Shown here piece by piece: positions 1-64,000 of a stretch of 64,000 nucleotides of DNA. Made by a program: the position numbers and the translations under genes. Source of the DNA: Erysipelothrix sp. HDW6C (GTDB taxonomy: Bacteria; Bacillota_I; Bacilli_A; Erysipelotrichales; Erysipelotrichaceae). The notes under the pieces were generated by a model. That model did no database searches. It was not told the origin of the DNA and saw only the letters and a program-made list of their open reading frames with translations. The DNA lies in assembly GCF_011299615.1 (NCBI RefSeq), contig NZ_CP049861.1, positions 1,984,001 through 2,048,000 of the forward strand, read 5' to 3'. Numbering within the stretch: the stretch's first letter is position 1; each line of letters begins with the position of its first letter.

Positions 1-237
1 AAAATCATGATAAACTGCACCACCACCAGAAACACGTCTTGCGACTTTAATGCCGCGTTCATCAATAAACCCTTGATTGATTTCTTCGGCAGTATTTTGG
101 TTTTTCCCAATAATTACTGACGGCTCATTTTGCCATAAAAAAAAGAAATCTTCATCGCATTCAATCGACTTCATTGCATATTCATCCAATGCTAAATTGA
201 AGTAAGGATTGGTCGATGGATTCTTTAAATATCTCAT
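1..237 (-). CDS. lplA: Lipoate-protein ligase A, N-terminal part (runs off window)
   Basis: The 79 visible residues match the start of LplA/LipL-type ligases, which attach lipoate to lipoyl domains of 2-oxoacid dehydrogenase and glycine cleavage H proteins. Family hallmarks seen are the N-terminal N-P-Y-F-N-L-A-x-D-E-Y segment, the W-Q-N-E-P-S-V-I-I-G-K-N-Q-N strand that lines the lipoyl-AMP pocket, and the R-R-V-S-G-G-G-A-V-Y-H-D loop, the best signature of the family. The start ATG at 237 gives the usual N-terminus, though only a weak GCGAGG ribosome binding site precedes it. The catalytic lysine and C-terminal domain lie outside the window, so free-lipoate ligase and transferase variants cannot be separated. 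Confidence 0.92.
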   Translation of the reverse strand, partial: MRYLKNPSTNPYFNLALDEYAMKSIECDEDFFFLWQNEPSVIIGKNQNTAEEINQGFIDERGIKVARRVSGGGAVYHDF

Positions 238-357
238 AAATAATGCCTCGCTCTCTATTCCCTTGCTCTATCATTCTATAGCCTCATAGTGTATAATTCA
301 ATAAAAGTAACCGAATTCATTTGTTATGTTTTTGACAACTATCAAGGAGAGTTTATT

Positions 358-768
358 ATGGATTTCACATTCGATTTTTCCCTCACTACCCCAGCACTTA
401 TTTTCCCCGCAATCTCGCTTTTAATGCTCGCATACACAAATCGGTTTGTCGTGCTTGCAGACCTTATTCGCGCTTTATACAATGACAATCAACAACATCC
501 AAAGCAACAAAATCTTGATCAGATTGCCAACCTTAAATATCGCATGGACGTGATTAAGAAGATGCAAATCTTTGGTGCTGCAAGTTTTATCGTTGCAGTT
601 ATCAGCATGCTTGTTGCAATGCTAAAAATACCATTTGCATCTGCAGCATTGTTTGCGATAGCCTTAGTCTTACTTGTGATATCCCTTGCCTGTCTCTTAC
701 GGGAACTTACTGTATCCATTGACGCACTTACTATTCAACTGGATGATATTAGCGACCAAAACAACTAA
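358..768 (+). CDS. DUF2721 family membrane protein
   Basis: A 136-residue protein with the DUF2721 pattern: L-T-T-P-A-L-I-F-P-A-I-S-L-L-M-L-A-Y-T-N-R-F near the N-terminus, a central polar stretch with Q-I-x-x-L-x-x-R, and two adjacent hydrophobic segments (about residues 74-95 and 97-117). The role of the family is unknown; it is an integral membrane protein. The start at 358 is chosen because AAGGAG lies 8 bases upstream; the frame is open further 5' to 289, but that part overlaps a TATAAT -10 element at 292-297. It stands alone, convergent with the next gene. Confidence 0.85.
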   Translation: MDFTFDFSLTTPALIFPAISLLMLAYTNRFVVLADLIRALYNDNQQHPKQQNLDQIANLKYRMDVIKKMQIFGAASFIVAVISMLVAMLKIPFASAALFAIALVLLVISLACLLRELTVSIDALTIQLDDISDQNN

Positions 769-790
769 AAGGAGCCTCAGCTCCTTTTTT
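767..790 (+). terminator. Rho-independent terminator between convergent genes
   Basis: Nine-base arms AAAAGGAGC and GCTCCTTTT with a four-base loop, followed by T residues on the plus strand. It overlaps the stop codon of the DUF2721 gene and abuts the stop of the minus-strand acetyltransferase, so it may serve both. Confidence 0.85.
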
Positions 791-1268
791 AGTCAAATAC
801 TTTAACTGCTACCAACTCATCCGAGCAAATTTCTCCTGTTTCTTCGAACCCAAAAGAAGCATACAGTTTTTGGGCGACACTGTTTTCGGGTTCATAGGAA
901 AGCCAACACGCTTTCGCCTCACCCACGGGTGCAGATTTTATGAATTCCAACACCGCTTCAATTCCTGCTCGGCCGTATCCTTTCCCTTGGCATTTGGCAT
1001 CAATCATATAACGCCACAAGCAATAATTTCCATCTGCAATGGCTGGATCATCAGCATCAATGCGATCATACCCTAACATGACAAAACCAACGGTGTCCTC
1101 GTTATGCTTGAGAGCGTACGGTAAAGCTATCTTATTTTGAATGATCGTTGTATAAGCCTCGATGATACTTTGTTCGTTTGTGGCAACAAAGTCTCTTTGG
1201 GATTCGCTCACTTGGAGATTGCACACCTTCCAAACATTGTCATCATTAATCGGTTCAATTGTTATCAT
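789..1268 (-). CDS. GNAT N-acetyltransferase, diamine/spermidine acetyltransferase-like
   Basis: A 159-residue single-domain GNAT protein. The acetyl-CoA loop is visible as Q-G-K-G-Y-G-R-A-G after the strand W-R-Y-M-I-D, and the C-terminal A-Q-K-L-Y-A-S-F-G-F-E-E-T-G-E-I segment is typical of the fold. The order N-D-D-N-x-x-x-V-x-x-L-x-V-x-x-x-Q and W-R-x-M-I-D resembles BltD/PaiA-like polyamine acetyltransferases, so polyamines are plausible acceptors, but the substrate is inferred. The ATG at 1268 has GGAGG seven bases upstream; a TTG at 1274 is too close to that site. Confidence 0.8.
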   Translation of the reverse strand: MITIEPINDDNVWKVCNLQVSESQRDFVATNEQSIIEAYTTIIQNKIALPYALKHNEDTVGFVMLGYDRIDADDPAIADGNYCLWRYMIDAKCQGKGYGRAGIEAVLEFIKSAPVGEAKACWLSYEPENSVAQKLYASFGFEETGEICSDELVAVKVFD

Positions 1269-1317
1269 ATTCAAACCTCCATGGATTAATTATAACAAAA
1301 CATGAATACTATCACTA

Positions 1318-1351
1318 GAAAAAAACACCGTCGTTATTTGTACGGCGGTGT
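1318..1351 (-). terminator. Terminator of the ABC transporter operon
   Basis: On the minus strand ACACCGCCGT pairs with AACGACGGTGT-type sequence around a short loop (one G-T pair) and runs into seven T residues. It lies 17 bases past the permease stop. Confidence 0.85.
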
Positions 1352-1367
1352 CTTTCATTTCGCTCTT

Positions 1368-2915
1368 TTAATATTCTGTACCATTCATCATTGGTGAACA
1401 CATCTTGAATACAATCAGTGCAACAACAACAGCAAGACAACTCCCAAGAATGCTTCCGGCATAAATAAGTACTGTAAGATCAACACCTGCCAGGTATGCA
1501 AGCCACACACCCAAAGCAGCAGGTGCAATCATAGCCATAATAGACGCCATGCGCACTGCTGACTCAATCATCATTGTTGTGCGAGTCTTCAACATACGTA
1601 TCGCTAAGACATTACTTGCGTACACGCACATGACAACGGCAAACACCACAATAAGAGCAATACCCATTTGGATAAGTGGAACACTCAGATAGATTGCCGG
1701 AACAACGACTGCAATTGTCGCCATTATCAGTGTCTTCAACATAGGTAATGCGATTGATGCCATCAGTTTCTTTAAGGGTTTTTCCGGTATCAGGTAAGTA
1801 TATGGACTCTTGAAGTCCGTTTTGATACTTTCGGAGCTCACAATAAACGAGAGATACATCACAAGCATTCCCATAATTAGAATAAACGGTGCACCACTGA
1901 ACATCATGACCCCTACCATTGAAGCAATTCCAGCGAACTCATTCATCGATATAATGGAACGCGTTTTCTTCGCAACGAGCAAATTCTTTGAGAACAGTGC
2001 CTGCGCACCTTCTGCAAACGATACTTTTGACTCGTGAACCTTTTGATTCACGGACTCCGTATTCCCTGCCATTGCAGCACGGTAGTATTTCGTAAATTCT
2101 TCAGCATCAATAATTGCTTGTTCATAGAAGTACCCTTTTGTATTAATTACAATGAGAGCCAACCCAATACAACATGCAACAAGACCTGCATAGATTGCTA
2201 CGGAGAGCCATGTGTTTCCGACAACATAAGCACTCAGTGCCCAACGGCTCCAACCAAAGATTGGAATCCAATCGAACATGTCACCGATAAAGAAATTCAT
2301 GAATCCTGCACGTAAATCCCATCCGGACTGATAAATTGACCACACCATCATACCTGCAAGCACCAATAATAATATAGCTAGGATACCGATTTGCGCTTTT
2401 GAAGTGCGTTTGGTGATCAGCTTCTTCAAGTAAAAGAAATCAATCATCACCGTTACAAAATACATGACAATGGACACACTCAATGTTGCGAGTACGAATA
2501 ACACGGGTGGGATTTGATACATGGACGCCATGGCAATGGTTGTGAAAAACGATGTTACCATCCCCATCATAATCGCGGGAAGAATATCTTCTAAAATAAG
2601 ATATGTGAGAATCTGGCGATTCGAAAATGGACCAATAAACATGTAGTAAGAATCCTCTACAAAAAAGAGACTCATTTTTTTCTGAACCAACATAATCACA
2701 ACAAAGATAAGCATAATCATGGCGTTTGTAATGGTATAGATCATCATCGCATCGCGATCCATGATATCACTTCCGGTTACTGTGAACATTTTTGAGAGTG
2801 ACCAAATGTATCCTGCCACAACAACAAGTGTTAAGATTGCGGATAACGGTTTGCTTAGAATTGAACGAATTTTCGCCTTCTTCTTAACAAACGAGAGACT
2901 AAAGAGTGCTTTCAT
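1368..2915 (-). CDS. ABC-2-type exporter membrane subunit
   Basis: About 515 residues with roughly twelve hydrophobic segments and almost no soluble domain, except a loop near residues 280-310. The pattern fits the putative ABC exporter family (large ABC-2-like permeases). Its start overlaps the 3' end of the ATPase gene just upstream, showing translational coupling and a shared complex. The ATG at 2915 is preferred, with AGGTG six bases upstream; a GTG at 2924 would lie inside that site. The transported substrate is unknown; the neighbouring Agr-type two-component system suggests a peptide or antimicrobial, which is inference. Confidence 0.8.
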   Translation of the reverse strand: MKALFSLSFVKKKAKIRSILSKPLSAILTLVVVAGYIWSLSKMFTVTGSDIMDRDAMMIYTITNAMIMLIFVVIMLVQKKMSLFFVEDSYYMFIGPFSNRQILTYLILEDILPAIMMGMVTSFFTTIAMASMYQIPPVLFVLATLSVSIVMYFVTVMIDFFYLKKLITKRTSKAQIGILAILLLVLAGMMVWSIYQSGWDLRAGFMNFFIGDMFDWIPIFGWSRWALSAYVVGNTWLSVAIYAGLVACCIGLALIVINTKGYFYEQAIIDAEEFTKYYRAAMAGNTESVNQKVHESKVSFAEGAQALFSKNLLVAKKTRSIISMNEFAGIASMVGVMMFSGAPFILIMGMLVMYLSFIVSSESIKTDFKSPYTYLIPEKPLKKLMASIALPMLKTLIMATIAVVVPAIYLSVPLIQMGIALIVVFAVVMCVYASNVLAIRMLKTRTTMMIESAVRMASIMAMIAPAALGVWLAYLAGVDLTVLIYAGSILGSCLAVVVALIVFKMCSPMMNGTEY

Positions 2916-3603
2916 TTTGATCACCTATTTCAAAGTAGATATCTTTTAATGAACGACCGTCAAGTTCAGCACGGGCGATTTCTTTTACTACGACACCCCG
3001 TTGCATAATGTATGCACGGTCCCACACTTCATTAACCATATCAATAATGTGGGTACTCATGAGGATGCTGACATTCTCTTTTTTAAGCGCAACAAGAATT
3101 TGTAGCGTTTCTTCAATGCTCTTTGGATCAAGCCCCATCATTGGTTCATCAACAAGCAACGCTTGGGGTTCAAGCATTAAAGCAAGTACCATTGATAGTT
3201 TCTGACGCATCCCTTTTGAGAGTTCGCGTGCGACTGTTTTTCGTTTCTCTTGCAAGTGGAAAATGTCTAAGTACTTGTTGGAAACAATTTCATAATCATC
3301 CAAACGGTAGGATTTACCAATAAATTCAATATGTTCATCAATGGTGAGCAAATCATAGAGAATGGGTGTTTCTGGTATATACCCAAACGCCTTCTTTGCT
3401 TCGACTGACTTATTGTCGTAGCCACAAATTTCAATATTCCCTTGAAATTCCAACAAACCGATAATGCTTTTAATCGTTGTTGATTTCCCAGCACCATTTT
3501 CCCCTAAAAGTACGGTTAACTCGCCTGGTCTTGCTGTCAAAGAGACATTATTCGCTCCAACAACCTTACCATAATCTTTAACTAAGTTTTTTACTTCAAT
3601 CAT
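2899..3603 (-). CDS. ABC transporter ATP-binding protein
   Basis: A 234-residue ATPase with Walker A G-E-N-G-A-G-K-S-T (about residues 35-43), the signature L-S-K-G-M-R-Q-K-L-S, Walker B L-L-V-D-E-P-M-M-G-L-D and a switch histidine in S-T-H. The L-S-K-G-M-R-Q signature is typical of the drug/antibiotic export group that pairs with ABC-2 permeases. The ATG at 3603 has GAAGGAG at a normal distance. It is the first gene of a two-gene unit with the permease and powers export from the cytoplasmic side. Confidence 0.9.
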   Translation of the reverse strand: MIEVKNLVKDYGKVVGANNVSLTARPGELTVLLGENGAGKSTTIKSIIGLLEFQGNIEICGYDNKSVEAKKAFGYIPETPILYDLLTIDEHIEFIGKSYRLDDYEIVSNKYLDIFHLQEKRKTVARELSKGMRQKLSMVLALMLEPQALLVDEPMMGLDPKSIEETLQILVALKKENVSILMSTHIIDMVNEVWDRAYIMQRGVVVKEIARAELDGRSLKDIYFEIGDQNESTL

Positions 3604-3668
3604 GTGTTTCTCCTTCTCTTCGTATGCGATGAATCATCTACAGGTAATATGCACAGTATTTCACGGCG

Positions 3669-3770
3669 ATTCGTCAATCTCGTAACAGTGCGATAACGTC
3701 CTGTATAAATTATAGTCTTGTTTTCTCAATCATTTAAAAATATGAAGTCTAGTTGGAAAATTCGTCAATC
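3669..3770 (-). repeat. Two 11-bp direct repeats upstream of the ABC operon
   Basis: The plus-strand sequence ATTCGTCAATC occurs at 3669-3679 and again at 3760-3770, 91 bp apart. The copies flank the likely promoter (3709-3738). They could be regulator sites for the LytTR response regulator encoded next door, but the spacing is unlike a usual LytTR pair. Confidence 0.45.
3709..3738 (-). promoter_or_regulatory. Likely promoter of the ABC transporter operon
   Basis: On the minus strand TTTAAA and TATAAT are separated by 18 bp. Transcription would start about 100 bases before the ATPase start, leaving an untranslated leader that contains one copy of the 11-bp repeat. Confidence 0.5.
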
Positions 3771-3852
3771 GACTACATTTTTTTATCATTACCATAAGTA
3801 AACTTGAATATAATCATAGCTCCTGTATGCATTCATAGTATCGGAATGGGTA

Positions 3853-3886
3853 CAAAAAAGTGGTTGTGCTTCCCAAACAACCACTT
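3853..3886 (-). terminator. Terminator of the two-component operon
   Basis: Ten-base perfect arms AAGTGGTTGT and ACAACCACTT with a nine-base loop run into T residues on the minus strand, just past the response-regulator stop. Confidence 0.9.
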
Positions 3887-3893
3887 CTTAAGC

Positions 3894-4628
3894 CTAAATG
3901 GCCTCTTTAAGTATTTTTTTTGCTGAACGTGAAATGGAACACTCACTGCCATCCTTGAATACAATGCGATTCTCACTGTAATAGATACTCTTGATCATGT
4001 GTTTATTAATCAGGTATGAACGGTGCACACGAATGAAGTTCTCAGGAAGTGATGCAGCGATATCACTCAAGCTACCAAAGAATTCAAAACTGTCATCCAA
4101 AGCCGTCAAGATGATGCGATGTTTCTTTACCGAGGTCTCAAAGTAAACCACAGTATCGAGATCAACATTCACAATTTCATCAAAGATTTTCGTTGTAAAG
4201 AATTTCGGTTCTCGTGATTGCGTGTGACTTATGCGCATTTGTACACTATCAATGCAGGCAGTGATACGGCTTTGCATGATACCTACATCATCCTTAACAA
4301 TGTAGTCCATTGCTTCAACGCGATGTTTAAATGTTTCAAAGGCCAACTCACCATGCGTCGTTACAAAAACAATAAACCCACGCGCATCTATCGTTCGAAT
4401 CTCTTTCGCTAAAGCAAATCCATTCCGTTCACCCTCTCCCAAATCAACATCAAGAAAGTACAGACATTGGTCACTGTGAGTGACCATATCCACTAAAACT
4501 TCAGAGGGTTTATCAGTGGCTAAGACAACACGCATATCATACCCCTGCATCAGAATATGATTGGAAACCGTTTCGCTAATAAAGTTGCGAATTTCGTGAT
4601 TGTCTTCGCAAATATAAATTCTTAACAT
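3894..4628 (-). CDS. LytTR-family response regulator (AgrA-like)
   Basis: A 244-residue regulator with a receiver domain (residues 1-120; acidic pair E-D at 8-9, phospho-acceptor Asp60 in Y-F-L-D-V-D-L, conserved T-T and K) and a C-terminal LytTR DNA-binding domain (about 140-243), with the typical F-I-R-V-H-R-S-Y-L-I-N segment. AgrA-like proteins bind pairs of 9-bp repeats to switch on quorum-sensing or peptide-related genes. The gene overlaps the kinase gene upstream by 7 bases, so the two are coupled. The natural target may be the adjacent ABC exporter. No AgrD/AgrB peptide genes are seen nearby. Confidence 0.9.
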   Translation of the reverse strand: MLRIYICEDNHEIRNFISETVSNHILMQGYDMRVVLATDKPSEVLVDMVTHSDQCLYFLDVDLGEGERNGFALAKEIRTIDARGFIVFVTTHGELAFETFKHRVEAMDYIVKDDVGIMQSRITACIDSVQMRISHTQSREPKFFTTKIFDEIVNVDLDTVVYFETSVKKHRIILTALDDSFEFFGSLSDIAASLPENFIRVHRSYLINKHMIKSIYYSENRIVFKDGSECSISRSAKKILKEAI

Positions 4629-6403
4629 GGACTGTTTCCTCCTATTCTAATGGTTTGCATGAAACGATTCTCACGAATTTGTGTCCGTGTCATGATATTG
4701 TCATACTTATTGATAATGTGACGGTAACTGCTCAATCCTTCACCCCGTTCCTGTCCTTTGGTTGAGAAACGATTCTTAAAACATTGTTGGATGGAAACGT
4801 CATCGCCACACTCGTTCTCGACTAAGAACGTTACTTTATCATTTTCCTTATAGACAATAAATTTGATGATTTTTGCATCTTCGCACTCAATCGCATTATC
4901 CAAAAGAATTCCCAGACAGCGCAGTGCATCTTTAATTTCAAAGCGAATATTTCGAATGGGTTCGTTAACTTCAATAATGAATTGTTTTCCCGCTACCCGG
5001 GCTTGATGTGCTTTTCCTAACACCAATCCTTGCAACTCAACAATTCTAAGATTATGAAATGCGTACGTATTTCTAAGATCATCTTGGAATGGCGCCATTG
5101 CATTTGAAAATTCGTGCGCGAAAAAAGTCTGAATTGCAGTTACTTCCCCTGTTTCAACTTGCATATTCAAATCACGAAGTGCTGCCAGTGTTGCATCACG
5201 TTCGCGGTGTAACTTCTCACTGACATTAGCCAACATTTGCAGGTATAGCGTTTGTTCTTCATAAAGTGCACCCACATGATTGCTACGGCGACGGTGCATC
5301 ATACCAGTTACACGGAGTGATATCGCCATTAAAATGCTTAGAATAATAATCATGAATAAATTGAGATAACTGTTTTGCCAGAATGTTGTCATCAACAACA
5401 CGATGCCAAAAACGAATAAAGCACCAACAATTAACATTTTCCAATAGGCAATCGGGCGATCATGGATGCCCTCATTCTCATTCATGTCTTGTTCGGATGG
5501 TGTTGATGATGTAGTCATGTACGCAATAACGTCAGTAATATATTGTTGCGTCTCATCGGTATTATTGAGAATTCCAGGCATTGCAATTCCCAACATCATA
5601 TTTTGTAGATCGTGGCGCATGTGACGCATATCTGTTTGCAGTTGTTCAAGATGCTCAATCGATTTCTTCACCGTCAGCAGACGACTCACACCATCGGTTA
5701 GTTTGCTGCGACTTTGCTCATATGATCCCAGTGCATAGATAAAGAGATATACATTGAAAGTCGTCAAACACGCAACGGTAAATATGACCAAATCCTGAGA
5801 TGTATTGTTGGGATTAAAGCCAAACTCAAAGCGTACAATATCTTTGATTAGATACACGGCAACAAGGACGGACCATTTCAACCAACGCTTCGCAGTAACA
5901 TCATGAAAGGCTTCTGAAAAGTGCAACATTCGTAACAGTTTCGAGAAACAAAGGCCCACAAACGCCACGATAACATAGATGATTTTCAGGGTTTCTTCTG
6001 TAATCATTTGATCCGGAAGTTGAAGTACAACCGCTACAGATGCCAACGTAAAGACATTCATTGAAAAATACAAACCCAACACCACAGCAATCCACGCTGT
6101 GACAAGATCCTTTTTGTAGTTTCGAACAATAATCCACGTAAAGATAACCGTTTGCACAATATAGGTAACATACTCGGTCCCAAAGACAACAAGTGGATTG
6201 GAATAGGCTTCTGCATTGTAAATAATTATAATATTCATCACAAACTGAATGAGGACAAAATAGACAAAATAACGGACCATCGCCCATGTGAATGGAATCC
6301 CTAAAACTGCACGGGCAACCCATTGCCAAGCCGCACAAAAAAGAACCGAAATCGGCACTACATGTTGTAATAAGTATACAAAAATTTCCAGAAAATCTGC
6401 CAT
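4622..6403 (-). CDS. Agr-type sensor histidine kinase with two DHp-like regions
   Basis: About 593 residues. Residues 1-230 hold six or seven membrane segments. A helical region follows with R-H-D-L-Q-N at 263-268, the usual H-box of AgrC/HPK10 kinases. Unusually, another pair of membrane segments (about 321-341 and 346-365) comes next, then a second helical region where the H-box position reads R-E-R-D (about 400-403) without a histidine, then a GHKL ATPase domain with N-box G-I-L-L-D-N-A-I-E (498-506) and G-box G-E-G-L-S-S (554-559). It probably phosphorylates the LytTR regulator downstream. The ATG at 6403 has AGGGTGG five bases upstream. Family typical length is near 430, so this protein is long. 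Confidence 0.85.
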   Translation of the reverse strand: MADFLEIFVYLLQHVVPISVLFCAAWQWVARAVLGIPFTWAMVRYFVYFVLIQFVMNIIIIYNAEAYSNPLVVFGTEYVTYIVQTVIFTWIIVRNYKKDLVTAWIAVVLGLYFSMNVFTLASVAVVLQLPDQMITEETLKIIYVIVAFVGLCFSKLLRMLHFSEAFHDVTAKRWLKWSVLVAVYLIKDIVRFEFGFNPNNTSQDLVIFTVACLTTFNVYLFIYALGSYEQSRSKLTDGVSRLLTVKKSIEHLEQLQTDMRHMRHDLQNMMLGIAMPGILNNTDETQQYITDVIAYMTTSSTPSEQDMNENEGIHDRPIAYWKMLIVGALFVFGIVLLMTTFWQNSYLNLFMIIILSILMAISLRVTGMMHRRRSNHVGALYEEQTLYLQMLANVSEKLHRERDATLAALRDLNMQVETGEVTAIQTFFAHEFSNAMAPFQDDLRNTYAFHNLRIVELQGLVLGKAHQARVAGKQFIIEVNEPIRNIRFEIKDALRCLGILLDNAIECEDAKIIKFIVYKENDKVTFLVENECGDDVSIQQCFKNRFSTKGQERGEGLSSYRHIINKYDNIMTRTQIRENRFMQTIRIGGNSPC

Positions 6404-6427
6404 GATTACCACCCTAATACTGAGATA

Positions 6428-6456
6428 ATTTTAATGCAATTCACAAAATAATACAA
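6428..6456 (-). promoter_or_regulatory. Promoter of the two-component operon
   Basis: TTGTAT and TAAAAT on the minus strand with a 17-bp spacer, about 25 bases before the kinase ATG. Confidence 0.6.
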
Positions 6457-6461
6457 ATTAA

Positions 6462-6483
6462 TAAAAAAACCTCCGAAGAGGTC
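6462..6483 (-). terminator. Short terminator after small acidic-protein gene
   Basis: Minus strand: ACCTC, loop TTCG, GAGGT, then seven T residues. It touches the stop codon of the preceding gene. Confidence 0.85.
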
Positions 6484-6836
6484 TAATGCATTAAGCGTTC
6501 ATTATCATTTGTAAAGTCAATAAATTCTTTGATTGTTGCGAAAACTAATTGAATTTGGTTTGGATCCATGGTTGTGACATCCCCTTGTAGGAAATACTCA
6601 ACAATCGGGAGCACATCTTCTTCGTCCATTGAATCCTTAAAAGCGGTAACAAATCCAATTATCTTATCGGAGAGACGAACGTCATGAATGTTATCTTTAA
6701 TTTCGCGCGTTACTTCTTCGAAACTGTCTTCAAGTTCGAAAAGGCTAATCGGACGGAATGGCGGAATAACAATTTGAATTGACGCATCGGCTGCACTTCT
6801 ATTGACAATGATAACTTGCGATACTTCATTTTCCAT
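6483..6836 (-). CDS. Hypothetical small acidic protein
   Basis: About 117 residues from the ATG at 6836 (AAAGGA 11 bases upstream); the frame extends further 5' but without a better site. No membrane segment, signal peptide or recognised domain. The N-terminal half has alternating hydrophobic residues (V-I-I-V-N, I-Q-I-V-I-P-P), suggesting beta strands; the C-terminal half is helical and acidic. It is a single-gene unit, divergent from the peptidase gene and closed by its own terminator. Function unknown. Confidence 0.6.
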   Translation of the reverse strand: MENEVSQVIIVNRSAADASIQIVIPPFRPISLFELEDSFEEVTREIKDNIHDVRLSDKIIGFVTAFKDSMDEEDVLPIVEYFLQGDVTTMDPNQIQLVFATIKEFIDFTNDNERLMH

Positions 6837-6884
6837 CGATAACACATCCTTTCTCACCCCTAGTGTAGCATAAGTACTCCTTGA

Positions 6885-6914
6885 TTGCATTTGCGATACC
6901 TAAAGGAATATAAT
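6885..6914 (+). promoter_or_regulatory. Promoter of the Xaa-Pro peptidase gene
   Basis: TTGCAT at 6885-6890 and TATAAT at 6909-6914 with an 18-bp spacer, 20 bases before the start codon. Confidence 0.65.
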
Positions 6915-6933
6915 AAGACAAAGGAGATTTGAT

Positions 6934-7971
6934 ATGACACGACTACAACAACTTCAAGAAACCATGACCCTCAATCAGCTCATTATTAGCGATGAAATGA
7001 TGGTCAAGTACTTTACAGGACACCACTTTCATGTCGGCGAAAGAATGCTTGCGCTTTTGGTCAAAAAGACGGGTACACCCCTTTTATTCTTAAACTCACT
7101 TTTTAGTGCACCCCATGATATTGAAACTGTCTGCTTCACGGACAGTGATGATGCTGTGCAAATCATCATGGATCATCTTGACGCAGGGACATTGGGAATC
7201 GATGGGAACTGGCCCGCGCGTTTTGTGATTCCATTCATCAAGCACTATGATATTGCGGATGCATCTTCGGAACTCGAACAGATCCGCCGCATTAAGGATG
7301 CTAACGAAATTGAAATAATGATTGCGGCATCCCACCACAATGACCGTATAATGGAAGAAATGAAAGCAATCATTCGAGTTGGTATGACTGAAAAAGAACT
7401 CGCAGCAATCGTATTGCAAAAGCAAAGCACGGCACCTTTGGAAGGACCGAGTTTTGAACCCATTGTTGTATTTAGCGAAAACATTGCTGATCCCCATGGC
7501 GTCCCTTCAGACCGTGTACTTAAAGAAGGTGATGCCGTCCTTATTGACATGGGTGGGTTCTACAAAGGATATGCTTCCGACATGACGCGTGTATTTTTCG
7601 TTGGATCCAATCCAGAAATTGAAAAAATCTATGACATAGTACGTCGCGCTAACGAAGCAGCCATCGCAGCTGTGAAACCTGATATCCCTTTATCTGATGT
7701 CGACAAGGCAGCGCGAGATGTTATCACAGATGCAGGATATGGACCCTACTTCGTCCATCGCACAGGGCACGGTATTGGAATTGAGACGCATGAGACCCTT
7801 GATGTGTCAGCTGCAAATGCCACATTAATTGAACCCGGAATGTGTTTCTCTATCGAACCTGGCATTTATATCCCTGGAGTTGGGGGCGTACGCATCGAAG
7901 ATTTGGTGAATGTCACGAATGGCGGCGTAAATGTCATGAACGCCTTTCCGAAGGAAATCCAACGTCTTTAA
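6934..7971 (+). CDS. pepQ: M24 family Xaa-Pro dipeptidase/aminopeptidase
   Basis: A 345-residue pita-bread metallopeptidase with a creatinase-like N-terminal domain (1-115) and an M24 catalytic domain (120-345). All five metal ligands are present: Asp205 (I-D-M-G-G), Asp216 (S-D-M-T-R), His279 (R-T-G-H-G-I-G), Glu308 (S-I-E-P-G) and Glu322 (R-I-E-D). Enzymes of this type remove N-terminal residues before proline from short peptides in the cytoplasm, recycling amino acids. Length and layout fit PepQ/YqhT; the dipeptidase versus aminopeptidase assignment is not certain. AAGGAG lies eight bases before the ATG. A terminator follows. Confidence 0.9.
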   Translation: MTRLQQLQETMTLNQLIISDEMMVKYFTGHHFHVGERMLALLVKKTGTPLLFLNSLFSAPHDIETVCFTDSDDAVQIIMDHLDAGTLGIDGNWPARFVIPFIKHYDIADASSELEQIRRIKDANEIEIMIAASHHNDRIMEEMKAIIRVGMTEKELAAIVLQKQSTAPLEGPSFEPIVVFSENIADPHGVPSDRVLKEGDAVLIDMGGFYKGYASDMTRVFFVGSNPEIEKIYDIVRRANEAAIAAVKPDIPLSDVDKAARDVITDAGYGPYFVHRTGHGIGIETHETLDVSAANATLIEPGMCFSIEPGIYIPGVGGVRIEDLVNVTNGGVNVMNAFPKEIQRL

Positions 7972-8082
7972 TCTTTGAAAAGCAACGAATTCACTGTCAA
8001 AAAGTTTACAGATTTTTAAATGCACGATATGATGTATATGCAGTCATAAGATTGTAATGCTTTACATCCCCTCAAAGCATTT

Positions 8083-8107
8083 AAGGCAGCCTCACGGCTG
8101 CCTTTTT
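8083..8107 (+). terminator. Terminator after peptidase gene
   Basis: GGCAGCC, loop TCAC, GGCTGCC and five T residues on the plus strand. Confidence 0.9.
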
Positions 8108-8130
8108 GATATTTCGATGCACTTTTTTAA

Positions 8131-8610
8131 CTAAATAACGCGGATTGTTGCAATACGTTGGTCAACATCAGGTCGATCGTTGTGATTGCGTTTGACAGAA
8201 ACAATTTCTTGAATTGTATCAAGACCTTCGATTACTTTACCAAATGCAGCATATTGTCCATCAAGATGGGGTGAATCTTGAGCCATAATAAAGAATTGGC
8301 TCCCAGCACTGTTTGGATCCATAGCACGCGCCATCGATAAGACACCCGTTGTGTGTTTCAAATCATTTTTGAAACCATTTGAAGTAAATTCACCTTCAAT
8401 TGAATAACCTGGGCCACCCATACCAGTACCATCTGGATCGCCACCTTGGATCATAAATCCAGGAATAACACGGTGGAAAATTACACCATCATAGAATTTT
8501 TCCTCGACAAGTTTCAAGAAGTTCGCAACCGTTTTGGGTGCAACGTCTTCGTAAAGTTCTGCGACCATTTCTTGGCCATTTTCCATTGTAATCTTAATTG
8601 TAGTTTTCAT
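8131..8610 (-). CDS. ppiB: Cyclophilin-type peptidyl-prolyl cis-trans isomerase
   Basis: A 160-residue cytoplasmic cyclophilin domain without signal peptide or extra domains. Active-site and fold motifs are clear: F-H-R-V-I-P-G-F-M-I-Q-G-G-D-P near residue 50, S-M-A-R-A, S-A-G-S-Q-F-F-I near 105 and the H-L-D-G-Q-Y-A-A-F-G-K-V segment. It speeds proline isomerisation during protein folding. The ATG at 8610 has GGAGGAGG six bases upstream; earlier in-frame codons lie 5' of that site. Monocistronic and divergent from the deacetylase gene. Confidence 0.93.
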   Translation of the reverse strand: MKTTIKITMENGQEMVAELYEDVAPKTVANFLKLVEEKFYDGVIFHRVIPGFMIQGGDPDGTGMGGPGYSIEGEFTSNGFKNDLKHTTGVLSMARAMDPNSAGSQFFIMAQDSPHLDGQYAAFGKVIEGLDTIQEIVSVKRNHNDRPDVDQRIATIRVI

Positions 8611-8643
8611 AGAATACCTCCTCCACAATCATACCAAACGTGG

Positions 8644-8649
8644 TATAAT
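8644..8649 (+). promoter_or_regulatory. -10 element of the ChbG-like gene
   Basis: TATAAT about 20 bases before the ATG, in a very short divergent intergenic region; the -35 box is not clear. Confidence 0.5.
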
Positions 8650-8668
8650 TTTACTAGGAGGAATTAAC

Positions 8669-9379
8669 ATGAAAGTTATTATTAATGCCGATGATTTTGG
8701 CCTTACTTCTGGGGGGAATAAGGCGATTATTGAATGTCATAAGAATGGAATTCTTACATCCACTACACTCATGGCAAACACACGCTATACAGAAGAGGCA
8801 ATTGCCTTAGCAAAAGAGAATCCATCCTTGGGCGTTGGTGTCCACATGGTTCTTACAACGCAATCACCGTTACTAAAAACACATAAAACTCTTGTTAATG
8901 AAGAAGGTCGTTTCAAATATTCGATTGATACAATTGATGAAGCAATAGATCTGGATGAAGTGTTCGCAGAGTGGGACGCTCAAATTGAAGCCATCAAGCA
9001 ACATTTGGATATTACCCATTTGGACTCACACCATCATGTGCATATGCATCCGATTTTAAGACCTGTTACCGAAAAACTTGCTGCGAAGCATGGTGTTCCC
9101 TATCGATCACGAGAGTCGGAACTCCCAACGCAGGTAAAGGTTAATGAATACTTTTACAAGGATGGCGTTACACGCGATTTCTTCGTTGATTTGTTTACTG
9201 ACAAAGATTACGAAGCCGTTGATGTTATGACACATCCCGCTTATGTCGATGATTATTTGGAATCCATCTCCAGTTATACACACTGGCGTAAGGACGAATT
9301 AGACATCATGTGCGACCCAAGTTTAAAAGCACTTGCAGATGCAAATGGCATCGAACTTGTAAACTATCGAAATCTCTAG
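8669..9379 (+). CDS. chbG: ChbG/YdjC-family carbohydrate deacetylase
   Basis: A 236-residue TIM-barrel protein of the YdjC family. The start K-V-I-I-N-A-D-D-F-G carries the metal-binding Asp pair, G-V-H-M (about 70) supplies a histidine, and T-H-L-D-S-H-H-H-V-H-M-H-P (about 112-124) gives the remaining metal ligands. ChbG removes an acetyl group from chitobiose- or chitotriose-derived phosphosugars in the cytoplasm. The substrate here is not proven; the neighbouring GntR regulator and PTS genes fit an amino-sugar or beta-glucoside role. AGGAGG lies well before the ATG. Confidence 0.88.
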   Translation: MKVIINADDFGLTSGGNKAIIECHKNGILTSTTLMANTRYTEEAIALAKENPSLGVGVHMVLTTQSPLLKTHKTLVNEEGRFKYSIDTIDEAIDLDEVFAEWDAQIEAIKQHLDITHLDSHHHVHMHPILRPVTEKLAAKHGVPYRSRESELPTQVKVNEYFYKDGVTRDFFVDLFTDKDYEAVDVMTHPAYVDDYLESISSYTHWRKDELDIMCDPSLKALADANGIELVNYRNL

Positions 9380-9387
9380 TAAATAGT

Positions 9388-9416
9388 GGCTTGAACATTG
9401 AGTTCAAGCCCTTTTT
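9388..9416 (+). terminator. Terminator after ChbG-like gene
   Basis: Nine-base arms GGCTTGAAC and GTTCAAGCC with a five-base loop, then CTTTTT. Confidence 0.9.
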
Positions 9417-9417
9417 A

Positions 9418-9426
9418 TGCTATAAT
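9418..9426 (+). promoter_or_regulatory. Extended -10 promoter of the GntR gene
   Basis: TGCTATAAT follows directly on the T-run of the previous terminator, about 36 bases before the start codon. Confidence 0.55.
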
Positions 9427-9461
9427 TTCACTAGCGTAGAGGGGTCGCATGGAGGCGAGAA

Positions 9462-10178
9462 ATGACACACAAATACCAGAGTATAAGTTTGGAAATCGAA
9501 CAAAAGATCATGAATGGTCACTACAACAATACTGGGAACAAACTACCCACCGAAGAAGATCTCGTAAATGAATATGGTGTCAGTAGAAATACGATTCGAA
9601 AAGCAATTGATACTCTGGTAAAAAAAGGCTTCATTATGCCTGTTCAAGGAAGTGGCATGTTTATACGTGACGTCTCAATGAAAAACTCCAATGCGATCAA
9701 CCTTGAAAACTTTCGTGGACTTACTGCCGATTATCAATACAGCAAGATTGAAACCAAACTTCTTGAATTCCAAGAAGTAAAAGCAACAAAGAAAATTGCC
9801 GAGATTATGCAGTGCAATGTTGGCGATGATTTGTATTTCATCAACCGCCTTCGTATTATCGATGGGAAGAAATGGGTTGTTGAATACTCCTATTACAACA
9901 AGCAATACATTCCATTCTTAAACAAAGAAATTATCAATAACTCTATTTACAACTACATTCAACAAGCACTTAAGAAACAAATTGGATATGTTGATCGTAT
10001 TATTGAAGCGGGTCCCTTGAATGAGAAAGATGCCAAACTCTTGGGTCTTGAAGTTGGTGATCCTGCATTAATCTCTACAAATAAATCAATGTTTAAATCA
10101 GGTGAAATTTTTGATTATTCAATCGATGTTCACAATTACAAATATACCAAGTTCTTAAAACTTTCGAACTTACTTTAG
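9462..10178 (+). CDS. GntR-family regulator with UTRA ligand domain (HutC group)
   Basis: A 238-residue repressor-type protein. Residues 1-70 form the GntR winged helix, with K-L-P-T-E-E-D-L-V-N-E-Y-G-V-S-R-N-T-I-R-K-A, the helix-turn-helix. Residues 90-235 form a UTRA domain, as in YvoA/NagR and TreR, which senses phosphosugars. GGAGG lies about eight bases before the ATG. Likely targets are nearby sugar genes such as chbG or the EIIC operon, but no operator was identified. Co-directional with the VOC gene downstream. Confidence 0.88.
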   Translation: MTHKYQSISLEIEQKIMNGHYNNTGNKLPTEEDLVNEYGVSRNTIRKAIDTLVKKGFIMPVQGSGMFIRDVSMKNSNAINLENFRGLTADYQYSKIETKLLEFQEVKATKKIAEIMQCNVGDDLYFINRLRIIDGKKWVVEYSYYNKQYIPFLNKEIINNSIYNYIQQALKKQIGYVDRIIEAGPLNEKDAKLLGLEVGDPALISTNKSMFKSGEIFDYSIDVHNYKYTKFLKLSNLL

Positions 10179-10213
10179 GATGGAAGCATCCTTTCTTTTT
10201 AAGGAGACACAGT

Positions 10214-10597
10214 ATGTTACATCACATCGAACTCTATGTTGCTGACTTAAATGAAACGCGCCAGTTTTGGTCTTGGTTTTTGGATACGTTGGGGTACGCA
10301 CTCTATCAAGAGTGGCCTGATGGATTTAGCTATCGCATTCAGGACACCTATATTGTCTTTGTACAGACTGAAGATAAATATCTTCACCCACCGTATCATC
10401 GCAAACACTCTGGTCTCAACCATCTTGCATTTCATGTCGCAAACCAAACACAGTTCAACCAGATACAATCACACCTCATTGAACATGGCATTCCCTTGCT
10501 TTATACGGATAAACAAGATATGAGTCCTGATATTCTTTATTTTGAGGATCCCAATCGTATGAAGGTTGAGTGCATCCTCTCTGGAAACAGACTCTGA
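10214..10597 (+). CDS. VOC-fold (glyoxalase-like) protein
   Basis: A 127-residue vicinal-oxygen-chelate protein: M-L-H-H-I-E-L-Y-V-A-D-L starts the first beta-alpha-beta unit with a metal-type His, L-N-H-L-A-F-H-V-A gives the second metal region, and D-P-N-R-M-K-V-E closes the fold with a Glu. Such proteins include glyoxalases, fosfomycin enzymes and dioxygenases; the reaction here is unknown. AAGGAG is seven bases before the ATG. It follows the GntR gene by 35 bases and may be co-transcribed. Confidence 0.85.
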   Translation: MLHHIELYVADLNETRQFWSWFLDTLGYALYQEWPDGFSYRIQDTYIVFVQTEDKYLHPPYHRKHSGLNHLAFHVANQTQFNQIQSHLIEHGIPLLYTDKQDMSPDILYFEDPNRMKVECILSGNRL

Positions 10598-10600
10598 TAA

Positions 10601-10632
10601 AAAAAAGCCAAGTGAGTGTATCACTTGGCTTT
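10601..10632. terminator. Bidirectional terminator
   Basis: Nine-base arms GCCAAGTGA and TCACTTGGC with a five-base loop, A-rich before and T-rich after, between convergent genes. Confidence 0.9.
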
Positions 10633-10641
10633 GCTATAGCT

Positions 10642-10866
10642 TTAAGCTGCAACGACTTGGAAAAAGAGTGTACGTCCTAAGTCTGATCCTTTAATGCGGT
10701 CTTTAACATGACGAATTGCCTTGTCTAATTCCTCAGGCTTGTTTGTCGAAAAGAATAATTTCATTCCCTCTGACTTTTCATGTTTAAACGTAAAACCATC
10801 AATTTCATATCCATCTATAAGCTCAACGATGAAATCTCGTTTAAGCGGGCTCGATACTAGTATCAT
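10642..10866 (-). CDS. Hypothetical 74-residue protein
   Basis: A small soluble protein of unknown function. It overlaps the end of the DUF3284 gene by 26 bases in another frame, and its ATG is preceded by AAGGAG nine bases upstream, inside that gene, so translational coupling is likely. A repeated beta-alpha-beta pattern (I-L-V-S, V-E-L-I-D, M-K-L-F-F-S, A-I-R-H-V-K-D-R-I, R-T-L-F-F-Q-V-V) suggests a ferredoxin-like alpha/beta fold. Last gene of the EIIC/DUF3284 unit. Confidence 0.6.
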   Translation of the reverse strand: MILVSSPLKRDFIVELIDGYEIDGFTFKHEKSEGMKLFFSTNKPEELDKAIRHVKDRIKGSDLGRTLFFQVVAA

Positions 10867-11299
10867 CTTTTTGTTCTCCTTGTTCTAACATCATTTTGAT
10901 TCCTTCAAGACGTCTTCTTAATTTCTTTTTTGCTGATCCTCTGAGAATCGGCAAAGTCATAAGTGAGTAGTTCATGGTTCTCAACTTGCTTGTCTTGCCT
11001 TCTCCATCTTCGAATGAAGTTAAGTATGTTCCATTATCACCATCTGCTTCAAATTGATAATGACATAAAACAATATCCTTGCCAGACTCTGATCGAAGAA
11101 TTAACTCCTTATGTTTTTCTTGTGTCGTGATTGATTGTTCGATATTGAACATCTTTCCTGTGAAGTTCATAGTTTCAACAGTAATTGTCTTACCGATTAA
11201 TTTTGATGGGCTAGTCTTGAACACTTTAGCGAATTCCATTTCAACAAAATTCCAAACTTCATTGATTGGCTTTTCAATATAGATAGTTTCTTTAATCAT
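10841..11299 (-). CDS. DUF3284/SRPBCC-like protein
   Basis: A 152-residue protein starting with K-E-T-I-Y-I-E-K-P-I-N-E-V-W-N-F, as in SRPBCC hydrophobic-ligand folds, and ending in a basic helix K-K-K-L-R-R-R-L-E-G. The pattern resembles DUF3284, a family often found beside cellobiose PTS and 6-phospho-beta-glucosidase genes, and here it directly follows an EIIC gene. The function is unknown; a role in phosphosugar handling is a context inference. AAGGAG is seven bases before the ATG. A terminator separates it from EIIC, so it may be expressed by partial read-through. Confidence 0.65.
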   Translation of the reverse strand: MIKETIYIEKPINEVWNFVEMEFAKVFKTSPSKLIGKTITVETMNFTGKMFNIEQSITTQEKHKELILRSESGKDIVLCHYQFEADGDNGTYLTSFEDGEGKTSKLRTMNYSLMTLPILRGSAKKKLRRRLEGIKMMLEQGEQKDDTSIEPA

Positions 11300-11315
11300 G
11301 GCATGGCTCCTTCAT

Positions 11316-11353
11316 AAAAATAGTCCTGTATAAGAGATATTATACAGGACTTT
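11316..11353 (-). terminator. Intercistronic terminator after EIIC
   Basis: Twelve-base arms AGTCCTGTATAA and TTATACAGGACT with a six-base loop and a T-run on the minus strand, 17 bases before the DUF3284 start. Probably reduces expression of the downstream genes. Confidence 0.85.
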
Positions 11354-11388
11354 ATATTTTATTTCTATTGCTTTAAGAAATTCAAATA

Positions 11389-12765
11389 CTAAGCTGCGTT
11401 AATTTTTGCATCAGCATTGTTTGCCACCATTACAAATGGTACATAAATCACGAATGCAATAACTAAGTTAAGTGCTGCAATAACACCTGCACCCATGCTG
11501 AAGTTTGTAGCAAGAAGTGCATTCAAGATAGGTGGTGTTGTCCAAGGAACCGAGTTAACAATTGGTCCAGCGAATCCTGCAAGTGATGCACCATATGCAA
11601 CCATTGCAAGAATTGGTTGATTCAACACAAATGGAATTATGTATATTGGGTTCAATACGATAGGAATACCGAAGAGAACGGGTTCGTTAATCATGAAGAT
11701 ACCTGGAGCTAAACTCAAACGAGCAACTTCTTTTTGATCACGAACTTTCGAGAATAGTAAGATAGCAATGATTAGTGGTAATGTAGCACCAGATCCACCG
11801 TGGAATACGTATGCATCCCATGATCCACTTACCCAATAAGCCAATGTATTTTGTCCAAGTGGGTCTTTACTTACAGCAGTAATTCCTTTTTCAAATGCTT
11901 GCAAGTTGTGTGTTCCCAATGTTCCATAAATTGGACTCATAACCGCAGCAAGTAGGTTAGCACCGTGTAATCCAAAGAACCATAGTAATGGGATAAGTAC
12001 TGAAATTACAATAATTAATACTGGACCTTGTGAGATTGAAGCAAATGGCTTCGCAATATAGACTTCAAAGAGCATAAAGATTGATGGGCTTAATGCAGCT
12101 TCACCAAACATTTCCTCGAGTCCGCCCCATCCAATTGATGCAATCACAAATTTTACGATCGCGAAGATAAGTAATACGATAAATCCAGGAATGATTCCCA
12201 TAAATCCACGTGTTACTGCTGGTGGAACTGTATCTGGCATTTTGATTGTCCAGTTTTTGTTGACAATCGCAAAGTAGATTGCTGGAGCAATAAGTCCAAC
12301 GATAAGAGCAACGAATACTCCTTGGCTACCTAAGTAGTGGCCAACCCATCCTGCAATTTGCAAGTTTTGACGTGATAGAGCACCAAGAATAATAAACGAA
12401 CCCATAGCAATTGTTCCTGTTATTAGGGCATCTTGATTTTCAAATTGAGCACGTAGGTAAGCAATTGTAAATACTAAGGCAAGACCCAAGATAGACAACG
12501 TACCGGCGTCCATAGCACCTAAGACTGGAGAGATATATTTCCCAGTAAATTGGAAGAAACCACTCTCTTCAGCTTTAAATAGTGTTGCAATAAGTCCCCC
12601 AGAACTAAATACAACGTTATTAAGTAATAACGCAATCGCACCCGCCATAACGAGTGGCATTAAAGCCGCAAACGCATCACGGATTGCAACCAAGTGACGT
12701 TGGTTACCAATCTTTGCCGCGATTGGAACTAGCTTGTCTTCGAAAAACTGGATCATTCCATCCAT
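11389..12765 (-). CDS. PTS cellobiose/lactose-family EIIC permease
   Basis: About 459 residues with ten or more membrane segments and the usual EIIC-Lac start F-x-E-D-K-L-V-P-I-A-A-K-I-G-N-Q-R-H-L-x-A-I-R-D-A-F. Conserved loops include L-H-G-A-N-L-L-A and F-H-G-G-S-G-A-T-L-P-L and M-I-N-E-P-V-L-F-G-I-P-I-V-L-N-P. It carries a beta-glucoside such as cellobiose or chitobiose while EIIB phosphorylates it. No EIIA or EIIB gene is nearby, so it must borrow them. The ATG at 12765 has AAGGAGGA five bases upstream; the longer frame starts 5' of the promoter's leader and is not used. Confidence 0.9.
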   Translation of the reverse strand: MDGMIQFFEDKLVPIAAKIGNQRHLVAIRDAFAALMPLVMAGAIALLLNNVVFSSGGLIATLFKAEESGFFQFTGKYISPVLGAMDAGTLSILGLALVFTIAYLRAQFENQDALITGTIAMGSFIILGALSRQNLQIAGWVGHYLGSQGVFVALIVGLIAPAIYFAIVNKNWTIKMPDTVPPAVTRGFMGIIPGFIVLLIFAIVKFVIASIGWGGLEEMFGEAALSPSIFMLFEVYIAKPFASISQGPVLIIVISVLIPLLWFFGLHGANLLAAVMSPIYGTLGTHNLQAFEKGITAVSKDPLGQNTLAYWVSGSWDAYVFHGGSGATLPLIIAILLFSKVRDQKEVARLSLAPGIFMINEPVLFGIPIVLNPIYIIPFVLNQPILAMVAYGASLAGFAGPIVNSVPWTTPPILNALLATNFSMGAGVIAALNLVIAFVIYVPFVMVANNADAKINAA

Positions 12766-12846
12766 ATAAATCCTCCTTCTCCTCATCATACCCTGATGAT
12801 TTATGGTGACCGACAATTTTAAGTTGTAGGTACCAATTACACCCAT

Positions 12847-12883
12847 ATTATATCTATCGTTATAATGTTTGTAAAGGCTTTCT
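12847..12883 (-). promoter_or_regulatory. EIIC promoter with overlapping cre-like site
   Basis: Minus strand TTTACA and TATAAT with a 17-bp spacer. The -35 box is embedded in AGAAAGCCTTTACA (12870-12883), which matches the catabolite-response consensus TGWAANCGNTNWCA at all but two positions. CcpA repression when a better sugar is present is likely. Confidence 0.65.
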
Positions 12884-12921
12884 TTTCATTTTTTTATCGT
12901 CTTTTATCACATAATTAAAAT

Positions 12922-12962
12922 AACCCACTTCTAAGTGGGTATAATTAATGTAAACGCTTTAT
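12922..12962. promoter_or_regulatory. Palindrome and second cre-like half site upstream of EIIC
   Basis: ACCCACTT and AAGTGGGT (12923-12940) form a compact inverted repeat with almost no loop, and TGTAAACGCTTTAT (12949-12962) matches a cre site except at its last two bases. It lies 40-80 bp upstream of the EIIC -35 box; an operator function is possible. Confidence 0.35.
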
Positions 12963-12991
12963 AATTTTATGAGGATTATGAAGTTTTCACA

Positions 12992-13022
12992 TAATTAAAG
13001 GACCGATTTATCATCGGTCCTT
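12992..13022 (-). terminator. Terminator after M42 peptidase gene
   Basis: GGACCGAT and ATCGGTCC arms with a five-base loop, followed on the minus strand by TTTAATT. Confidence 0.75.
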
Positions 13023-13030
13023 GTGTAATT

Positions 13031-14143
13031 TTATCGTTTGTAGTTTCTTAGTTCTTCAAGAACTTCGGCGTTTGCACGTCGTGCAAATTCAGTCAATAAT
13101 TTAACTGTGTCGAGATAGTCTTTTCTATGAATAATACCATAATGTGAATGAATGTAGCGTGTTGGAATGGATACTGTTACTGTAATAACACCATCATGGA
13201 CTTTATGGATCTCGCCAGAGTCCGTCCCACCTGCTGAGAGTAGTTCGAATTGGTAATCGATACCCAATTCATCACAAAGATCTTGTAAGTGGTACAGAAG
13301 GCCTTTATGGCTTATGTATGAAGCGTCCATGACTTCCAAAGTCACACCAACGCCTAATTTAACATTATTGGTTTCACCGGGTGTATCTGTAGCAATTGTT
13401 GTATCAATTGTAACTGCGATATCAGGGTTTATTTTTTGAGCAGCAGTTTTTGCTCCGCGAAGACCGACTTCCTCTTGTACGGTTCCAACAGAATAAATAT
13501 GCGCATCAGTACTTTCATTCTTTAATCCACGAATTACTTCTGCTGCAACTGCAGCTCCAATACGGTTATCCCATGCTTTTGACATAAGGTAATTTGGATT
13601 GGCCATAACATGGAAGTCCGCTTTTGGTGTAATTGCATCACCAACTTGAATCCCAAGGATACGAACTTCGTCTTTAGAAGCAACACCAAGATCTACATAA
13701 AGGTCTTTAAGTTCCATAACTTTATTGCGAACAGCAGGTGCCATTCCATGGGGAGCCTTTGAACCGACAACACCAACATAGTCTTGTCCGGAACGTGTTG
13801 TAATGGTAACAGGTTGTGATAACAACACGTGTGGCCACCATCCACCAACTGGATGCAGTCTTAAGAATCCATTATCATCGATACTCTTAACTAAAAAACC
13901 GATTTCGTCTATGTGTCCAGCAAACATAATCTTTGGACCATTGGCTGCACCTTCTTTGTGGGCAATGATTGAACCCAAGTTATCAAACGATACATCATCT
14001 GAGAACTCCTCAACCCAATTCTTGTAAACCTGAGCCATTTCACGCTCATGTCCGGAAATACCGTTTGTTAATGCAAAATCAGCTAACATGCTTAAATTTA
14101 CATCACCGTAAGCTTCTTCAAGTTTTTCAACTTTTTTGTCCAT
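13031..14143 (-). CDS. M42 family metallo-aminopeptidase (PepA/YsdC-like)
   Basis: A 370-residue di-zinc peptidase. Metal and catalytic residues are visible: H-I-D-E-I-G (His near 76), A-W-D-N-R-I-G (bridging Asp near 189), V-Q-E-E-V-G-L-R-G (catalytic and metal Glu near 222), T-I-D-T-T-I-A-T-D-T and the C-terminal H-S-H-Y-G-I-I-H. M42 enzymes are dodecameric cytoplasmic aminopeptidases (glutamyl or broad specificity) that trim oligopeptides. GGAGACAGG precedes the ATG. It is a single unit with its own terminator, though it lies upstream of the sugar PTS operon, a pairing also seen for frvX-type genes. Confidence 0.9.
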   Translation of the reverse strand: MDKKVEKLEEAYGDVNLSMLADFALTNGISGHEREMAQVYKNWVEEFSDDVSFDNLGSIIAHKEGAANGPKIMFAGHIDEIGFLVKSIDDNGFLRLHPVGGWWPHVLLSQPVTITTRSGQDYVGVVGSKAPHGMAPAVRNKVMELKDLYVDLGVASKDEVRILGIQVGDAITPKADFHVMANPNYLMSKAWDNRIGAAVAAEVIRGLKNESTDAHIYSVGTVQEEVGLRGAKTAAQKINPDIAVTIDTTIATDTPGETNNVKLGVGVTLEVMDASYISHKGLLYHLQDLCDELGIDYQFELLSAGGTDSGEIHKVHDGVITVTVSIPTRYIHSHYGIIHRKDYLDTVKLLTEFARRANAEVLEELRNYKR

Positions 14144-14291
14144 TTTCCTGTCTCCTAATTCTTTTTGTCAGCGACAAATTCTGCGTCCCCAATAATGTCG
14201 TCATAAACATGTTAAACACTCGCACATTTGTCTATTTATTAATTCATGGTATATCATATCACATCATTTTCTGATTGGCACTTCTTATGAT

Positions 14292-14314
14292 AGAAAAAGT
14301 GCCCGTAGGCACTT
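14292..14314 (-). terminator. Terminator of the ABC exporter operon
   Basis: AAGTGCC, loop TACG, GGCACTT and TTTTC on the minus strand, overlapping the stop codon. Confidence 0.85.
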
Positions 14315-16151
14315 ATAATTCAGACATCATTTTGTCTTGCATCGTTTCATTAAACTGATTTGTATAAAGTTTGTGATAATACCCGGATTTTTCTAACAAT
14401 TCAGCATGCGTTCCGTCTTCAATTATTTCACCTTTACGGATGACAAGAATGCGATCGGCATTGACGATTGTTGAAAGTCTGTGGGCAATGATAAAGCTTG
14501 TCTTCTCTTTCAATACAGTATCCACAGCATGTTGAATGACTGCTTCTGTTTCCGTATCAATTGAAGATGTTGCTTCATCAAGGACAAATATCGAAGGATT
14601 AGCAAGCAAGGCACGCGCAAATGAGACAAGTTGTTTTTGTCCTGTCGACAAGCGTCCGCCGCCTTCTCCAACATCTGTATCATAGCCTGCTTCAAGTTGC
14701 AGGATGAAGTCGTGGGCATCAACAAGTTTTGCTGCTTCCACAATTTCCGCGTCCGTTGCATCCAGGCGGCCATATCGAATGTTTTCTTTTACGGTTCCGG
14801 AAAAAAGGTGTGGTGCTTGGAGCACATATCCAAGGTGTGAGTGTAACCACCCAATCGAGCGCTCGCGATAATCGACACCATCAATCAATATGCCCCCCGA
14901 TTTCGGCTCATAGAAACGGCATATAAGATTCACAATGGTACTCTTACCAGAACCGGTTTCCCCAACCAACGCAATGCGTTGACGTGGTTTCACCGTAAGG
15001 TTAAAGTTCTTAAGAATTGGTTCTTCAGGATTGTAATGGAAATCGACATTTTTAAACTCAATATCGCCAACAATGTCTTCATAAACCGCTTCATTGGGTT
15101 CAAGAATGGTTCCATATTTCGCAATGACTTCTGGTGAATCAGTGAGATCTGATTCTGTATGCAACAAGGATAGGACGCGCTCCGCTGATGCTTGCGCCAT
15201 TTGTAGAGATGCAAGGATTCCCGAAATATTACGCAACGGTTCAAAGAATTGACCGGCATACTGCGTAAACATAATCAAGGTTCCAATTTGAATGAGTGAT
15301 TGCATCACAAGATTACCACCCAACCAAATTACACCCGCATTCCCAAGGGATGATAAGAGGATGACAATTGGAACATATAAGGAACTTAAAATAATGGCAC
15401 GAAGGGATCGTGATTTCATCTCAGCAGTAAGACTTGAAAATTCGCTAAAATGCATGGATTCTAAGGCCATTGTTTTTGTCGTCTTTGCACCTGAGATTCC
15501 TTCACTGAATCCACTTGTAATTCGAGAGTTCACAGCCCGTGTCTTACGATAGTTTCGTAAGATGCGTTTTTGGAACCATCCGCTGACAAGATAAACAAAT
15601 GGAACCACAATTACAACAACCAGTGCTAATTGCCAATTGGTTACAAACATAACCGCAGTCAGCATGACCATCATGAAAATCCCCCACAACAGGTCAATGA
15701 AGCTCCACGACAGGATTTCAGAGAGTCTGGCGATATCACTTGTGACACGCGCCATAATCCATCCTGACGGCGTCTTATCATAGTAAGAGAACGATAGGTT
15801 TTGGAGTTTCTTCATGGCATTTTGACGGGTGTTGTAACTCACATCCATTTCAATTAAGCCACTTTGATAAATAAATTGATAGATTAAGTAAGCCTGGAGT
15901 GCAACCAAACCAGCATACATTAGTGCAAACCGAATAATATCTTGCGTTGTTCCCACTCCCGTATAAAACACATCAATCGCATGACGATTGAGAAGTGGCA
16001 AGGTAACGCCAATACATGTCTCACCCAAAATAATAACCATGGCCAAGATCATGCGTTTCTTACTTGTCGCAAGAAGTCCAAGGATGCGTTTCCACAAACC
16101 TGTATCAAGCGACTCAGAAGCAAAAATTTCTTCTTCAAATTCTGGATTCAT
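14313..16151 (-). CDS. ABC exporter half-transporter, catalytically canonical subunit
   Basis: A 612-residue fused membrane-ATPase protein: six membrane segments (about 40-310) and an ATPase domain with Walker A G-E-T-G-S-G-K-S-T, signature L-S-T-G-Q, Walker B F-V-L-D-E-A-T-S-S-I-D with the catalytic Glu, and H-R-L-S-T switch. The pair resembles BmrC/BmrD (YheI/YheH) multidrug exporters. Its ATG shares one base with the stop of the upstream gene (TAATG), with GGAGGTGA just before. The signature has Thr in place of the usual second-position Gly of L-S-G-G-Q, normal for one subunit of such heterodimers. Confidence 0.9.
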   Translation of the reverse strand: MNPEFEEEIFASESLDTGLWKRILGLLATSKKRMILAMVIILGETCIGVTLPLLNRHAIDVFYTGVGTTQDIIRFALMYAGLVALQAYLIYQFIYQSGLIEMDVSYNTRQNAMKKLQNLSFSYYDKTPSGWIMARVTSDIARLSEILSWSFIDLLWGIFMMVMLTAVMFVTNWQLALVVVIVVPFVYLVSGWFQKRILRNYRKTRAVNSRITSGFSEGISGAKTTKTMALESMHFSEFSSLTAEMKSRSLRAIILSSLYVPIVILLSSLGNAGVIWLGGNLVMQSLIQIGTLIMFTQYAGQFFEPLRNISGILASLQMAQASAERVLSLLHTESDLTDSPEVIAKYGTILEPNEAVYEDIVGDIEFKNVDFHYNPEEPILKNFNLTVKPRQRIALVGETGSGKSTIVNLICRFYEPKSGGILIDGVDYRERSIGWLHSHLGYVLQAPHLFSGTVKENIRYGRLDATDAEIVEAAKLVDAHDFILQLEAGYDTDVGEGGGRLSTGQKQLVSFARALLANPSIFVLDEATSSIDTETEAVIQHAVDTVLKEKTSFIIAHRLSTIVNADRILVIRKGEIIEDGTHAELLEKSGYYHKLYTNQFNETMQDKMMSEL

Positions 16152-17938
16152 TATTGGTCACCTCCAAACTGATTGTTTTGGATGCTTGCAATCGTACGAT
16201 ACAATCCTTCTTCTTGAAGCAATTGACTGTGTGTACCGATTTGTGCAACTTTACCTTCATTGATGACCACGATTTTGTCAGCATTCTGTGCTGAGTTCAC
16301 ACGATGGGTAATAATCAAGGTTGTCGCATCACTGTTTGAGGTTCGCAACTCATTTCGGATTGTTGCATCGGTTTCCGAATCAAGTGCTGATAAGGAATCA
16401 TCGAAAACAACAATCGGTTGTTTGTTAATAACAGTTCGTGCAATCGCAACACGTTGCTTTTGTCCCCCACTGAGTGTTACCCCTTTTTCTCCAACTAAGG
16501 TTTCATAACCTTGGTCAAAATTGGAAATAACATCGTGAATGGATGCAACACGCGCAGCATCGTAAACTTCGCGTTCTCCTGCATGCGGAGTCGCCAGTTT
16601 TATATTTTCATAAATCGATTTTGAGAATAAATACGGTTCTTGCAACACGATACCCACATTTTGTCGAACATGGCGTGGAGCAATGGTATTAATATTGTGT
16701 CCATCGAAGAGAATCTCTCCCTCCGTCACATCATAAATTCGTGTTAAAAGATGGACCAAACTGGATTTCCCACTCCCCGTTGGCCCCATAATTGCGACCG
16801 TTTCACCAGGGTTGACACTAAAGGAAACACCATCAAGAACTTTATCGGTTCCATCATCATAAATAAAGGTAACATTTTTGAATTCAATAGCACCACCGAT
16901 TTTCGGTGTTTCTCCACGATCCAAATCTTCTTCCTTTACATCTAAGATTTCATTAAGCCGGTCAATCGCGACCGTGACTTTTCCCATATCAGATAGAATA
17001 CGTCCAACATTTCGAATTGGCCAAAGTACGGTACTGATATACGATACAAAGACAACCGCACTCCCCACACTCATCGCACCACTTCGAACTTCAAAGATAC
17101 TTGCGATAAGGACAGCTAGGATTTGCAGGAAACACAGTAAGTCTGAAGTCCCCCAATAAACACCCAGAAGCCAAATAAGATGGTTTGTTTTGTCTTTATA
17201 GATTTTATTTTTCTTTGTGAACTTTTCAAGTTCAAATCGTTCACGATTGAATGCCTTCACAACACGAACAGCATCCAAGGATTCTTGGAATACTTCTGAT
17301 AATGCTGCTTCTGCTTCATCACTTTCACGGAAGACTTCTTGCATCTTTTTAAAGAACAAGTATCCAAATAAGAAAATGAATGGAAAGACAATCATTGAAA
17401 TGAATGTCATTTTTACATTGATGTTAAACATTACCGTTAATGAAATAGCAACCATTAAGATGGCATACACAAATTCACGGATTTGATTGGATAAGAAACG
17501 ATTGATTGTATCCACATCTGAAGTACAGCGTTGGATAAGATCGCCTGTTTTTGCACGTACGTGATATGCGTAAGGTAATGTTTGCAAGTGATCATACAGA
17601 TGATTGCGTAATCGCTCTGTAAATGTCTCGGCAAAAGAGCCAATGGATTGACCCCTTATAAAAAGTGCCAGTCCACTTACAAAGTTGAGTCCCACAATCA
17701 CTATCGCGATGACCCAAAGGTTATTTTTGACAAAATCAACACCGCCAGCGAACGCCGCGAACGCACGCCACATAGGCTGTGTGATAGGGTCGCCATTGAT
17801 AACATTATCAATGGTGAACTGTAATAAAAGTGGATTCACTAAAACTACAGTAACATACACAAGTGTTGCCACAACCATGTAAATAAGGTTGCGCTTAAAA
17901 CCCTGCGTATATCGCGTGATAAATTTTATTTGATTCAT
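16151..17938 (-). CDS. ABC exporter half-transporter, degenerate-site subunit
   Basis: A 595-residue partner of the downstream gene, with six membrane segments (about 15-320) and an ATPase domain. Walker A is G-P-T-G-S-G-K-S-S and the signature a canonical L-S-G-G-Q, but Walker B reads V-V-F-D-D-S-L-S-A-L-D, with Asp where the catalytic Glu should be. The two proteins would therefore form one hydrolytic and one degenerate site, as in BmrCD or TM287/288. AGGGGTAAC precedes the ATG at 17938. The drug or lipid substrate is unknown. Confidence 0.9.
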   Translation of the reverse strand: MNQIKFITRYTQGFKRNLIYMVVATLVYVTVVLVNPLLLQFTIDNVINGDPITQPMWRAFAAFAGGVDFVKNNLWVIAIVIVGLNFVSGLALFIRGQSIGSFAETFTERLRNHLYDHLQTLPYAYHVRAKTGDLIQRCTSDVDTINRFLSNQIREFVYAILMVAISLTVMFNINVKMTFISMIVFPFIFLFGYLFFKKMQEVFRESDEAEAALSEVFQESLDAVRVVKAFNRERFELEKFTKKNKIYKDKTNHLIWLLGVYWGTSDLLCFLQILAVLIASIFEVRSGAMSVGSAVVFVSYISTVLWPIRNVGRILSDMGKVTVAIDRLNEILDVKEEDLDRGETPKIGGAIEFKNVTFIYDDGTDKVLDGVSFSVNPGETVAIMGPTGSGKSSLVHLLTRIYDVTEGEILFDGHNINTIAPRHVRQNVGIVLQEPYLFSKSIYENIKLATPHAGEREVYDAARVASIHDVISNFDQGYETLVGEKGVTLSGGQKQRVAIARTVINKQPIVVFDDSLSALDSETDATIRNELRTSNSDATTLIITHRVNSAQNADKIVVINEGKVAQIGTHSQLLQEEGLYRTIASIQNNQFGGDQ

Positions 17939-17962
17939 AGTTACCCCTATACTGTTAGTTAA

Positions 17963-18463
17963 TTATATTTTAAATCGTTTGTTTATAGCTTGTACAAGAT
18001 ATCCCGTTAAGATTCCGGTAGGAATGCCTGTAAATAACATGACTGGAAGCCACGTAATCATCAGCGGCATGCCCGTAATAAAAACAATCACAATGATTTG
18101 TCCTATATTATGAAACGTTGCTGATGCTGTCGAAATACCGATTTCCGACATTTTTGTTAGTTTATGTAGAATTACAACTGCCGTACTGCTGATGAGTGCA
18201 CCGATAAGCGCTAACCAAAAACCAGTACCGACTAAAAATGTTCCCCTTAAAAGTGATGCGATTAAAACACGCATTATGTTAACGATGTACATTTCTTTGA
18301 CGCCAAAAAAATACAGTGCAAAAAGTCCCAAAACATTTGCTAATCCTAATTTCACACCGGGTAGACCAATTACAAAGACAGGTTCCAATAAATTAACTAC
18401 AAGAGCCATACCAATGAGCATGGTAAGAATTGTCATACGTTGCGTTTTATTTCTAATTGTCAT
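17963..18463 (-). CDS. Gx transporter family membrane protein (heptaprenyl diphosphate synthase component I-like)
   Basis: A 166-residue membrane protein with five hydrophobic segments and the family signature G-L-P-G-V-K-L-G-L-A-N-V near residue 34. The group was named after heptaprenyl diphosphate synthase component I but is thought to act as an S-component-like transporter. It overlaps the NusG-II gene by four bases (ATGA), and the exporter genes follow 24 bases downstream, so all four look like one operon. These two small genes often sit near flavin/RNF or ApbE functions in Firmicutes; no such gene is seen here. Confidence 0.82.
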   Translation of the reverse strand: MTIRNKTQRMTILTMLIGMALVVNLLEPVFVIGLPGVKLGLANVLGLFALYFFGVKEMYIVNIMRVLIASLLRGTFLVGTGFWLALIGALISSTAVVILHKLTKMSEIGISTASATFHNIGQIIVIVFITGMPLMITWLPVMLFTGIPTGILTGYLVQAINKRFKI

Positions 18464-18837
18464 CGGATAATAATATCTTCTTCAGTTGCGGCATTATTGG
18501 CTTCGACAACGATCAGGATTTTATTGGGAAGGCAAACAATCGGGACGTTTGTTTTATCTACCCATCCTTGAAGTGAACAATAATTTAAAGGAGAAATTTC
18601 GTCGGCCACACGTATCCTGCCGTCTTTGACTTCAATCACGACATCGCCTAACTCACCGCTTACGGTGTAGAATTCATCCTTGTTCATATCGATTCTTAAC
18701 ACTTCTTTATCTTTGTATGTTACAACTGCCTGGGTTAAATCGGCATTGACTGTTTCGACAAGTTTACCCGTTGAAAAGAACAACGCAACGGATAAGACGA
18801 ACACAAGACCGATGAAGACTTTATCTGATTTATTCAT
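18460..18837 (-). CDS. NusG domain II-containing membrane-anchored protein
   Basis: A 125-residue protein with one N-terminal membrane segment (about 8-24) and an extracytoplasmic NusG-II-like beta domain. The C-terminal pair of cysteines in Y-C-S-L-Q-G-W and P-I-V-C-L-P-N is the family hallmark. Despite the name it is not a transcription factor. It is first in the operon with the Gx transporter, and AAGGAG precedes the ATG. Function unknown; probable partner of the Gx protein. Confidence 0.82.
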   Translation of the reverse strand: MNKSDKVFIGLVFVLSVALFFSTGKLVETVNADLTQAVVTYKDKEVLRIDMNKDEFYTVSGELGDVVIEVKDGRIRVADEISPLNYCSLQGWVDKTNVPIVCLPNKILIVVEANNAATEEDIIIR

Positions 18838-18996
18838 AGTTTCTCCTTTCTGTATGCTTTAAATTTTAGCATAATTCAGAGCGCTTTCCTACACAATTCA
18901 CGCTATTTATGGCGCTTTTGCATCTTTTCGATGGGTATTTGCGAATTTGTGGACAAATTCATGCAGCGCAAACCATACCTGTCCGCGGTGTTCTTT

Positions 18997-19004
18997 GGTA
19001 TAAT
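18997..19004 (+). promoter_or_regulatory. Extended -10 promoter of the 5'-nucleotidase gene
   Basis: TGGTATAAT just 17 bases before the chosen ATG at 19021. Its presence argues against the longer reading frame that begins at 18931. Confidence 0.6.
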
Positions 19005-19020
19005 AACTCTGGTGATAAAT

Positions 19021-20535
19021 ATGAAAGTTAAAATACTTGCAACAACAGATGTTCACGGAAACATCTTTCCAACCAACTACACAGCACGAAACAATGTTGA
19101 GTCCTTTGGTTTGGCACGAATTGCTACGGCAATCAAAACATTAAAGAAAGATAACAACCTCATTCTTGTTGATAATGGCGATGCCTTCCAAGGAACGCCT
19201 TTACTGACATATGCACATCAGCATACTGACACAATCGTCAATCCCATGGCGCATGTTTTTAATCGTCTCGACTATGATTTTATTAATCTTGGAAATCACG
19301 ACTTTAACTATGGTCAAGAAGTGCTTGAGAAATTTATTCGTGAGAATAACGCGACCTTGCTTACATCAAACCTTACCATCAACAAACGCATTCCTGGTGC
19401 GACACAAATCATGGCTTATGGTGATAAGAAAATAGCATTCATCGGCGTTGTCACACATTATATTCCCAATTGGGAAAGACCTGCACATCTTGAAAATATT
19501 GACTTTGTTCAAGCATACGATCAAATGAAGGCAGAGGTCGAACGTGTCAAGGATCAAGTGGACTATGTCATTGGAATGTATCATGGCGGACTTGAACGCG
19601 ATCCATTAACTGGTGAACCAACCGAACGTTTAACTGGTGAGAATCAGGGGTATGAAATGACAGCAATTGATGGGCTTGATATCTTAATTACCGGACATCA
19701 ACACCGATCATTTGTCGAAACTGTAAATGGTGTTCTTGTGACACAAAATACATTTAAGGGGCAAGAATTTATAACCATCGATTTGGACTTGGAAACGGGT
19801 AAAAAAAGCGCACAACTGCACAAAACTTCAGAATATCCAGTTGATGAAACCTTACTTGAACCCCTTGCTGAAGTCCAAGAAGCGGTTCAAACCTGGTTGG
19901 ATCAACCCGTTGGATCCCTACAAGATGGTCCAATTCTTATTGATGACGAACTTGACGCACGGATTCACAAACATCCAATTGTATCATTCTTAAACCAAGT
20001 GCAATTAGAACGCAGTGGTGCAGATATTTCATCAGTTGCCTTATTTAATGGTGCTACTGGATTCAACCAATCCATATCGATGCGAGAACTTGTCAGCACC
20101 TACCTTTACCCAAATACCCTTGTTGTAAAGCGGATGACAGGAAAAGCATTACGAGAAATGATTGAATTTTCAGCGCACTATTTCACGTTGGATGGTGATC
20201 AAATCGTACCTTCACCAGAGTTTGTAAGTCCCAAACCACAACATTACAATTATGATATGTTGGATGGTGTGGAATATACATTAAAGATTTCAAACCCTCG
20301 TGGACAGCGCCTTGTTTCGCTAACTCGAAACGGCGTCGAAGTTTGCGATGACGATACGTTTGATCTTGTTACCAATAACTACCGTGCAATGGGCGGCGGA
20401 AACTATACAATGGTTGCCCAAGCTCCTACAGTACAAGATATTCAAGAAGAAATGGTTGACACAATAATGAACTATTTCGTAAAGTATTCCCCTGTGAAAG
20501 TGAAACATACAAAAAATATACACGTGATAGCGTGA
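19021..20535 (+). CDS. Bifunctional metallophosphatase/5'-nucleotidase (UshA family)
   Basis: A 504-residue protein. The N-terminal calcineurin-like domain shows the metal-binding set A-T-T-D-V-H-G-N, D-N-G-D-A-F-Q-G, L-G-N-H-D-F, Y-H-G-G and G-H-Q-H; the C-terminal half (about 310-500) is the 5'-nucleotidase substrate domain with N-G-A-T-G-F and N-N-Y-R-A-M-G-G-G. It hydrolyses nucleotides or cyclic nucleotides. No signal peptide is seen with this start, so it may act in the cytoplasm like YunD. It lies directly upstream of purA, both on the plus strand. Confidence 0.88.
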   Translation: MKVKILATTDVHGNIFPTNYTARNNVESFGLARIATAIKTLKKDNNLILVDNGDAFQGTPLLTYAHQHTDTIVNPMAHVFNRLDYDFINLGNHDFNYGQEVLEKFIRENNATLLTSNLTINKRIPGATQIMAYGDKKIAFIGVVTHYIPNWERPAHLENIDFVQAYDQMKAEVERVKDQVDYVIGMYHGGLERDPLTGEPTERLTGENQGYEMTAIDGLDILITGHQHRSFVETVNGVLVTQNTFKGQEFITIDLDLETGKKSAQLHKTSEYPVDETLLEPLAEVQEAVQTWLDQPVGSLQDGPILIDDELDARIHKHPIVSFLNQVQLERSGADISSVALFNGATGFNQSISMRELVSTYLYPNTLVVKRMTGKALREMIEFSAHYFTLDGDQIVPSPEFVSPKPQHYNYDMLDGVEYTLKISNPRGQRLVSLTRNGVEVCDDDTFDLVTNNYRAMGGGNYTMVAQAPTVQDIQEEMVDTIMNYFVKYSPVKVKHTKNIHVIA

Positions 20536-20540
20536 TTTAA

Positions 20541-20569
20541 TTGACATTGAAAGCCATCCTTGTTAATCT
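20541..20569 (+). promoter_or_regulatory. Likely purA promoter
   Basis: TTGACA and TAATCT separated by 17 bp, immediately after the nucleotidase stop. The start point would be near 20576, just before a perfect hairpin. Confidence 0.6.
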
Positions 20570-20583
20570 AAATCGTGTACAGC

Positions 20584-20618
20584 GGGACACAATTAAATTG
20601 TGTCCCTTTATTATTTTT
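20584..20618 (+). terminator. Perfect 23-bp palindrome with T-run in the purA leader
   Basis: GGGACACAATT, one central A, AATTGTGTCCC, then a T-rich run. It can end the nucleotidase transcript, but it also lies downstream of the likely purA promoter and 15 bases before the purA AGGAGG, so it may control purA as an attenuator or as a DNA operator. Confidence 0.75.
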
Positions 20619-20632
20619 TAGGAGGACTACAC

Positions 20633-21901
20633 ATGATAAAAGCTATAGTAGGCGCCAACTGGGGCGATGAAGGCAAAGGAAAACTAACAGATGTCTTCGC
20701 TCATGAATCGGATATAATCGTACGTTTTCAAGGTGGTAACAACGCAGGTCATACAATTATTAATGACCAAGGAAAGTTCGCATTGAAAATGCTCCCATCA
20801 GGCGTATTTTATGATCATACTGTTAATGTCATCGGTAACGGTGTTGCCCTTAACATTCCTGCTTTTATCAAAGAACTCAAAGAACTTAAAGAACGTGGTG
20901 TCGAGCCGACATTAATCGTGAGTGATCGGGCGCAAATTGTCATGAGTTATCATAAGCAATTTGATGAACTCGAAGAAGCACGTCTTGCTGATGCAAAGTT
21001 TGGTTCAACCAAATCTGGCATTGCACCATTCTATGCTGATAAATATGCGAAAATTGGTTTCCAAGTCGCTGAACTTTACAATCAAGAATGGTTGGAAAGC
21101 AAGGTTGAGCGCATTTTAGATATAAAGAATGCCTTGCTTGTAAACCTCTACCACGCACAACCAATCACAAAAGAAGCTATCTTAGCAGAATTGAATGAAT
21201 ACCGTGCGTTAATTACACCTTATGTGCAAGATGTATTTGTTTACCTCAACGACGCTTATAAAGCAGGGAAAACAATTCTTCTTGAAGGACAGCTTGGTGC
21301 CCTTCGTGATCCTGATTTTGGTATTTATCCATATTCAACTTCCTCGTCAACACTTGCACATTATGCCACCATCGGTGCAGGCTTGCCGTACAGTATCGAT
21401 GAAGTCTGGGCTGTAACGAAAGCTTACTCAAGTTGTGTTGGTGAAGGCGCATTTGTTTCTGAAATATTTGGGGACGAAGCAGAAGAACTCCGACGCCGTG
21501 GTGGCGACGCTGGTGAGTACGGTGTTAATACGGGCCGACCACGTCGAGTTGGTTATTTCGACGCTGTTGCAACACGCTATGGTTGCCAAGTTCAAGGTGC
21601 AACCCATGTTGCCATGACAAACATTGATGTTCTTTCCTACTTGGACGAAATCAAAATTGTCAGTGCTTATGACTATAATGGAGAAATCAGCACTCGCTTT
21701 GGTAACATTACTGAGCTTGAAGCAGCAAAACCCGTGATTGAAACAATGCCGGGATGGAATGTCGACATCACTGAGATTACTAATTACGATGATTTACCAG
21801 AAAACTGCCGTCGCTATATTGAACGTTTAGAGACATTGATTGAGACAAAAATTGCAATTGTTTCAAACGGTCCAAAGCGTAAACAAATTATGTACCGTTA
21901 A
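20633..21901 (+). CDS. purA: Adenylosuccinate synthetase
   Basis: A 422-residue enzyme of purine synthesis that joins IMP and aspartate using GTP. The P-loop G-D-E-G-K-G-K is at 11-17, the catalytic G-H-T at 39-41, and the aspartate/guanine loop G-R-P-R-R-V-G near 300. The IMP region reads E-G-Q-L-G-A-L-R-D (218-226), unlike the E-G-A-Q-G of E. coli PurA, and T-K-S-G-I-A-P replaces T-K-R-G-I-G-P; this fits a clostridial-type PurA branch that I recall. AGGAGG precedes the ATG at 20633. Downstream is a strong bidirectional terminator. Confidence 0.95.
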   Translation: MIKAIVGANWGDEGKGKLTDVFAHESDIIVRFQGGNNAGHTIINDQGKFALKMLPSGVFYDHTVNVIGNGVALNIPAFIKELKELKERGVEPTLIVSDRAQIVMSYHKQFDELEEARLADAKFGSTKSGIAPFYADKYAKIGFQVAELYNQEWLESKVERILDIKNALLVNLYHAQPITKEAILAELNEYRALITPYVQDVFVYLNDAYKAGKTILLEGQLGALRDPDFGIYPYSTSSSTLAHYATIGAGLPYSIDEVWAVTKAYSSCVGEGAFVSEIFGDEAEELRRRGGDAGEYGVNTGRPRRVGYFDAVATRYGCQVQGATHVAMTNIDVLSYLDEIKIVSAYDYNGEISTRFGNITELEAAKPVIETMPGWNVDITEITNYDDLPENCRRYIERLETLIETKIAIVSNGPKRKQIMYR

Positions 21902-21902
21902 G

Positions 21903-21951
21903 AAAACAAATAAAAGAGATGCCATTATGAGGCATCTCTTTTATTTGTTTT
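21903..21951. terminator. Bidirectional terminator with 21-bp perfect arms
   Basis: Arms at 21903-21923 and 21931-21951 are fully complementary (core AAGAGATGCC / GGCATCTCTT) with a seven-base loop. It serves purA on the plus strand and the convergent lipoprotein gene, whose stop codon lies inside the right arm. Confidence 0.92.
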
Positions 21952-22492
21952 GATTTAAGCGCGTACCGGTAATGGCATCATAAATTTGGTGTGAGTGCGA
22001 AAGTTGGATATCGTAAATGAGTTGCTCACCGATCCAATAGATGTCGATTTCCTGAAGGCTATCCTCTGGAGTCATTATTGTTTCAAGGATGTTTTCGATA
22101 GGGCTGAGCGCACGAATATCATCATTGTTGAAGAGTGTATACTCCGACACCTTAATACTAGCTTCATCGGGATTATTTGCAAGAATATTTCCATCGCGAT
22201 CAAATGTCAGACGTATGGCACGCTCATTATAGACACCATCTATTTCAAAGACGCCACCAAAACGACGATTATCGTAACGCACTCTGGCAAGCTGGGTTGT
22301 ATCGTCAACATTAATATAATAGTTATTTATCACCTCAACAAAAGAAAGCTTTGGAATTACAACAACAGGTGTATTCTCAACAGGTGTCGGAGGTGGTAAT
22401 GGTGTTTGTGTTGGCTCTGAATCTTCAACAGTGTGCTTTGCGCAGCCGGTGAGAATGATTAATGATAGTATAATGAGTCCGATTGGTTTCAT
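21941..22492 (-). CDS. Hypothetical lipoprotein, possible PepSY-like domain
   Basis: A 183-residue lipoprotein with lipobox L-T-G-C at 15-18 and a proline/threonine-rich linker (about 26-42). The rest is a soluble extracytoplasmic domain. The C-terminal Y-D-I-Q-L-S-H-S-H-Q-I-Y-D-A-I-T-G resembles the end of PepSY domains, which inhibit proteases or bind peptides outside the cell; that match is weak. GAGGAGATG precedes the ATG. Single-gene unit. Confidence 0.7.
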   Translation of the reverse strand: MKPIGLIILSLIILTGCAKHTVEDSEPTQTPLPPPTPVENTPVVVIPKLSFVEVINNYYINVDDTTQLARVRYDNRRFGGVFEIDGVYNERAIRLTFDRDGNILANNPDEASIKVSEYTLFNNDDIRALSPIENILETIMTPEDSLQEIDIYWIGEQLIYDIQLSHSHQIYDAITGTRLNQNK

Positions 22493-22569
22493 AACATCAT
22501 CTCCTCTATCTATTCTAACAACTGATTGCGTTTGTTTTGTGTTGTAATTTTGATAGAGCGGTGAATAAA

Positions 22570-22592
22570 GAAAAATAAGGCTTTCGCCTTAT
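22570..22592 (-). terminator. Terminator after cysE
   Basis: ATAAGGC, GNRA-type loop GAAA, GCCTTAT and T residues on the minus strand, overlapping the cysE stop. Confidence 0.88.
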
Positions 22593-23119
22593 AGTTTTCC
22601 ACTTTCCGAACACTTGTTACGAATTGTGCGAGCAGGAATACCTGCAACAATATCACAGCGTTCAACATTTTTAGTTACAACACTGCCAGCGCCAACAACT
22701 GCCTCATCACCAATATGAATATCACCGATGATTTGTGCGTGTGCTCCAATGTGAACTTTGTTTCCTAACGTTGGGTGGCGCTTGCCGACTTCTCGAGACT
22801 TCCCACCCAAGGTGACACCGTGATGAATTAAGCAATCATCACCAACAATGGAAGTCTCCCCAATTACAACTCCACTTCCATGGTCAATGATAAAACGTTC
22901 GCCGATAACTGCACCCGGATGTATTTCGATTTGCGTAAAAAAACGACCTAACTGCGATATCAAACGCGAAAGGAAATACAGATGACATTTAAAGAGAAAA
23001 TGTGCAATTCTGTAAAAACCCATCGCATGATAACCTGGGTAGAGCAGTAAGACCTCAAAAACGCTTCTTACTGCGGGATCGTGTTTTTTATACGCTTTCG
23101 CTGTATCCAACCACTTCAT
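22589..23119 (-). CDS. cysE: Serine O-acetyltransferase
   Basis: A 176-residue short CysE. An N-terminal helical part is followed by a left-handed beta-helix with hexapeptide repeats; the catalytic D-H-G-S-G-V-V-I-G-E and H-H-G-V-T-L-G-G-K motifs are intact, as is the G-A-G-S-V-V-T-K-N-V segment. It makes O-acetylserine for cysteine synthesis in the cytoplasm. Nine bases separate it from the kinase gene upstream, so they are co-transcribed. The C-terminal tail is short, so feedback control by cysteine synthase binding is unclear. Confidence 0.93.
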   Translation of the reverse strand: MKWLDTAKAYKKHDPAVRSVFEVLLLYPGYHAMGFYRIAHFLFKCHLYFLSRLISQLGRFFTQIEIHPGAVIGERFIIDHGSGVVIGETSIVGDDCLIHHGVTLGGKSREVGKRHPTLGNKVHIGAHAQIIGDIHIGDEAVVGAGSVVTKNVERCDIVAGIPARTIRNKCSESGKL

Positions 23120-23128
23120 TGTTTACCT

Positions 23129-23731
23129 CTACTTTAATTCATCAAGTTTTTCATGAATTTGCTTTAAGATGACACGACGATCTTCTTCATTGTTTTCGAA
23201 GTCAAGATTGTCAACATTAATTTTGAGAATTGGTGACAACGTATAGTTGTCAAAATACTCACGGTACTCGTCATTCAGCTTTTGCCAGTACTCGCGCTCA
23301 ACAATTAATTCATAATCACGACCCCGTTTTTCAATACGTCGCATTGCCTCATCAACACTGATTTCTAAATAAATCATCAGTTTTGGAACATGGACATGTT
23401 CCAACATATTTTGCAGTAACTCTGTATAGATTGCAAATTCTTCATTGCTCATTTCGCCACTCAAATTTAACATGCGGGCAAAGATTGCATCTCCATAAAT
23501 GCTGCGATCCATAACGGCGCGTGACACATCTTTTGCCTGTTTGATATGTTCAAACCGTTTGTTTAAAAAGAATACTTGTAACGGAAACGCATAACGCGCA
23601 CGATCATAGTAGAATTTATCCAAAACTGGATTATCAACAACCGGCTCTTCGAATTCTTCATAACCTTCTTTACCAAGAATTCGCATTAACGAACTCTTAC
23701 CAACACCAACAACACCCTCAACAACAATCAT
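23129..23731 (-). CDS. Deoxynucleoside kinase (dGK/dAK family)
   Basis: A 200-residue P-loop kinase: G-V-V-G-V-G-K-S-S at 6-14, F-E-E-P-V near 30, M-D-R-S-I-Y-G-D (the D-R-S motif) and a lid R-R-I-E-K-R-G-R-D-Y-E. It phosphorylates purine or other deoxynucleosides for salvage. The ATG at 23731 starts directly with the P-loop strand and has AGAGG eight bases upstream; the longer frame from 23788 adds 19 unmatched residues. Upstream of cysE in the same unit. Confidence 0.88.
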   Translation of the reverse strand: MIVVEGVVGVGKSSLMRILGKEGYEEFEEPVVDNPVLDKFYYDRARYAFPLQVFFLNKRFEHIKQAKDVSRAVMDRSIYGDAIFARMLNLSGEMSNEEFAIYTELLQNMLEHVHVPKLMIYLEISVDEAMRRIEKRGRDYELIVEREYWQKLNDEYREYFDNYTLSPILKINVDNLDFENNEEDRRVILKQIHEKLDELK

Positions 23732-23856
23732 GTCATAGACCTCTTTCTTGGAAACGAAACTTAATATTTCACTGTAGCTAAATCTCATGTGATCACCAAC
23801 TTTAATTTCTACGTAATATTAGTGTAGTCGCAGAGACACAAAATTGCAAGACTCTT

Positions 23857-24783
23857 TTAGTCATATTGTGCAACAGTTTTGAGTGCTTCACTGCGGACCC
23901 ACTCGCGAAGTGATGACGGCTCAATTACTTTGATTCGTGATCCGCCCTTTAGGATAAAATCTTCAACTGCTGCCTCATTGGGAAATTCCACTTTCAAGAG
24001 AAAACGATGATCACTAAGCCAGGTGATTTCTTGGTCTTTTCCCCAGATATATTCACTGATATAATCCATGTTTTGAATTTCCAACTGTGCTACAACGGGT
24101 TTAATTTTATAGCCGAAATCTGACAGTGTTCCGCGATGTGATGTTTCTTCGTCAAATCGAAACGTTTCTGGTAATATTTCTGCAGACGCAACTCGGTTAA
24201 CTTTCAAACTCAAGTAACGGCCTTTCTCATCATACCCTAGCAAGTACCAAAATTGATTGACAATGACCAATTCATAAGGTTCAAAGACATAAGAATTTTG
24301 TTGACGGTGGTTCTTGTCATAAAGAATATGCAGTCTGTTATGTGTTGCGATTGCGCGATCAAATATTTCCAAGTGTTCTTGATAACGTTTCAGGTTGACG
24401 TTCAATTTCACAGATTGAAATGCAAGTGCATTTGAAATGTCATTATAGTCCAATTGATTTGAAAGTTTCGACACTGTACGCACAAAATCCCCTCCGAAAG
24501 AGGGGTTCTTTTGTTGAATTAAAATCGACAATGCTTGCTTCAAGGTTTTACGCTCTTGTAGCGAGAAGGCAAGCGGATGAACTTGTGTATTGTTAGATAG
24601 CTTATAACCGCCGCCAGGACCCATGACCGTCTCAATATTGTATCCAGCAACCTCAAGGTCATCTTTCAATCTTTGTACGCCACGATGGCTTAATTCGAGT
24701 GTCTCGGCAAGTTCGGGAAGACTGACAACCGATCGAGCCGATAGAATGTCCAACATCGTCAAAGCATTGCTTAGTTTGCTCAT
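23857..24783 (-). CDS. WYL-domain transcriptional regulator
   Basis: A 308-residue DeoR-like regulator: an N-terminal winged helix (residues 1-60, with L-P-E-L-A-E-T-L-E-L-S-H-R-G-V-Q-R-L) and a WYL domain near 165-235, with F-W-Y-L-L-G-Y-D in the W-Y-L position. WYL proteins sense nucleic-acid or nucleotide ligands and often control DNA repair or defence genes. It overlaps the upstream gene by four bases (ATGA), so the two form an operon. Confidence 0.88.
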   Translation of the reverse strand: MSKLSNALTMLDILSARSVVSLPELAETLELSHRGVQRLKDDLEVAGYNIETVMGPGGGYKLSNNTQVHPLAFSLQERKTLKQALSILIQQKNPSFGGDFVRTVSKLSNQLDYNDISNALAFQSVKLNVNLKRYQEHLEIFDRAIATHNRLHILYDKNHRQQNSYVFEPYELVIVNQFWYLLGYDEKGRYLSLKVNRVASAEILPETFRFDEETSHRGTLSDFGYKIKPVVAQLEIQNMDYISEYIWGKDQEITWLSDHRFLLKVEFPNEAAVEDFILKGGSRIKVIEPSSLREWVRSEALKTVAQYD

Positions 24784-25328
24784 AGAATTGTTGCTCCTTT
24801 AACAATATAACAACGTGTCAACAAATCATCAAATTCTCTTTGATTGCGACCAATCTGGCGCAATCCACCCAACGATAGCTCAGGAAGAATATCACTCACT
24901 TCAATGATGCATTGGCGGCTGAGAAGCTCTCCACGGCGTACCGCACCTGTAAATGTGGTTCCAGAATAGTCTTGGACGAATTCAATGGCAAAGTTAATAT
25001 TTAAGTCACGACTTACCGTCAGTAAGTTTGGTTCGCGACTTCCAAAATAATCGTACAATGTTTGTGCTCCCGACAAGAGAAGGTCTTTACTGTGAAATGG
25101 TGATGTCTTGACTGTATACTCTTGAGCATAGTCCTCATTGAATCGTACTTCATTGTAAAAATCAATCGCATCACGATCCGATTCAAATGTCAGTGTTACC
25201 GAAACATCGTCGCTGTAGTTTAAACCAAAGCGCTCGCTGAATCGTAAGTTTTGATTGTGGATGAACGATGCAACATCGTTCCCCTTCATTGTTGTAATTA
25301 AATCTTGTACATTGTATCCTTGTGTCAT
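24780..25328 (-). CDS. Unknown protein co-expressed with WYL regulator
   Basis: A 182-residue soluble protein. I do not recognise a family. It is rich in charged residues and beta-strand-like stretches (D-V-S-V-T-L-T-F-E-S-D-R-D; L-L-T-V-S-R-D-L-N-I-N-F-A-I-E-F) and has no membrane segment or signal peptide. The C-terminal third is reminiscent of a WYL C-terminal domain only in size. The ATG at 25328 has AGAGGTGATC just upstream. It is first in the two-gene operon with the WYL regulator, and a GTATAC repeat overlaps its promoter region. Confidence 0.65.
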   Translation of the reverse strand: MTQGYNVQDLITTMKGNDVASFIHNQNLRFSERFGLNYSDDVSVTLTFESDRDAIDFYNEVRFNEDYAQEYTVKTSPFHSKDLLLSGAQTLYDYFGSREPNLLTVSRDLNINFAIEFVQDYSGTTFTGAVRRGELLSRQCIIEVSDILPELSLGGLRQIGRNQREFDDLLTRCYIVKGATIL

Positions 25329-25349
25329 GTTGATCACCTCTTGATAAGA

Positions 25350-25366
25350 GTATACCAATAGTATAC
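25350..25366. promoter_or_regulatory. GTATAC dyad over the WYL operon promoter
   Basis: GTATAC occurs at 25350-25355 and 25361-25366, 11 bp apart; each copy is self-complementary. On the minus strand TGGTATACT reads as an extended -10. Candidate autoregulatory operator. Confidence 0.5.
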
Positions 25367-25399
25367 GACAATTTCCGTCATATATAAAACTTTAACAAA

Positions 25400-25423
25400 G
25401 AAAAATCAGCAAAAAGCTGATTA
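25400..25423 (-). terminator. Terminator after the amide hydrolase gene
   Basis: AATCAGC, five T, GCTGATT, then T residues on the minus strand, overlapping the stop codon. Confidence 0.85.
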
Positions 25424-26416
25424 GTCCAAACCAATATAGTGTTCTTCTTGATTAATGTGAATTCGTTGTACTGCAGTAATATCTTTCTTGAACTTAAAAC
25501 ACTGAATGGCGCGACATCGGTAGGTTGATATGTAAATACCACCATTTTCTAAGTCATATGCTGACGTATACTGAGTATATTGGACAAGGTCATTGGGCTT
25601 ACGAACCGTTCCCCGGGTAATATCGAAACTATTCAGAATATGAAATGCGCTGGGAATTGCATCCGCATCGCTAGGAATTTCCATGTTCATTTTGTTCATC
25701 GCAATCCGTACAAACCGAGACTGCGGTGTCGAATCACCGGGAACACCAAAGAAACCATTACCCCCCGGTGCATAAATATGATAACCGTTGCAATCCTTTG
25801 CATCGTGTGCAAAAGGCGTCATGCCTGTGTAATTTTGAAGATTCTTAAGATGCCATGGAAACTCTGGTGAATTGGTCATTACACCGATTGGGTTATCGTG
25901 TATAATGAGTTCCCCAACTTTTGATGGTTCCACAACAATGGATGCACCCGTACGATCGGTAAACATATAATGTTGTGGCATTGATTCACCCAGTGCATTT
26001 TTCTCCGTAGAAATTGCGACATCACGATTGGCGTGCTCTTTTATATCTTCAACCGATGCATAGTTCGCCAAAGCCCATGTCACAAATTCTTCTCCACATA
26101 GTGGACGTCTTCCGGATGCAGTAATATTTGCTAGTGTATCGTAGTGGTTACACCCATCACCAAAGTAGAAAGACCCACCCGTAAGACCCCCTTCATTTAT
26201 CCCTTCTAACATAAGGATCATGCTCAAGTTTGCACTGCTTGCATCCAAGTTGATGCCTCCCATTGCATACTTACTTGTGAACACAGTTGAATTCAATGTA
26301 ATTTCCGTTTCCTTTGGAACCGAAATACCTTCAATCGGCATGTCAATCGCATATTCTTGCGTTCGTGCCCAATAATTATGATTGTTTTGCGATAAAAAAT
26401 TAATGCCTGTACACAT
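25421..26416 (-). CDS. Choloylglycine hydrolase-family amidase (bile salt hydrolase/penicillin V acylase-like)
   Basis: A 331-residue Ntn hydrolase. Cys2 is exposed after Met removal as nucleophile, Arg18 is conserved, and T-N-S-P-E-F (Asn182) and S-R-F-V-R (near 234-237) match catalytic positions. Position 21 is Glu where bile salt hydrolases have Asp, and the usual G-L-N loop reads G-G-S-F-Y-F, so the substrate may not be bile salts; N-acyl homoserine lactones, penicillin V or linear amides are other options. No signal peptide is seen. GAGGAGG precedes the ATG. Confidence 0.85.
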   Translation of the reverse strand: MCTGINFLSQNNHNYWARTQEYAIDMPIEGISVPKETEITLNSTVFTSKYAMGGINLDASSANLSMILMLEGINEGGLTGGSFYFGDGCNHYDTLANITASGRRPLCGEEFVTWALANYASVEDIKEHANRDVAISTEKNALGESMPQHYMFTDRTGASIVVEPSKVGELIIHDNPIGVMTNSPEFPWHLKNLQNYTGMTPFAHDAKDCNGYHIYAPGGNGFFGVPGDSTPQSRFVRIAMNKMNMEIPSDADAIPSAFHILNSFDITRGTVRKPNDLVQYTQYTSAYDLENGGIYISTYRCRAIQCFKFKKDITAVQRIHINQEEHYIGLD

Positions 26417-26531
26417 GTTTGTGTCCTCCTCTATCCCAAGGTATCCACTGATGACCAGTTTCGTTTTGACTTACCTTCATTATAGGCTCACTTATCGCGA
26501 TATTGGTGAAAATCATGTTAGGAATTGTGAT

Positions 26532-26563
26532 AAAAAAGCCTTTATCTTTCGATAAAGGCTTTT
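26532..26563 (-). terminator. Terminator of the Ugp-like operon
   Basis: Minus strand GCCTTTATC, loop GAAA, GATAAAGGC and six T residues. Confidence 0.92.
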
Positions 26564-26570
26564 CATATTT

Positions 26571-27839
26571 TTATTGATTCCAAGTTGCAGTAAATTTCGC
26601 TTGGTAGTCTTTTAGGACTGCTTCAGCATCTTTACTTGGATCTGATAGAATTAATTCCATCATCTCACGTGATAAGTTGTAAACTGGGTCTGAGTTTTCA
26701 ACTACTGGAATTGCGAATAAGTTCTTACTTGCATCACCAATAAGTGCTGCAATTTTTGATTTTGAACCCTTGTAAGCTTCACTGTTAATAACTGATGTAC
26801 GTGCAGGCATGTATCCTGTTGATGTTGACCAGTATAGTTGTGCTTCTTCTGATACTAAGTAAGCCATGTATTTGAATGCTGCAGTTTTTTGTTCTGGTGT
26901 AGCATTGTTAAACATAAATACATCAGTACCTTGTTGGATGTTCTTTTCGGATGGACGTAATGCAACTCCGTACTCGAATTTTCCTTCAGTAGCTTTACGA
27001 ACGTTTGATTCTCCAGCCATTGATCCAATGTTCATTGCGATTAATTCGTTTCCAAATGGTCCTGATAAGTATTTGTCTGAACCAGCAATTCGGAAGTAAC
27101 CTTCTTTAACACCGTCTTGGTAGTATTTAACAACTTCAAGACTTTCTTTGCTTGTAACATCTAAATCCTTGTTAAATTCAACACCTTTATTTGCCATACC
27201 AATTGCATAGTAGTTGTTGAGTGAATCAAATCCACCACCGACTACTTTACCACCGGATTTTTCATAGATAGTTTTTGATGCTGTTGCAAATTCTTCCATT
27301 GTTGTAGGAACTTCAACACCATACTCTGCTAACATATCTGGGTTATAGTAAAGAACTTCTGTTGATTTGTTGAATGGTAAACCGAATTGTGTACCATTGA
27401 TTTTTGCACCATCTAATAATGCAGGAACAATATCATCTAAGTTTTCAATACCAATTTCTTTGTGATTGATGTATGGAGTAAGATCAACTAAGATATCTTC
27501 TTCAGCAACATTGTACAACCAGTTTGAATATGCTTGTGTGATTGTTGGTAAGTTTGCTGGTGAAGTCATTGTTGAGTTGATTTTTGCTTGCAAATCTTTG
27601 TAGCTTGATTGGTTTTGTAAGACTACTTTAATATTAGGGTTTGCAGCCATGAAGTCAGCAGTAATTTTTGTTAATGCTTCTTCTTGACCTCCATTCATTC
27701 CGTGCCAGAAAGTAATTTCTGTTCCCTCAGGCACATCAGTAACGATATCTGCGTTACCTTTATCACCCGAGCCACTTGAACAACCTACTAACACTAATAC
27801 AGCTAATAATACTACTAGAAATTTTTTGATATTTTTCAT
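26571..27839 (-). CDS. ugpB: Extracellular solute-binding lipoprotein (UgpB/family 1)
   Basis: A 422-residue binding protein with lipobox L-V-G-C (Cys20 or so) and the family 1 pattern: I-T-F-W-H-G-M-N-G-G near 40, then long alpha/beta lobes with L-P-F-N-K-S-T-E-V-L-Y-Y-N. The W-H-x-M-x-G start is typical of UgpB, which binds glycerol-3-phosphate or glycerophosphodiesters, so I favour that over maltose-type sugars. The ATG at 27839 has GGAG six bases upstream. Last gene of the operon, 12 bases after the hydrolase stop. Confidence 0.85.
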   Translation of the reverse strand: MKNIKKFLVVLLAVLVLVGCSSGSGDKGNADIVTDVPEGTEITFWHGMNGGQEEALTKITADFMAANPNIKVVLQNQSSYKDLQAKINSTMTSPANLPTITQAYSNWLYNVAEEDILVDLTPYINHKEIGIENLDDIVPALLDGAKINGTQFGLPFNKSTEVLYYNPDMLAEYGVEVPTTMEEFATASKTIYEKSGGKVVGGGFDSLNNYYAIGMANKGVEFNKDLDVTSKESLEVVKYYQDGVKEGYFRIAGSDKYLSGPFGNELIAMNIGSMAGESNVRKATEGKFEYGVALRPSEKNIQQGTDVFMFNNATPEQKTAAFKYMAYLVSEEAQLYWSTSTGYMPARTSVINSEAYKGSKSKIAALIGDASKNLFAIPVVENSDPVYNLSREMMELILSDPSKDAEAVLKDYQAKFTATWNQ

Positions 27840-27850
27840 GTATGTCTCCT

Positions 27851-29119
27851 TCAAATAGTTTCTCCTCGAATAGGCAAATGACGCAATCCATGTTTGTTTT
27901 CCAGTCTTTCTGGGTGCAAACTATGAATTGGTAATAATAACTTCGGTGCAATACGATCAACAATTTCCTCTAAGTCTTCTGGGAACGCATGTCCAGAACA
28001 TGCTACTCTTTCAAAAACTATATTGTTGGCTGCCAACGCATCTAAGAATGGTTGGTATGCGGGATCGAATTCACCTAACGGTGTTGCATCACTGTGGATA
28101 TAGACACCACCTCCTTTAAGTTTCTTGTGATTATCCACGACCTGCCATACATAGTGACCTTCATCTTCTAAAAGATCCTTGTATGCAACGCGTAACGATT
28201 CATCGAGACCATAGTCATTATCATCGTCTTGATAATAACGCGTGTTTATATCTAAACATTGTTTTAGAATATTGGCATATGCGCCTTCTAAGACAACTGG
28301 TCTTGGGCTCAACTCAACAAGTTTTGCCAAACGCTTGACGTTGGCAGGATACGTATTAAACGTCACTTGCTTGTTTGAATTGTTTTCTATAATGGAAAGT
28401 ATCTTATCAAGTAACTCTTGTTCACTGTTAATGCGATTCACGTGACGCTCATCGTCAAAGCTGATAGAAACACCCTCAATAATGAGCGCATCACATCCCT
28501 TAGCTTTTTCGCAGTACTTTAACGAGTCTTCTCGGTCAAAGCCATGCAATCGTAAATCACCAGTGTAGGCAATCTTCATATCAGGTGTATTAATAATAAG
28601 GCCACATGCACCATAAGCATCATGATCGACGCGTTGGACTTCAACACTGATGTCTCCAACACGAACAACGGCTTCATTATCCAATCCAATAATTTCCCGG
28701 GTAAATCCGTTAGCAGTATCTTGAAGGGGAAGAATGAAATCGTTGTTTGCATTCAAACTTTCAAGTAGCACCTTGGTTTCTTTGAGGGCATACATTGGAA
28801 TTGCTGGATCAAGGTAGTTCACCATACGCGTGTGATCCAAGTGACAGTGACTTAGAAACACGGCTGTATTCGAGTGCGTGTTCTCACCCTTTTCTTTGTA
28901 TCCCAAACGAGGGTCATAAACATGATCCAATTCAGGAATCAGACGGTTATCCAATAACTCTTGGAGTGTCTCGTTGCTGAGATTCAACTCAGGTTTAAAT
29001 TCGGTACCAAAATCAAAGAAAATACGATCCAAACCATATGAAACTTCGATAACAGTACCACCGATTGTTAAGACACCACTGTGAAATGTAATTTTAGTTT
29101 TTCTATCCTTTAATTCCAT
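27851..29119 (-). CDS. RNase J-like metallo-beta-lactamase-fold hydrolase in a transport operon
   Basis: A 422-residue MBL-fold protein. Metal motifs are H-C-H-L-D-H (near 91), D-H-D-A-Y-G-A, Y-T-G-D-L-R-L-H-G and the C-terminal P-I-H-S-L-H-P-E; a helical insertion (about 225-350) resembles a beta-CASP domain, as in RNase J. It lies between the second permease and the binding protein, overlapping the permease gene by 17 bases. RNase J itself is about 550 residues with a C-terminal domain that is lacking here. A phosphodiesterase acting on the imported substrate is an attractive inference, RNA processing the alternative. Confidence 0.82.
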   Translation of the reverse strand: MELKDRKTKITFHSGVLTIGGTVIEVSYGLDRIFFDFGTEFKPELNLSNETLQELLDNRLIPELDHVYDPRLGYKEKGENTHSNTAVFLSHCHLDHTRMVNYLDPAIPMYALKETKVLLESLNANNDFILPLQDTANGFTREIIGLDNEAVVRVGDISVEVQRVDHDAYGACGLIINTPDMKIAYTGDLRLHGFDREDSLKYCEKAKGCDALIIEGVSISFDDERHVNRINSEQELLDKILSIIENNSNKQVTFNTYPANVKRLAKLVELSPRPVVLEGAYANILKQCLDINTRYYQDDDNDYGLDESLRVAYKDLLEDEGHYVWQVVDNHKKLKGGGVYIHSDATPLGEFDPAYQPFLDALAANNIVFERVACSGHAFPEDLEEIVDRIAPKLLLPIHSLHPERLENKHGLRHLPIRGETI

Positions 29120-29921
29120 TCTTTGCGACCCCTCTAATTATTTCTTTTCTAAAAATAAAGTAAATGATCAAGACTGGAATAATTGTTAGCGTGGCAGCTG
29201 CCATTTGTAAATGGACATCCGAACCACTTTCAGTTGTAAATGCTGAAAGCCCATTGTTCAGCAAACGCATATTCGTATCGTTGGTTACAAGCAATGGCCA
29301 TAGGAACGAGTTCCAACCAGAAATAAAGCTTAGAATACCAACGGTTACAAGTGCTGGTTTTGATAATGGAATAAGAATCTTCCAAATGAATTCATAATCT
29401 TTGCAACCATCAATTTTAGCTGCCTTGTAGTATGAACTCGGAATACCCTTAAAGTATCCAACCAAATAATAAATATAGAATACCGATGCCAATGATGGAA
29501 TAATCAATGCCCAGTAGGTATTGAGTAAGCCCATTTGTGCAATCGTTTGGTAGTTTGTAAATACAATAGACTCATATGGAACCATCAATAATGAGATCAT
29601 CACCAAGAGAACGACATTCTTATATTTGAACTCAAGTTTGACGAGTGCAAATGCTGCAAGCACCGAAGTCACAAGAATTCCTGCAGTTGTTGATAGTGAA
29701 ACAAATACAGTATTGGCAAAATATCGAACAAATGGGGCATGTTCAAACACACTTTTGAAGTTGATAAACTGCGGCATTGATGGAATCAATGTTGGCGGCA
29801 TACTTGTTGCTTCTTGATATGTCATAAAACTTGCAAGCACCATATAAATAAATGGGAACAATGTAATCATTGCCATAATAAGTATAAAGATTAACGACGT
29901 AACTTGAACGAATTTTTTCAT
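29103..29921 (-). CDS. ugpE: ABC sugar permease, MalG/UgpE type
   Basis: A 272-residue permease with six membrane segments and the E-A-A loop near 170-190 (Y-Y-K-A-A-K-I-D-G-C-K-D-Y-E-F-I-W-K-I-L-I-P), where the ATPase docks. MalG/UgpE class by length and by the P-L-S-K-P-A-L motif. GAGGGATAAAC precedes the ATG at 29921. It forms the transmembrane pore with the UgpA-like protein encoded just upstream. Confidence 0.88.
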   Translation of the reverse strand: MKKFVQVTSLIFILIMAMITLFPFIYMVLASFMTYQEATSMPPTLIPSMPQFINFKSVFEHAPFVRYFANTVFVSLSTTAGILVTSVLAAFALVKLEFKYKNVVLLVMISLLMVPYESIVFTNYQTIAQMGLLNTYWALIIPSLASVFYIYYLVGYFKGIPSSYYKAAKIDGCKDYEFIWKILIPLSKPALVTVGILSFISGWNSFLWPLLVTNDTNMRLLNNGLSAFTTESGSDVHLQMAAATLTIIPVLIIYFIFRKEIIRGVAKNGIKG

Positions 29922-29923
29922 GT

Positions 29924-30808
29924 TTATCCCTCAACCTTCTTCACAATTTTGTTTTGGATGACGGTAAAGAGTAAAATCAGTCCAAATAAGATAACCGTTG
30001 CGGCCATCGCCATTCCCGGACGCCCGGCAATATGGAATTTATCATAGATATAGAATACGGCAGTTTGTGCACTGTTCGCAATACCAGCACTACCACCAAA
30101 GAGTGCGTAGACCTGAGTATAGACTTTAAATGCACCAATAAAGTTAACCGTTAATAGGAATGTTACAGTTGGGAGCAATTGGGGAATCGTAATACGATAG
30201 AATTTTTCCCAGCTACTTGCACCAAACATATCTGCAACTTTATAGTATTCTTCACTGATATTTCTAAATCCAGCAAGCAAGATAATAATGTTGAATGCAA
30301 GTCCTGACCAAATCCCAAAAATAATGAGGGTTGGTACAGACATTGACACATTATCGAGCCAATTTATAGGGGCTACGCCAACCCATCCTAAGATGTGGTT
30401 CACAATTCCGTAGCTTCCGTTTAAGAGATATTTGAAGACAATCCCAATTGCAATTGTACTGGTGACATATGGAATAAAGAAGATTGTTTCAAAGAAGTTT
30501 TTATGTTTAATTTTTTCAAAAATAAGCCATGCAATTAAGAGTGAAATAACAAGGCAAATTGGCACAACAAAGAATGCATAAATTGCAGTATTCTTCATGG
30601 CCGTATGGAATGTTGGATCATTAATAACTGAAACATAGTTACTGATTCCAGCAAACTTGGGATTTAATAAACTTCCTTTTTGAAAGGACATCCACACTGA
30701 TTTTAAAAGTGGGTATACGTTAAAGAGTGTAATCAGTCCTAACGCAGGTAATAAGAAAAACCACGCTTTGGGTTGATTCTCTGCACTGTACTTTCTAAAC
30801 GGTTTCAT
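29924..30808 (-). CDS. ugpA: ABC sugar permease, MalF/UgpA type
   Basis: A 294-residue permease with six membrane segments and a coupling loop E-E-Y-Y-K-V-A-D-M-F-G-A-S-S-W-E-K-F-Y-R (near 195). N-terminal F-F-L-L-P-A-L-G-L-I-T-L-F-N-V-Y-P is typical of the UgpA/LacF class. Its ATG shares one base with the ATPase stop (TAATG), which indicates coupling. Confidence 0.88.
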   Translation of the reverse strand: MKPFRKYSAENQPKAWFFLLPALGLITLFNVYPLLKSVWMSFQKGSLLNPKFAGISNYVSVINDPTFHTAMKNTAIYAFFVVPICLVISLLIAWLIFEKIKHKNFFETIFFIPYVTSTIAIGIVFKYLLNGSYGIVNHILGWVGVAPINWLDNVSMSVPTLIIFGIWSGLAFNIIILLAGFRNISEEYYKVADMFGASSWEKFYRITIPQLLPTVTFLLTVNFIGAFKVYTQVYALFGGSAGIANSAQTAVFYIYDKFHIAGRPGMAMAATVILFGLILLFTVIQNKIVKKVEG

Positions 30809-31881
30809 TAGTATACTCTTTCGCCGGTCTCTTTAAAGATAAAGACACGTGGATAATTAAAATCACAAGAAATTGTATCGCCTTCGTAGACTTCTTCATC
30901 AATACTTACAATTGATTTTGAATTGGTTGCACCAATTGCAAAGTTAAGAATACGCTCACGACCAATCAACTCAACAGATTCAACATTTGCAGTAAATGTT
31001 GTGCTGTCTTTTGATACGAGTACATCTTCTGGACGCACACCCAAAAGGTATTTGCCTTCAGTTAGTGTTTCTTTGAAACGTGTATCAACAAGGTTTTTGA
31101 CATCAAATGAAAACGCATCGGAAATAATTTTTCCATTGCTGACTTCGATTGGAAGAATGTTAATAACAGGATTTCCAATAAATTTCGCAACAAAGAGGTT
31201 CTTAGGTTCTAAGTAGAGATTTTGTGGATCATCATGTTGTTGAATAACACCTTCATCCATAAGTACAATTTTATCACTTATCGATAAAGCTTCTTCTTGA
31301 TCATGGGTAACAAAGATGGTCGTAATCCCAACTTCTTTAACCAAACGACGAATCTCTTCACGAATCTTAAGACGCAAGCGTGCATCAAGATTACTGAGTG
31401 GCTCATCGAGTAATAAAATATTTGGGTTTTGAACTAATGCACGTGTAATTGCTACACGTTGTTGTTGTCCACCCGACATTGTTCCTGGTTTTTTATTTTC
31501 GAGTTCTTCGATGCTTGTGAGTTCCATAAATTTGCGAGCAATCTTTTCTGCTTCTTCTTTAGGAATTTTCTTTTCACCAACACGCAATGGAAACATAACG
31601 TTTTCCAATACAGTCATGTGAGGATAAAGCGCGTAATTTTGGAATACGAATCCAATATCACGGTCTTTAGGATGTTTATCCACCATTGTGACACCATCAT
31701 TTATAATATTTCCTTCTGTAGGATCAAGTAATCCAGCAATTAAATTTAAAATTGTTGTTTTACCACATCCTGAAGGTCCGAGCAAACAAACGAGATCCCC
31801 ATTCTCAATTGTGAAGTTAACTTTTTTTAGTGCTTCAAATCCATTATCAAACACTTTCCTCAAGTCCTTGACTTCAATCAT
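30808..31881 (-). CDS. ugpC: ABC sugar ATP-binding protein (UgpC/MsmK type)
   Basis: A 357-residue ATPase with Walker A G-P-S-G-C-G-K-T-T (near 35), signature M-S-G-G-Q-Q-Q-R-V-A, Walker B L-L-L-D-E-P-L-S-N-L-D and a C-terminal regulatory TOBE-like domain (about 235-357) with L-G-V-R-P-E-D-V. It drives import through the two permeases. First gene of the operon; AGGAGG precedes the ATG. MsmK-type ATPases can serve several sugar systems. Confidence 0.9.
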   Translation of the reverse strand: MIEVKDLRKVFDNGFEALKKVNFTIENGDLVCLLGPSGCGKTTILNLIAGLLDPTEGNIINDGVTMVDKHPKDRDIGFVFQNYALYPHMTVLENVMFPLRVGEKKIPKEEAEKIARKFMELTSIEELENKKPGTMSGGQQQRVAITRALVQNPNILLLDEPLSNLDARLRLKIREEIRRLVKEVGITTIFVTHDQEEALSISDKIVLMDEGVIQQHDDPQNLYLEPKNLFVAKFIGNPVINILPIEVSNGKIISDAFSFDVKNLVDTRFKETLTEGKYLLGVRPEDVLVSKDSTTFTANVESVELIGRERILNFAIGATNSKSIVSIDEEVYEGDTISCDFNYPRVFIFKETGERVY

Positions 31882-31982
31882 CCAATTTCCTCCTATTGAA
31901 AACCACTATCTTTGATTTCCCTAATATTTACTGAATTATCGATAATTTCAAGATTATCTCACAATTCAATAGCACATGTACC

Positions 31983-31991
31983 ATTATACCA
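31983..31991 (-). promoter_or_regulatory. Extended -10 promoter of the Ugp-like operon
   Basis: TGGTATAAT on the minus strand about 95 bases before the ATPase start; a TTTACA box lies 20 bp upstream, longer than ideal. Confidence 0.55.
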
Positions 31992-32039
31992 ATCTGTGCG
32001 GTAAAATGTGTAAATTTTAGTTAATATTACGAATAATTC

Positions 32040-32057
32040 TTGTGCAGTTGTGCACAA
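32040..32057. promoter_or_regulatory. TTGTGCA repeat/TTGTGCACAA palindrome upstream of the Ugp-like operon
   Basis: TTGTGCA at 32040-32046 is followed at 32048 by the perfect 10-bp palindrome TTGTGCACAA. It lies about 55 bp upstream of the -10 element, a position suited to an activator. The rest of the 31882-32167 interval is A+T rich with no gene seen. Confidence 0.45.
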
Positions 32058-32167
32058 TTGGTGTTCAGACTTAATTGTCTACTACCAACATTTCATTATA
32101 GCATTAATATATAGGCGAATTGTTAAGGAAACGTAAATTTTTCGCTGCCATATTTTTAATTATAGCA

Positions 32168-32199
32168 CAAAAAAAACGACATCCTGATAAAGGATGTCG
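32168..32199 (-). terminator. rRNA operon terminator
   Basis: Nine-base arms CGACATCCT and AGGATGTCG with a five-base loop, followed on the minus strand by a run of eight T, directly after 5S rRNA. Confidence 0.93.
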
Positions 32200-32204
32200 A
32201 ATTA

Positions 32205-32317
32205 CCCGGCAATGAGCTATCTTCACTAGCGCAGGGCTAGATATTGTCGCCGCTAAAGTGCTTAACTTCTGTGTTCGGGATGGGAACAGGTGTGACCACT
32301 TCGCTGATATCACCAGA
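32205..32317 (-). rRNA. rrf: 5S ribosomal RNA
   Basis: The minus strand carries the 5S core C-C-C-A-T-C-C-C-G-A-A-C-A and the closing helix CTGGTGA...TGCCGGG. It is about 113 nt long; the ends are estimated. It follows 23S by about 80 bases. Confidence 0.92.
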
Positions 32318-32335
32318 TCATTGAGAGAATCTCTC

Positions 32336-32352
32336 AAAACTGAATAACAGAA
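32336..32352 (-). other. 23S processing stem, 3' strand
   Basis: AAAACTGAATAACAGAA (plus strand) is fully complementary over 17 bp to 35485-35501. The two flank the 23S gene and would form the long helix cut by RNase III. Confidence 0.8.
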
Positions 32353-32396
32353 TTCATAAACTTTGGAATCTTTTCAAATAGTCGTATCAATTGTGA

Positions 32397-35302
<2,906 letters not shown>

Positions 35303-35554
35303 ACATGTAATTTCGCGCCTGATATATTTCAATCAGTTCTTTTTTTGTCTATCGCTTCGATAAACGTGTGTTCGCTTATTTGATTACTGTTTTTGTTTAA
35401 CTTGATGTAAATCTAGTTTTGTTACAACTATTCGAAAAGATTTCTGTTGATAACTTTTTAATGTCTGTATCTCTATCTATTCTTTTCTGTTATTCAGTTT
35501 TCAAAGATCATCATTGCTTCTTACCTGAGATTTCGCTCTTTCAAACGGACTCTC

Positions 35555-35571
35555 AAAACTAAACAGGAAAC
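35555..35571 (-). other. 16S processing stem, 3' strand
   Basis: AAAACTAAACAGGAAAC (plus strand) is perfectly complementary over 17 bp to 37223-37239, flanking the 16S gene. It shares its first part with the 23S stem. Confidence 0.8.
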
Positions 35572-35609
35572 CCTTGTCAATTCCACTTCTTACTAAGTTA
35601 TTCTCCTTA

Positions 35610-37149
<1,540 letters not shown>

Positions 37150-37279
37150 TGATTCTTTCTCTTTGTTTTTAAACTCGCTGACGAGTTTGTTTTTTGTTTC
37201 GTTTATTTCTTTTGAAATTGACGTTTCCTGTTTAGTTTTCAAAGACCATTTCGCGCCAAGTTCCCTTGAACGCTTGTAC

Positions 37280-37308
37280 ATAATACCATTCGACCTAGGG
37301 TGTGTCAA
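37280..37308 (-). promoter_or_regulatory. rRNA operon promoter
   Basis: TTGACA, a 17-bp spacer ending in TGG, and TATTAT on the minus strand, with an A+T-rich stretch upstream that could act as an UP element. It is about 130 bases before 16S. Confidence 0.85.
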
Positions 37309-37401
37309 CACTATTTCGGTTTTATTTGGATAAAAAATAAAATAGTTTTCGATGTTCCAAAACCCCTAGTTTTTATTCCTTATATATAGGAGTCGGAATG
37401 A

Positions 37402-37434
37402 TAAAAAAACTGTTGTCGTGAAAGACAACAGTTT
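37402..37434 (-). terminator. Terminator of the aromatic ABC operon
   Basis: Eleven-base arms AAACTGTTGTC and GACAACAGTTT with a six-base loop and T-run on the minus strand, right after the ATPase stop. Confidence 0.92.
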
Positions 37435-37439
37435 GACCA

Positions 37440-38219
37440 TTAAATGGTATCTGCAAATGTATCTTCATGCTCTAAGAAAAGACGAATCAAATCGCTGCGT
37501 TGTAATTTGTCTTTCGCTTCCCCTTTAACATCGTAAATAATTTCGCCACGATGGAACATAATAAGGCGATCACCATAATCAAGAGCGTGTTGGAGATTAT
37601 GTGTAACCATAATTGATGTAATGTTTCTCTCTTTAATCATTTTATCTGTGAGTTTCATAATCGCTTCAGAGCTTTTTGGATCTAAAGCAGCTGTGTGTTC
37701 ATCCAAAAGCAGTACTTCTGGGTTGTTCATGAGCGCCATCAAAAGTGAAAGTGCTTGGCGTTGTCCACCCGATAGTTGACCTACTTGAACGTGTAGTTTG
37801 TCTTCGAGTCCTAAATCTAAGGTAGCAAGTTGCTCTTTGAAGAAAGCATCCTTATCATGGCGCACCGCTTTTCCAAGATTAAAGAGTTTTCCTTTGTTGA
37901 CAGCCATCGATAAATTTTCAAGAACCGTGAGTGATGGGGATGTTCCTGCAACCGGATCTTGGTATACTCGTGATATTGTTTTGAACCGTCGGAAATCCTT
38001 AATCTTCAGAAGGTTATTTCCCTTGAATCCGATTGCGCCTGCATCGGGTTTGACTTGCCCACACAACATATTGAGCAATGTCGATTTACCACTACCATTT
38101 GATCCTATAATAGTAATAAACTCACCATCCTCGACATCCAAACTCAAACTATCGTAAAGAGTTGTCTCCGCCAACGAATTCTTATTGAATTTTTTATGTA
38201 TATTTTCGAATTGAATCAT
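37440..38219 (-). CDS. ATP-binding protein of a TrpXYZ-like ABC importer
   Basis: A 259-residue ATPase with Walker A G-S-N-G-S-G-K-S-T (near 37), signature L-S-G-G-Q-R-Q-A-L-S, Walker B L-L-L-D-E-H-T-A-A-L-D (His after Glu instead of Pro) and the H-loop V-T-H. The D-E-H-T-A-A-L-D-P form is typical of the putative tryptophan/tyrosine transporter ATPases. Its ATG shares a base with the permease stop (TGATG). Last gene of the unit; it would serve all three binding proteins encoded upstream. Confidence 0.88.
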   Translation of the reverse strand: MIQFENIHKKFNKNSLAETTLYDSLSLDVEDGEFITIIGSNGSGKSTLLNMLCGQVKPDAGAIGFKGNNLLKIKDFRRFKTISRVYQDPVAGTSPSLTVLENLSMAVNKGKLFNLGKAVRHDKDAFFKEQLATLDLGLEDKLHVQVGQLSGGQRQALSLLMALMNNPEVLLLDEHTAALDPKSSEAIMKLTDKMIKERNITSIMVTHNLQHALDYGDRLIMFHRGEIIYDVKGEAKDKLQRSDLIRLFLEHEDTFADTI

Positions 38220-39103
38220 CAGACAGATGCTCCTTTCCCAAGTAACTTATTGATTAAGATTGCCCCCACAAAGATGACAACCGTTGCCAGTTTCAAGAAC
38301 TGTGGATCCATATTGAATTTCAGTGCTAAAGCAATAATGAATCGGTAAACAATCGCTCCAAGAATTACCATTGTCGTTTGTTTTAACTTCAGTTTTCCAA
38401 AGAGTGTTGTTCCTAAGATGACTGATGATAATCCCAAGACAACCATTCCGGTTCCAAGGGAGATATCAAAGTAGCGTCCTACCGATGCAGCAACACCACC
38501 ACTAAAGGCAACAATTGCATTCGCAAGCGCTAATCCTAGAATTTTTACCAACCCCACACTGTGACCGAATGTTGTCACAAGATTTGGATTGTCTCCTGTA
38601 ACTTTCAACAAGTAACCGACGCGTGTTTTTAATAAGCTATCGATTGCGAGTTTAACAACGAGGACCAAAATCACCATAATAATGATTTGGTAATTATCGA
38701 TTAGAAATGCGGGGGCACCCATATTCTCTAACCATGTGGTTGAGAATATGTTTTCGTATTTGAATAATGGAATGTTTGACTTTCCACCCGCAACCATAAG
38801 GTTGATTGAGTACAAGCCAGTCATTACCAAAATTCCACTCAACAGAGCCGTAATGCCAAGTTTTACATGGAAGAATCCCGTAACAACGCCTGCAAGAAAT
38901 CCTGCAAGTAGGGAAACCAACAACGCCAACCATGGGTTGACACCATCTACAATTAATATCGCACTCACAGCAACACCCAATGGGAATGTTCCATCAACGC
39001 TCAAATCAGGAATATCCAATACTTTATAGGACAACATGACCCCCATCGACATAATGCCGTAGAGGAGTCCTTGTACACTTACATCAATTATAAAATCCAA
39101 CAT
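38219..39103 (-). CDS. Permease of a TrpXYZ-like ABC importer
   Basis: A 294-residue membrane protein of the branched-chain/ribose-type permease superfamily, with eight or more hydrophobic segments. The start D-V-S-V-Q-G-L-L-Y-G-I-M-S-M-G-V, then L-D-I-P-D-L-S-V-D-G-T-F-P-L-G, is the hallmark of the putative tryptophan/tyrosine permease group. One base separates it from the binding-protein stop. It is the only permease in the locus. Confidence 0.88.
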   Translation of the reverse strand: MLDFIIDVSVQGLLYGIMSMGVMLSYKVLDIPDLSVDGTFPLGVAVSAILIVDGVNPWLALLVSLLAGFLAGVVTGFFHVKLGITALLSGILVMTGLYSINLMVAGGKSNIPLFKYENIFSTTWLENMGAPAFLIDNYQIIIMVILVLVVKLAIDSLLKTRVGYLLKVTGDNPNLVTTFGHSVGLVKILGLALANAIVAFSGGVAASVGRYFDISLGTGMVVLGLSSVILGTTLFGKLKLKQTTMVILGAIVYRFIIALALKFNMDPQFLKLATVVIFVGAILINKLLGKGASV

Positions 39104-39104
39104 T

Positions 39105-40064
39105 TTATCGCACAGCCGCTCTTTCTAAAATACTTTGCGGAATCTCAATTCCAAGTTTCTCCGCCATTTCTTTACTTACTGAGAGTTCCGTATCATCCGA
39201 AGTTTGTACGGGAATATCTGCAATATTTTTTCCATCAATTAGAATTTCCTTAATCATAACGCCAGCAATCTTGCCAAGATTGAAGTAGCTTACCGAATCT
39301 GACGCGAAGATTCCTTGATCAAATTGACCATCCTCTGCCATAAACACCGGTTTGTTTTGTTTCAATGCTTGTTCAACGACAAGGCCTGTAGCTGTAGCAA
39401 TCATGTTATCATTCACAATAAACAACGCATCGGAATCTGTTGCAACCTGTGTTGCAGCACTGGCAATCTCACTAGCATTGCTGACACCTTTTTCAAGAAC
39501 TGACAATCCCAATCCTTGGGCAATTTCTTTAACTTCTATAATTTGATTTTGGCTATTAACCTCACTGGTATTAAATAGAATACCAATCGTTTTCATTTCG
39601 GGAAGCATTTCTTGCATCAGTTTCACTTGTTTTTCCAACGGCGGTAAATCACTAACACCCGTTATGTTTCCTTCTGGTTTGGCAATGTTCTCAACAAGCC
39701 CCGCGGCTTTCGCGTCTGATACAGCACTGAATATAACAGGAATGTTTGTTCCCTCCACAGCAGTAAGCGCAATTTGAGCGGATGGCGTTGCAATCGCGTA
39801 GATTAAATCAACTTTCTCACTCACAAATTGGCTCGCAATAATTGTTGCATTGCTTGCATCTTCATTTGCGTTCTTAACCTCAACCTTGATGCGACCACTA
39901 ACTCCTGCCTCTTCAAGTCCCTTAACCATTCCATCTAACGAGGCATTGAGTGCTGGATGTTCGCCCCAATTCAATACCCCGACCGTAAACTCTGATTTCT
40001 CTTTCGATGCGCACCCTGTTAATACCAGTACCATCATTAATACGATTGCAATTGTCTTTTTCAT
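39105..40064 (-). CDS. TrpX-like substrate-binding lipoprotein C (next to permease)
   Basis: A 319-residue lipoprotein with lipobox L-T-G-C. The family pattern of putative Trp/Tyr ABC binding proteins is clear: F-T-V-G-V-L-N-W-G-E-H-P-A-L near 30, I-A-T-P-S-A-Q-I-A, P-V-I-F-S-A-V-S-D and N-I-T-G-V-S-D. It is about 50% similar by eye to the two other copies upstream. AAGGAGA lies nine bases before the ATG and just downstream of an attenuator terminator. The leader peptide holds Trp, Phe and Tyr codons, suggesting broad aromatic control; true ligand unproven. Confidence 0.88.
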   Translation of the reverse strand: MKKTIAIVLMMVLVLTGCASKEKSEFTVGVLNWGEHPALNASLDGMVKGLEEAGVSGRIKVEVKNANEDASNATIIASQFVSEKVDLIYAIATPSAQIALTAVEGTNIPVIFSAVSDAKAAGLVENIAKPEGNITGVSDLPPLEKQVKLMQEMLPEMKTIGILFNTSEVNSQNQIIEVKEIAQGLGLSVLEKGVSNASEIASAATQVATDSDALFIVNDNMIATATGLVVEQALKQNKPVFMAEDGQFDQGIFASDSVSYFNLGKIAGVMIKEILIDGKNIADIPVQTSDDTELSVSKEMAEKLGIEIPQSILERAAVR

Positions 40065-40091
40065 AATCTATCTCTCCTTATATTAAAACCA

Positions 40092-40118
40092 ACAAAAAAG
40101 CCGCTAACTACACGGCTT
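40092..40118 (-). terminator. Attenuator terminator C
   Basis: AAGCCG and CGGCTT arms, then six T, ending about 10 bases before the SBP C ribosome binding site. Its 5' arm AGCCGTGTAG (40117-40108) can instead pair at nine of ten positions with CTACAGGGCT (40160-40151), which in turn can be held by AGCCTGT (40198-40192). Confidence 0.75.
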
Positions 40119-40207
40119 CAAGTAATGATTGAAATAAGTAAGATTATTCGAGCCCTGTAGATTTTAGTAACACAAAATAGCTAATATCCACACAGGCTAT
40201 TAACTAA

Positions 40208-40270
40208 TTAACTAAAATAATAGAAGCTCCATTGTTGGGCTTGACTTGAAATGACGTTTGTATTTTTCAT
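40208..40270 (-). CDS. Leader peptide C, Trp/Phe/Tyr-rich (20 residues)
   Basis: MKNTNVISSQAQQWSFYYFS, with five aromatic residues among the last seven. It begins about 27 bases after the likely transcription start and has AAAGG upstream. The dense aromatic codons sit before competing RNA hairpins and a terminator, which is the layout of amino-acid-sensing attenuators such as trpL and pheL. The peptide itself probably has no function beyond its translation. Confidence 0.72.
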   Translation of the reverse strand: MKNTNVISSQAQQWSFYYFS

Positions 40271-40296
40271 ATGTTGTTCCCAACCTTTCTGTTACT

Positions 40297-40325
40297 ACAA
40301 TAGCAAACCTTTTGACGGTATGCAA
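40297..40325 (-). promoter_or_regulatory. Promoter C of the aromatic locus
   Basis: TTGCAT and TATTGT with a 17-bp spacer on the minus strand, about 30 bases past the stop codon of binding protein B. It shares its -10 and spacing with promoters A and B. Confidence 0.7.
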
Positions 40326-40354
40326 CCCCTAAACACATTTTTGTTGAAAAAGTT

Positions 40355-41260
40355 TCATTCAACAATGTAAGTTTTCAGATCGTCCGGAACTTCCAGTTTC
40401 ATTATCTGTGCAACTTCACCATTTATCTTTGTTTCTACTTTACGCGGTAAGTCAATGGATACCGGCTCCCCATTCAATGCCTTGACCATCATTTCGCCAG
40501 CCTGACGGCCCAAATCTGTATAACTAATCGAGACACTCGCAAGGATCCCCTCTTCAAATTGTCCGTCTTCGGTTGCATAAACTGGAATTTCAGCTTTTGT
40601 AGCCCCATCAACAATCATTGCAGTATTGGACACATTGAGATCATCCGTTATCAAATAGATTGCATCGACTTCGCGCACAAGAGATGGGAGTGCAATCGCC
40701 AGTTCTTGAGCATCATTTACCCCACGCTCGACAATTTCAAAACCGCTATTTTCTGACGCCGTCTTTACTTGTTCAATTTGGTACACACCATTGACATCCC
40801 CAGTACGGTAAACCATTCCAATGCGTTTCACCTGAGGTGTCAACGTTTGTATTAATGCAAATTGCTCACGATAAGGTGCGACATCACTCACCCCACCTAG
40901 TGTCTGCAATTCAATACCCAGTGATGCAGGATCACTTACTGCTCCAAAGACAATGGGTGTGTCCTGCCCTTCAAATACATTAATCACAGCTTGTGTCGCC
41001 TGCGTTGTTATTGCGAACACACCGTCTATAGGGTTGTCTGAAAGACTTTGTGCGTTCAACATGAGGGTTGAAGCATCCGCATTGGCATTTTTATATACAA
41101 CCGCAATGTCGTGCTCTGCCATCACTTGGGCAAACCCCTCATACGTATCTGTTAGTGATGCAAAGTCACCAAACTGAAGTACCCCCACACTTTGCTGTGA
41201 GGATGGTGCACACCCTGTGATTATCAATAAAGCAAAAATAATAAATATGTAGCGTTTCAT
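40355..41260 (-). CDS. TrpX-like substrate-binding lipoprotein B
   Basis: A 301-residue lipoprotein (lipobox I-T-G-C) of the same family as its neighbours: S-V-G-V-L-Q-F-G-D-F-A-S-L, P-I-V-F-G-A-V-S-D, T-G-D-V-N-G-V-Y-Q-I. It is the most divergent of the three copies; for example N-V-S-N-T-A-M in place of the I-T-D-N-M. The ATG at 41260 has AAGGAGG seven bases upstream; the longer frame begins inside the leader terminator. It has no permease of its own. Confidence 0.85.
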   Translation of the reverse strand: MKRYIFIIFALLIITGCAPSSQQSVGVLQFGDFASLTDTYEGFAQVMAEHDIAVVYKNANADASTLMLNAQSLSDNPIDGVFAITTQATQAVINVFEGQDTPIVFGAVSDPASLGIELQTLGGVSDVAPYREQFALIQTLTPQVKRIGMVYRTGDVNGVYQIEQVKTASENSGFEIVERGVNDAQELAIALPSLVREVDAIYLITDDLNVSNTAMIVDGATKAEIPVYATEDGQFEEGILASVSISYTDLGRQAGEMMVKALNGEPVSIDLPRKVETKINGEVAQIMKLEVPDDLKTYIVE

Positions 41261-41285
41261 ACGACTACCTCCTTCTAGAGAATAC

Positions 41286-41313
41286 AAAAAAAGACCGCGT
41301 GTCATACGCGGTC
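41286..41313 (-). terminator. Attenuator terminator B
   Basis: GACCGCGT, loop ATGAC, ACGCGGTC and seven T on the minus strand, about 12 bases before the ribosome binding site of binding protein B. It would also end read-through from gene A. I found no clear antiterminator pairing to its 5' arm. Confidence 0.85.
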
Positions 41314-41374
41314 TCCATGAAAAATGTTCAATGAATGCAGTGTGTGCCCAAGCGAAAAGGGCTACATCGTAACC

Positions 41375-41419
41375 CTAAGATTCAATTCGCTTGTTGCTCC
41401 ATCGTTGATTATGCATCAT
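41375..41419 (-). CDS. Leader peptide B, single Trp (14 residues)
   Basis: MMHNQRWSNKRIES, with AGAGGTG six bases upstream. The core C-A-A-C-R-A-T-G-G-A-G-C is shared with leader C, which supports common descent. Just after the Trp codon, AAGCGAA (41392-41386) can pair with TTCGCTT (41356-41350), enclosing AGGGTTAC paired with GTAGCCCT. A ribosome stalled at Trp would cover the first strand. One Trp codon makes this the weakest of the three leaders. Confidence 0.55.
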   Translation of the reverse strand: MMHNQRWSNKRIES

Positions 41420-41441
41420 TTTTTGCACCTCTGTTGAAAGA

Positions 41442-41470
41442 ACAATACCATACGGTTTGACGAATCGCAA
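41442..41470 (-). promoter_or_regulatory. Promoter B of the aromatic locus
   Basis: TTGCGA and TATTGT with a 17-bp spacer on the minus strand, beginning four bases past the stop of binding protein A. Shares CGTCAAA with promoter C. Confidence 0.7.
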
Positions 41471-41473
41471 GTC

Positions 41474-42436
41474 TTAGCGCTCAGCTTTTCGTGAAAGCAC
41501 ACTTTCAGGCAATACAATTCCCAATGTTTTCGCAACATCTTCATTTACATACAAGACTGTTGAATCGGATGTTACGACTGGAATATCTGCTGCTTTCTTA
41601 CCATTTTTTAAAATATCATTTATAATCGTTCCAGCTTCACGCCCTAAAGCGTGGTAGCTTAATGATTCCGTTGCTAGCAACCCCTCGTCAAATTGACCAT
41701 CTTCTGATGCGAAGACAGGAAGTTTAGCTGTATTGGCAACATCGACAATGGATGCCATCGCAGCAACAACCATATTATCTGTAATGTTGTAGAAAGCATC
41801 CACTTCAGATGATAATTGTTGCGCAGCTAATGTGATATCTTGGACATTGGATACGCCTTTGACAACAATTTCCAAGCCCAGTTCGCCAGCTACCGATTGT
41901 AACACTTCAATTTGAACCATGGAATTCACTTCACCAACATTATAAACAACGCCAATTTTCTTCGCATTTGGCAGAATCTCTTTAACAATACTTAATTGTT
42001 TTTTTGCCGGTGAGATATCACTGACACCAGTGACATTGCGACCGGGTTTCTCCATCGTTTCCACAAGGTCTGCTGCCACAGGATCGGTTACTGCATTAAA
42101 AACTACTGGAATTCCAGCGGCCTCAGCGGCATTGTATGCAGATTGAGCTGCGTTGGTTCCAATTGCGTAGATTACATCAACTTTATCGTTGACAAATTTA
42201 TTTGCCATCATATCCGCATTGGTTAGATCCCCTTGCGCATTTTGTAAATCAACAACATAATTCTCTTCACCGACTAATTCATTTAGCATCTCGACCATCC
42301 CATTGTAGGTCGCATCCAACGATGGGTGTTCTGCAAGCTGCAGGACCCCAATCTTCAATTTATCCCCATTTCCGTTTGACCCACATCCTGTGAGTACCAT
42401 CAACAACACCAGTAACGCTACAATTGTTTTTTTCAT
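41474..42436 (-). CDS. TrpX-like substrate-binding lipoprotein A
   Basis: A 320-residue lipoprotein (lipobox L-T-G-C) of the putative Trp/Tyr ABC binding family: K-I-G-V-L-Q-L-A-E-H-P-S-L-D near 30, A-I-G-T-N-A-A-Q-S-A, P-V-V-F-N-A-V-T-D-P, N-V-T-G-V-S-D-I. First of three paralogues; it must share the permease and ATPase 2.4 kb downstream. Its leader carries five Phe codons in a row, so phenylalanine is the most likely ligand, by inference from regulation only. AAGGAGG precedes the ATG directly after terminator A. Confidence 0.88.
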   Translation of the reverse strand: MKKTIVALLVLLMVLTGCGSNGNGDKLKIGVLQLAEHPSLDATYNGMVEMLNELVGEENYVVDLQNAQGDLTNADMMANKFVNDKVDVIYAIGTNAAQSAYNAAEAAGIPVVFNAVTDPVAADLVETMEKPGRNVTGVSDISPAKKQLSIVKEILPNAKKIGVVYNVGEVNSMVQIEVLQSVAGELGLEIVVKGVSNVQDITLAAQQLSSEVDAFYNITDNMVVAAMASIVDVANTAKLPVFASEDGQFDEGLLATESLSYHALGREAGTIINDILKNGKKAADIPVVTSDSTVLYVNEDVAKTLGIVLPESVLSRKAER

Positions 42437-42450
42437 AATTTCCTCCTTGC

Positions 42451-42479
42451 AAATAAAAAGCCTTGTCTCGACAAGGCTG
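42451..42479 (-). terminator. Attenuator terminator A
   Basis: AGCCTTGTC and GACAAGGCT with a two-base centre, then TTTTTATTT, ending just before AAGGAGG of gene A. The 5' arm AGCCTTGTCGA (42478-42468) can alternatively pair with TCGACTTGGCT (42512-42502): nine pairs around a two-base mismatch, a good antiterminator. Confidence 0.82.
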
Positions 42480-42557
42480 TATCCTAAGGAAATACTGAAT
42501 GAGCCAAGTCGATTTAACCAATAGAAAGTGGTTAATCTCGTTGGCGAAATTAACCGA

Positions 42558-42611
42558 TTATCTAAAGAAAAAGAAAAAGCTCTTATTTGTTCTTATTAAA
42601 ATGTTGGTCAT
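42558..42611 (-). CDS. Leader peptide A, five consecutive Phe (17 residues)
   Basis: MTNILIRTNKSFFFFFR and a TAA stop. AAAGG lies 12 bases upstream and the promoter 26 bases upstream. Directly after the stop, GGTTAAT (42555-42549) can pair with ATTAACC (42536-42530), which can instead pair with GGTTAA (42519-42514): competing helices whose choice depends on ribosome position. A run of Phe codons just before the stop and these helices is the classic sign of phenylalanine attenuation. Confidence 0.8.
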   Translation of the reverse strand: MTNILIRTNKSFFFFFR

Positions 42612-42636
42612 TGTAAACACCAACCTTTCTAAAGCA

Positions 42637-42665
42637 ACAATATCACAGTCAAATATCATTTACAA
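42637..42665 (-). promoter_or_regulatory. Promoter A of the aromatic locus
   Basis: TTGTAA and TATTGT with a 17-bp spacer on the minus strand. Back to back with the pepF promoter on the other strand. Confidence 0.7.
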
Positions 42666-42682
42666 TCATTTTCATGAAATTG

Positions 42683-42713
42683 TTGAAATTTCTTTCATTG
42701 TTAGTGATATACT
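42683..42713 (+). promoter_or_regulatory. pepF promoter
   Basis: TTGAAA, a 19-bp spacer and an extended -10 TGATATACT, 35 bases before the pepF ATG. Confidence 0.6.
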
Positions 42714-42747
42714 GTTACATATAGAAAATAGAAACAGGGAGAATATT

Positions 42748-44499
42748 ATGTATACATGGTCACTCGATGATTTATATAAAGGGTATGATGCATCATTCGA
42801 CAATGATGTAGCAGCTCTAGAAGTTGCAATAAAGGATATGAACGCTCGCGCAGAGTCACTTTCCACTGCACAAGATTTGGAATTATGGTTGGTAGAAGAA
42901 GCAAAACTAACCACACTTGCGCAGTCGTTATTAAGTTTTGTCTCACTGAGCATGGCAACAAATGCTCTTGATGAAGTAAGCAGTGCAAAGTATGGCTTAT
43001 TACAAAGTATGATGAGCAATACCTCACGTCCTTACGCATTATTCAAGCAGTTCTTAGCACAACACAAATCAGATTTTCCAGCTTGGGTTGCAAACAGTCC
43101 CCTCATTAAGGAACATGAATTCATCTTGCAAGAAATCATTGATCAAAGCGAATTTAACTTAAGTGAAGATGTGGAAGATGTCATTTCAAAAATGCGTATC
43201 AATGCTTCCTCAAACTGGAATAAGCTCCAAGGACATTTAACATCACTCACAACGATCGACTTGAACGGCGAAACGCAAACACTTTCATCCATTCGAAACT
43301 TGGCGTACAGCTCCGATCCAACCGTACGTAAAGATGCTTATGAGAAAGAACTTGAACTTTATACTAAGATTGATGACGCCGTTGCGTTTGCACTAAATAG
43401 TATTAAGGGAGAAGTTAACATCTTGTCCACATTACGCGGATACGAAAGTGCCCTTGACAAGACATTAATGGACTCAAGAATGTCCAAAAAGACATTGGAT
43501 GCATTGTTGGGAGCAATTGAGGCTTACCTACCAACTTTCCGTAAGTACTTCAAACACAAAGCCAAATTATTTGGACATGCAGATGGGTTGCCTTGGTATG
43601 ATCTCTTCGCACCATTTGAAACCGCAAACCCCAAAACATACTCAGTTGAAGAATCACGCGAGATGATAATTGAGAGCTTCAGTGACTTCTCCAATGACCT
43701 CGCTGATATGGCAAAGCGCGCTTACGATGATCGATGGATTGATTTTCTACCTCGAGAAGGAAAACGTTCAGGAGCATTTTGTTCTAACCAACCGCAAATT
43801 AAACAAAGCCGCGTCTTAACTAACTTTGATGGTTCAATCTCAGACATTGTAACCATTGCCCACGAACTTGGACATGCGTATCATGGAATGATGATTGAAG
43901 ACCTCTCGATACTGAATACCGATTACACGATGCCTGTCGCTGAGACAGCATCAACATTCTGCGAGAATGTCGTTCTGAACGCCGCTTTAAAAACCGCAAG
44001 TGATGAGGAAAAACTTGTCTTAATTGAAAACTCAATCTCTGACTTGGCGCAAATTACCGTCGACATCTTATCCCGCTATAAATTCGAAACTGAAGTCTTT
44101 GAACGTCGCAAACACGAATTTCTTTATGTAAATGATTTAAAACAAATCATGATTGACGCACAATTAGCTACCTATGGTGACGGTCTTGATGCAAACGTAC
44201 TTCATCCATACATGTGGCTCAACAAAGGACACTATTACAGTGGTGGACTCAGCTATTACAACTTCCCGTATGCGTTTGGTGGCCTCTTCGCACTGGGACT
44301 CTATGGAAAATTCCAAGCAGAGGGTGCATCTTTTGTACCGAAATATCAAGCACTTCTCAAAGCAACTACCACCGCAAGTTGTGAAGATGTCGCTGCAATG
44401 GCAGGCATCGATGTTACTTCACAAGCATTCTGGGAATCCAGTCTTGATGTTGTAGCAAAACGCATCGATGACTTTATTTCACTGACATCAACATTATAA
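42748..44499 (+). CDS. pepF: Oligoendopeptidase F (M3 family)
   Basis: A 583-residue zinc peptidase. The active site H-E-L-G-H-A-Y-H (near 371) and the downstream E-T-A-S-T-F-C-E third ligand are intact; the N-terminal W-S-L-D-D-L-Y and C-terminal Y-Y-N-F-P-Y-A-F-G motifs fit the M3B PepF clade. It cleaves 7-17-residue peptides in the cytoplasm and would supply amino acids. The ATG at 42748 follows AGGGAG; the open frame extends to 42499, but that stretch is the leader region of the opposite-strand transporter genes. Divergent from the aromatic importer. Confidence 0.93.
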   Translation: MYTWSLDDLYKGYDASFDNDVAALEVAIKDMNARAESLSTAQDLELWLVEEAKLTTLAQSLLSFVSLSMATNALDEVSSAKYGLLQSMMSNTSRPYALFKQFLAQHKSDFPAWVANSPLIKEHEFILQEIIDQSEFNLSEDVEDVISKMRINASSNWNKLQGHLTSLTTIDLNGETQTLSSIRNLAYSSDPTVRKDAYEKELELYTKIDDAVAFALNSIKGEVNILSTLRGYESALDKTLMDSRMSKKTLDALLGAIEAYLPTFRKYFKHKAKLFGHADGLPWYDLFAPFETANPKTYSVEESREMIIESFSDFSNDLADMAKRAYDDRWIDFLPREGKRSGAFCSNQPQIKQSRVLTNFDGSISDIVTIAHELGHAYHGMMIEDLSILNTDYTMPVAETASTFCENVVLNAALKTASDEEKLVLIENSISDLAQITVDILSRYKFETEVFERRKHEFLYVNDLKQIMIDAQLATYGDGLDANVLHPYMWLNKGHYYSGGLSYYNFPYAFGGLFALGLYGKFQAEGASFVPKYQALLKATTTASCEDVAAMAGIDVTSQAFWESSLDVVAKRIDDFISLTSTL

Positions 44500-44505
44500 T
44501 GCCAA

Positions 44506-44539
44506 AGGGTTACGACACAGTTGTCGTAACCCTCTTTTT
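44506..44539 (+). terminator. Terminator after pepF
   Basis: Twelve-base arms AGGGTTACGACA and TGTCGTAACCCT with loop CAGT, then CTTTTT. Confidence 0.93.
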
Positions 44540-45579
44540 ATAATTTTGCATGTGCCTCTTTCTTCTTATAGAGATAAACACCACCACCAGTAAGGGCAAT
44601 AACCCCAAAACCTACCAGCATTGATGCATTGCTTGGCTCCACTTTGGTTGCTTTGACAGGAATTTTGTACTTATTCCCTTTGATTTCAAAGTTCAGTTCA
44701 TGGGTTACACCCATTTCACTCTCTATAGGTGTTATTGTAAATCCATTGTCAAACTCTAGTGTTTTACCATTTATGACGATGCGATAACCAATGCTCCGTT
44801 CCAACGGAACATCTTTGTCATACGGGATATTTACAACACCATCTTGCAAGGTTATTTCTGTTTCTTCACTCACAAGGGTTGATTCAAGAGCTAGCGATCG
44901 GTTCAACAGGGTGTCATTATCTCCAAGTACAAACACTGTGTAAACATGTACCATCTCTTTTGATTGATCCTCTGAAATAACCTTAACTGAAACATCATTG
45001 TCAACGAATGGCATTAATGCATCGAGACCTTCAACTGACGCTTTTGCACCACTGTTCTTGGTTATGCTCGTAAAGTTCAAAGCATCCTCAGGATTAATCA
45101 CGACAGATCTACCAATAATTAGGGAAATATCATTCAATCGCGCGATCTCAATGGCTGTGTTCTCCAAGCGAACTTTTTCATCAGCGGCCGCTTTTTCTGC
45201 TTCTGCTTTCTCTCTGGCAGCTTGCAATTCGGCAGCTTCAATTTCTTTAGCAAGCTCTTCAGATTCTTTAGCGGCTTGTTCCAGTTTAGCAGCCGTTGGA
45301 CCTGCCGCTTCATAAGCACCATACGATTCACCTGTACTTGGCAATGCCTGTTCGGTTACCGCACAAGGATTATCATAACCAAGGCTACCCCACTCGGTAC
45401 CATCCCGAATCATGCTGTGCTGCGTAATGCCAGTGACCATCACCTTGATGTCCAAACGTTTCACCTCTACAATTGGTGATGCTTGCACTTTTTAATTTTC
45501 CAGATGTCGCACTGATCGGTGTCACTACTGCCACCAAAACCAATCCAACAACACATAATCTCGTCCATATTCTTTTCAT
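44538..45579 (-). pseudogene. Frameshifted secreted His/Cys-domain protein with C-terminal membrane anchor
   Basis: The start at 45579 (GAAGGG upstream) encodes a signal peptide and a domain with N-C-R-G-E-T-F-G-H-Q-G-D-G-H-W-H-Y-A, but a TAG follows R-V-G at 45385. Dropping one G from the G-run at 45388-45391 restores W-Y-R-V-G-S-L-G-Y-D-N-P-C and joins the open 300-residue frame. That frame has a coiled coil rich in Ala, Glu and Lys (about residues 85-150), beta-rich domains and a C-terminal E-P-S-N-A, membrane segment and K-K-K tail. The Cys/His motif looks metal-binding. Either a genuine break, a phase-variable run or a sequence error. Confidence 0.7.
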
Positions 45580-45764
45580 ACTTTCCCTTCGTGCATCTTC
45601 ATGTCATTTGAACATATCATGAAGTATTAGCGTAAACAATGGTTGACTTGAAGAAGTTCATGTAAATGTAATGTTATGTTCTATTTACGCCCTATAATCC
45701 CTGTATTATTAATGATTCCTTAATAATATTATGTAAACGTATCGAAGTAAATTTCATTCATAAA

Positions 45765-45793
45765 TGAAAAAAACATGCCTGAAGGCATGTTCA
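45765..45793 (-). terminator. Terminator after the 49-residue gene
   Basis: Minus strand AACATGCCT and AGGCATGTT with a two-base centre, then six or more T; it overlaps the small gene's stop. The interval 45580-45764 holds no other gene that I can see. Confidence 0.85.
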
Positions 45794-45940
45794 TTTGCGA
45801 TTTGACTCATCAGATTTCTTTGATTCCTGGCTTCGTTTTACAAGCCACAAGCTTGCCAACCCAATTAAACCACCTATCAAAAGAATAAATATCGGAGCAC
45901 TACTTGGTTCCTGTGTTGCGATTTCGATTGCTCTCATCAT
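45791..45940 (-). CDS. 49-residue single-pass membrane protein
   Basis: It starts M-M-R-A-I-E-I-A-T-Q-E-P-S-S-A-P, then has one hydrophobic segment (about 16-34, F-I-L-L-I-G-G-L-I-G-L-A) and a K-R-S-Q-E-S-K-K tail. Its ATG overlaps the stop of the hydrolase gene (ATGA) and GGGAGG lies six bases upstream, so it is translated with it. The E-P-S-S-A / membrane / basic tail order resembles the C-terminus of the frameshifted protein at 44.5 kb. Function unknown. Confidence 0.65.
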   Translation of the reverse strand: MMRAIEIATQEPSSAPIFILLIGGLIGLASLWLVKRSQESKKSDESNRK

Positions 45941-46671
45941 TGGTGTCCTCCCTGACAGTTTTCGCCTTTAATGAGCGAAAGCATTGTATCAGTAACTATA
46001 TTTTGCTGTTGTTTCGCCGAAATTGATGCATTACCATCCCCAGCTTGATGTCCATAATTTCCAAATTGACCATGGTTTCCACCCTCAATTGTTATCTCAC
46101 ATAATGATTGTGGTAGATTTGTCCGGTTAGATTCAAATTTTTCACGACTCATAACCATATCATCGCTTCCTGTAAATGTTGCTACAATACCTTTGTAATC
46201 ATGAATATCACTGGTCGTGTAGCCACCGAGTAGAAACAGTCCCGCAATCTCAGTTGGATGCTTCGCAACATACGAACCCGCCATCGCACCACCTAGAGAA
46301 TGTCCGATGAGATACCACGTTTTTACCTCAGAGTGTTCAGTTTTAATTGAATCCATCCGATTCGAATCGAGCACCGCAAGATTAAAGGGCATTTTGGCGA
46401 TAACGACAGTGTAACCCGCTTGTGCCAACGGTTCCATTAGGGGGATGTATGCATACGGGTCAACCTTTGCCCCGGGATACAACACGAATCCTACCAATGC
46501 ATTATCTCCGTCTGCAAACAACGTTAAGTCAGTCTCATCAATCAACCCAACTTTATCGCTTAGAACAAAGGGTTCAGCGCGGTAATAGTCATTTACGTAA
46601 TACACCGCATAGCCACCAATCGCAATCAAAAGAAAGGTAATTACAATAAGTATCTTCGATCGTCGCTTCAT
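45937..46671 (-). CDS. Membrane-anchored alpha/beta hydrolase
   Basis: A 244-residue protein with one N-terminal membrane segment (about 8-26) and an alpha/beta hydrolase domain. The nucleophile elbow is G-H-S-L-G-G (Ser near 130), an acid follows in G-S-D-D-M, and the histidine in G-G-N-H-G-Q-F. The substrate is unknown; the family includes esterases and peptidase-like lipases, facing outside here. The ATG at 46671 has AGAGGTG nine bases upstream. Coupled with the 49-residue gene. Confidence 0.82.
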   Translation of the reverse strand: MKRRSKILIVITFLLIAIGGYAVYYVNDYYRAEPFVLSDKVGLIDETDLTLFADGDNALVGFVLYPGAKVDPYAYIPLMEPLAQAGYTVVIAKMPFNLAVLDSNRMDSIKTEHSEVKTWYLIGHSLGGAMAGSYVAKHPTEIAGLFLLGGYTTSDIHDYKGIVATFTGSDDMVMSREKFESNRTNLPQSLCEITIEGGNHGQFGNYGHQAGDGNASISAKQQQNIVTDTMLSLIKGENCQGGHQ

Positions 46672-46726
46672 CAGTTTCAGCACCTCTCATAGTAATCCCA
46701 TTATAACACGACTCTTAACTTCCTTG

Positions 46727-46753
46727 TAAAAAAAACAAGACCGAAGTCTTGTT
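46727..46753 (-). terminator. Terminator downstream of tRNA-Ser
   Basis: AACAAGAC, loop TTCG, GTCTTGTT and a run of eight T on the minus strand. It probably ends the tRNA transcript. Confidence 0.88.
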
Positions 46754-46765
46754 CCGCAATCATAA

Positions 46766-46855
46766 TTAGTTTTTAAGAGAAGGGTGTGATGAAATAGATT
46801 GCGTGTCATCCAAGGCAGTTTTGAGACCCTTGTGATTAATGACTGATATCATCAT
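46766..46855 (-). CDS. Possible 29-residue ORF between tRNA-Ser and its terminator
   Basis: M-M-I-S-V-I-N-H-K-G-L-K-T-A-L and a TAA 13 bases before the terminator. The ribosome binding site is weak (GGGTG). It may be chance; the stretch could equally be an untranslated tRNA trailer or a small RNA. Confidence 0.2.
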   Translation of the reverse strand: MMISVINHKGLKTALDDTQSISSHPSLKN

Positions 46856-46993
46856 ACACCCAAATTTCCGCGTTTTAGTTGATGTTGTTTTAACTTTGTC
46901 GTTTTTGTAACAAGCGGAAAAATGTTGCGCTAAAGTCTAGTGTAACATTAAAAAATATAAGAAAACCCACTCGAAAGTGGGTTGATTTGCATA

Positions 46994-47081
46994 TGGCGGA
47001 GAACAAGAGATTCGAACTCTCGGAAGCTTGCGCTTCGCCACCTTTCCAAGATGGTGCCTTAAGCCGCTCGGCCAATTCTCC
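46994..47081 (-). tRNA. tRNA-Ser (GGA anticodon)
   Basis: An 88-nt type II tRNA on the minus strand: acceptor GGAGAAT with GTTCTCC, anticodon loop TTGGAAA giving GGA, a long variable arm (GGCGAAGCGCAAGCTTCC region) and an encoded CCA end. It reads UCC/UCU serine codons. Confidence 0.93.
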
Positions 47082-47093
47082 ATTTGCTTTATC

Positions 47094-47122
47094 ATTATAC
47101 ATAATAAATGTGTTTAAAACAA
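47094..47122 (-). promoter_or_regulatory. tRNA-Ser promoter
   Basis: TTGTTT and TATAAT with a 17-bp spacer on the minus strand. A TATAAT for the opposite-strand RpiR gene lies at 47125-47130, so the two divergent promoters touch. Confidence 0.6.
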
Positions 47123-47151
47123 TGTATAATGTAAATAAATGGAGGTCTACT

Positions 47152-47991
47152 ATGCTTTTATTCAATCGAATCAAAAATTTATCCACGCTATCTGATACGG
47201 AACAAAAAATATCACACTATATTTTAGAACACGCGAACAGTGTTACAACAATGTCAATTCAAGAATTAGCTGAAAAGACCTATACCTCACCTGCTACCAT
47301 TACGCGCTATTGTCGTAAAATGGATACAGAAGGTTTCAGTGATTTCAAAGTACAATTGGCGAAAGAATTGAATGCACATCACGGGATTGAAGGACGCATT
47401 CGGGATGATCTCCCTTTCAAAAAAAATCAAACAACAACCGAAATTATCGATAGTATTTTAAATCTTAGCTACCAATCCATGCAAGATACCTACAACTCGT
47501 TAAACTTCCAACAATTAAATCAAATTGCGCGAATGATATATGAGGCACCTCATCTCTATCTCTATGGTTCAGGGCAATCCTTAATACTTTGCGAAGATTT
47601 CCAGTACAAGCTTTTTAGAATCGAAAAAGACTGTAACTTTGAAAGTAATGTTGGGTTTCAGTTTATGAAGACACATACACAACCTGAAGATAGTATCGCA
47701 CTCGTAATCTCTTACTACGGTACGGGAATCAATAACCTTCGGATTATGGCATCTCTTAAAGAACGAAATATACCCATAATTCTAATTACCGGACCCAATA
47801 CCAACCCTCTTTGCGACTATGCAACTGAAGTAGTACATGTTGCACCACAAGAAGAACTCATCACCAAGATGGCATCGTTCTCTTCGCGTACAGCAATTCA
47901 GTTAGTTCTCGACTTCATTTATGCTCTCGTCTTTTCATTTGAGTATGAAGATAATCAAGAGCGTATCGAAAGTTCCACACTTTTACCATAA
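47152..47991 (+). CDS. MurR/RpiR-family transcriptional regulator
   Basis: A 279-residue regulator: an N-terminal RpiR helix-turn-helix (residues 1-77, with A-E-K-T-Y-T-S-P-A-T-I-T-R-Y-C-R-K-M) and a SIS domain (about 110-245) that binds phosphosugars, with Y-G-S-G-Q-S and S-Y-Y-G-T-G. The ATG at 47152 has TGGAGG upstream; the longer frame runs back through the tRNA gene on the other strand and cannot be right. The target may be the reductase or phospho-glucosidase genes downstream. Confidence 0.9.
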   Translation: MLLFNRIKNLSTLSDTEQKISHYILEHANSVTTMSIQELAEKTYTSPATITRYCRKMDTEGFSDFKVQLAKELNAHHGIEGRIRDDLPFKKNQTTTEIIDSILNLSYQSMQDTYNSLNFQQLNQIARMIYEAPHLYLYGSGQSLILCEDFQYKLFRIEKDCNFESNVGFQFMKTHTQPEDSIALVISYYGTGINNLRIMASLKERNIPIILITGPNTNPLCDYATEVVHVAPQEELITKMASFSSRTAIQLVLDFIYALVFSFEYEDNQERIESSTLLP

Positions 47992-48024
47992 AAAAAACTC
48001 AAAAAATTTATTTTGAGTTTTTTT
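47992..48024. terminator. Bidirectional terminator
   Basis: Arms AAAAAACTCAAAA and TTTTGAGTTTTTT around a short loop between convergent genes. Confidence 0.8.
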
Positions 48025-48028
48025 GTGC

Positions 48029-49507
48029 TTATTTAACGAAGTCCGATGCTTGTTGTCCCGCTTGACGGCCAAAGATGATGATATCTGCAACAGCATTACC
48101 ACCAATTCTATTTCCACCATGGAGTCCACCCGTTAGTTCACCAGCAGCATAAAGGCCTGGAATAACGTCACCTTTTGTATTAATGACTTCTGTCTTTGTA
48201 TTAATCTTAACCCCACCCATCGTGTGATGAATACCTGGAGCGATTTTGATTGCGTAGTACTTTGGAGTATCGAGTTTATAGTCCATACCTGTTTCACGTC
48301 CGAATTCCGTGTCAACACCACTCTCTACAGCAGCATTCCATGTTGTGAGTGTTGCTTCAAGATTTGCAGCTGGTACACCAATTTTCTCAGCTAATTCTGC
48401 AATTGTTGCACCCTCTTCAACTAGGCCTTGCTCTTTATAGTATTCCATTTGCGTTACACGTTTTGCGAGTGCATCATCCGCAATGAGGTAAGAATAGTGT
48501 TCAGGGAGATCAATAATTGCTTGTGACACCTTATCGCGTGTTGATAGCTCATTAAAGAAACGGTTTCCTTCTTGGTTTACCAAGATAGCCCCATCACCAC
48601 GAAGTCCTTCTGTTAGTAGGATTGAATGTTTTTGGTCAACGGTTGGATGAATTTGAATTTCTTTCATATCCACAACAGCTGCACCCAATTTCTCTGCCAT
48701 CACAATTCCATCTCCGGTTGTACCCGCAGCATTTGTAGTAACATAATTGGCAAGTTCAGGACGTAAGGATGTTACCATCTCTTCGTTGGCACCAAATCCA
48801 CCCGTAGTTAAGATAACAACTTTACCGGAAATTGTGCGTTCTTTCTCACCATAGAAGACAACTTTTACGCCATCAACTTTATTGTCTTTTTGAATGACTT
48901 CTTTAACATCGGCTTGTAAGAATAGAGGGATGTTTCTCTCTTTAACATTACGTGTCAATCCATCAACTAAGTAAGGACCTACCGCTGAACCATCCGCTGG
49001 TCGGTGAATACGTTTAACCGATGCACCACCACTGAATGAGATATTATTCAATGTAATTCCCATAGAGTCTAACCAATCAATAGCACCAGCAGAGTTATCA
49101 ACGAAATAGCGTAGTAACTCAGGATCGTTCATTTCTTTACCACCCTTTAGTGTATCATCGTAGAATGTATCATTTGAATCTTCAATGCCCTGTTCTTTTT
49201 GAAATTTAGTTTCTGAAGCATTCATCCCTCCGGATGACTTCAATGTATTACCACCAATAATCGGTGTCTTTTCAAAGACGACAACTTTCGCACCTTGATC
49301 ATGTGCTTGGATTGCAGCCGCAAGACCTGCTCCACCGGCACCAACAATGATAATGTCATATTCGTCTTCTAAATCCTCAAATGCAGTACCTTCACTTGAC
49401 ACAGATGCTGTTGAGTTTGCATCTGGATCTTCTTTGGGCTCTTCCTTCTTCCCACAGCCTGTGAGAACAAGCATTCCAATCAGTAAAACTAACCATAATT
49501 TCTTCAT
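48029..49507 (-). CDS. Extracellular lipoprotein flavin reductase, fumarate-reductase type
   Basis: A 492-residue protein with lipobox L-T-G-C, an acidic linker, and an FAD-binding fumarate/succinate-dehydrogenase flavoprotein fold: I-I-V-G-A-G-G-A-G-L-A-A-A near 55, G-G-N-T-L-K-S-S-G-G-M-N, H-P-T-V-D near 285 and the C-terminal G-G-L-H-G-G-N-R-I-G-G-N-A. It resembles flavocytochrome c-type fumarate, urocanate or cinnamate-class reductases. The FMN-binding domain that usually feeds electrons is missing, so another protein must donate them. Substrate unknown. Confidence 0.85.
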   Translation of the reverse strand: MKKLWLVLLIGMLVLTGCGKKEEPKEDPDANSTASVSSEGTAFEDLEDEYDIIIVGAGGAGLAAAIQAHDQGAKVVVFEKTPIIGGNTLKSSGGMNASETKFQKEQGIEDSNDTFYDDTLKGGKEMNDPELLRYFVDNSAGAIDWLDSMGITLNNISFSGGASVKRIHRPADGSAVGPYLVDGLTRNVKERNIPLFLQADVKEVIQKDNKVDGVKVVFYGEKERTISGKVVILTTGGFGANEEMVTSLRPELANYVTTNAAGTTGDGIVMAEKLGAAVVDMKEIQIHPTVDQKHSILLTEGLRGDGAILVNQEGNRFFNELSTRDKVSQAIIDLPEHYSYLIADDALAKRVTQMEYYKEQGLVEEGATIAELAEKIGVPAANLEATLTTWNAAVESGVDTEFGRETGMDYKLDTPKYYAIKIAPGIHHTMGGVKINTKTEVINTKGDVIPGLYAAGELTGGLHGGNRIGGNAVADIIIFGRQAGQQASDFVK

Positions 49508-49623
49508 ATAATTTCCTCCTCAGGTTATTATCGCAAGTGAAGGAAACGGGTGCGTACTTATTTACGGTATTCGAACTGAATTTCATCATTTTCTAGCAAA
49601 TTATTTATCATTTTTAACAATTA

Positions 49624-49651
49624 CGTGAAAACAATCACGAAATTCACGAAA
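49624..49651. promoter_or_regulatory. CRP/FNR-like dyad upstream of the flavin reductase
   Basis: CGTGA, six bases, TCACG (49624-49639) form a dyad of the CRP-family type, and CACGAAA recurs nine bases later (49645-49651). It lies about 120-145 bp before the reductase start. A link to oxygen or redox control is inference. Confidence 0.4.
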
Positions 49652-49665
49652 GTCGCGGGTTGTTG

Positions 49666-49699
49666 ATAAAAAAGAGTCAGACAGGAATGTCCAACTCTA
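49666..49699 (-). terminator. Terminator after HAD phosphatase gene
   Basis: Minus strand AGAGT-TG-GACA, loop TTCC, TGTC-TG-ACTCT and six T; the helix has a symmetric internal loop. Confidence 0.75.
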
Positions 49700-49713
49700 T
49701 TAAAGGTATGTGT

Positions 49714-50499
49714 TTATCGCGACATAAACTCGACAATAAACTTATAAACACCATTATTTCCGTTTGTATCCGTAACGTAATCCGCAACGGCTTTAACATT
49801 GGCTGTTGCGTTCTTCATGGCAACACCCATACCCGTTCCTGCAACCATCGAAATGTCATTATCATTATCACCAAATGACATAACTTCTTGCAAGCTTATA
49901 CCATGACGATTCAAATACCACTCTATACCAACGCATTTATTAACGCGTGGGTCCATGAATTCGATCAGATCGACTTGTGATTTGAATACTTGATAACTAG
50001 GATCTGGGTGCTCACGGTCGTACTCAGCAATGCACTCCAATATCTCAGGTGTGCCACTGAAGATAATTTTGGGGTGAATCTCTTTCACAACTTCCAACAT
50101 ATCGACCTTTCTGACATCCATAAATGCACTAACGATATCTGTATAGGCGTCTAACTTATCAACATACATGATCTCACCTTGGGTAAGAATTGCATTACCA
50201 TTACAATGACGACCGATTTTTATGATTTCTTTGACCTTTTCTCCTGAGAGAGGAAACTGGTTGTGTATTTCTCCTGTGCGGTAGTCGTGCACTTCGCCGC
50301 CATTTTCAAAGACCGCAAAATCAAAAAGCGTCTTGAGATGCGGAATTGTTGAGACAGCAGAACTGTACGGCCGACCCGTTGCAATTCCAAAGTGGTATCC
50401 TTTTGATCGCACTAAGTGTACAAGGTCTTCCGTTTCTTTGGGCAATTCATGCATTTCGTTGAGCAGTGTACCATCCAAATCAGCAACAAATACTTTCAT
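49714..50499 (-). CDS. Cof-type HAD-superfamily phosphatase
   Basis: A 261-residue HAD IIB hydrolase: D-L-D-G-T-L-L near residue 6 holds the nucleophile, T-G-R motif II near 43, a lysine region and G-D-N-D-N-D motif IV near 205. These YidA/Cof-like enzymes remove phosphate from sugar phosphates or cofactors. The ATG at 50499 has AAAGGATG upstream; the longer frame crosses the previous terminator. Downstream of the GH4 gene, so a phosphosugar role is plausible. Confidence 0.88.
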   Translation of the reverse strand: MKVFVADLDGTLLNEMHELPKETEDLVHLVRSKGYHFGIATGRPYSSAVSTIPHLKTLFDFAVFENGGEVHDYRTGEIHNQFPLSGEKVKEIIKIGRHCNGNAILTQGEIMYVDKLDAYTDIVSAFMDVRKVDMLEVVKEIHPKIIFSGTPEILECIAEYDREHPDPSYQVFKSQVDLIEFMDPRVNKCVGIEWYLNRHGISLQEVMSFGDNDNDISMVAGTGMGVAMKNATANVKAVADYVTDTNGNNGVYKFIVEFMSR

Positions 50500-50514
50500 A
50501 ATTACATCCTTTCT

Positions 50515-50545
50515 AAATAAAACAGTAGGCATTACACCTACTGTA
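50515..50545 (-). terminator. Terminator between GH4 and HAD genes
   Basis: ACAGTAGG and CCTACTGT with a seven-base loop, then TTTATTT on the minus strand. Confidence 0.82.
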
Positions 50546-50551
50546 TCATAA

Positions 50552-51937
50552 TTATTGCGGAATATATGTAACGCCTCCAGCTTCAAGTTTTGCAATTACA
50601 TCTGCAAATTGAGGAAGATGTTCTTTATGAGCAACAAGCATTTCATTCAACAAGTCTTTTGTATATGTTCCACTTTGTACAAGTGGGTTGATTGTGAACG
50701 CTTGGATTGCTGTATTGTAACTACCAGTAACAGCAGCATCAATAACGACTTCTTCCATTGCTTTCATCAATTGTAATTGTCCACGTGCAGCAGGTGGGAA
50801 AGTTCCCCAATTAAATGGTTCTGCACCGTGTGATGTAATGACAGATGTTACCTCAACGACACAGTCGTATGGTAAATCCGTAATGGTTCCGTTGTTTTGT
50901 GTACTTACAGTCATGACAGTACGGGAATCATTATGAATGGATGAAATGATTTCACATGCTGCATCGGAGTAGTGTGCACCCCCACGTTTTGTAAGTTGTT
51001 CTGGTTTGTAATCCAATGCTGGGTCTTTGTAAAGTTCAAAGAGTTCTTCTTCTGTTGCTTTAACTGTTTCAGCACGTGATTTGTGTTCTTTCCAGTTTTG
51101 TTGGTTTTCTTCAAGCATCTCACGTTCTACATAGTAGTAACGGTGGTAAGGACATGGTAACATGCCTAAATCCTTAAGTTGTTCGTAGGTGTAATCGATC
51201 GGCGCAATGTTTGCAACTTCGGAACGTTGTGCTTTTACATACTCACTGTTTGGATCATACAAGGTATCAATCAGTTTATCAGTAACTTCTGATCCATCTT
51301 TATCCCATACACGGTGCCAGTGGAAGTGGTTTAATCCTGCAAATTTTTCGAATAGAACATTGGCTTCTTTATCATATCCCATTGCTTCATGGTTTGATTT
51401 TGTTGCCCCTACCGGAATATTGCAAAGTCCAATGGTTCGTTTCCATCCACCCACTTTAATCGCAGCTTCGGTAACCATACCTGCTGGGTTTGTGAAGTCG
51501 ATAAGCCATGCATTGGGAGCCAATTCTTCCATATCTTTAATAATATCTAAAATTACCGGAATTGTACGGAATGCTTTAAAGATTCCACCTGCTCCATTGG
51601 TCTCTTGTCCTAAAAGTCCATATTTCCCAGGAATTCTTTCATCTTTAACACGTGCATTCAACTGACCAACTCGGAATTGTGTTGTAACAAAATCCGCATC
51701 TTTTAATGCCTCGCGACGGTCTGTGGTGAGGAATACCTTCCAGTCAAGTCCAGCAGCTTTAACCATACGTTGAGCCATAGCACCAACAATTTCAAGTTTC
51801 TCACGACCTTCTTCAACGTCAACTAACCACAGTTCACTAATATCTAATTTATCTTTACGGTTGATGAACCCTTCCATCAATTCTGGGGTATAGCTTGAAC
51901 CACCACCAATCGTAACAATTTTAACTTTTTTACTCAT
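50552..51937 (-). CDS. 6-phospho-beta-glucosidase, glycoside hydrolase family 4
   Basis: A 461-residue NAD- and metal-dependent GH4 enzyme. The Rossmann motif I-G-G-G-S-S-Y-T-P-E-L is at 10-20, the metal Cys172 in C-N-I-P-V-G, with G-L-N-H-F-H-W-H near 200 and Q-E-T-N-G-A-G-G. It cleaves phosphorylated cellobiose-like sugars by an oxidation-elimination route. Fits with the PTS EIIC and DUF3284 genes found elsewhere in the window (11-13 kb). AGGAGG precedes the ATG. Confidence 0.93.
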   Translation of the reverse strand: MSKKVKIVTIGGGSSYTPELMEGFINRKDKLDISELWLVDVEEGREKLEIVGAMAQRMVKAAGLDWKVFLTTDRREALKDADFVTTQFRVGQLNARVKDERIPGKYGLLGQETNGAGGIFKAFRTIPVILDIIKDMEELAPNAWLIDFTNPAGMVTEAAIKVGGWKRTIGLCNIPVGATKSNHEAMGYDKEANVLFEKFAGLNHFHWHRVWDKDGSEVTDKLIDTLYDPNSEYVKAQRSEVANIAPIDYTYEQLKDLGMLPCPYHRYYYVEREMLEENQQNWKEHKSRAETVKATEEELFELYKDPALDYKPEQLTKRGGAHYSDAACEIISSIHNDSRTVMTVSTQNNGTITDLPYDCVVEVTSVITSHGAEPFNWGTFPPAARGQLQLMKAMEEVVIDAAVTGSYNTAIQAFTINPLVQSGTYTKDLLNEMLVAHKEHLPQFADVIAKLEAGGVTYIPQ

Positions 51938-51961
51938 GATATTTCCTCCTTATTTGATAAT

Positions 51962-51990
51962 ATTGTACCTACAAATTAAATAAGTTACAA
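51962..51990 (-). promoter_or_regulatory. GH4 gene promoter
   Basis: TTGTAA and TACAAT with a 17-bp spacer on the minus strand, 25 bases before the ATG. Confidence 0.65.
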
Positions 51991-52019
51991 TGAATTTAGC
52001 GAAACAGGGTGTTTTTTTC

Positions 52020-52033
52020 ATGAAACGCTTACA
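52020..52033. promoter_or_regulatory. Partial cre-like site between divergent sugar genes
   Basis: ATGAAACGCTTACA; its right half matches TGWAANCGNTNWCA, its left half looks one base short. It is 30 bp upstream of the GH4 -35 box and about 40 bp upstream of the lactonase -10. Confidence 0.35.
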
Positions 52034-52097
52034 TTTATACTTTCGATGAAATAAATTACCGTGGGATTGTGCTATTATTAATTGAGGAGGAACTACC

Positions 52098-53069
52098 ATG
52101 CAAAAAATATTACTGGGAACTTACACACGTCGTATCAGTGAGGGAATCTATTCCATAGATCTTGATCCGACAACAAAAACATTGAAAAATTTGGACCTTG
52201 TCACAAAGGTTCAAAATGCAACTTACTTGGATTTTGATGAGAGTACACAAACACTTTACAGCGTCTACCAAGATGATAAACTTGGCGGTATTGCTGTTTG
52301 GGACTACAAAGACGGGAAAGCGACACTCGATTACACACGTGTTGATGAAGGTGTCCAACCCTGCTATGTGAGCTATCACCCCGCCGAAGCTTCAATTTAT
52401 GAAGCAAACTATCATGATGGTTCGGTAACAGTCACACGCAATCGCAAGAAAGATAAAGTTATTGAATACAAAACGGGATCACATGCTCATTTTATTGATT
52501 TTGATCCTAAAACTGATAACGTCTTTGTATGTGACTTGGGTACGGACACGGTTCACAAATACCAACTCATGAATGAAATCGCAACATACAAAACAACACC
52601 AGGAATGGGACCACGTCATATTGCATTCCATCCGACTGCACCTATTTTATATGTATTTGGTGAATTGAATAACACGATTGAAGTTGTTCGCGATGATGAG
52701 TTTGATCTTGTATTGTTACAAGCTATTTCAACACTTCCTGAAGGATTTGATGGCAAAAGTGGTGGTGCAGCGATTCGCATAAGCGATGATGGGCGCTATG
52801 TCTATGCATCCAATCGTGGTCATGATTCCATTGCAGTCTTCGCAGTCAACGATGACTTCACACTGACATTCTTGGAAACTGTTTCCACAGAAGGCGAACA
52901 TCCCCGCGATTTTGCAATAAGTCCTGATCAAAAATTCATGGTAGTAGCCAATTTAATGACCGATAACTTAACACTGTTTGCACGTGATGAAGCAACCGGT
53001 TTATTATCATTATTAGAGAAAGGTATTTTCGCACCTGAAGTTGTGTGCGTAAAATTCATAGGAGAATAA
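52098..53069 (+). CDS. pgl: Lactonase family beta-propeller protein (6-phosphogluconolactonase type)
   Basis: A 323-residue seven-bladed propeller of the YkgB/Pgl family, with G-T-Y-T near the N-terminus, H-A-H-F-I-D-F, G-P-R-H-I-A-F-H-P near 173, G-G-G-A-A-I-R-I-S and S-N-R-G-H-D-S-I. It hydrolyses 6-phosphogluconolactone to 6-phosphogluconate in the pentose phosphate pathway; other sugar lactones are possible. GAGGAGG precedes the ATG. The ROK kinase gene follows after one base. Confidence 0.88.
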   Translation: MQKILLGTYTRRISEGIYSIDLDPTTKTLKNLDLVTKVQNATYLDFDESTQTLYSVYQDDKLGGIAVWDYKDGKATLDYTRVDEGVQPCYVSYHPAEASIYEANYHDGSVTVTRNRKKDKVIEYKTGSHAHFIDFDPKTDNVFVCDLGTDTVHKYQLMNEIATYKTTPGMGPRHIAFHPTAPILYVFGELNNTIEVVRDDEFDLVLLQAISTLPEGFDGKSGGAAIRISDDGRYVYASNRGHDSIAVFAVNDDFTLTFLETVSTEGEHPRDFAISPDQKFMVVANLMTDNLTLFARDEATGLLSLLEKGIFAPEVVCVKFIGE

Positions 53070-53070
53070 C

Positions 53071-53952
53071 ATGTATCTCGGTATCGATATTGGGGGTTCA
53101 ACAATTAAATATGCCCACGTAAATGCAGATTTGAAAGTTGTTAAAGAGTGGACTATTGATACATTTGAAGTTACTTCTGCTAAAGCATTCTACGATGCTT
53201 TGGTTGAGGAAATGGGTGATTTGTCTGGCATCAAAGAAATTGCCATCTCTGCACCCGGAGTCATTGCGGATGATTCAACGGTAACATCCATTGCTGCAGC
53301 TAAGGTTGCAATTATGTTTGAAACAAATGTGAATGAGGAAGTTAGCAAGCGTACGAATATGCGTGTTACAACCGTAAATGATGCAAAAGCTGCTGGCTAT
53401 GCTGAATACAGTATGGGTGCAGCACGTGGAACAAAGAGTTCAATCGCATATATCATTGGTACTGGCATCGGTGGTAGCCTTATTTATAATGGCGAAATCA
53501 TTAATGGCATCGATGGTTACGGAGGAGAACTTTCGCGGACACCCATTATGATGGCCGATGGTTCAATTAAAGTTGGTGCACAGTTGTGCTCTGCATCCGG
53601 TCTTATTTATCAATACAATGAACGTGCAAATGCTGATGTGAAATCAGCACGTGAGGTGTTTGACAAATTTCATGCAGACGATCCCGTTGCAATTGAAGTT
53701 ATGAATGCTTGGGTCAACTATATTGTCATCGCTTTGGTGCAACTTGTTTCCGTATTCAATCCCGATGTTATCTGTATTGGTGGTGGTGTAACGCAAGACG
53801 ATAGTTTGGTACCCCGTATTCAAGCGGTATTTGACCACTACTCAGCCCTTGTATTTGGACAACCAGCGTGTACAACCCGCTTGGTACGATGTGAGTTCTT
53901 AACAAACTCCAACTTACTTGGTGCCGTCTTAAAAGCACACGAAACTGAATAA
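53071..53952 (+). CDS. ROK-family sugar kinase
   Basis: A 293-residue kinase with the ATP motif L-G-I-D-I-G-G-S-T-I-K at the start, catalytic N-D-A-K-A-A near 107, I-G-T-G-I-G-G-S and the C-terminal C-I-G-G-G-V. The second half of the zinc motif of glucokinases (C-x-C-G-x-x-G-C) is missing, as in BglK-type beta-glucoside kinases and NanK-like enzymes. With the lactonase and the divergent GH4 enzyme it would process beta-glucosides into glycolysis/pentose phosphate; substrate inferred. Confidence 0.88.
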   Translation: MYLGIDIGGSTIKYAHVNADLKVVKEWTIDTFEVTSAKAFYDALVEEMGDLSGIKEIAISAPGVIADDSTVTSIAAAKVAIMFETNVNEEVSKRTNMRVTTVNDAKAAGYAEYSMGAARGTKSSIAYIIGTGIGGSLIYNGEIINGIDGYGGELSRTPIMMADGSIKVGAQLCSASGLIYQYNERANADVKSAREVFDKFHADDPVAIEVMNAWVNYIVIALVQLVSVFNPDVICIGGGVTQDDSLVPRIQAVFDHYSALVFGQPACTTRLVRCEFLTNSNLLGAVLKAHETE

Positions 53953-53960
53953 AAGAAAAG

Positions 53961-54012
53961 AAAACGCGAATGCATGCTGTTTAAATTAACAAGCTGCATT
54001 CGCGTTTTTTTA
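53961..54012 (+). terminator. Terminator after ROK kinase
   Basis: AAAACGCGAATGCA and TGCATTCGCGTTTT form a 14-bp helix with an inner small hairpin, followed by T residues. Confidence 0.88.
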
Positions 54013-54534
54013 ACGTTCTTTGAGTGCGGAAATAACAAGTGGTAAATATTCATGCAAATCGGGTGGACGTCGTCCCGAAATAATGTTGCCATCTGCAATC
54101 GCGGCTTCATTCACCCACTCTGCACCTGCATACATGAGATCATGTTTTATTCCCGGTGTACTCGTCACTTTACGACCCTTTAAGATACCTGCCGATGAAA
54201 GTACCCAACCTGCATGACAGATTTGCCCAATTACACGGTCGTGTTCGTCCATGTAACGCACGAAATCCAATACCGCATCGATACGGCGCAGATAATCCGG
54301 AGCCCATCCACCAGGGACCATCAGTCCATCATATTGACTGATATCGACCTCATCAAAAGCATGAGTACTGGTGACTGTAAGTCCATACTTCCCTTTATAA
54401 GGAGCATCTTTCAACTCTGCTGCAATATCAACAATTGCACCTGCCTCTCGCAAGCGAATAATGGGATACCACAATTCTAAATCATCGTAATCGGCACTCA
54501 CTATCGTTAAAACACGTTTTCCTTTTAGTTCCAT
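54010..54534 (-). CDS. DJ-1/PfpI family protein
   Basis: A 174-residue PfpI-type protein. The reactive Cys lies in I-C-H-A-G-W (near 107) after a Glu in D-L-E-L-W-Y-P, and D-G-L-M-V-P-G-G-W-A-P-D-Y-L-R precedes it. Members are proteases, glyoxalase III-like or deglycases; the C-H pair fits the PfpI/YhbO group. GAGGTGAAGA precedes the ATG. Probable role in stress or carbonyl detoxification. Confidence 0.88.
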   Translation of the reverse strand: MELKGKRVLTIVSADYDDLELWYPIIRLREAGAIVDIAAELKDAPYKGKYGLTVTSTHAFDEVDISQYDGLMVPGGWAPDYLRRIDAVLDFVRYMDEHDRVIGQICHAGWVLSSAGILKGRKVTSTPGIKHDLMYAGAEWVNEAAIADGNIISGRRPPDLHEYLPLVISALKER

Positions 54535-54635
54535 TTCTTCACCTCACATCTTCTTTTAAATTATAGCATAGGATTCCAATATACCCTTCCCTAATGATTA
54601 TGGTAGAATGAGAGTGATAACAATGGAGGTAATTT

Positions 54636-55469
54636 ATGTTTTATATCGGATGTCACTTATCATTTTCGAAAGGCTACGAAGCATTGGGTAAAGAAGCCCT
54701 TGCTGTAGGAGCAAATACGTTCCAGTTCTTTACACGCAGCCCACGTGGTGGTAAGGCAAAACCCCTTAATCTTGATGATGTCGAGAAACTCAATGTCATT
54801 ATAAAGGAAAACAATTTCAAACACATTCTCGCCCATGCGCCATATACATTGAATGCATGTAGCGACAAGGATTATACACGCACCTATGCGGAAGAAGTGA
54901 TGCGTGATGATATCTATCGTATGAGTTTCATCAAGGGCAGTCTCTACAATTTCCACCCCGGAAGTCATGTTGGCCAAGGTGTTGAGCCCGCTGTAGAGAT
55001 GATTGCAGGCATGTTGAACCGTGTTCTTGATCCCAATCAAGAAACAATCGTTCTACTCGAGACAATGGCAGGAAAAGGCTCTGAAGTCGGACGAACATTT
55101 GAAGAAATACAAGCAATCATCGAACGCGTTGAAGTCAAAGAAAAAATTGGCGTTTGCTGGGACACGTGTCATATTTATGATGCCGGTTACGATATTGTGA
55201 ATGATCTCGACGGTGTTATTCAAGAATTTGATCGCATTGTTGGATTGGATAAACTCCATGCCATTCATATTAATGATAGTAAGAACCCTTTTAATTCTCA
55301 TAAGGATCGTCATGAAAAAATTGGCCAGGGTTCAATCGGTCTCGAAACATTCGTAAATATCATCAACCACCCTAAACTTCGTCACTTACCATTCTACCTA
55401 GAAACACCCCAAGACGATGACGAAGGTTACGCCCAAGAGATTGCTTTATTACGCTCAAATCGCAAATAA
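54636..55469 (+). CDS. nfo: Endonuclease IV
   Basis: A 277-residue AP endonuclease with all trinuclear zinc motifs: G-C-H-L-S-F-S at the start, H-A-P-Y-T-L-N near 67, N-F-H-P-G-S-H near 106, [21 protein letters not shown] and [11 protein letters not shown]. It cuts DNA at abasic sites during base-excision repair. TGGAGG precedes the ATG. No terminator before the LytTR gene, so some co-transcription is possible. Confidence 0.95.
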
Positions 55470-55471
55470 TG

Positions 55472-55498
55472 CAACTTAGCAAGTGATTCTTACAACTT
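55472..55498 (+). promoter_or_regulatory. 21-bp-period CAACTT direct repeat, likely LytTR site
   Basis: CAACTT at 55472-55477 and 55493-55498, exactly 21 bp apart (two helical turns), just upstream of the -35 box. AgrA-type LytTR sites have the same spacing. GCAAGT/ACTTGC halves also form an overlapping inverted repeat. A likely autoregulatory site. Confidence 0.6.
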
Positions 55499-55510
55499 GC
55501 ACCCAATATC

Positions 55511-55538
55511 TTAACTTTTTTGGATACTTTGATATTAT
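55511..55538 (+). promoter_or_regulatory. Promoter of the LytTR/LiaF-like operon
   Basis: TTAACT and TATTAT with a 16-bp spacer, 20 bases before the GTG start. A weak -35 is consistent with dependence on an activator. Confidence 0.5.
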
Positions 55539-55557
55539 TGAGTCAGGAGGTGAGCCC

Positions 55558-55995
55558 GTGAAGATTCGTATCCTTGAGAATCCGGATTTAGAAGAAGATA
55601 TCATCATCGAATATCGTGAGCTCACCCCAGAGATTGAGTCCATGATTCAGAAATTGCAGAGTCAAGAGATTTTAGTCGAAGAACGTGGCAATGAACATGC
55701 CATCGATCTTAATCGCATTCTCTTCTTCGAAACTGAGGTTGATAATGTATATGCACATACACAGCAAAAATCGTATCGTACGAAGTACCGCTTGTATGAG
55801 CTTGAAGCATTACTCCCCAACAATTTTATGCGTATCTCTAAATCAACGATTGTGAATACACAACACATCGCATCCATTGAGCGTAACCTAACCTCATCAC
55901 GATGCATTCAATTCTTCGATACTCACAAAGTATCGTATGTTTCAAGAATGTATTTCTCACTCTTGAAAAAGAAACTCGATGAAAGGAGTTTATGA
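55558..55995 (+). CDS. LytTR-domain transcriptional regulator without receiver domain
   Basis: A 145-residue regulator from the GTG at 55558 (AGGAGGTGA six or so bases upstream). Residues 40-145 form a LytTR domain: D-L-N-R-I-L-F-F-E-T-E-V-D-N-V-Y-A-H-T, N-F-M-R-I-S-K-S-T-I-V-N and I-E-R-N-L. There is no receiver domain, as in LytTR Regulatory Systems (HdrR, BrsR), where a membrane partner inhibits the regulator. The partner would be the next gene, which overlaps by four bases. Confidence 0.85.
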   Translation: MKIRILENPDLEEDIIIEYRELTPEIESMIQKLQSQEILVEERGNEHAIDLNRILFFETEVDNVYAHTQQKSYRTKYRLYELEALLPNNFMRISKSTIVNTQHIASIERNLTSSRCIQFFDTHKVSYVSRMYFSLLKKKLDERSL

Positions 55996-56804
55996 TGAAA
56001 AAAAGAAATCTATTTTGGGGCCTATTCTTTACAGTAATAGCTGTCGCCCTATTTGGTCAAATGTTTAACTTCTTCACACTGGGAACAAGTGTCTTTAACT
56101 TATTCTTAACCGCACTGCTTGTTATTTTTGCCATCAGCAATCTACCAAGCTTGAATTTTTTCGGGATTGTCATGCCGCTAACATATGCATTGTACATAAA
56201 CAGCAAGTTCTTTAACTTTGATCCTAGTTTTTGGCAAATGACATTTGCGGGATTGCTCTTGAGCATTGGATTGCAAATGATATTCAAACGCCCTCGAGTA
56301 CGTGTCTTCAAATATAACGATTACAACGACTACGACTATAGTAACCGTAGTGAAGATAACTTTGGCTATTCAAAAAAAAATGACGACTTCGTAGAAGCCA
56401 GTTTTACTGAGACCAATTCTGACTCCAGTGGAGAAAAGGATTCCCGCGCAACCTACGAAGAAGATTCCAACAACGAAAAGGTTCGTATTAGTGCAAACTT
56501 TACCGACCGAACACGTTACGTACGATCCACTAATTTTACGGATGGGTCCATTGAAAATAACTTTGGCTCGCTTCGTGTATACTTTGATCAATCAACATTT
56601 AATAGAAACGGTTCTAAGCTTTATGTCGACTGTAACTTCGGTCAAATCGTCCTGTATCTTCCTTCCGATCTGAATGTCATTAACAATGTATCAACAACAC
56701 TGGGTGGTATCGATGATGACTTCAACAGAGCTCACAAAGATGGCCCAACTTTAACCATTTATGGTGATGTCTCCTTTGGTAATCTTAAGATTATTTTCAT
56801 CTAA
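55992..56804 (+). CDS. LiaF-like membrane protein, partner of LytTR regulator
   Basis: A 270-residue protein with four hydrophobic segments in residues 8-98 (LiaI/LiaF-type), an acidic, Ser/Asn/Asp-rich linker (about 110-160) and a C-terminal beta-repeat domain (about 180-270) with N-F-G-S-L-R-V-Y-F-D, C-N-F-G-Q-I-V-L-Y-L-P and G-D-V-S-F-G-N-L-K-I, as in LiaF/VraT cell-envelope-stress proteins. It probably controls the LytTR regulator at the membrane. Its start overlaps the regulator stop (ATGA). Confidence 0.82.
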   Translation: MMKKRNLFWGLFFTVIAVALFGQMFNFFTLGTSVFNLFLTALLVIFAISNLPSLNFFGIVMPLTYALYINSKFFNFDPSFWQMTFAGLLLSIGLQMIFKRPRVRVFKYNDYNDYDYSNRSEDNFGYSKKNDDFVEASFTETNSDSSGEKDSRATYEEDSNNEKVRISANFTDRTRYVRSTNFTDGSIENNFGSLRVYFDQSTFNRNGSKLYVDCNFGQIVLYLPSDLNVINNVSTTLGGIDDDFNRAHKDGPTLTIYGDVSFGNLKIIFI

Positions 56805-56835
56805 AATAGAGCGATTTATTTCGCTCTATTTTTTT
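56803..56835 (+). terminator. Terminator after LiaF-like gene
   Basis: AATAGAGCGA and TCGCTCTATT with a six-base loop, then T residues. Confidence 0.9.
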
Positions 56836-56857
56836 AAACTTTTGTTTCTAAAAACTA

Positions 56858-56886
56858 TTGCCTTTTACGACAATGGTTGTTATAAT
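56858..56886 (+). promoter_or_regulatory. tRNA-Leu promoter
   Basis: TTGCCT and TATAAT with a 17-bp spacer, 21 bases before the tRNA. Confidence 0.65.
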
Positions 56887-56907
56887 CTATAAGCATTACA
56901 TATGAAT

Positions 56908-56991
56908 GCGGGCGTGGTGAAATTGGCAGACACACTAGACTTAGGATCTAGCGCCTATGGCATGGAGGTTCGAGTCCTCTCGCCCGCACCA
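56908..56991 (+). tRNA. tRNA-Leu (UAG anticodon)
   Basis: An 84-nt type II tRNA: acceptor GCGGGCG with CGCCCGC, anticodon loop CTTAGGA giving UAG, long variable arm and encoded CCA. A terminator follows at 57003. Confidence 0.95.
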
Positions 56992-57002
56992 AACTTTAAT
57001 TT

Positions 57003-57028
57003 AACCATCATTTAATGATGGTTTTTAT
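57003..57028 (+). terminator. Terminator after tRNA-Leu
   Basis: AACCATCATT and AATGATGGTT arms and a T-rich run. Confidence 0.85.
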
Positions 57029-57055
57029 TTTAATAGATATACGAAGGAGTAGCTC

Positions 57056-57628
57056 ATGAAAACTCGTCCACACCTTACAGACCAACTATCACCTAAAGAA
57101 TTCCTTGACTTCTATTACCTTAAAGAGGAGCTTGTTGATTTTTGCCGCAGGAACGGATTGCAAACTAGTGGTGGCAAGCTAGAAATAACACACCGCATTG
57201 AAGTATTTTTACGAACCGGCGAGCACACTCAAAAGTCATGTAAGTCATCTCAAAATCTTGTAACAAACCTTAACTTGGACTCCCTAATCGAAGAAAATAT
57301 AAAATGCTCCGAAATTCATCGAGCATTCTTTAAAGAACAATTGGGCACTACTTTTTCCTTTAATGTAGCATTTCAAACCTGGCTAAAAAGCAATGCAGGT
57401 AAAACATATCAAGATGCTTGTGCTGCTTACACAAGGATAAAAGCAGAGAAAAGAGTGACGAAAACAACAATTGATAAACAGTTCGAATATAACACCTACA
57501 TTCGCGACTTCTTTGCTGATAATAATGATTATAGCTTAAATGATGCTATCCAATGTTGGAAATATAAAAAATCATTGCCTGGTCTCAATAAGTATGATGT
57601 CAATGATTTAGTGGTTCTGACTAAATGA
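57056..57628 (+). CDS. SAP-domain/DUF6434-like protein
   Basis: A 190-residue protein. Residues 15-60 look like a SAP DNA-binding helix pair (L-V-D-F-C-R-R-N-G-L-Q-T-S-G-G-K-L-E-I-T-H-R-I). Residues 95-185 fit the DUF6434 pattern, with F-N-V-A-F-Q-T-W-L-K-S-N-A-G-K-T-Y and F-E-Y-N-T-Y-I-R-D-F. Function unknown; nucleic-acid binding is likely. AAGGAG is seven bases before the ATG. Monocistronic. Confidence 0.75.
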   Translation: MKTRPHLTDQLSPKEFLDFYYLKEELVDFCRRNGLQTSGGKLEITHRIEVFLRTGEHTQKSCKSSQNLVTNLNLDSLIEENIKCSEIHRAFFKEQLGTTFSFNVAFQTWLKSNAGKTYQDACAAYTRIKAEKRVTKTTIDKQFEYNTYIRDFFADNNDYSLNDAIQCWKYKKSLPGLNKYDVNDLVVLTK

Positions 57629-57746
57629 ACATTTAAGGATCGCAAAGATAAAAATTAATTTTGCTTCGAGATTTAATAACATTGAGATTATTTTGTTCTC
57701 AATACTGATTAGCCGCTTGTTAGATTATTACGTTACTATATTATGC

Positions 57747-57789
57747 ATAGAACCTCCACTTAATTTAGCAGAGGTTCTATTTTGTTTTT
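57747..57789 (+). terminator. Terminator between convergent genes
   Basis: ATAGAACCTC and GAGGTTCTAT arms with a 14-base loop, then TTTGTTTTT on the plus strand; it overlaps the end of the minus-strand gene. Confidence 0.75.
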
Positions 57790-57998
57790 ACGATATGTTC
57801 TTTGGCATTCTCAATTGTATTCAGATAATCTGCGTTAAAGGGTTCAATAAGCAGTTTATCCAATTGTGCCTCAATGGACCATAAAACCATTTGTTCAGCT
57901 TTGTGTTCGAAACATGCCACATTTTCACTAACACGATAACATAAATTGTAGAGTACAAGCGTTTCCTCTTTTGTTAACGTAATTGTTATCTTTTCCAT
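57777..57998 (-). CDS. Hypothetical 73-residue soluble protein
   Basis: Begins M-E-K-I-T-I-T-L-T-K-E-E-T-L-V-L and continues as amphipathic helices with C-Y-R-V-S-E-N-V-A-C and a conserved-looking Cys pair. AAGGAG lies before the ATG. No family recognised; the start resembles small regulatory or antitoxin-like proteins, but there is no partner toxin gene. Confidence 0.6.
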   Translation of the reverse strand: MEKITITLTKEETLVLYNLCYRVSENVACFEHKAEQMVLWSIEAQLDKLLIEPFNADYLNTIENAKEHIVKTK

Positions 57999-58044
57999 AA
58001 TAGTATACTCCTTTAATCTATCACTCAGGCATTACTCATAATCA

Positions 58045-58082
58045 AACTATCGTTAACATGCCATGGCATATCAACGATAGTT
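58045..58082. repeat. 38-bp nested palindrome without T-run
   Basis: AACTATCGTT and AACGATAGTT flank ATGCCATGGCAT, itself a perfect 12-bp palindrome, with three-base unpaired segments between. It lies between two minus-strand small genes and has no T-run, so it is not a standard terminator. Confidence 0.7.
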
Positions 58083-58101
58083 CCGAATTACACTTGGGTG
58101 C

Positions 58102-58293
58102 TCACTTCCGCAAATTTTCAACCAAACCAATAAGGTATCCAACACCAAGCAATAGTAGAACTAATACTGCAGGAATCACTACAAATACCATCGTTGATAA
58201 CTGATTACTCGAATTATACTCACCATAGCTACTGTACAAGAACAAGGTGATTATCGCAAAGACAAACGGGGAAACATGCATAATTTTTTTCAT
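58102..58293 (-). CDS. Hypothetical 63-residue membrane protein
   Basis: Two hydrophobic segments (about 8-20 and 36-56) separated by a short polar loop Y-G-E-Y-N-S-S-N-Q and a basic tail. The ribosome binding site is poor (GGGTAG). No family recognised; it may be co-transcribed with the 73-residue gene downstream, with the palindrome between them. Confidence 0.5.
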   Translation of the reverse strand: MKKIMHVSPFVFAIITLFLYSSYGEYNSSNQLSTMVFVVIPAVLVLLLLGVGYLIGLVENLRK

Positions 58294-58491
58294 TGAAGCT
58301 ACCCAACCCTTCTCATAAGTAAATTATACATAATTTACTACTCATTGTATATTACCCACTTGCAATCATAGTACGTTAGCAAATAGCCATGGTTAAAAAT
58401 AATACGATGACTGACTATTAAGCTATCAGCTAATGAATTCGTAAATTTAATACGCTATATTTGTATTGTCAGTACCAAAGGAGCGTAGTTT

Positions 58492-58725
58492 ATGACAAGG
58501 TTAGATCTGAAAAAACTTGGTGTGGTTTTGTATCAGTTGCGTATTGAATCATCGATGACACTACGTGGGGTTGCTGATCAAATGAGCATCACACACAAGT
58601 CAGTTCAGTTTTGGGAACAAGGCGTAAACGAAATAAAACTTTCAAAGTTCATTGAACTTTGCGCTCTCTATGACACAACACCGGATAGAGTTTTAGAAAG
58701 AGCGAATCTGATTGTATCTGATTAA
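58492..58725 (+). CDS. Small XRE-family helix-turn-helix protein
   Basis: A 77-residue Cro/C1-type HTH: L-R-I-E-S-S-M-T-L-R-G-V-A-D-Q-M-S, I-T-H-K-S-V-Q-F-W-E-Q-G, then L-S-K-F-I-E-L-C-A-L-Y. AAAGGAG lies upstream. No second domain. Its target is unknown; it stands alone between a promoter-like region and a lipoprotein-like gene. Confidence 0.82.
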   Translation: MTRLDLKKLGVVLYQLRIESSMTLRGVADQMSITHKSVQFWEQGVNEIKLSKFIELCALYDTTPDRVLERANLIVSD

Positions 58726-58879
58726 GTACAGAGATTCCTTTATCTTATCTATCCGTGTCTTAACATAGATGTACATTACTATTGGAGGAGGACAATTTCA
58801 AAGCACAGGGCCAAGCCCCAAATTGTAATTAAATCAAACAAATCATTATATATGTACGATGTGTACAATGGAGGAAGAA

Positions 58880-59539
58880 ATGATAGAACAAAATAACAAA
58901 GATTTAGAACAACTTACACAAGGTAATGAAAAGAAGCCTTTTTATAAGAAAGCATGGTTCATTGCTCTTGTTGCTTTCGTCGTAATCGGTGGTATCGGTA
59001 ATGCCCTTGGAACGGGAAATGACAAGAAAGACGATAAAAAACCAGAAACAAACGAAACTGCGAACAATAACGATAAAGATAAAGAAGCTGAGAAAGAAAA
59101 AGAAGACGCGAAGGAAAAAGAGAAAGACAAACAAAAAGAACCTGGATTTGGTAGCGTTGTTGAATTTGATGGGTTGGAGATTAAATTTAACGAAGGCTAC
59201 GAATTTACTGTTCTTGAAAACCAATTCTCTGAATTAAATGGTGCTGAAGTCATTAAAATCCCCGTAACAGTAAAGAATGTGTCCAAAGAGGTTAATGGTC
59301 TCAATAGCTTCAGTGTTGATGTATATGGTCCACAAGGCGTAACACTAAGTTCTGTTTATCACTACTTCTCAGATGCAGAAGATAACGATGTTTACTCAAT
59401 TGCTGGCATCAAAGCATTGCGTCCTGATGTTGAAGTTAGTGCATTCATGCATGTACTTTATGATGGCGATGGTGACTACTTCATCTCATTTGATAACTTC
59501 TTGAAACGTGTAGAAGTCAAACTAAATATTAAAAAATAA
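58880..59539 (+). CDS. Membrane-anchored DUF4352-like protein
   Basis: A 219-residue protein with a cytoplasmic N-terminus, one membrane segment (about 24-43), a lysine/glutamate/aspartate-rich linker (about 48-95) and an extracellular immunoglobulin-like domain (about 100-219), as in DUF4352 proteins. GGAGGAAGA lies directly before the ATG at 58880; the earlier in-frame ATG at 58868 would overlap the site. Function unknown. Confidence 0.72.
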   Translation: MIEQNNKDLEQLTQGNEKKPFYKKAWFIALVAFVVIGGIGNALGTGNDKKDDKKPETNETANNNDKDKEAEKEKEDAKEKEKDKQKEPGFGSVVEFDGLEIKFNEGYEFTVLENQFSELNGAEVIKIPVTVKNVSKEVNGLNSFSVDVYGPQGVTLSSVYHYFSDAEDNDVYSIAGIKALRPDVEVSAFMHVLYDGDGDYFISFDNFLKRVEVKLNIKK

Positions 59540-59544
59540 AACTG

Positions 59545-59587
59545 AACCCCGCAAAGATTCTTACGTGTCACTTGCGGGGTTATTTTT
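59545..59587. terminator. Bidirectional terminator
   Basis: AACCCCGCAA and TTGCGGGGTT arms with a 17-base loop, flanked by A- and T-runs, between convergent genes. Confidence 0.85.
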
Positions 59588-60467
59588 ACTTTTGCTCGGA
59601 AAATTTAAAACAATCAATCATTTCTCGATGCACTTCTGATATGGTCTTTCCTGCCATCATAACAGCATAGTTAACGGTCTTCATTGAGAGATTACCAACC
59701 TCAATGCGATTCAGTACTCCTGATTCAAGCAATGGTTTTACAAAGGGTTCAGGAAGGACGGTAACACCCAAGCCACTCTGTACAGACTGGGTCAATACCT
59801 CAGTGTTGATGCTTTCAATAAATGGTACGACTTCAATACCAATTTGATGTGTTGCCTCATCAAAACAGTCACGTAGCGTACTGCCCTTCTCTCGAAGTAG
59901 AAAAGGCGTATTAAGTAGAAACTCTCGCAACGGTAATGTCTGTAGTTCCTGTATCATCTTCGGCTTGCCAACAATATACAACTTATACTGTGAGAGAACT
60001 TCTTGATAGTATGATACATTGGATTCAAAACCTTCAGTAAAAGCGATGTCTATTTCACCGGAATTAAGTCTTTCTTGTATTTGTTTCACATTCTCACAGT
60101 ATATTTTCAAAGGAGTATCTGCATACTTTTTGCGAAATGACGTGATTGCAGGATCAAGAGAGTTTGCTGCGATGGTTAAACTTACACCAATGCGTAAAGG
60201 CACAGATTCAACTCCTGTTGACTTAAAGTTCTCCAACGCAACATAATCCGCCATCAGTTGCATTGCTTTAATCCTAAACACCCTTCCTGACTCATTAAGA
60301 CTGAGTTTGTTATTAATGCGATCAAACAGTTGAATTCCAATTGCCTCCTCTAGTTCGCGAATTGTTTTTGATATCGCCGGTTGCGATAGATATAACATTT
60401 GCGCTGTCTTTGTGATTGACAAGGATTCACTGACAGCGAGGAATATTTCAAGTTGTCTCATATTCAT
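59586..60467 (-). CDS. LysR-family transcriptional regulator
   Basis: About 293 residues: an N-terminal winged helix (M-R-Q-L-E-I-F-L-A-V-S-E-S-L-S-I-T-K-T-A-Q, with S-Q-P-A-I-S-K-T-I-R-E-L-E) and a two-lobed effector domain with a G-L-G-V-T-V-L-P near 235. It is divergent from the chromate-transporter-like pair and probably controls it. Three closely spaced ATGs exist; 60467 fits the AAAGG site best. Confidence 0.9.
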   Translation of the reverse strand: MNMRQLEIFLAVSESLSITKTAQMLYLSQPAISKTIRELEEAIGIQLFDRINNKLSLNESGRVFRIKAMQLMADYVALENFKSTGVESVPLRIGVSLTIAANSLDPAITSFRKKYADTPLKIYCENVKQIQERLNSGEIDIAFTEGFESNVSYYQEVLSQYKLYIVGKPKMIQELQTLPLREFLLNTPFLLREKGSTLRDCFDEATHQIGIEVVPFIESINTEVLTQSVQSGLGVTVLPEPFVKPLLESGVLNRIEVGNLSMKTVNYAVMMAGKTISEVHREMIDCFKFSEQK

Positions 60468-60561
60468 AAGTATCATAACCTTTCAGTTATAATAAGTTTA
60501 CTATATATGTATTTTTAGTCAATGTATATTCTTGCTATACTCATGCATAGGAGGAATTCGA

Positions 60562-61110
60562 ATGAATAAAAATATCAAACTATTTAAAGTCTATTTAATG
60601 GCTGGATCATTTACTTTCTCAGGAGGTATGGCAATGCTCCCACTTGTAGAACGCGAACTTTGCGATAAACACAATCTTATGGATAAGCAGACGCTGTACG
60701 AATATTCAGCTTTAGCGCAAACGTTTCCAGGTGTGATTGCATTGAATAATGCCTGTTTCGTTGGCAAGAAAATTAATGGAACATCAGGAATGATTGCAGC
60801 TGGATTGGGGGCAATATTTCCTGCCTATGTGCTCATGTCAATTGCGACCGTTCTGTATCAACTCCTACCGCAAGAAGGGATCATGCTGAGTGTTCTTGCC
60901 GGAATTCGCGCAACCTCTACAGCGTTTCTATTTACTGCCGCATTGGGTGTCGCCAAACACAGTCTAAAAACCACGCTGCAGATTGTTGTCGCAATCCTTT
61001 GCTTTGGTCTCACAGTCCTCAATCTTGTCAGCGCTCCATTACTTATTGCTGCTGCAGGCATTATAGGATTTGTGCTTATCTTAGTCAAAAAGGAGCCAAC
61101 ATGCTTATAG
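60562..61110 (+). CDS. ChrA chromate-transporter half protein, N-terminal type
   Basis: A 182-residue membrane protein of the short ChrA family: F-T-F-S-G-G-M-A-M-L-P-L near 22 is the hallmark loop, then A-Q-T-F-P-G-V-I-A-L-N-N-A and G-A-I-F-P-A-Y-V. Short ChrA proteins work as heterodimers. The true substrate in this family may be chromate, sulfate or another anion. AGGAGGAATT precedes the ATG. It overlaps the second half by 10 bases. Confidence 0.88.
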   Translation: MNKNIKLFKVYLMAGSFTFSGGMAMLPLVERELCDKHNLMDKQTLYEYSALAQTFPGVIALNNACFVGKKINGTSGMIAAGLGAIFPAYVLMSIATVLYQLLPQEGIMLSVLAGIRATSTAFLFTAALGVAKHSLKTTLQIVVAILCFGLTVLNLVSAPLLIAAAGIIGFVLILVKKEPTCL

Positions 61111-61655
61111 CAATGTTTCTTACCTTTCTTAAGATTGGATTTCTTGGGTTTGGTGGAGGTTATGCCATGCTGTCTCTAATTTATGAGGAATCACAAGTGT
61201 TTGGGATGACAGCAGCGCAGTTTGCCGACCTTAATGTACTCGATGGATTAATACCTGGTCCCATCGCAATCAACTCTGCAACGTATGTAGGACAGATGTA
61301 TGGTGGGTACATCATGGCACTGGTCACAACATTGGCAGTTAGCATTCCATCGCTTGTCTTTGTTCCCATATTTATGAAGTACGAACAAACCATTCAAGAA
61401 AATAGATTTCTTAACAGTGTTCTTGAACACATTAAATCAGCATCAGTTGGACTTATCTTTGCCGTTGGCTTTATTCTTCTTCTCTCAAGTGCATTCGGAA
61501 TTGAGTCAATGAATGCGTGGCGAAATATTGAAATTAACTGGAAATCACTTTTAATCATTTTTGGTGTTTTCACCATACACTATAAATACGATACAAACCC
61601 CATTCTCTTAATTGTACTTGCTGGGATCTTGGGTGGAATAATGCATGTCTTTTAA
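61101..61655 (+). CDS. ChrA chromate-transporter half protein, C-terminal type
   Basis: A 184-residue partner: F-L-K-I-G-F-L-G-F-G-G-G-Y-A-M-L near 12, D-G-L-I-P-G-P-I-A-I-N-S-A-T-Y-V-G near 45, six hydrophobic segments. AAGGAG precedes the ATG. Together with the first half it makes one antiparallel two-subunit transporter. A partial T-rich tail follows, no clear hairpin seen. Confidence 0.88.
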   Translation: MLIAMFLTFLKIGFLGFGGGYAMLSLIYEESQVFGMTAAQFADLNVLDGLIPGPIAINSATYVGQMYGGYIMALVTTLAVSIPSLVFVPIFMKYEQTIQENRFLNSVLEHIKSASVGLIFAVGFILLLSSAFGIESMNAWRNIEINWKSLLIIFGVFTIHYKYDTNPILLIVLAGILGGIMHVF

Positions 61656-61710
61656 TTTTACTTTTTGATACCAACATGATACTATTTCAAAAACACATTG
61701 CGGAGGGATC

Positions 61711-61977
61711 ATGAAGTATTATCTTATATTTGTAATCTGTTTAAGTATACTCGCCACCTTACTCATGAGACTCGATAAACGCAACGCAACACAACATCGC
61801 ATGCGAATCTCAGAAATCACCTTTGTATATCTTGCTTTCTTAGGGGGCTTTCCTGGAATTCTAATGGGTGGTACGCTCTTTCATCACAAAACAAAGAAGC
61901 GCACTTTCCAACTGAAAATCATCTTTGCTGCCCTGCTTCATGGTGCGCTTGCGTATTCCCTATTGAGTCTAAAATAA
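61711..61977 (+). CDS. DUF1294 family membrane protein
   Basis: An 88-residue protein with the DUF1294 pattern: D-K-R-x-A-x-x-x-x-x-R-I-S-E, F-L-G-G-F-P-G-I-L-M-G, H-K-T-K-K-x-x-F and three hydrophobic segments. Function unknown. GGAGGGAT precedes the ATG. Confidence 0.85.
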   Translation: MKYYLIFVICLSILATLLMRLDKRNATQHRMRISEITFVYLAFLGGFPGILMGGTLFHHKTKKRTFQLKIIFAALLHGALAYSLLSLK

Positions 61978-62017
61978 AGAGAGTCTCACCTTCTTACGAA
62001 GCGTGAGACTCTCTTTA
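61975..62017. terminator. Bidirectional terminator with 15-bp arms
   Basis: TAAAGAGAGTCTCAC pairs with GTGAGACTCTCTTTA, enclosing CTTC-TTAC-GAAG. It overlaps the DUF1294 stop and abuts the stop of the TPM gene. Confidence 0.92.
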
Positions 62018-62860
62018 CTAAAATCCGCGTCCTTTACCACCATGTGTTCGTCCAGAACTTGAACGATGGGTTGTACTGCGTGGTGCACTAGATCGTGAAC
62101 GGGTAGCACTACTCGAACGATACGTGGCTCTTGGAAGTGGAGAATATGCAGATGAAGTATTCGTATCAATCAATTCAGTCTCTGCTTCCCCAGGCATGTA
62201 CTCCGCGTTATAATGGGATGCAAGATTAAATCCTGGGATTGTGGGATTGTATTTCTTAGTGAGTGAGCGCCGTCTAAAGAAGGCAATAATTCCGCCTGTC
62301 GCGGCTCCTCCAAGAGTGGTTGTAATAGGGTCAACTTCCTCTTTTACTTTTTCAGGAAACGTATTTGATCCATCATCAAATCCGAGTTCTACAAATGTTC
62401 CAATATCAGTGAGCGCAATTTGAAAGGCATCTGTATACTTGGCTTTTGAAACTTTCGGTGTCATATGATCAAGAATTCTGTCCAACCGTTCATCAGAAAG
62501 ATAATTAATCATACGTCCTGTTGTAGAAATATAGACCATACGGTTATCCATGTCTACAAGAATTAATGCACCTGAGTAATCACTTCCAATACCATAACCA
62601 TTGTAGTCATAATAATCATCCGCATAGGCTTCTGATGTTTTCCCTTGAGCATCATTGGTTGTAACAATTACAAGATCCATATTATGGTGCTTGATAAATG
62701 CCTCAACTTCAGCCTGAAGTGTTGCGACATCTGATTCTGTGATAATTCTTGCATCATCGATGACACGAACCCCATCATCAGCTTGAGTTTCGGCACGTAC
62801 AGTATGTGTTGTGAATACAAAAAAAAGACACATAAATAAGAGTGTAAATAGTTTCTTCAT
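62018..62860 (-). CDS. ydjH: TPM-domain membrane protein (YdjH/YgcG type)
   Basis: A 280-residue protein: signal peptide, extracytoplasmic TPM domain (about 28-170; V-I-D-D-A-R-I-I-T near 32, G-S-D-Y-S-G-A-L-I-L-V-D), one membrane segment near 180-195 and a cytoplasmic tail that ends in Ser/Arg/Gly-rich sequence S-S-G-R-T-H-G-G-K-G-R-G-F. TAATG couples it with the upstream zinc-ribbon gene. Matches ydjH in the B. subtilis ydjFGHI stress cluster by order and domain. Confidence 0.85.
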   Translation of the reverse strand: MKKLFTLLFMCLFFVFTTHTVRAETQADDGVRVIDDARIITESDVATLQAEVEAFIKHHNMDLVIVTTNDAQGKTSEAYADDYYDYNGYGIGSDYSGALILVDMDNRMVYISTTGRMINYLSDERLDRILDHMTPKVSKAKYTDAFQIALTDIGTFVELGFDDGSNTFPEKVKEEVDPITTTLGGAATGGIIAFFRRRSLTKKYNPTIPGFNLASHYNAEYMPGEAETELIDTNTSSAYSPLPRATYRSSSATRSRSSAPRSTTHRSSSGRTHGGKGRGF

Positions 62861-63905
62861 TATATCACCGCCACAAGAAAGCCAAGAATTGCCATCGCAG
62901 CAATCGTAAGCCATGTTTGTTTTCGTGCTCGTTTTGAATCTAACGGTACACGGCCAAATATTTTACCGGTTTGTCCATTCATCGCAAAGTAATATGGATT
63001 ATTCTCAAAATCATAGGTGAAGAGCCAAACAGGTAACAATGTATATTCCCACATCGTATCTTCATCACTGATTGCAACATGTTGATTGCTCACTGAATCG
63101 AATTGTCTCAATGCATTGACCATGTTAGTTGTTAGCGAATTTCGAACTGATGTACGCGTGGTAGCCTCAAACGCTTCTTTTTCAAACTGACGTTTCTCAG
63201 CTAACGTACCTGATAAGTAATCCATTGTAAACGGCTCAGCCGTCTTCAAATCAAACGGGTAGACACCAGTGATAATATCCATTGATTTTTTATCAATTGC
63301 TTTAAACACGAGATCATTAAAGTCTAACTTACCGGTACGCTTCACACGATAGGTCTCTGTTGTTGTGTTTACATAATCACCCAGACGAACTGATTTTCTA
63401 ATGATACCGGTTGTATCAACTTTACCCATTAAATCGCCGGATGCAATCCAAAAAGGTAAGTACACACCTTTCAGTTGTCCCGGAGCCTGACTAACAAAAC
63501 TCTTCTTTGCATATTTGTATGTTTTTAGCCACGCTGCAAGTTTTGTCTGTGCGGTCGCTTCATCAATACTAAAAGGAATGATTTTATCGGGGCAAAGTCC
63601 CCAGTGACTCTTCCTGTTAGCACAACAGGATTGTGACAATATACACAGGTTGTTGATGTCATCGTGGCATCGCAAATTACTTCAGCACCGCAGTTATCGC
63701 AATTGTATTGCTCAACTGCCTGTGCGTAAGCTTCTTTAACAGCACTTGATGTCGAAGATTTCGTATTTTTCGGTTCCACAGATTCATGGGATAGTTCCTC
63801 GACAGTAAAAGTGGAATTGCAAAAATCGCAGTCAAACGTGTTGGTGGCAGGATTAAAGATTAACCCTGCCGAACAGTTTGGGCACTTATTTGTATAGGTT
63901 GCCAT
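62860..63905 (-). pseudogene. ydjG: TFIIB-type zinc-ribbon membrane protein (YdjG type), frameshifted
   Basis: The N-terminal part (from ATG 63905) has two zinc ribbons, C-P-N-C and C-D-F-C, then C-D-N-C and C-V-Y-C, and ends P-V-V-L-T-G-R-V-T-G-D-F-A-P. The next frame picks up D-K-I-I-P-F-S-I-D-E and runs to a membrane segment at the C-terminus. One C is missing from the run at 63589-63592; five would give A-P-D-K-I-I-P. The two pieces together make a normal YdjG-type protein, so this is a break or an error. No clear ribosome binding site; one base separates it from the gene upstream. Confidence 0.75.
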
Positions 63906-63906
63906 A

Positions 63907-64000
63907 TTATGCGAGGCTAGTTCCGCAATTTGAGCAGAACTTCGCACTTGGATCTATCGCCTTTTCACCGCACTCAGAACAGAACTTAACTGTTGGTCGT
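63907..64000 (-). CDS. C-terminus of a zinc-ribbon protein, probably SPFH/YdjI type (runs off window)
   Basis: The last 30 residues, V-K-F-C-S-E-C-G-E-K-A-I-D-P-S-A-K-F-C-S-N-C-G, form one zinc ribbon with two C-x-x-C pairs. In the ydj stress cluster YdjI has an SPFH domain followed by such a ribbon, and the order here (this gene, then ydjG, ydjH) fits. The domain itself is outside the window. Confidence 0.6.
   Translation of the reverse strand, partial: RPTVKFCSECGEKAIDPSAKFCSNCGTSLA

Follow-up and report, generated by a model that had tools for sequence, protein, structure and literature searches.

What does a short reading frame with five consecutive Phe codons sense at the head of a transporter operon, and how far into the operon does its control reach? 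The operon lies on the minus strand of the 64,000-nucleotide stretch of Erysipelothrix sp. HDW6C DNA analysed here (the window), and consists of three paralogous binding-protein genes (SBP1, SBP2 and SBP3), a permease gene and an ATPase gene:

41474..42436, minus strand: SBP1, first binding protein, PF04392 family (profile match)
40355..41260, minus strand: SBP2, second binding protein, ATG start at 41260 after AAGGAGG (PF04392 match)
39105..40064, minus strand: SBP3, third binding protein, PF04392 family (profile match)
38219..39103, minus strand: permease, PF02653 (profile match)
37440..38219, minus strand: ABC ATPase, PF00005 (profile match)

All three binding proteins match PF04392, the wider family, and none reaches the 390-bit cut-off of the TrpX equivalog NF041285 (269.6, 173.9 and 264.2 bits for SBP1, SBP2 and SBP3, respectively). 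SBP1 resembles CD0873 (PDB 6hni), VC_1101 (3lkv) and SP1069 (3lft), members of the aromatic amino acid binding-protein family whose structures were solved with Tyr, Phe and Trp bound, respectively (PMC6816091). Upstream of the operon lies leader 1, and each of the three binding-protein genes is preceded by its own promoter-like site, a short ORF with a Shine-Dalgarno sequence and an intrinsic terminator. From sequence and modelling, we propose with a probability of roughly 0.87 that the paralogous leaders 1 and 3 both attenuate transcription in a ribosome-mediated manner, codon content setting the amino acid to which each responds, Phe for leader 1 (SBP1) and Tyr for leader 3 (SBP3). Leader 1 is composed of the following elements:

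42637..42665, minus strand: promoter-like site, TTGTAA-17 nt-TATTGT with a TG-extended -10 (TGA TATTGT) (sequence; recurs in relatives)
42558..42611, minus strand: leader 1 ORF, MTNILIRTNKSFFFFFR followed by a stop codon, Phe run at 42578-42564, peptide end ...SFFFFFR (sequence, conservation)
42459..42555, minus strand: leader 1 switch with segments A (42555-42549), B (42536-42530) and C (42519-42502) and terminator D:E (42478-42459) (folding, covariation)

The promoter-like site is below the threshold of a simple promoter scan; its -35, 17-nt spacer and TG-extended -10 recur in 11/11 leaders 1, at positions picked by best score. The helix GGTTAAT/ATTAACC (42555-42530) begins 2 nt past the stop codon, its ATTAACC arm finds an alternative partner in GGTTAA (42519-42514), and the terminator AGCCTTGT-CGAG-ACAAGGCT (42478-42459) runs into TTTTATTT. 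The 5′ arm of this terminator can also pair with CGACTTGGCT (42511-42502), forming 8 of 10 pairs with two U-U mismatches. The minus-strand promoter, the ORF, the competing helices and the terminator with its upstream-pairing arm are all present as the original prediction described them. Leader 1 is far better folded than its shuffled versions (z = -5.2). The window contains a single short ORF with five Phe codons in a row, and 10 Markov-shuffled windows contain none. A leader of the same layout, with Tyr codons, precedes SBP3:

40297..40325, minus strand: promoter-like site of leader 3, TTGCAT, 17 nt, TGC TATTGT (sequence)
40208..40270, minus strand: leader 3 ORF, MKNTNVISSQAQQWSFYYFS followed by a stop codon, Tyr codons, peptide end ...WSFYYFS (sequence, conservation)
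40099..40206, minus strand: leader 3 switch with segments A (40206-40198), B (40186-40178) and C (40160-40151) and terminator D:E (40117-40099) (folding, covariation)

After the stop codon, leaders 1 and 3 share one five-segment switch, in which A pairs with B, B with C, C with D (the antiterminator) and D with E (the terminator). Note that in leader 1 (42630-42601, minus strand) and leader 3 (40290-40235, minus strand) the Shine-Dalgarno region GTTGG(G/T) can also pair with (A/C)CCAAC inside the leader ORF; this pairing, absent in some relatives, perhaps tunes leader translation.

We compared these leaders with their counterparts in the genus, where 12 of 13 genomes carry the operon whole or in part (the thirteenth being a draft, 88% complete), giving 11 leaders 1 and 12 leaders 3 at these genes. 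Counting the stop as -1, Phe is found at codon -6 in all 11 leaders 1, with TTT/TTC changes, and Tyr at codon -4 in all 12 leaders 3, with TAT/TAC changes; since the codons change synonymously, it is the amino acid that is kept and not merely a U-rich stretch. The leader 1 peptides end in SFFFFFR, SFFFFFS, SFFFFFT, SFFFNFR, SSFFYFR, STFFNFR or SFFFIFRN, and those of leader 3 in SFYYFS, SFYYYFS, SYYYYFS, SNYYYFR, SCYYYFS or SYYYS and, in two genomes, SFYYFYYYQ and SFYYFYYR. The check originally put forward, an alignment of relatives, comes out in favour of attenuation: across the leaders of the genus the Phe run of leader 1, the helices and the terminator are kept or covary, and the N-terminal halves of the peptides drift, leaving the aromatic run alone common to the leaders. 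Conserved peptide ends, including AQQ(W)S ahead of the Tyr run in most leaders 3, would also be expected if the nascent peptide, in a TnaC-like manner, acted with the free amino acid to arrest the ribosome, so that the free amino acid, rather than the charging of tRNA, would set the response. We consider such an arrest very unlikely, since conservation does not extend to the N-terminal halves and what the leaders have in common is the aromatic run only, since AQQ is missing in L040 and L042, and since three to five cognate codons placed such that a stall leaves A free are what charging-based attenuation needs.

The pairing scheme was then assessed by covariation. For A:B and C:D together, 94.8% of cells are paired, with 46 double-changed cells against 16.0 (sd 3.7) upon shuffling and no more than 4 with the partner slid along, and for D:E 100% are paired, with 21 double-changed cells, the paired fractions being biased upward by the hand-chosen helix segments. 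These counts indicate that D covaries with both C and E. This is difficult to reconcile with constitutive terminators placed after short promoters, for which the aromatic codons would be just U-rich sequence and the alternative pairing incidental. Intrinsic terminators are indeed common, as are U-rich runs in AT-rich genomes, and the terminator of leader 2 has no exclusive partner; yet, besides the double covariation of D, the codons of leader 1 are set apart from those of leader 3 by their second base (TTT versus TAT), with frame and aromatic identity kept in 11 and 12 leaders, and we therefore find constitutive termination hardly credible. One covariance model, built jointly on leaders 1 and 3, picks up both kinds at these loci, in keeping with the two leaders being paralogues; searched against 60 relatives, it found the switch at these loci only, marginal hits aside.

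Attenuation by ribosome position makes the terminator depend on where the ribosome stands, which we modelled by equilibrium, not co-transcriptional, folding with the ribosome placed on each codon in turn. Barring A from pairing, which mimics a ribosome on the stop codon, raises the mean terminator probability from 0.42 to 0.89. In the codon-by-codon scan, the mean is 0.39 on the Phe codons versus 0.92 at the stop codon for leader 1, and 0.51 on the Tyr codons versus 0.89 at the stop codon for leader 3. The stop-codon value exceeds the run average in 23/23 leaders (11/11 leaders 1 and 12/12 leaders 3), by a small margin in about a quarter of them; dependence on ribosome position is predicted in most homologues. 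In that quarter, namely leader 1 of L038 and L039 and leader 3 of L037-L040, the terminator is predicted to form at most ribosome positions along the run as well, and the stop codon gives just 0.32-0.40 in L045 (both leaders) and L047. In L045 (G006) the SBP1 gene carries an in-frame TAA, and its leader 1 has the weakest predicted stop-codon response (0.35); this attenuator may be decaying along with its gene. Because a ribosome on the last Phe codon before Ser already leads to termination in many leaders 3, Tyr is the better-placed sensed residue of that leader. Outside the genus, a diverged Tyr leader in L049, MKTELRAAMHQATYYYFIFS, has a matching profile, with 1.00 without a ribosome, 0.04-0.05 on the Tyr codons and 1.00 at the stop. 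A second one, L055 (G014), has the leader ORF MNKNENRSYYYYYYFRIMK before a single binding-protein gene and looks like a Tyr attenuator; on folding, the expected profile was not obtained and no clear switch appeared.

We propose that the leaders are translated and respond as follows. With charged tRNA-Phe (or tRNA-Tyr) in short supply, the ribosome would stall within the cognate codons, immediately ahead of A; A:B would then form, leaving C free for D, and RNA polymerase would read through into the binding-protein gene. When charged tRNA is plentiful, the ribosome would reach the stop codon and cover A, such that B:C and then D:E form and transcription terminates. For an untranslated leader, termination is also predicted in most cases: without a ribosome the terminator dominates in most leaders, which resembles classical attenuation.

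Related bacteria control the same transporter differently. Ahead of the orthologous genes, the sister family has T-boxes, as do several genera of the family to which the window genome belongs; the specifier, read from the stem I motif, is UAC or UUC in the former and, in some genera of the latter, probably UGG. With T-boxes in related genera, the leader RNA might itself sense tRNA or the amino acid, as a diverged T-box or an aptamer, the small ORF being incidental. We judge direct sensing extremely improbable. The T-box family RF00230 gave no hit in the window at its gathering score, nor any lower-scoring one in 37300-42800; no other Rfam family matched in the window, and at the operon there were just weak, unrelated hits below threshold. 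Moreover, an aptamer would have no need for the Phe and Tyr codons to keep their amino acid through synonymous changes, as they do. The window genome as a whole has 14 T-box matches, and a sub-threshold match (87.1 bits against the 93-bit cut-off) with UUC in the specifier position lies before pheS, outside the window (G000:C1:1569773-1569969, minus strand). This putative T-box and the Phe leader peptide together suggest that the same cell monitors the charging of tRNA-Phe through two RNA mechanisms. Overall, for the SBP1 gene, the interpretation of the five-Phe run before such helices as ribosome-mediated Phe attenuation is well supported by the conserved run, the covarying exclusive helices, the ribosome modelling and the Phe/Tyr T-boxes of the sister family.

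Between SBP1 and SBP2 lies leader 2, with a single Trp codon:

41442..41470, minus strand: promoter-like site of leader 2, TTGCGA, 17 nt, TGG TATTGT (sequence)
41375..41419, minus strand: leader 2 ORF, MMHNQRWSNKRIES followed by a stop codon, one Trp codon (sequence)
41349..41393, minus strand: paired element CAAGCGAA/TTCGCTTG enclosing AGGGTTA/TAGCCCT, two nested hairpins (sequence, conservation)
41290..41316, minus strand: strong terminator, separate from the nested hairpins (sequence scan, folding)

The leader 2 ORF is conserved (..WSN..R..), and the hairpins keep their pairing despite base changes across four distinct sequences. These hairpins were recognised by eye and in folds of single sequences; RNAalifold, run on the four together, did not return them. 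Folding found no mutually exclusive partner for the terminator. A classic Trp attenuator was considered and rejected, the terminator probability being 1.00 at every ribosome position; leader 2 thereby serves as an internal negative for the ribosome-position modelling. A tentative and rather doubtful extension is that Phe, Tyr and Trp are each sensed on their own within this operon. Codon substitution would have shifted the duplicated attenuators between Tyr and Phe while their binding proteins duplicated, and leader 2 would sense Trp via its one codon and an RNA element that would act on its terminator in an undescribed way.

How far the Phe control reaches follows from this arrangement. Scarcity of charged tRNA-Phe had been expected to open the operon; this agrees with our results for SBP1, but not for the whole operon, in which the leader 2 terminator and the Tyr leader 3 precede the permease and ATPase genes. 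Since a transcript from the leader 1 promoter has yet to pass both of these, the permease and ATPase depend most directly on leader 3. Calling the whole a Phe-controlled import system goes too far: leader 1 directly gates SBP1 only, and pocket residues do not reveal whether SBP1 prefers Phe. Two such residues published for CD0873, Glu263 and Tyr279 (PMC6816091), were tried as a guide to ligand preference; they do not classify, because SBP1, SBP2 and SBP3 alike, and also relatives under Phe or Tyr T-boxes, have Glu and Tyr. On the proposed reading, the binding proteins would each carry the amino acid sensed by their own leader. In L046 (G012), ~3 kb separate SBP1 from leader 2; this insert, with a nucleobase-type permease-like gene, a MerR-like regulator and a small protein recognised by eye, splits SBP1 and leader 1 from the rest, an arrangement that suggests that each leader and its binding protein form a module.

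In a tree, the genus has one group for each of SBP1, SBP2 and SBP3, and next to these lie the single-copy proteins from L049, L048 and Dielma fastidiosa; some deep forks are weak. The tree fits a history in which the binding protein was duplicated together with its leader and the codons then changed; the Tyr form of the leader would have come first. Chorismate synthase and TrpA have no match in the window genome, both searches being positive in 14/14 control genomes.

Leader-peptide attenuators are classical in proteobacteria (pheL, trpL, hisL). Leaders 1 and 3 have in common with them a cognate codon run in a short ORF, mutually exclusive antiterminator and terminator, and a decision by ribosome position; unlike them, they have the codon run upstream of the helices, a stop-codon ribosome that masks A and a five-segment chain, and they control transporter binding proteins as paralogous copies in one operon. 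Among Firmicutes, His leader-peptide attenuators occur in bacilli and Erysipelotrichales, the same broad lineage, likewise with cognate codon runs before attenuator hairpins and in place of T-boxes; they differ in sensing histidine and in preceding his biosynthesis or hisS-type genes, and the accessible text of these sources reports no tandem paralogues of differing codon specificity (PMC2965389, PMC9413887). The Leu-rich leader of Staphylococcus aureus ilv-leu also combines an amino-acid-rich peptide with alternative RNA structures in a Firmicute, with experimental support, but controls a biosynthesis operon and uses an antiterminator that pairs with the poly-U tail of the terminator (PMC5794164). 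The Trp T-box of Streptococcus suis trpXYZ governs the same transporter superfamily and is opened by uncharged cognate tRNA, but through direct tRNA binding, with no leader peptide and with one binding protein (PMC9382623). The literature searched, mostly papers available without subscription, yielded no report of aromatic leader-peptide control of this transporter or of paralogous attenuators of differing codon specificity in one operon.

The locus offers a clean natural case of T-box sensing versus ribosome stalling on orthologous transporter genes in related bacteria. With two homologous attenuators in one operon whose sensing codons differ mainly as TTT versus TAT, the re-tuning of a sensor by point mutations becomes directly testable. 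The proposed mechanism predicts that binding proteins sharing one permease would be induced separately, each by the amino acid in short supply, and leader codons would then help to read the specificity of transporters in aromatic auxotrophs from sequence.
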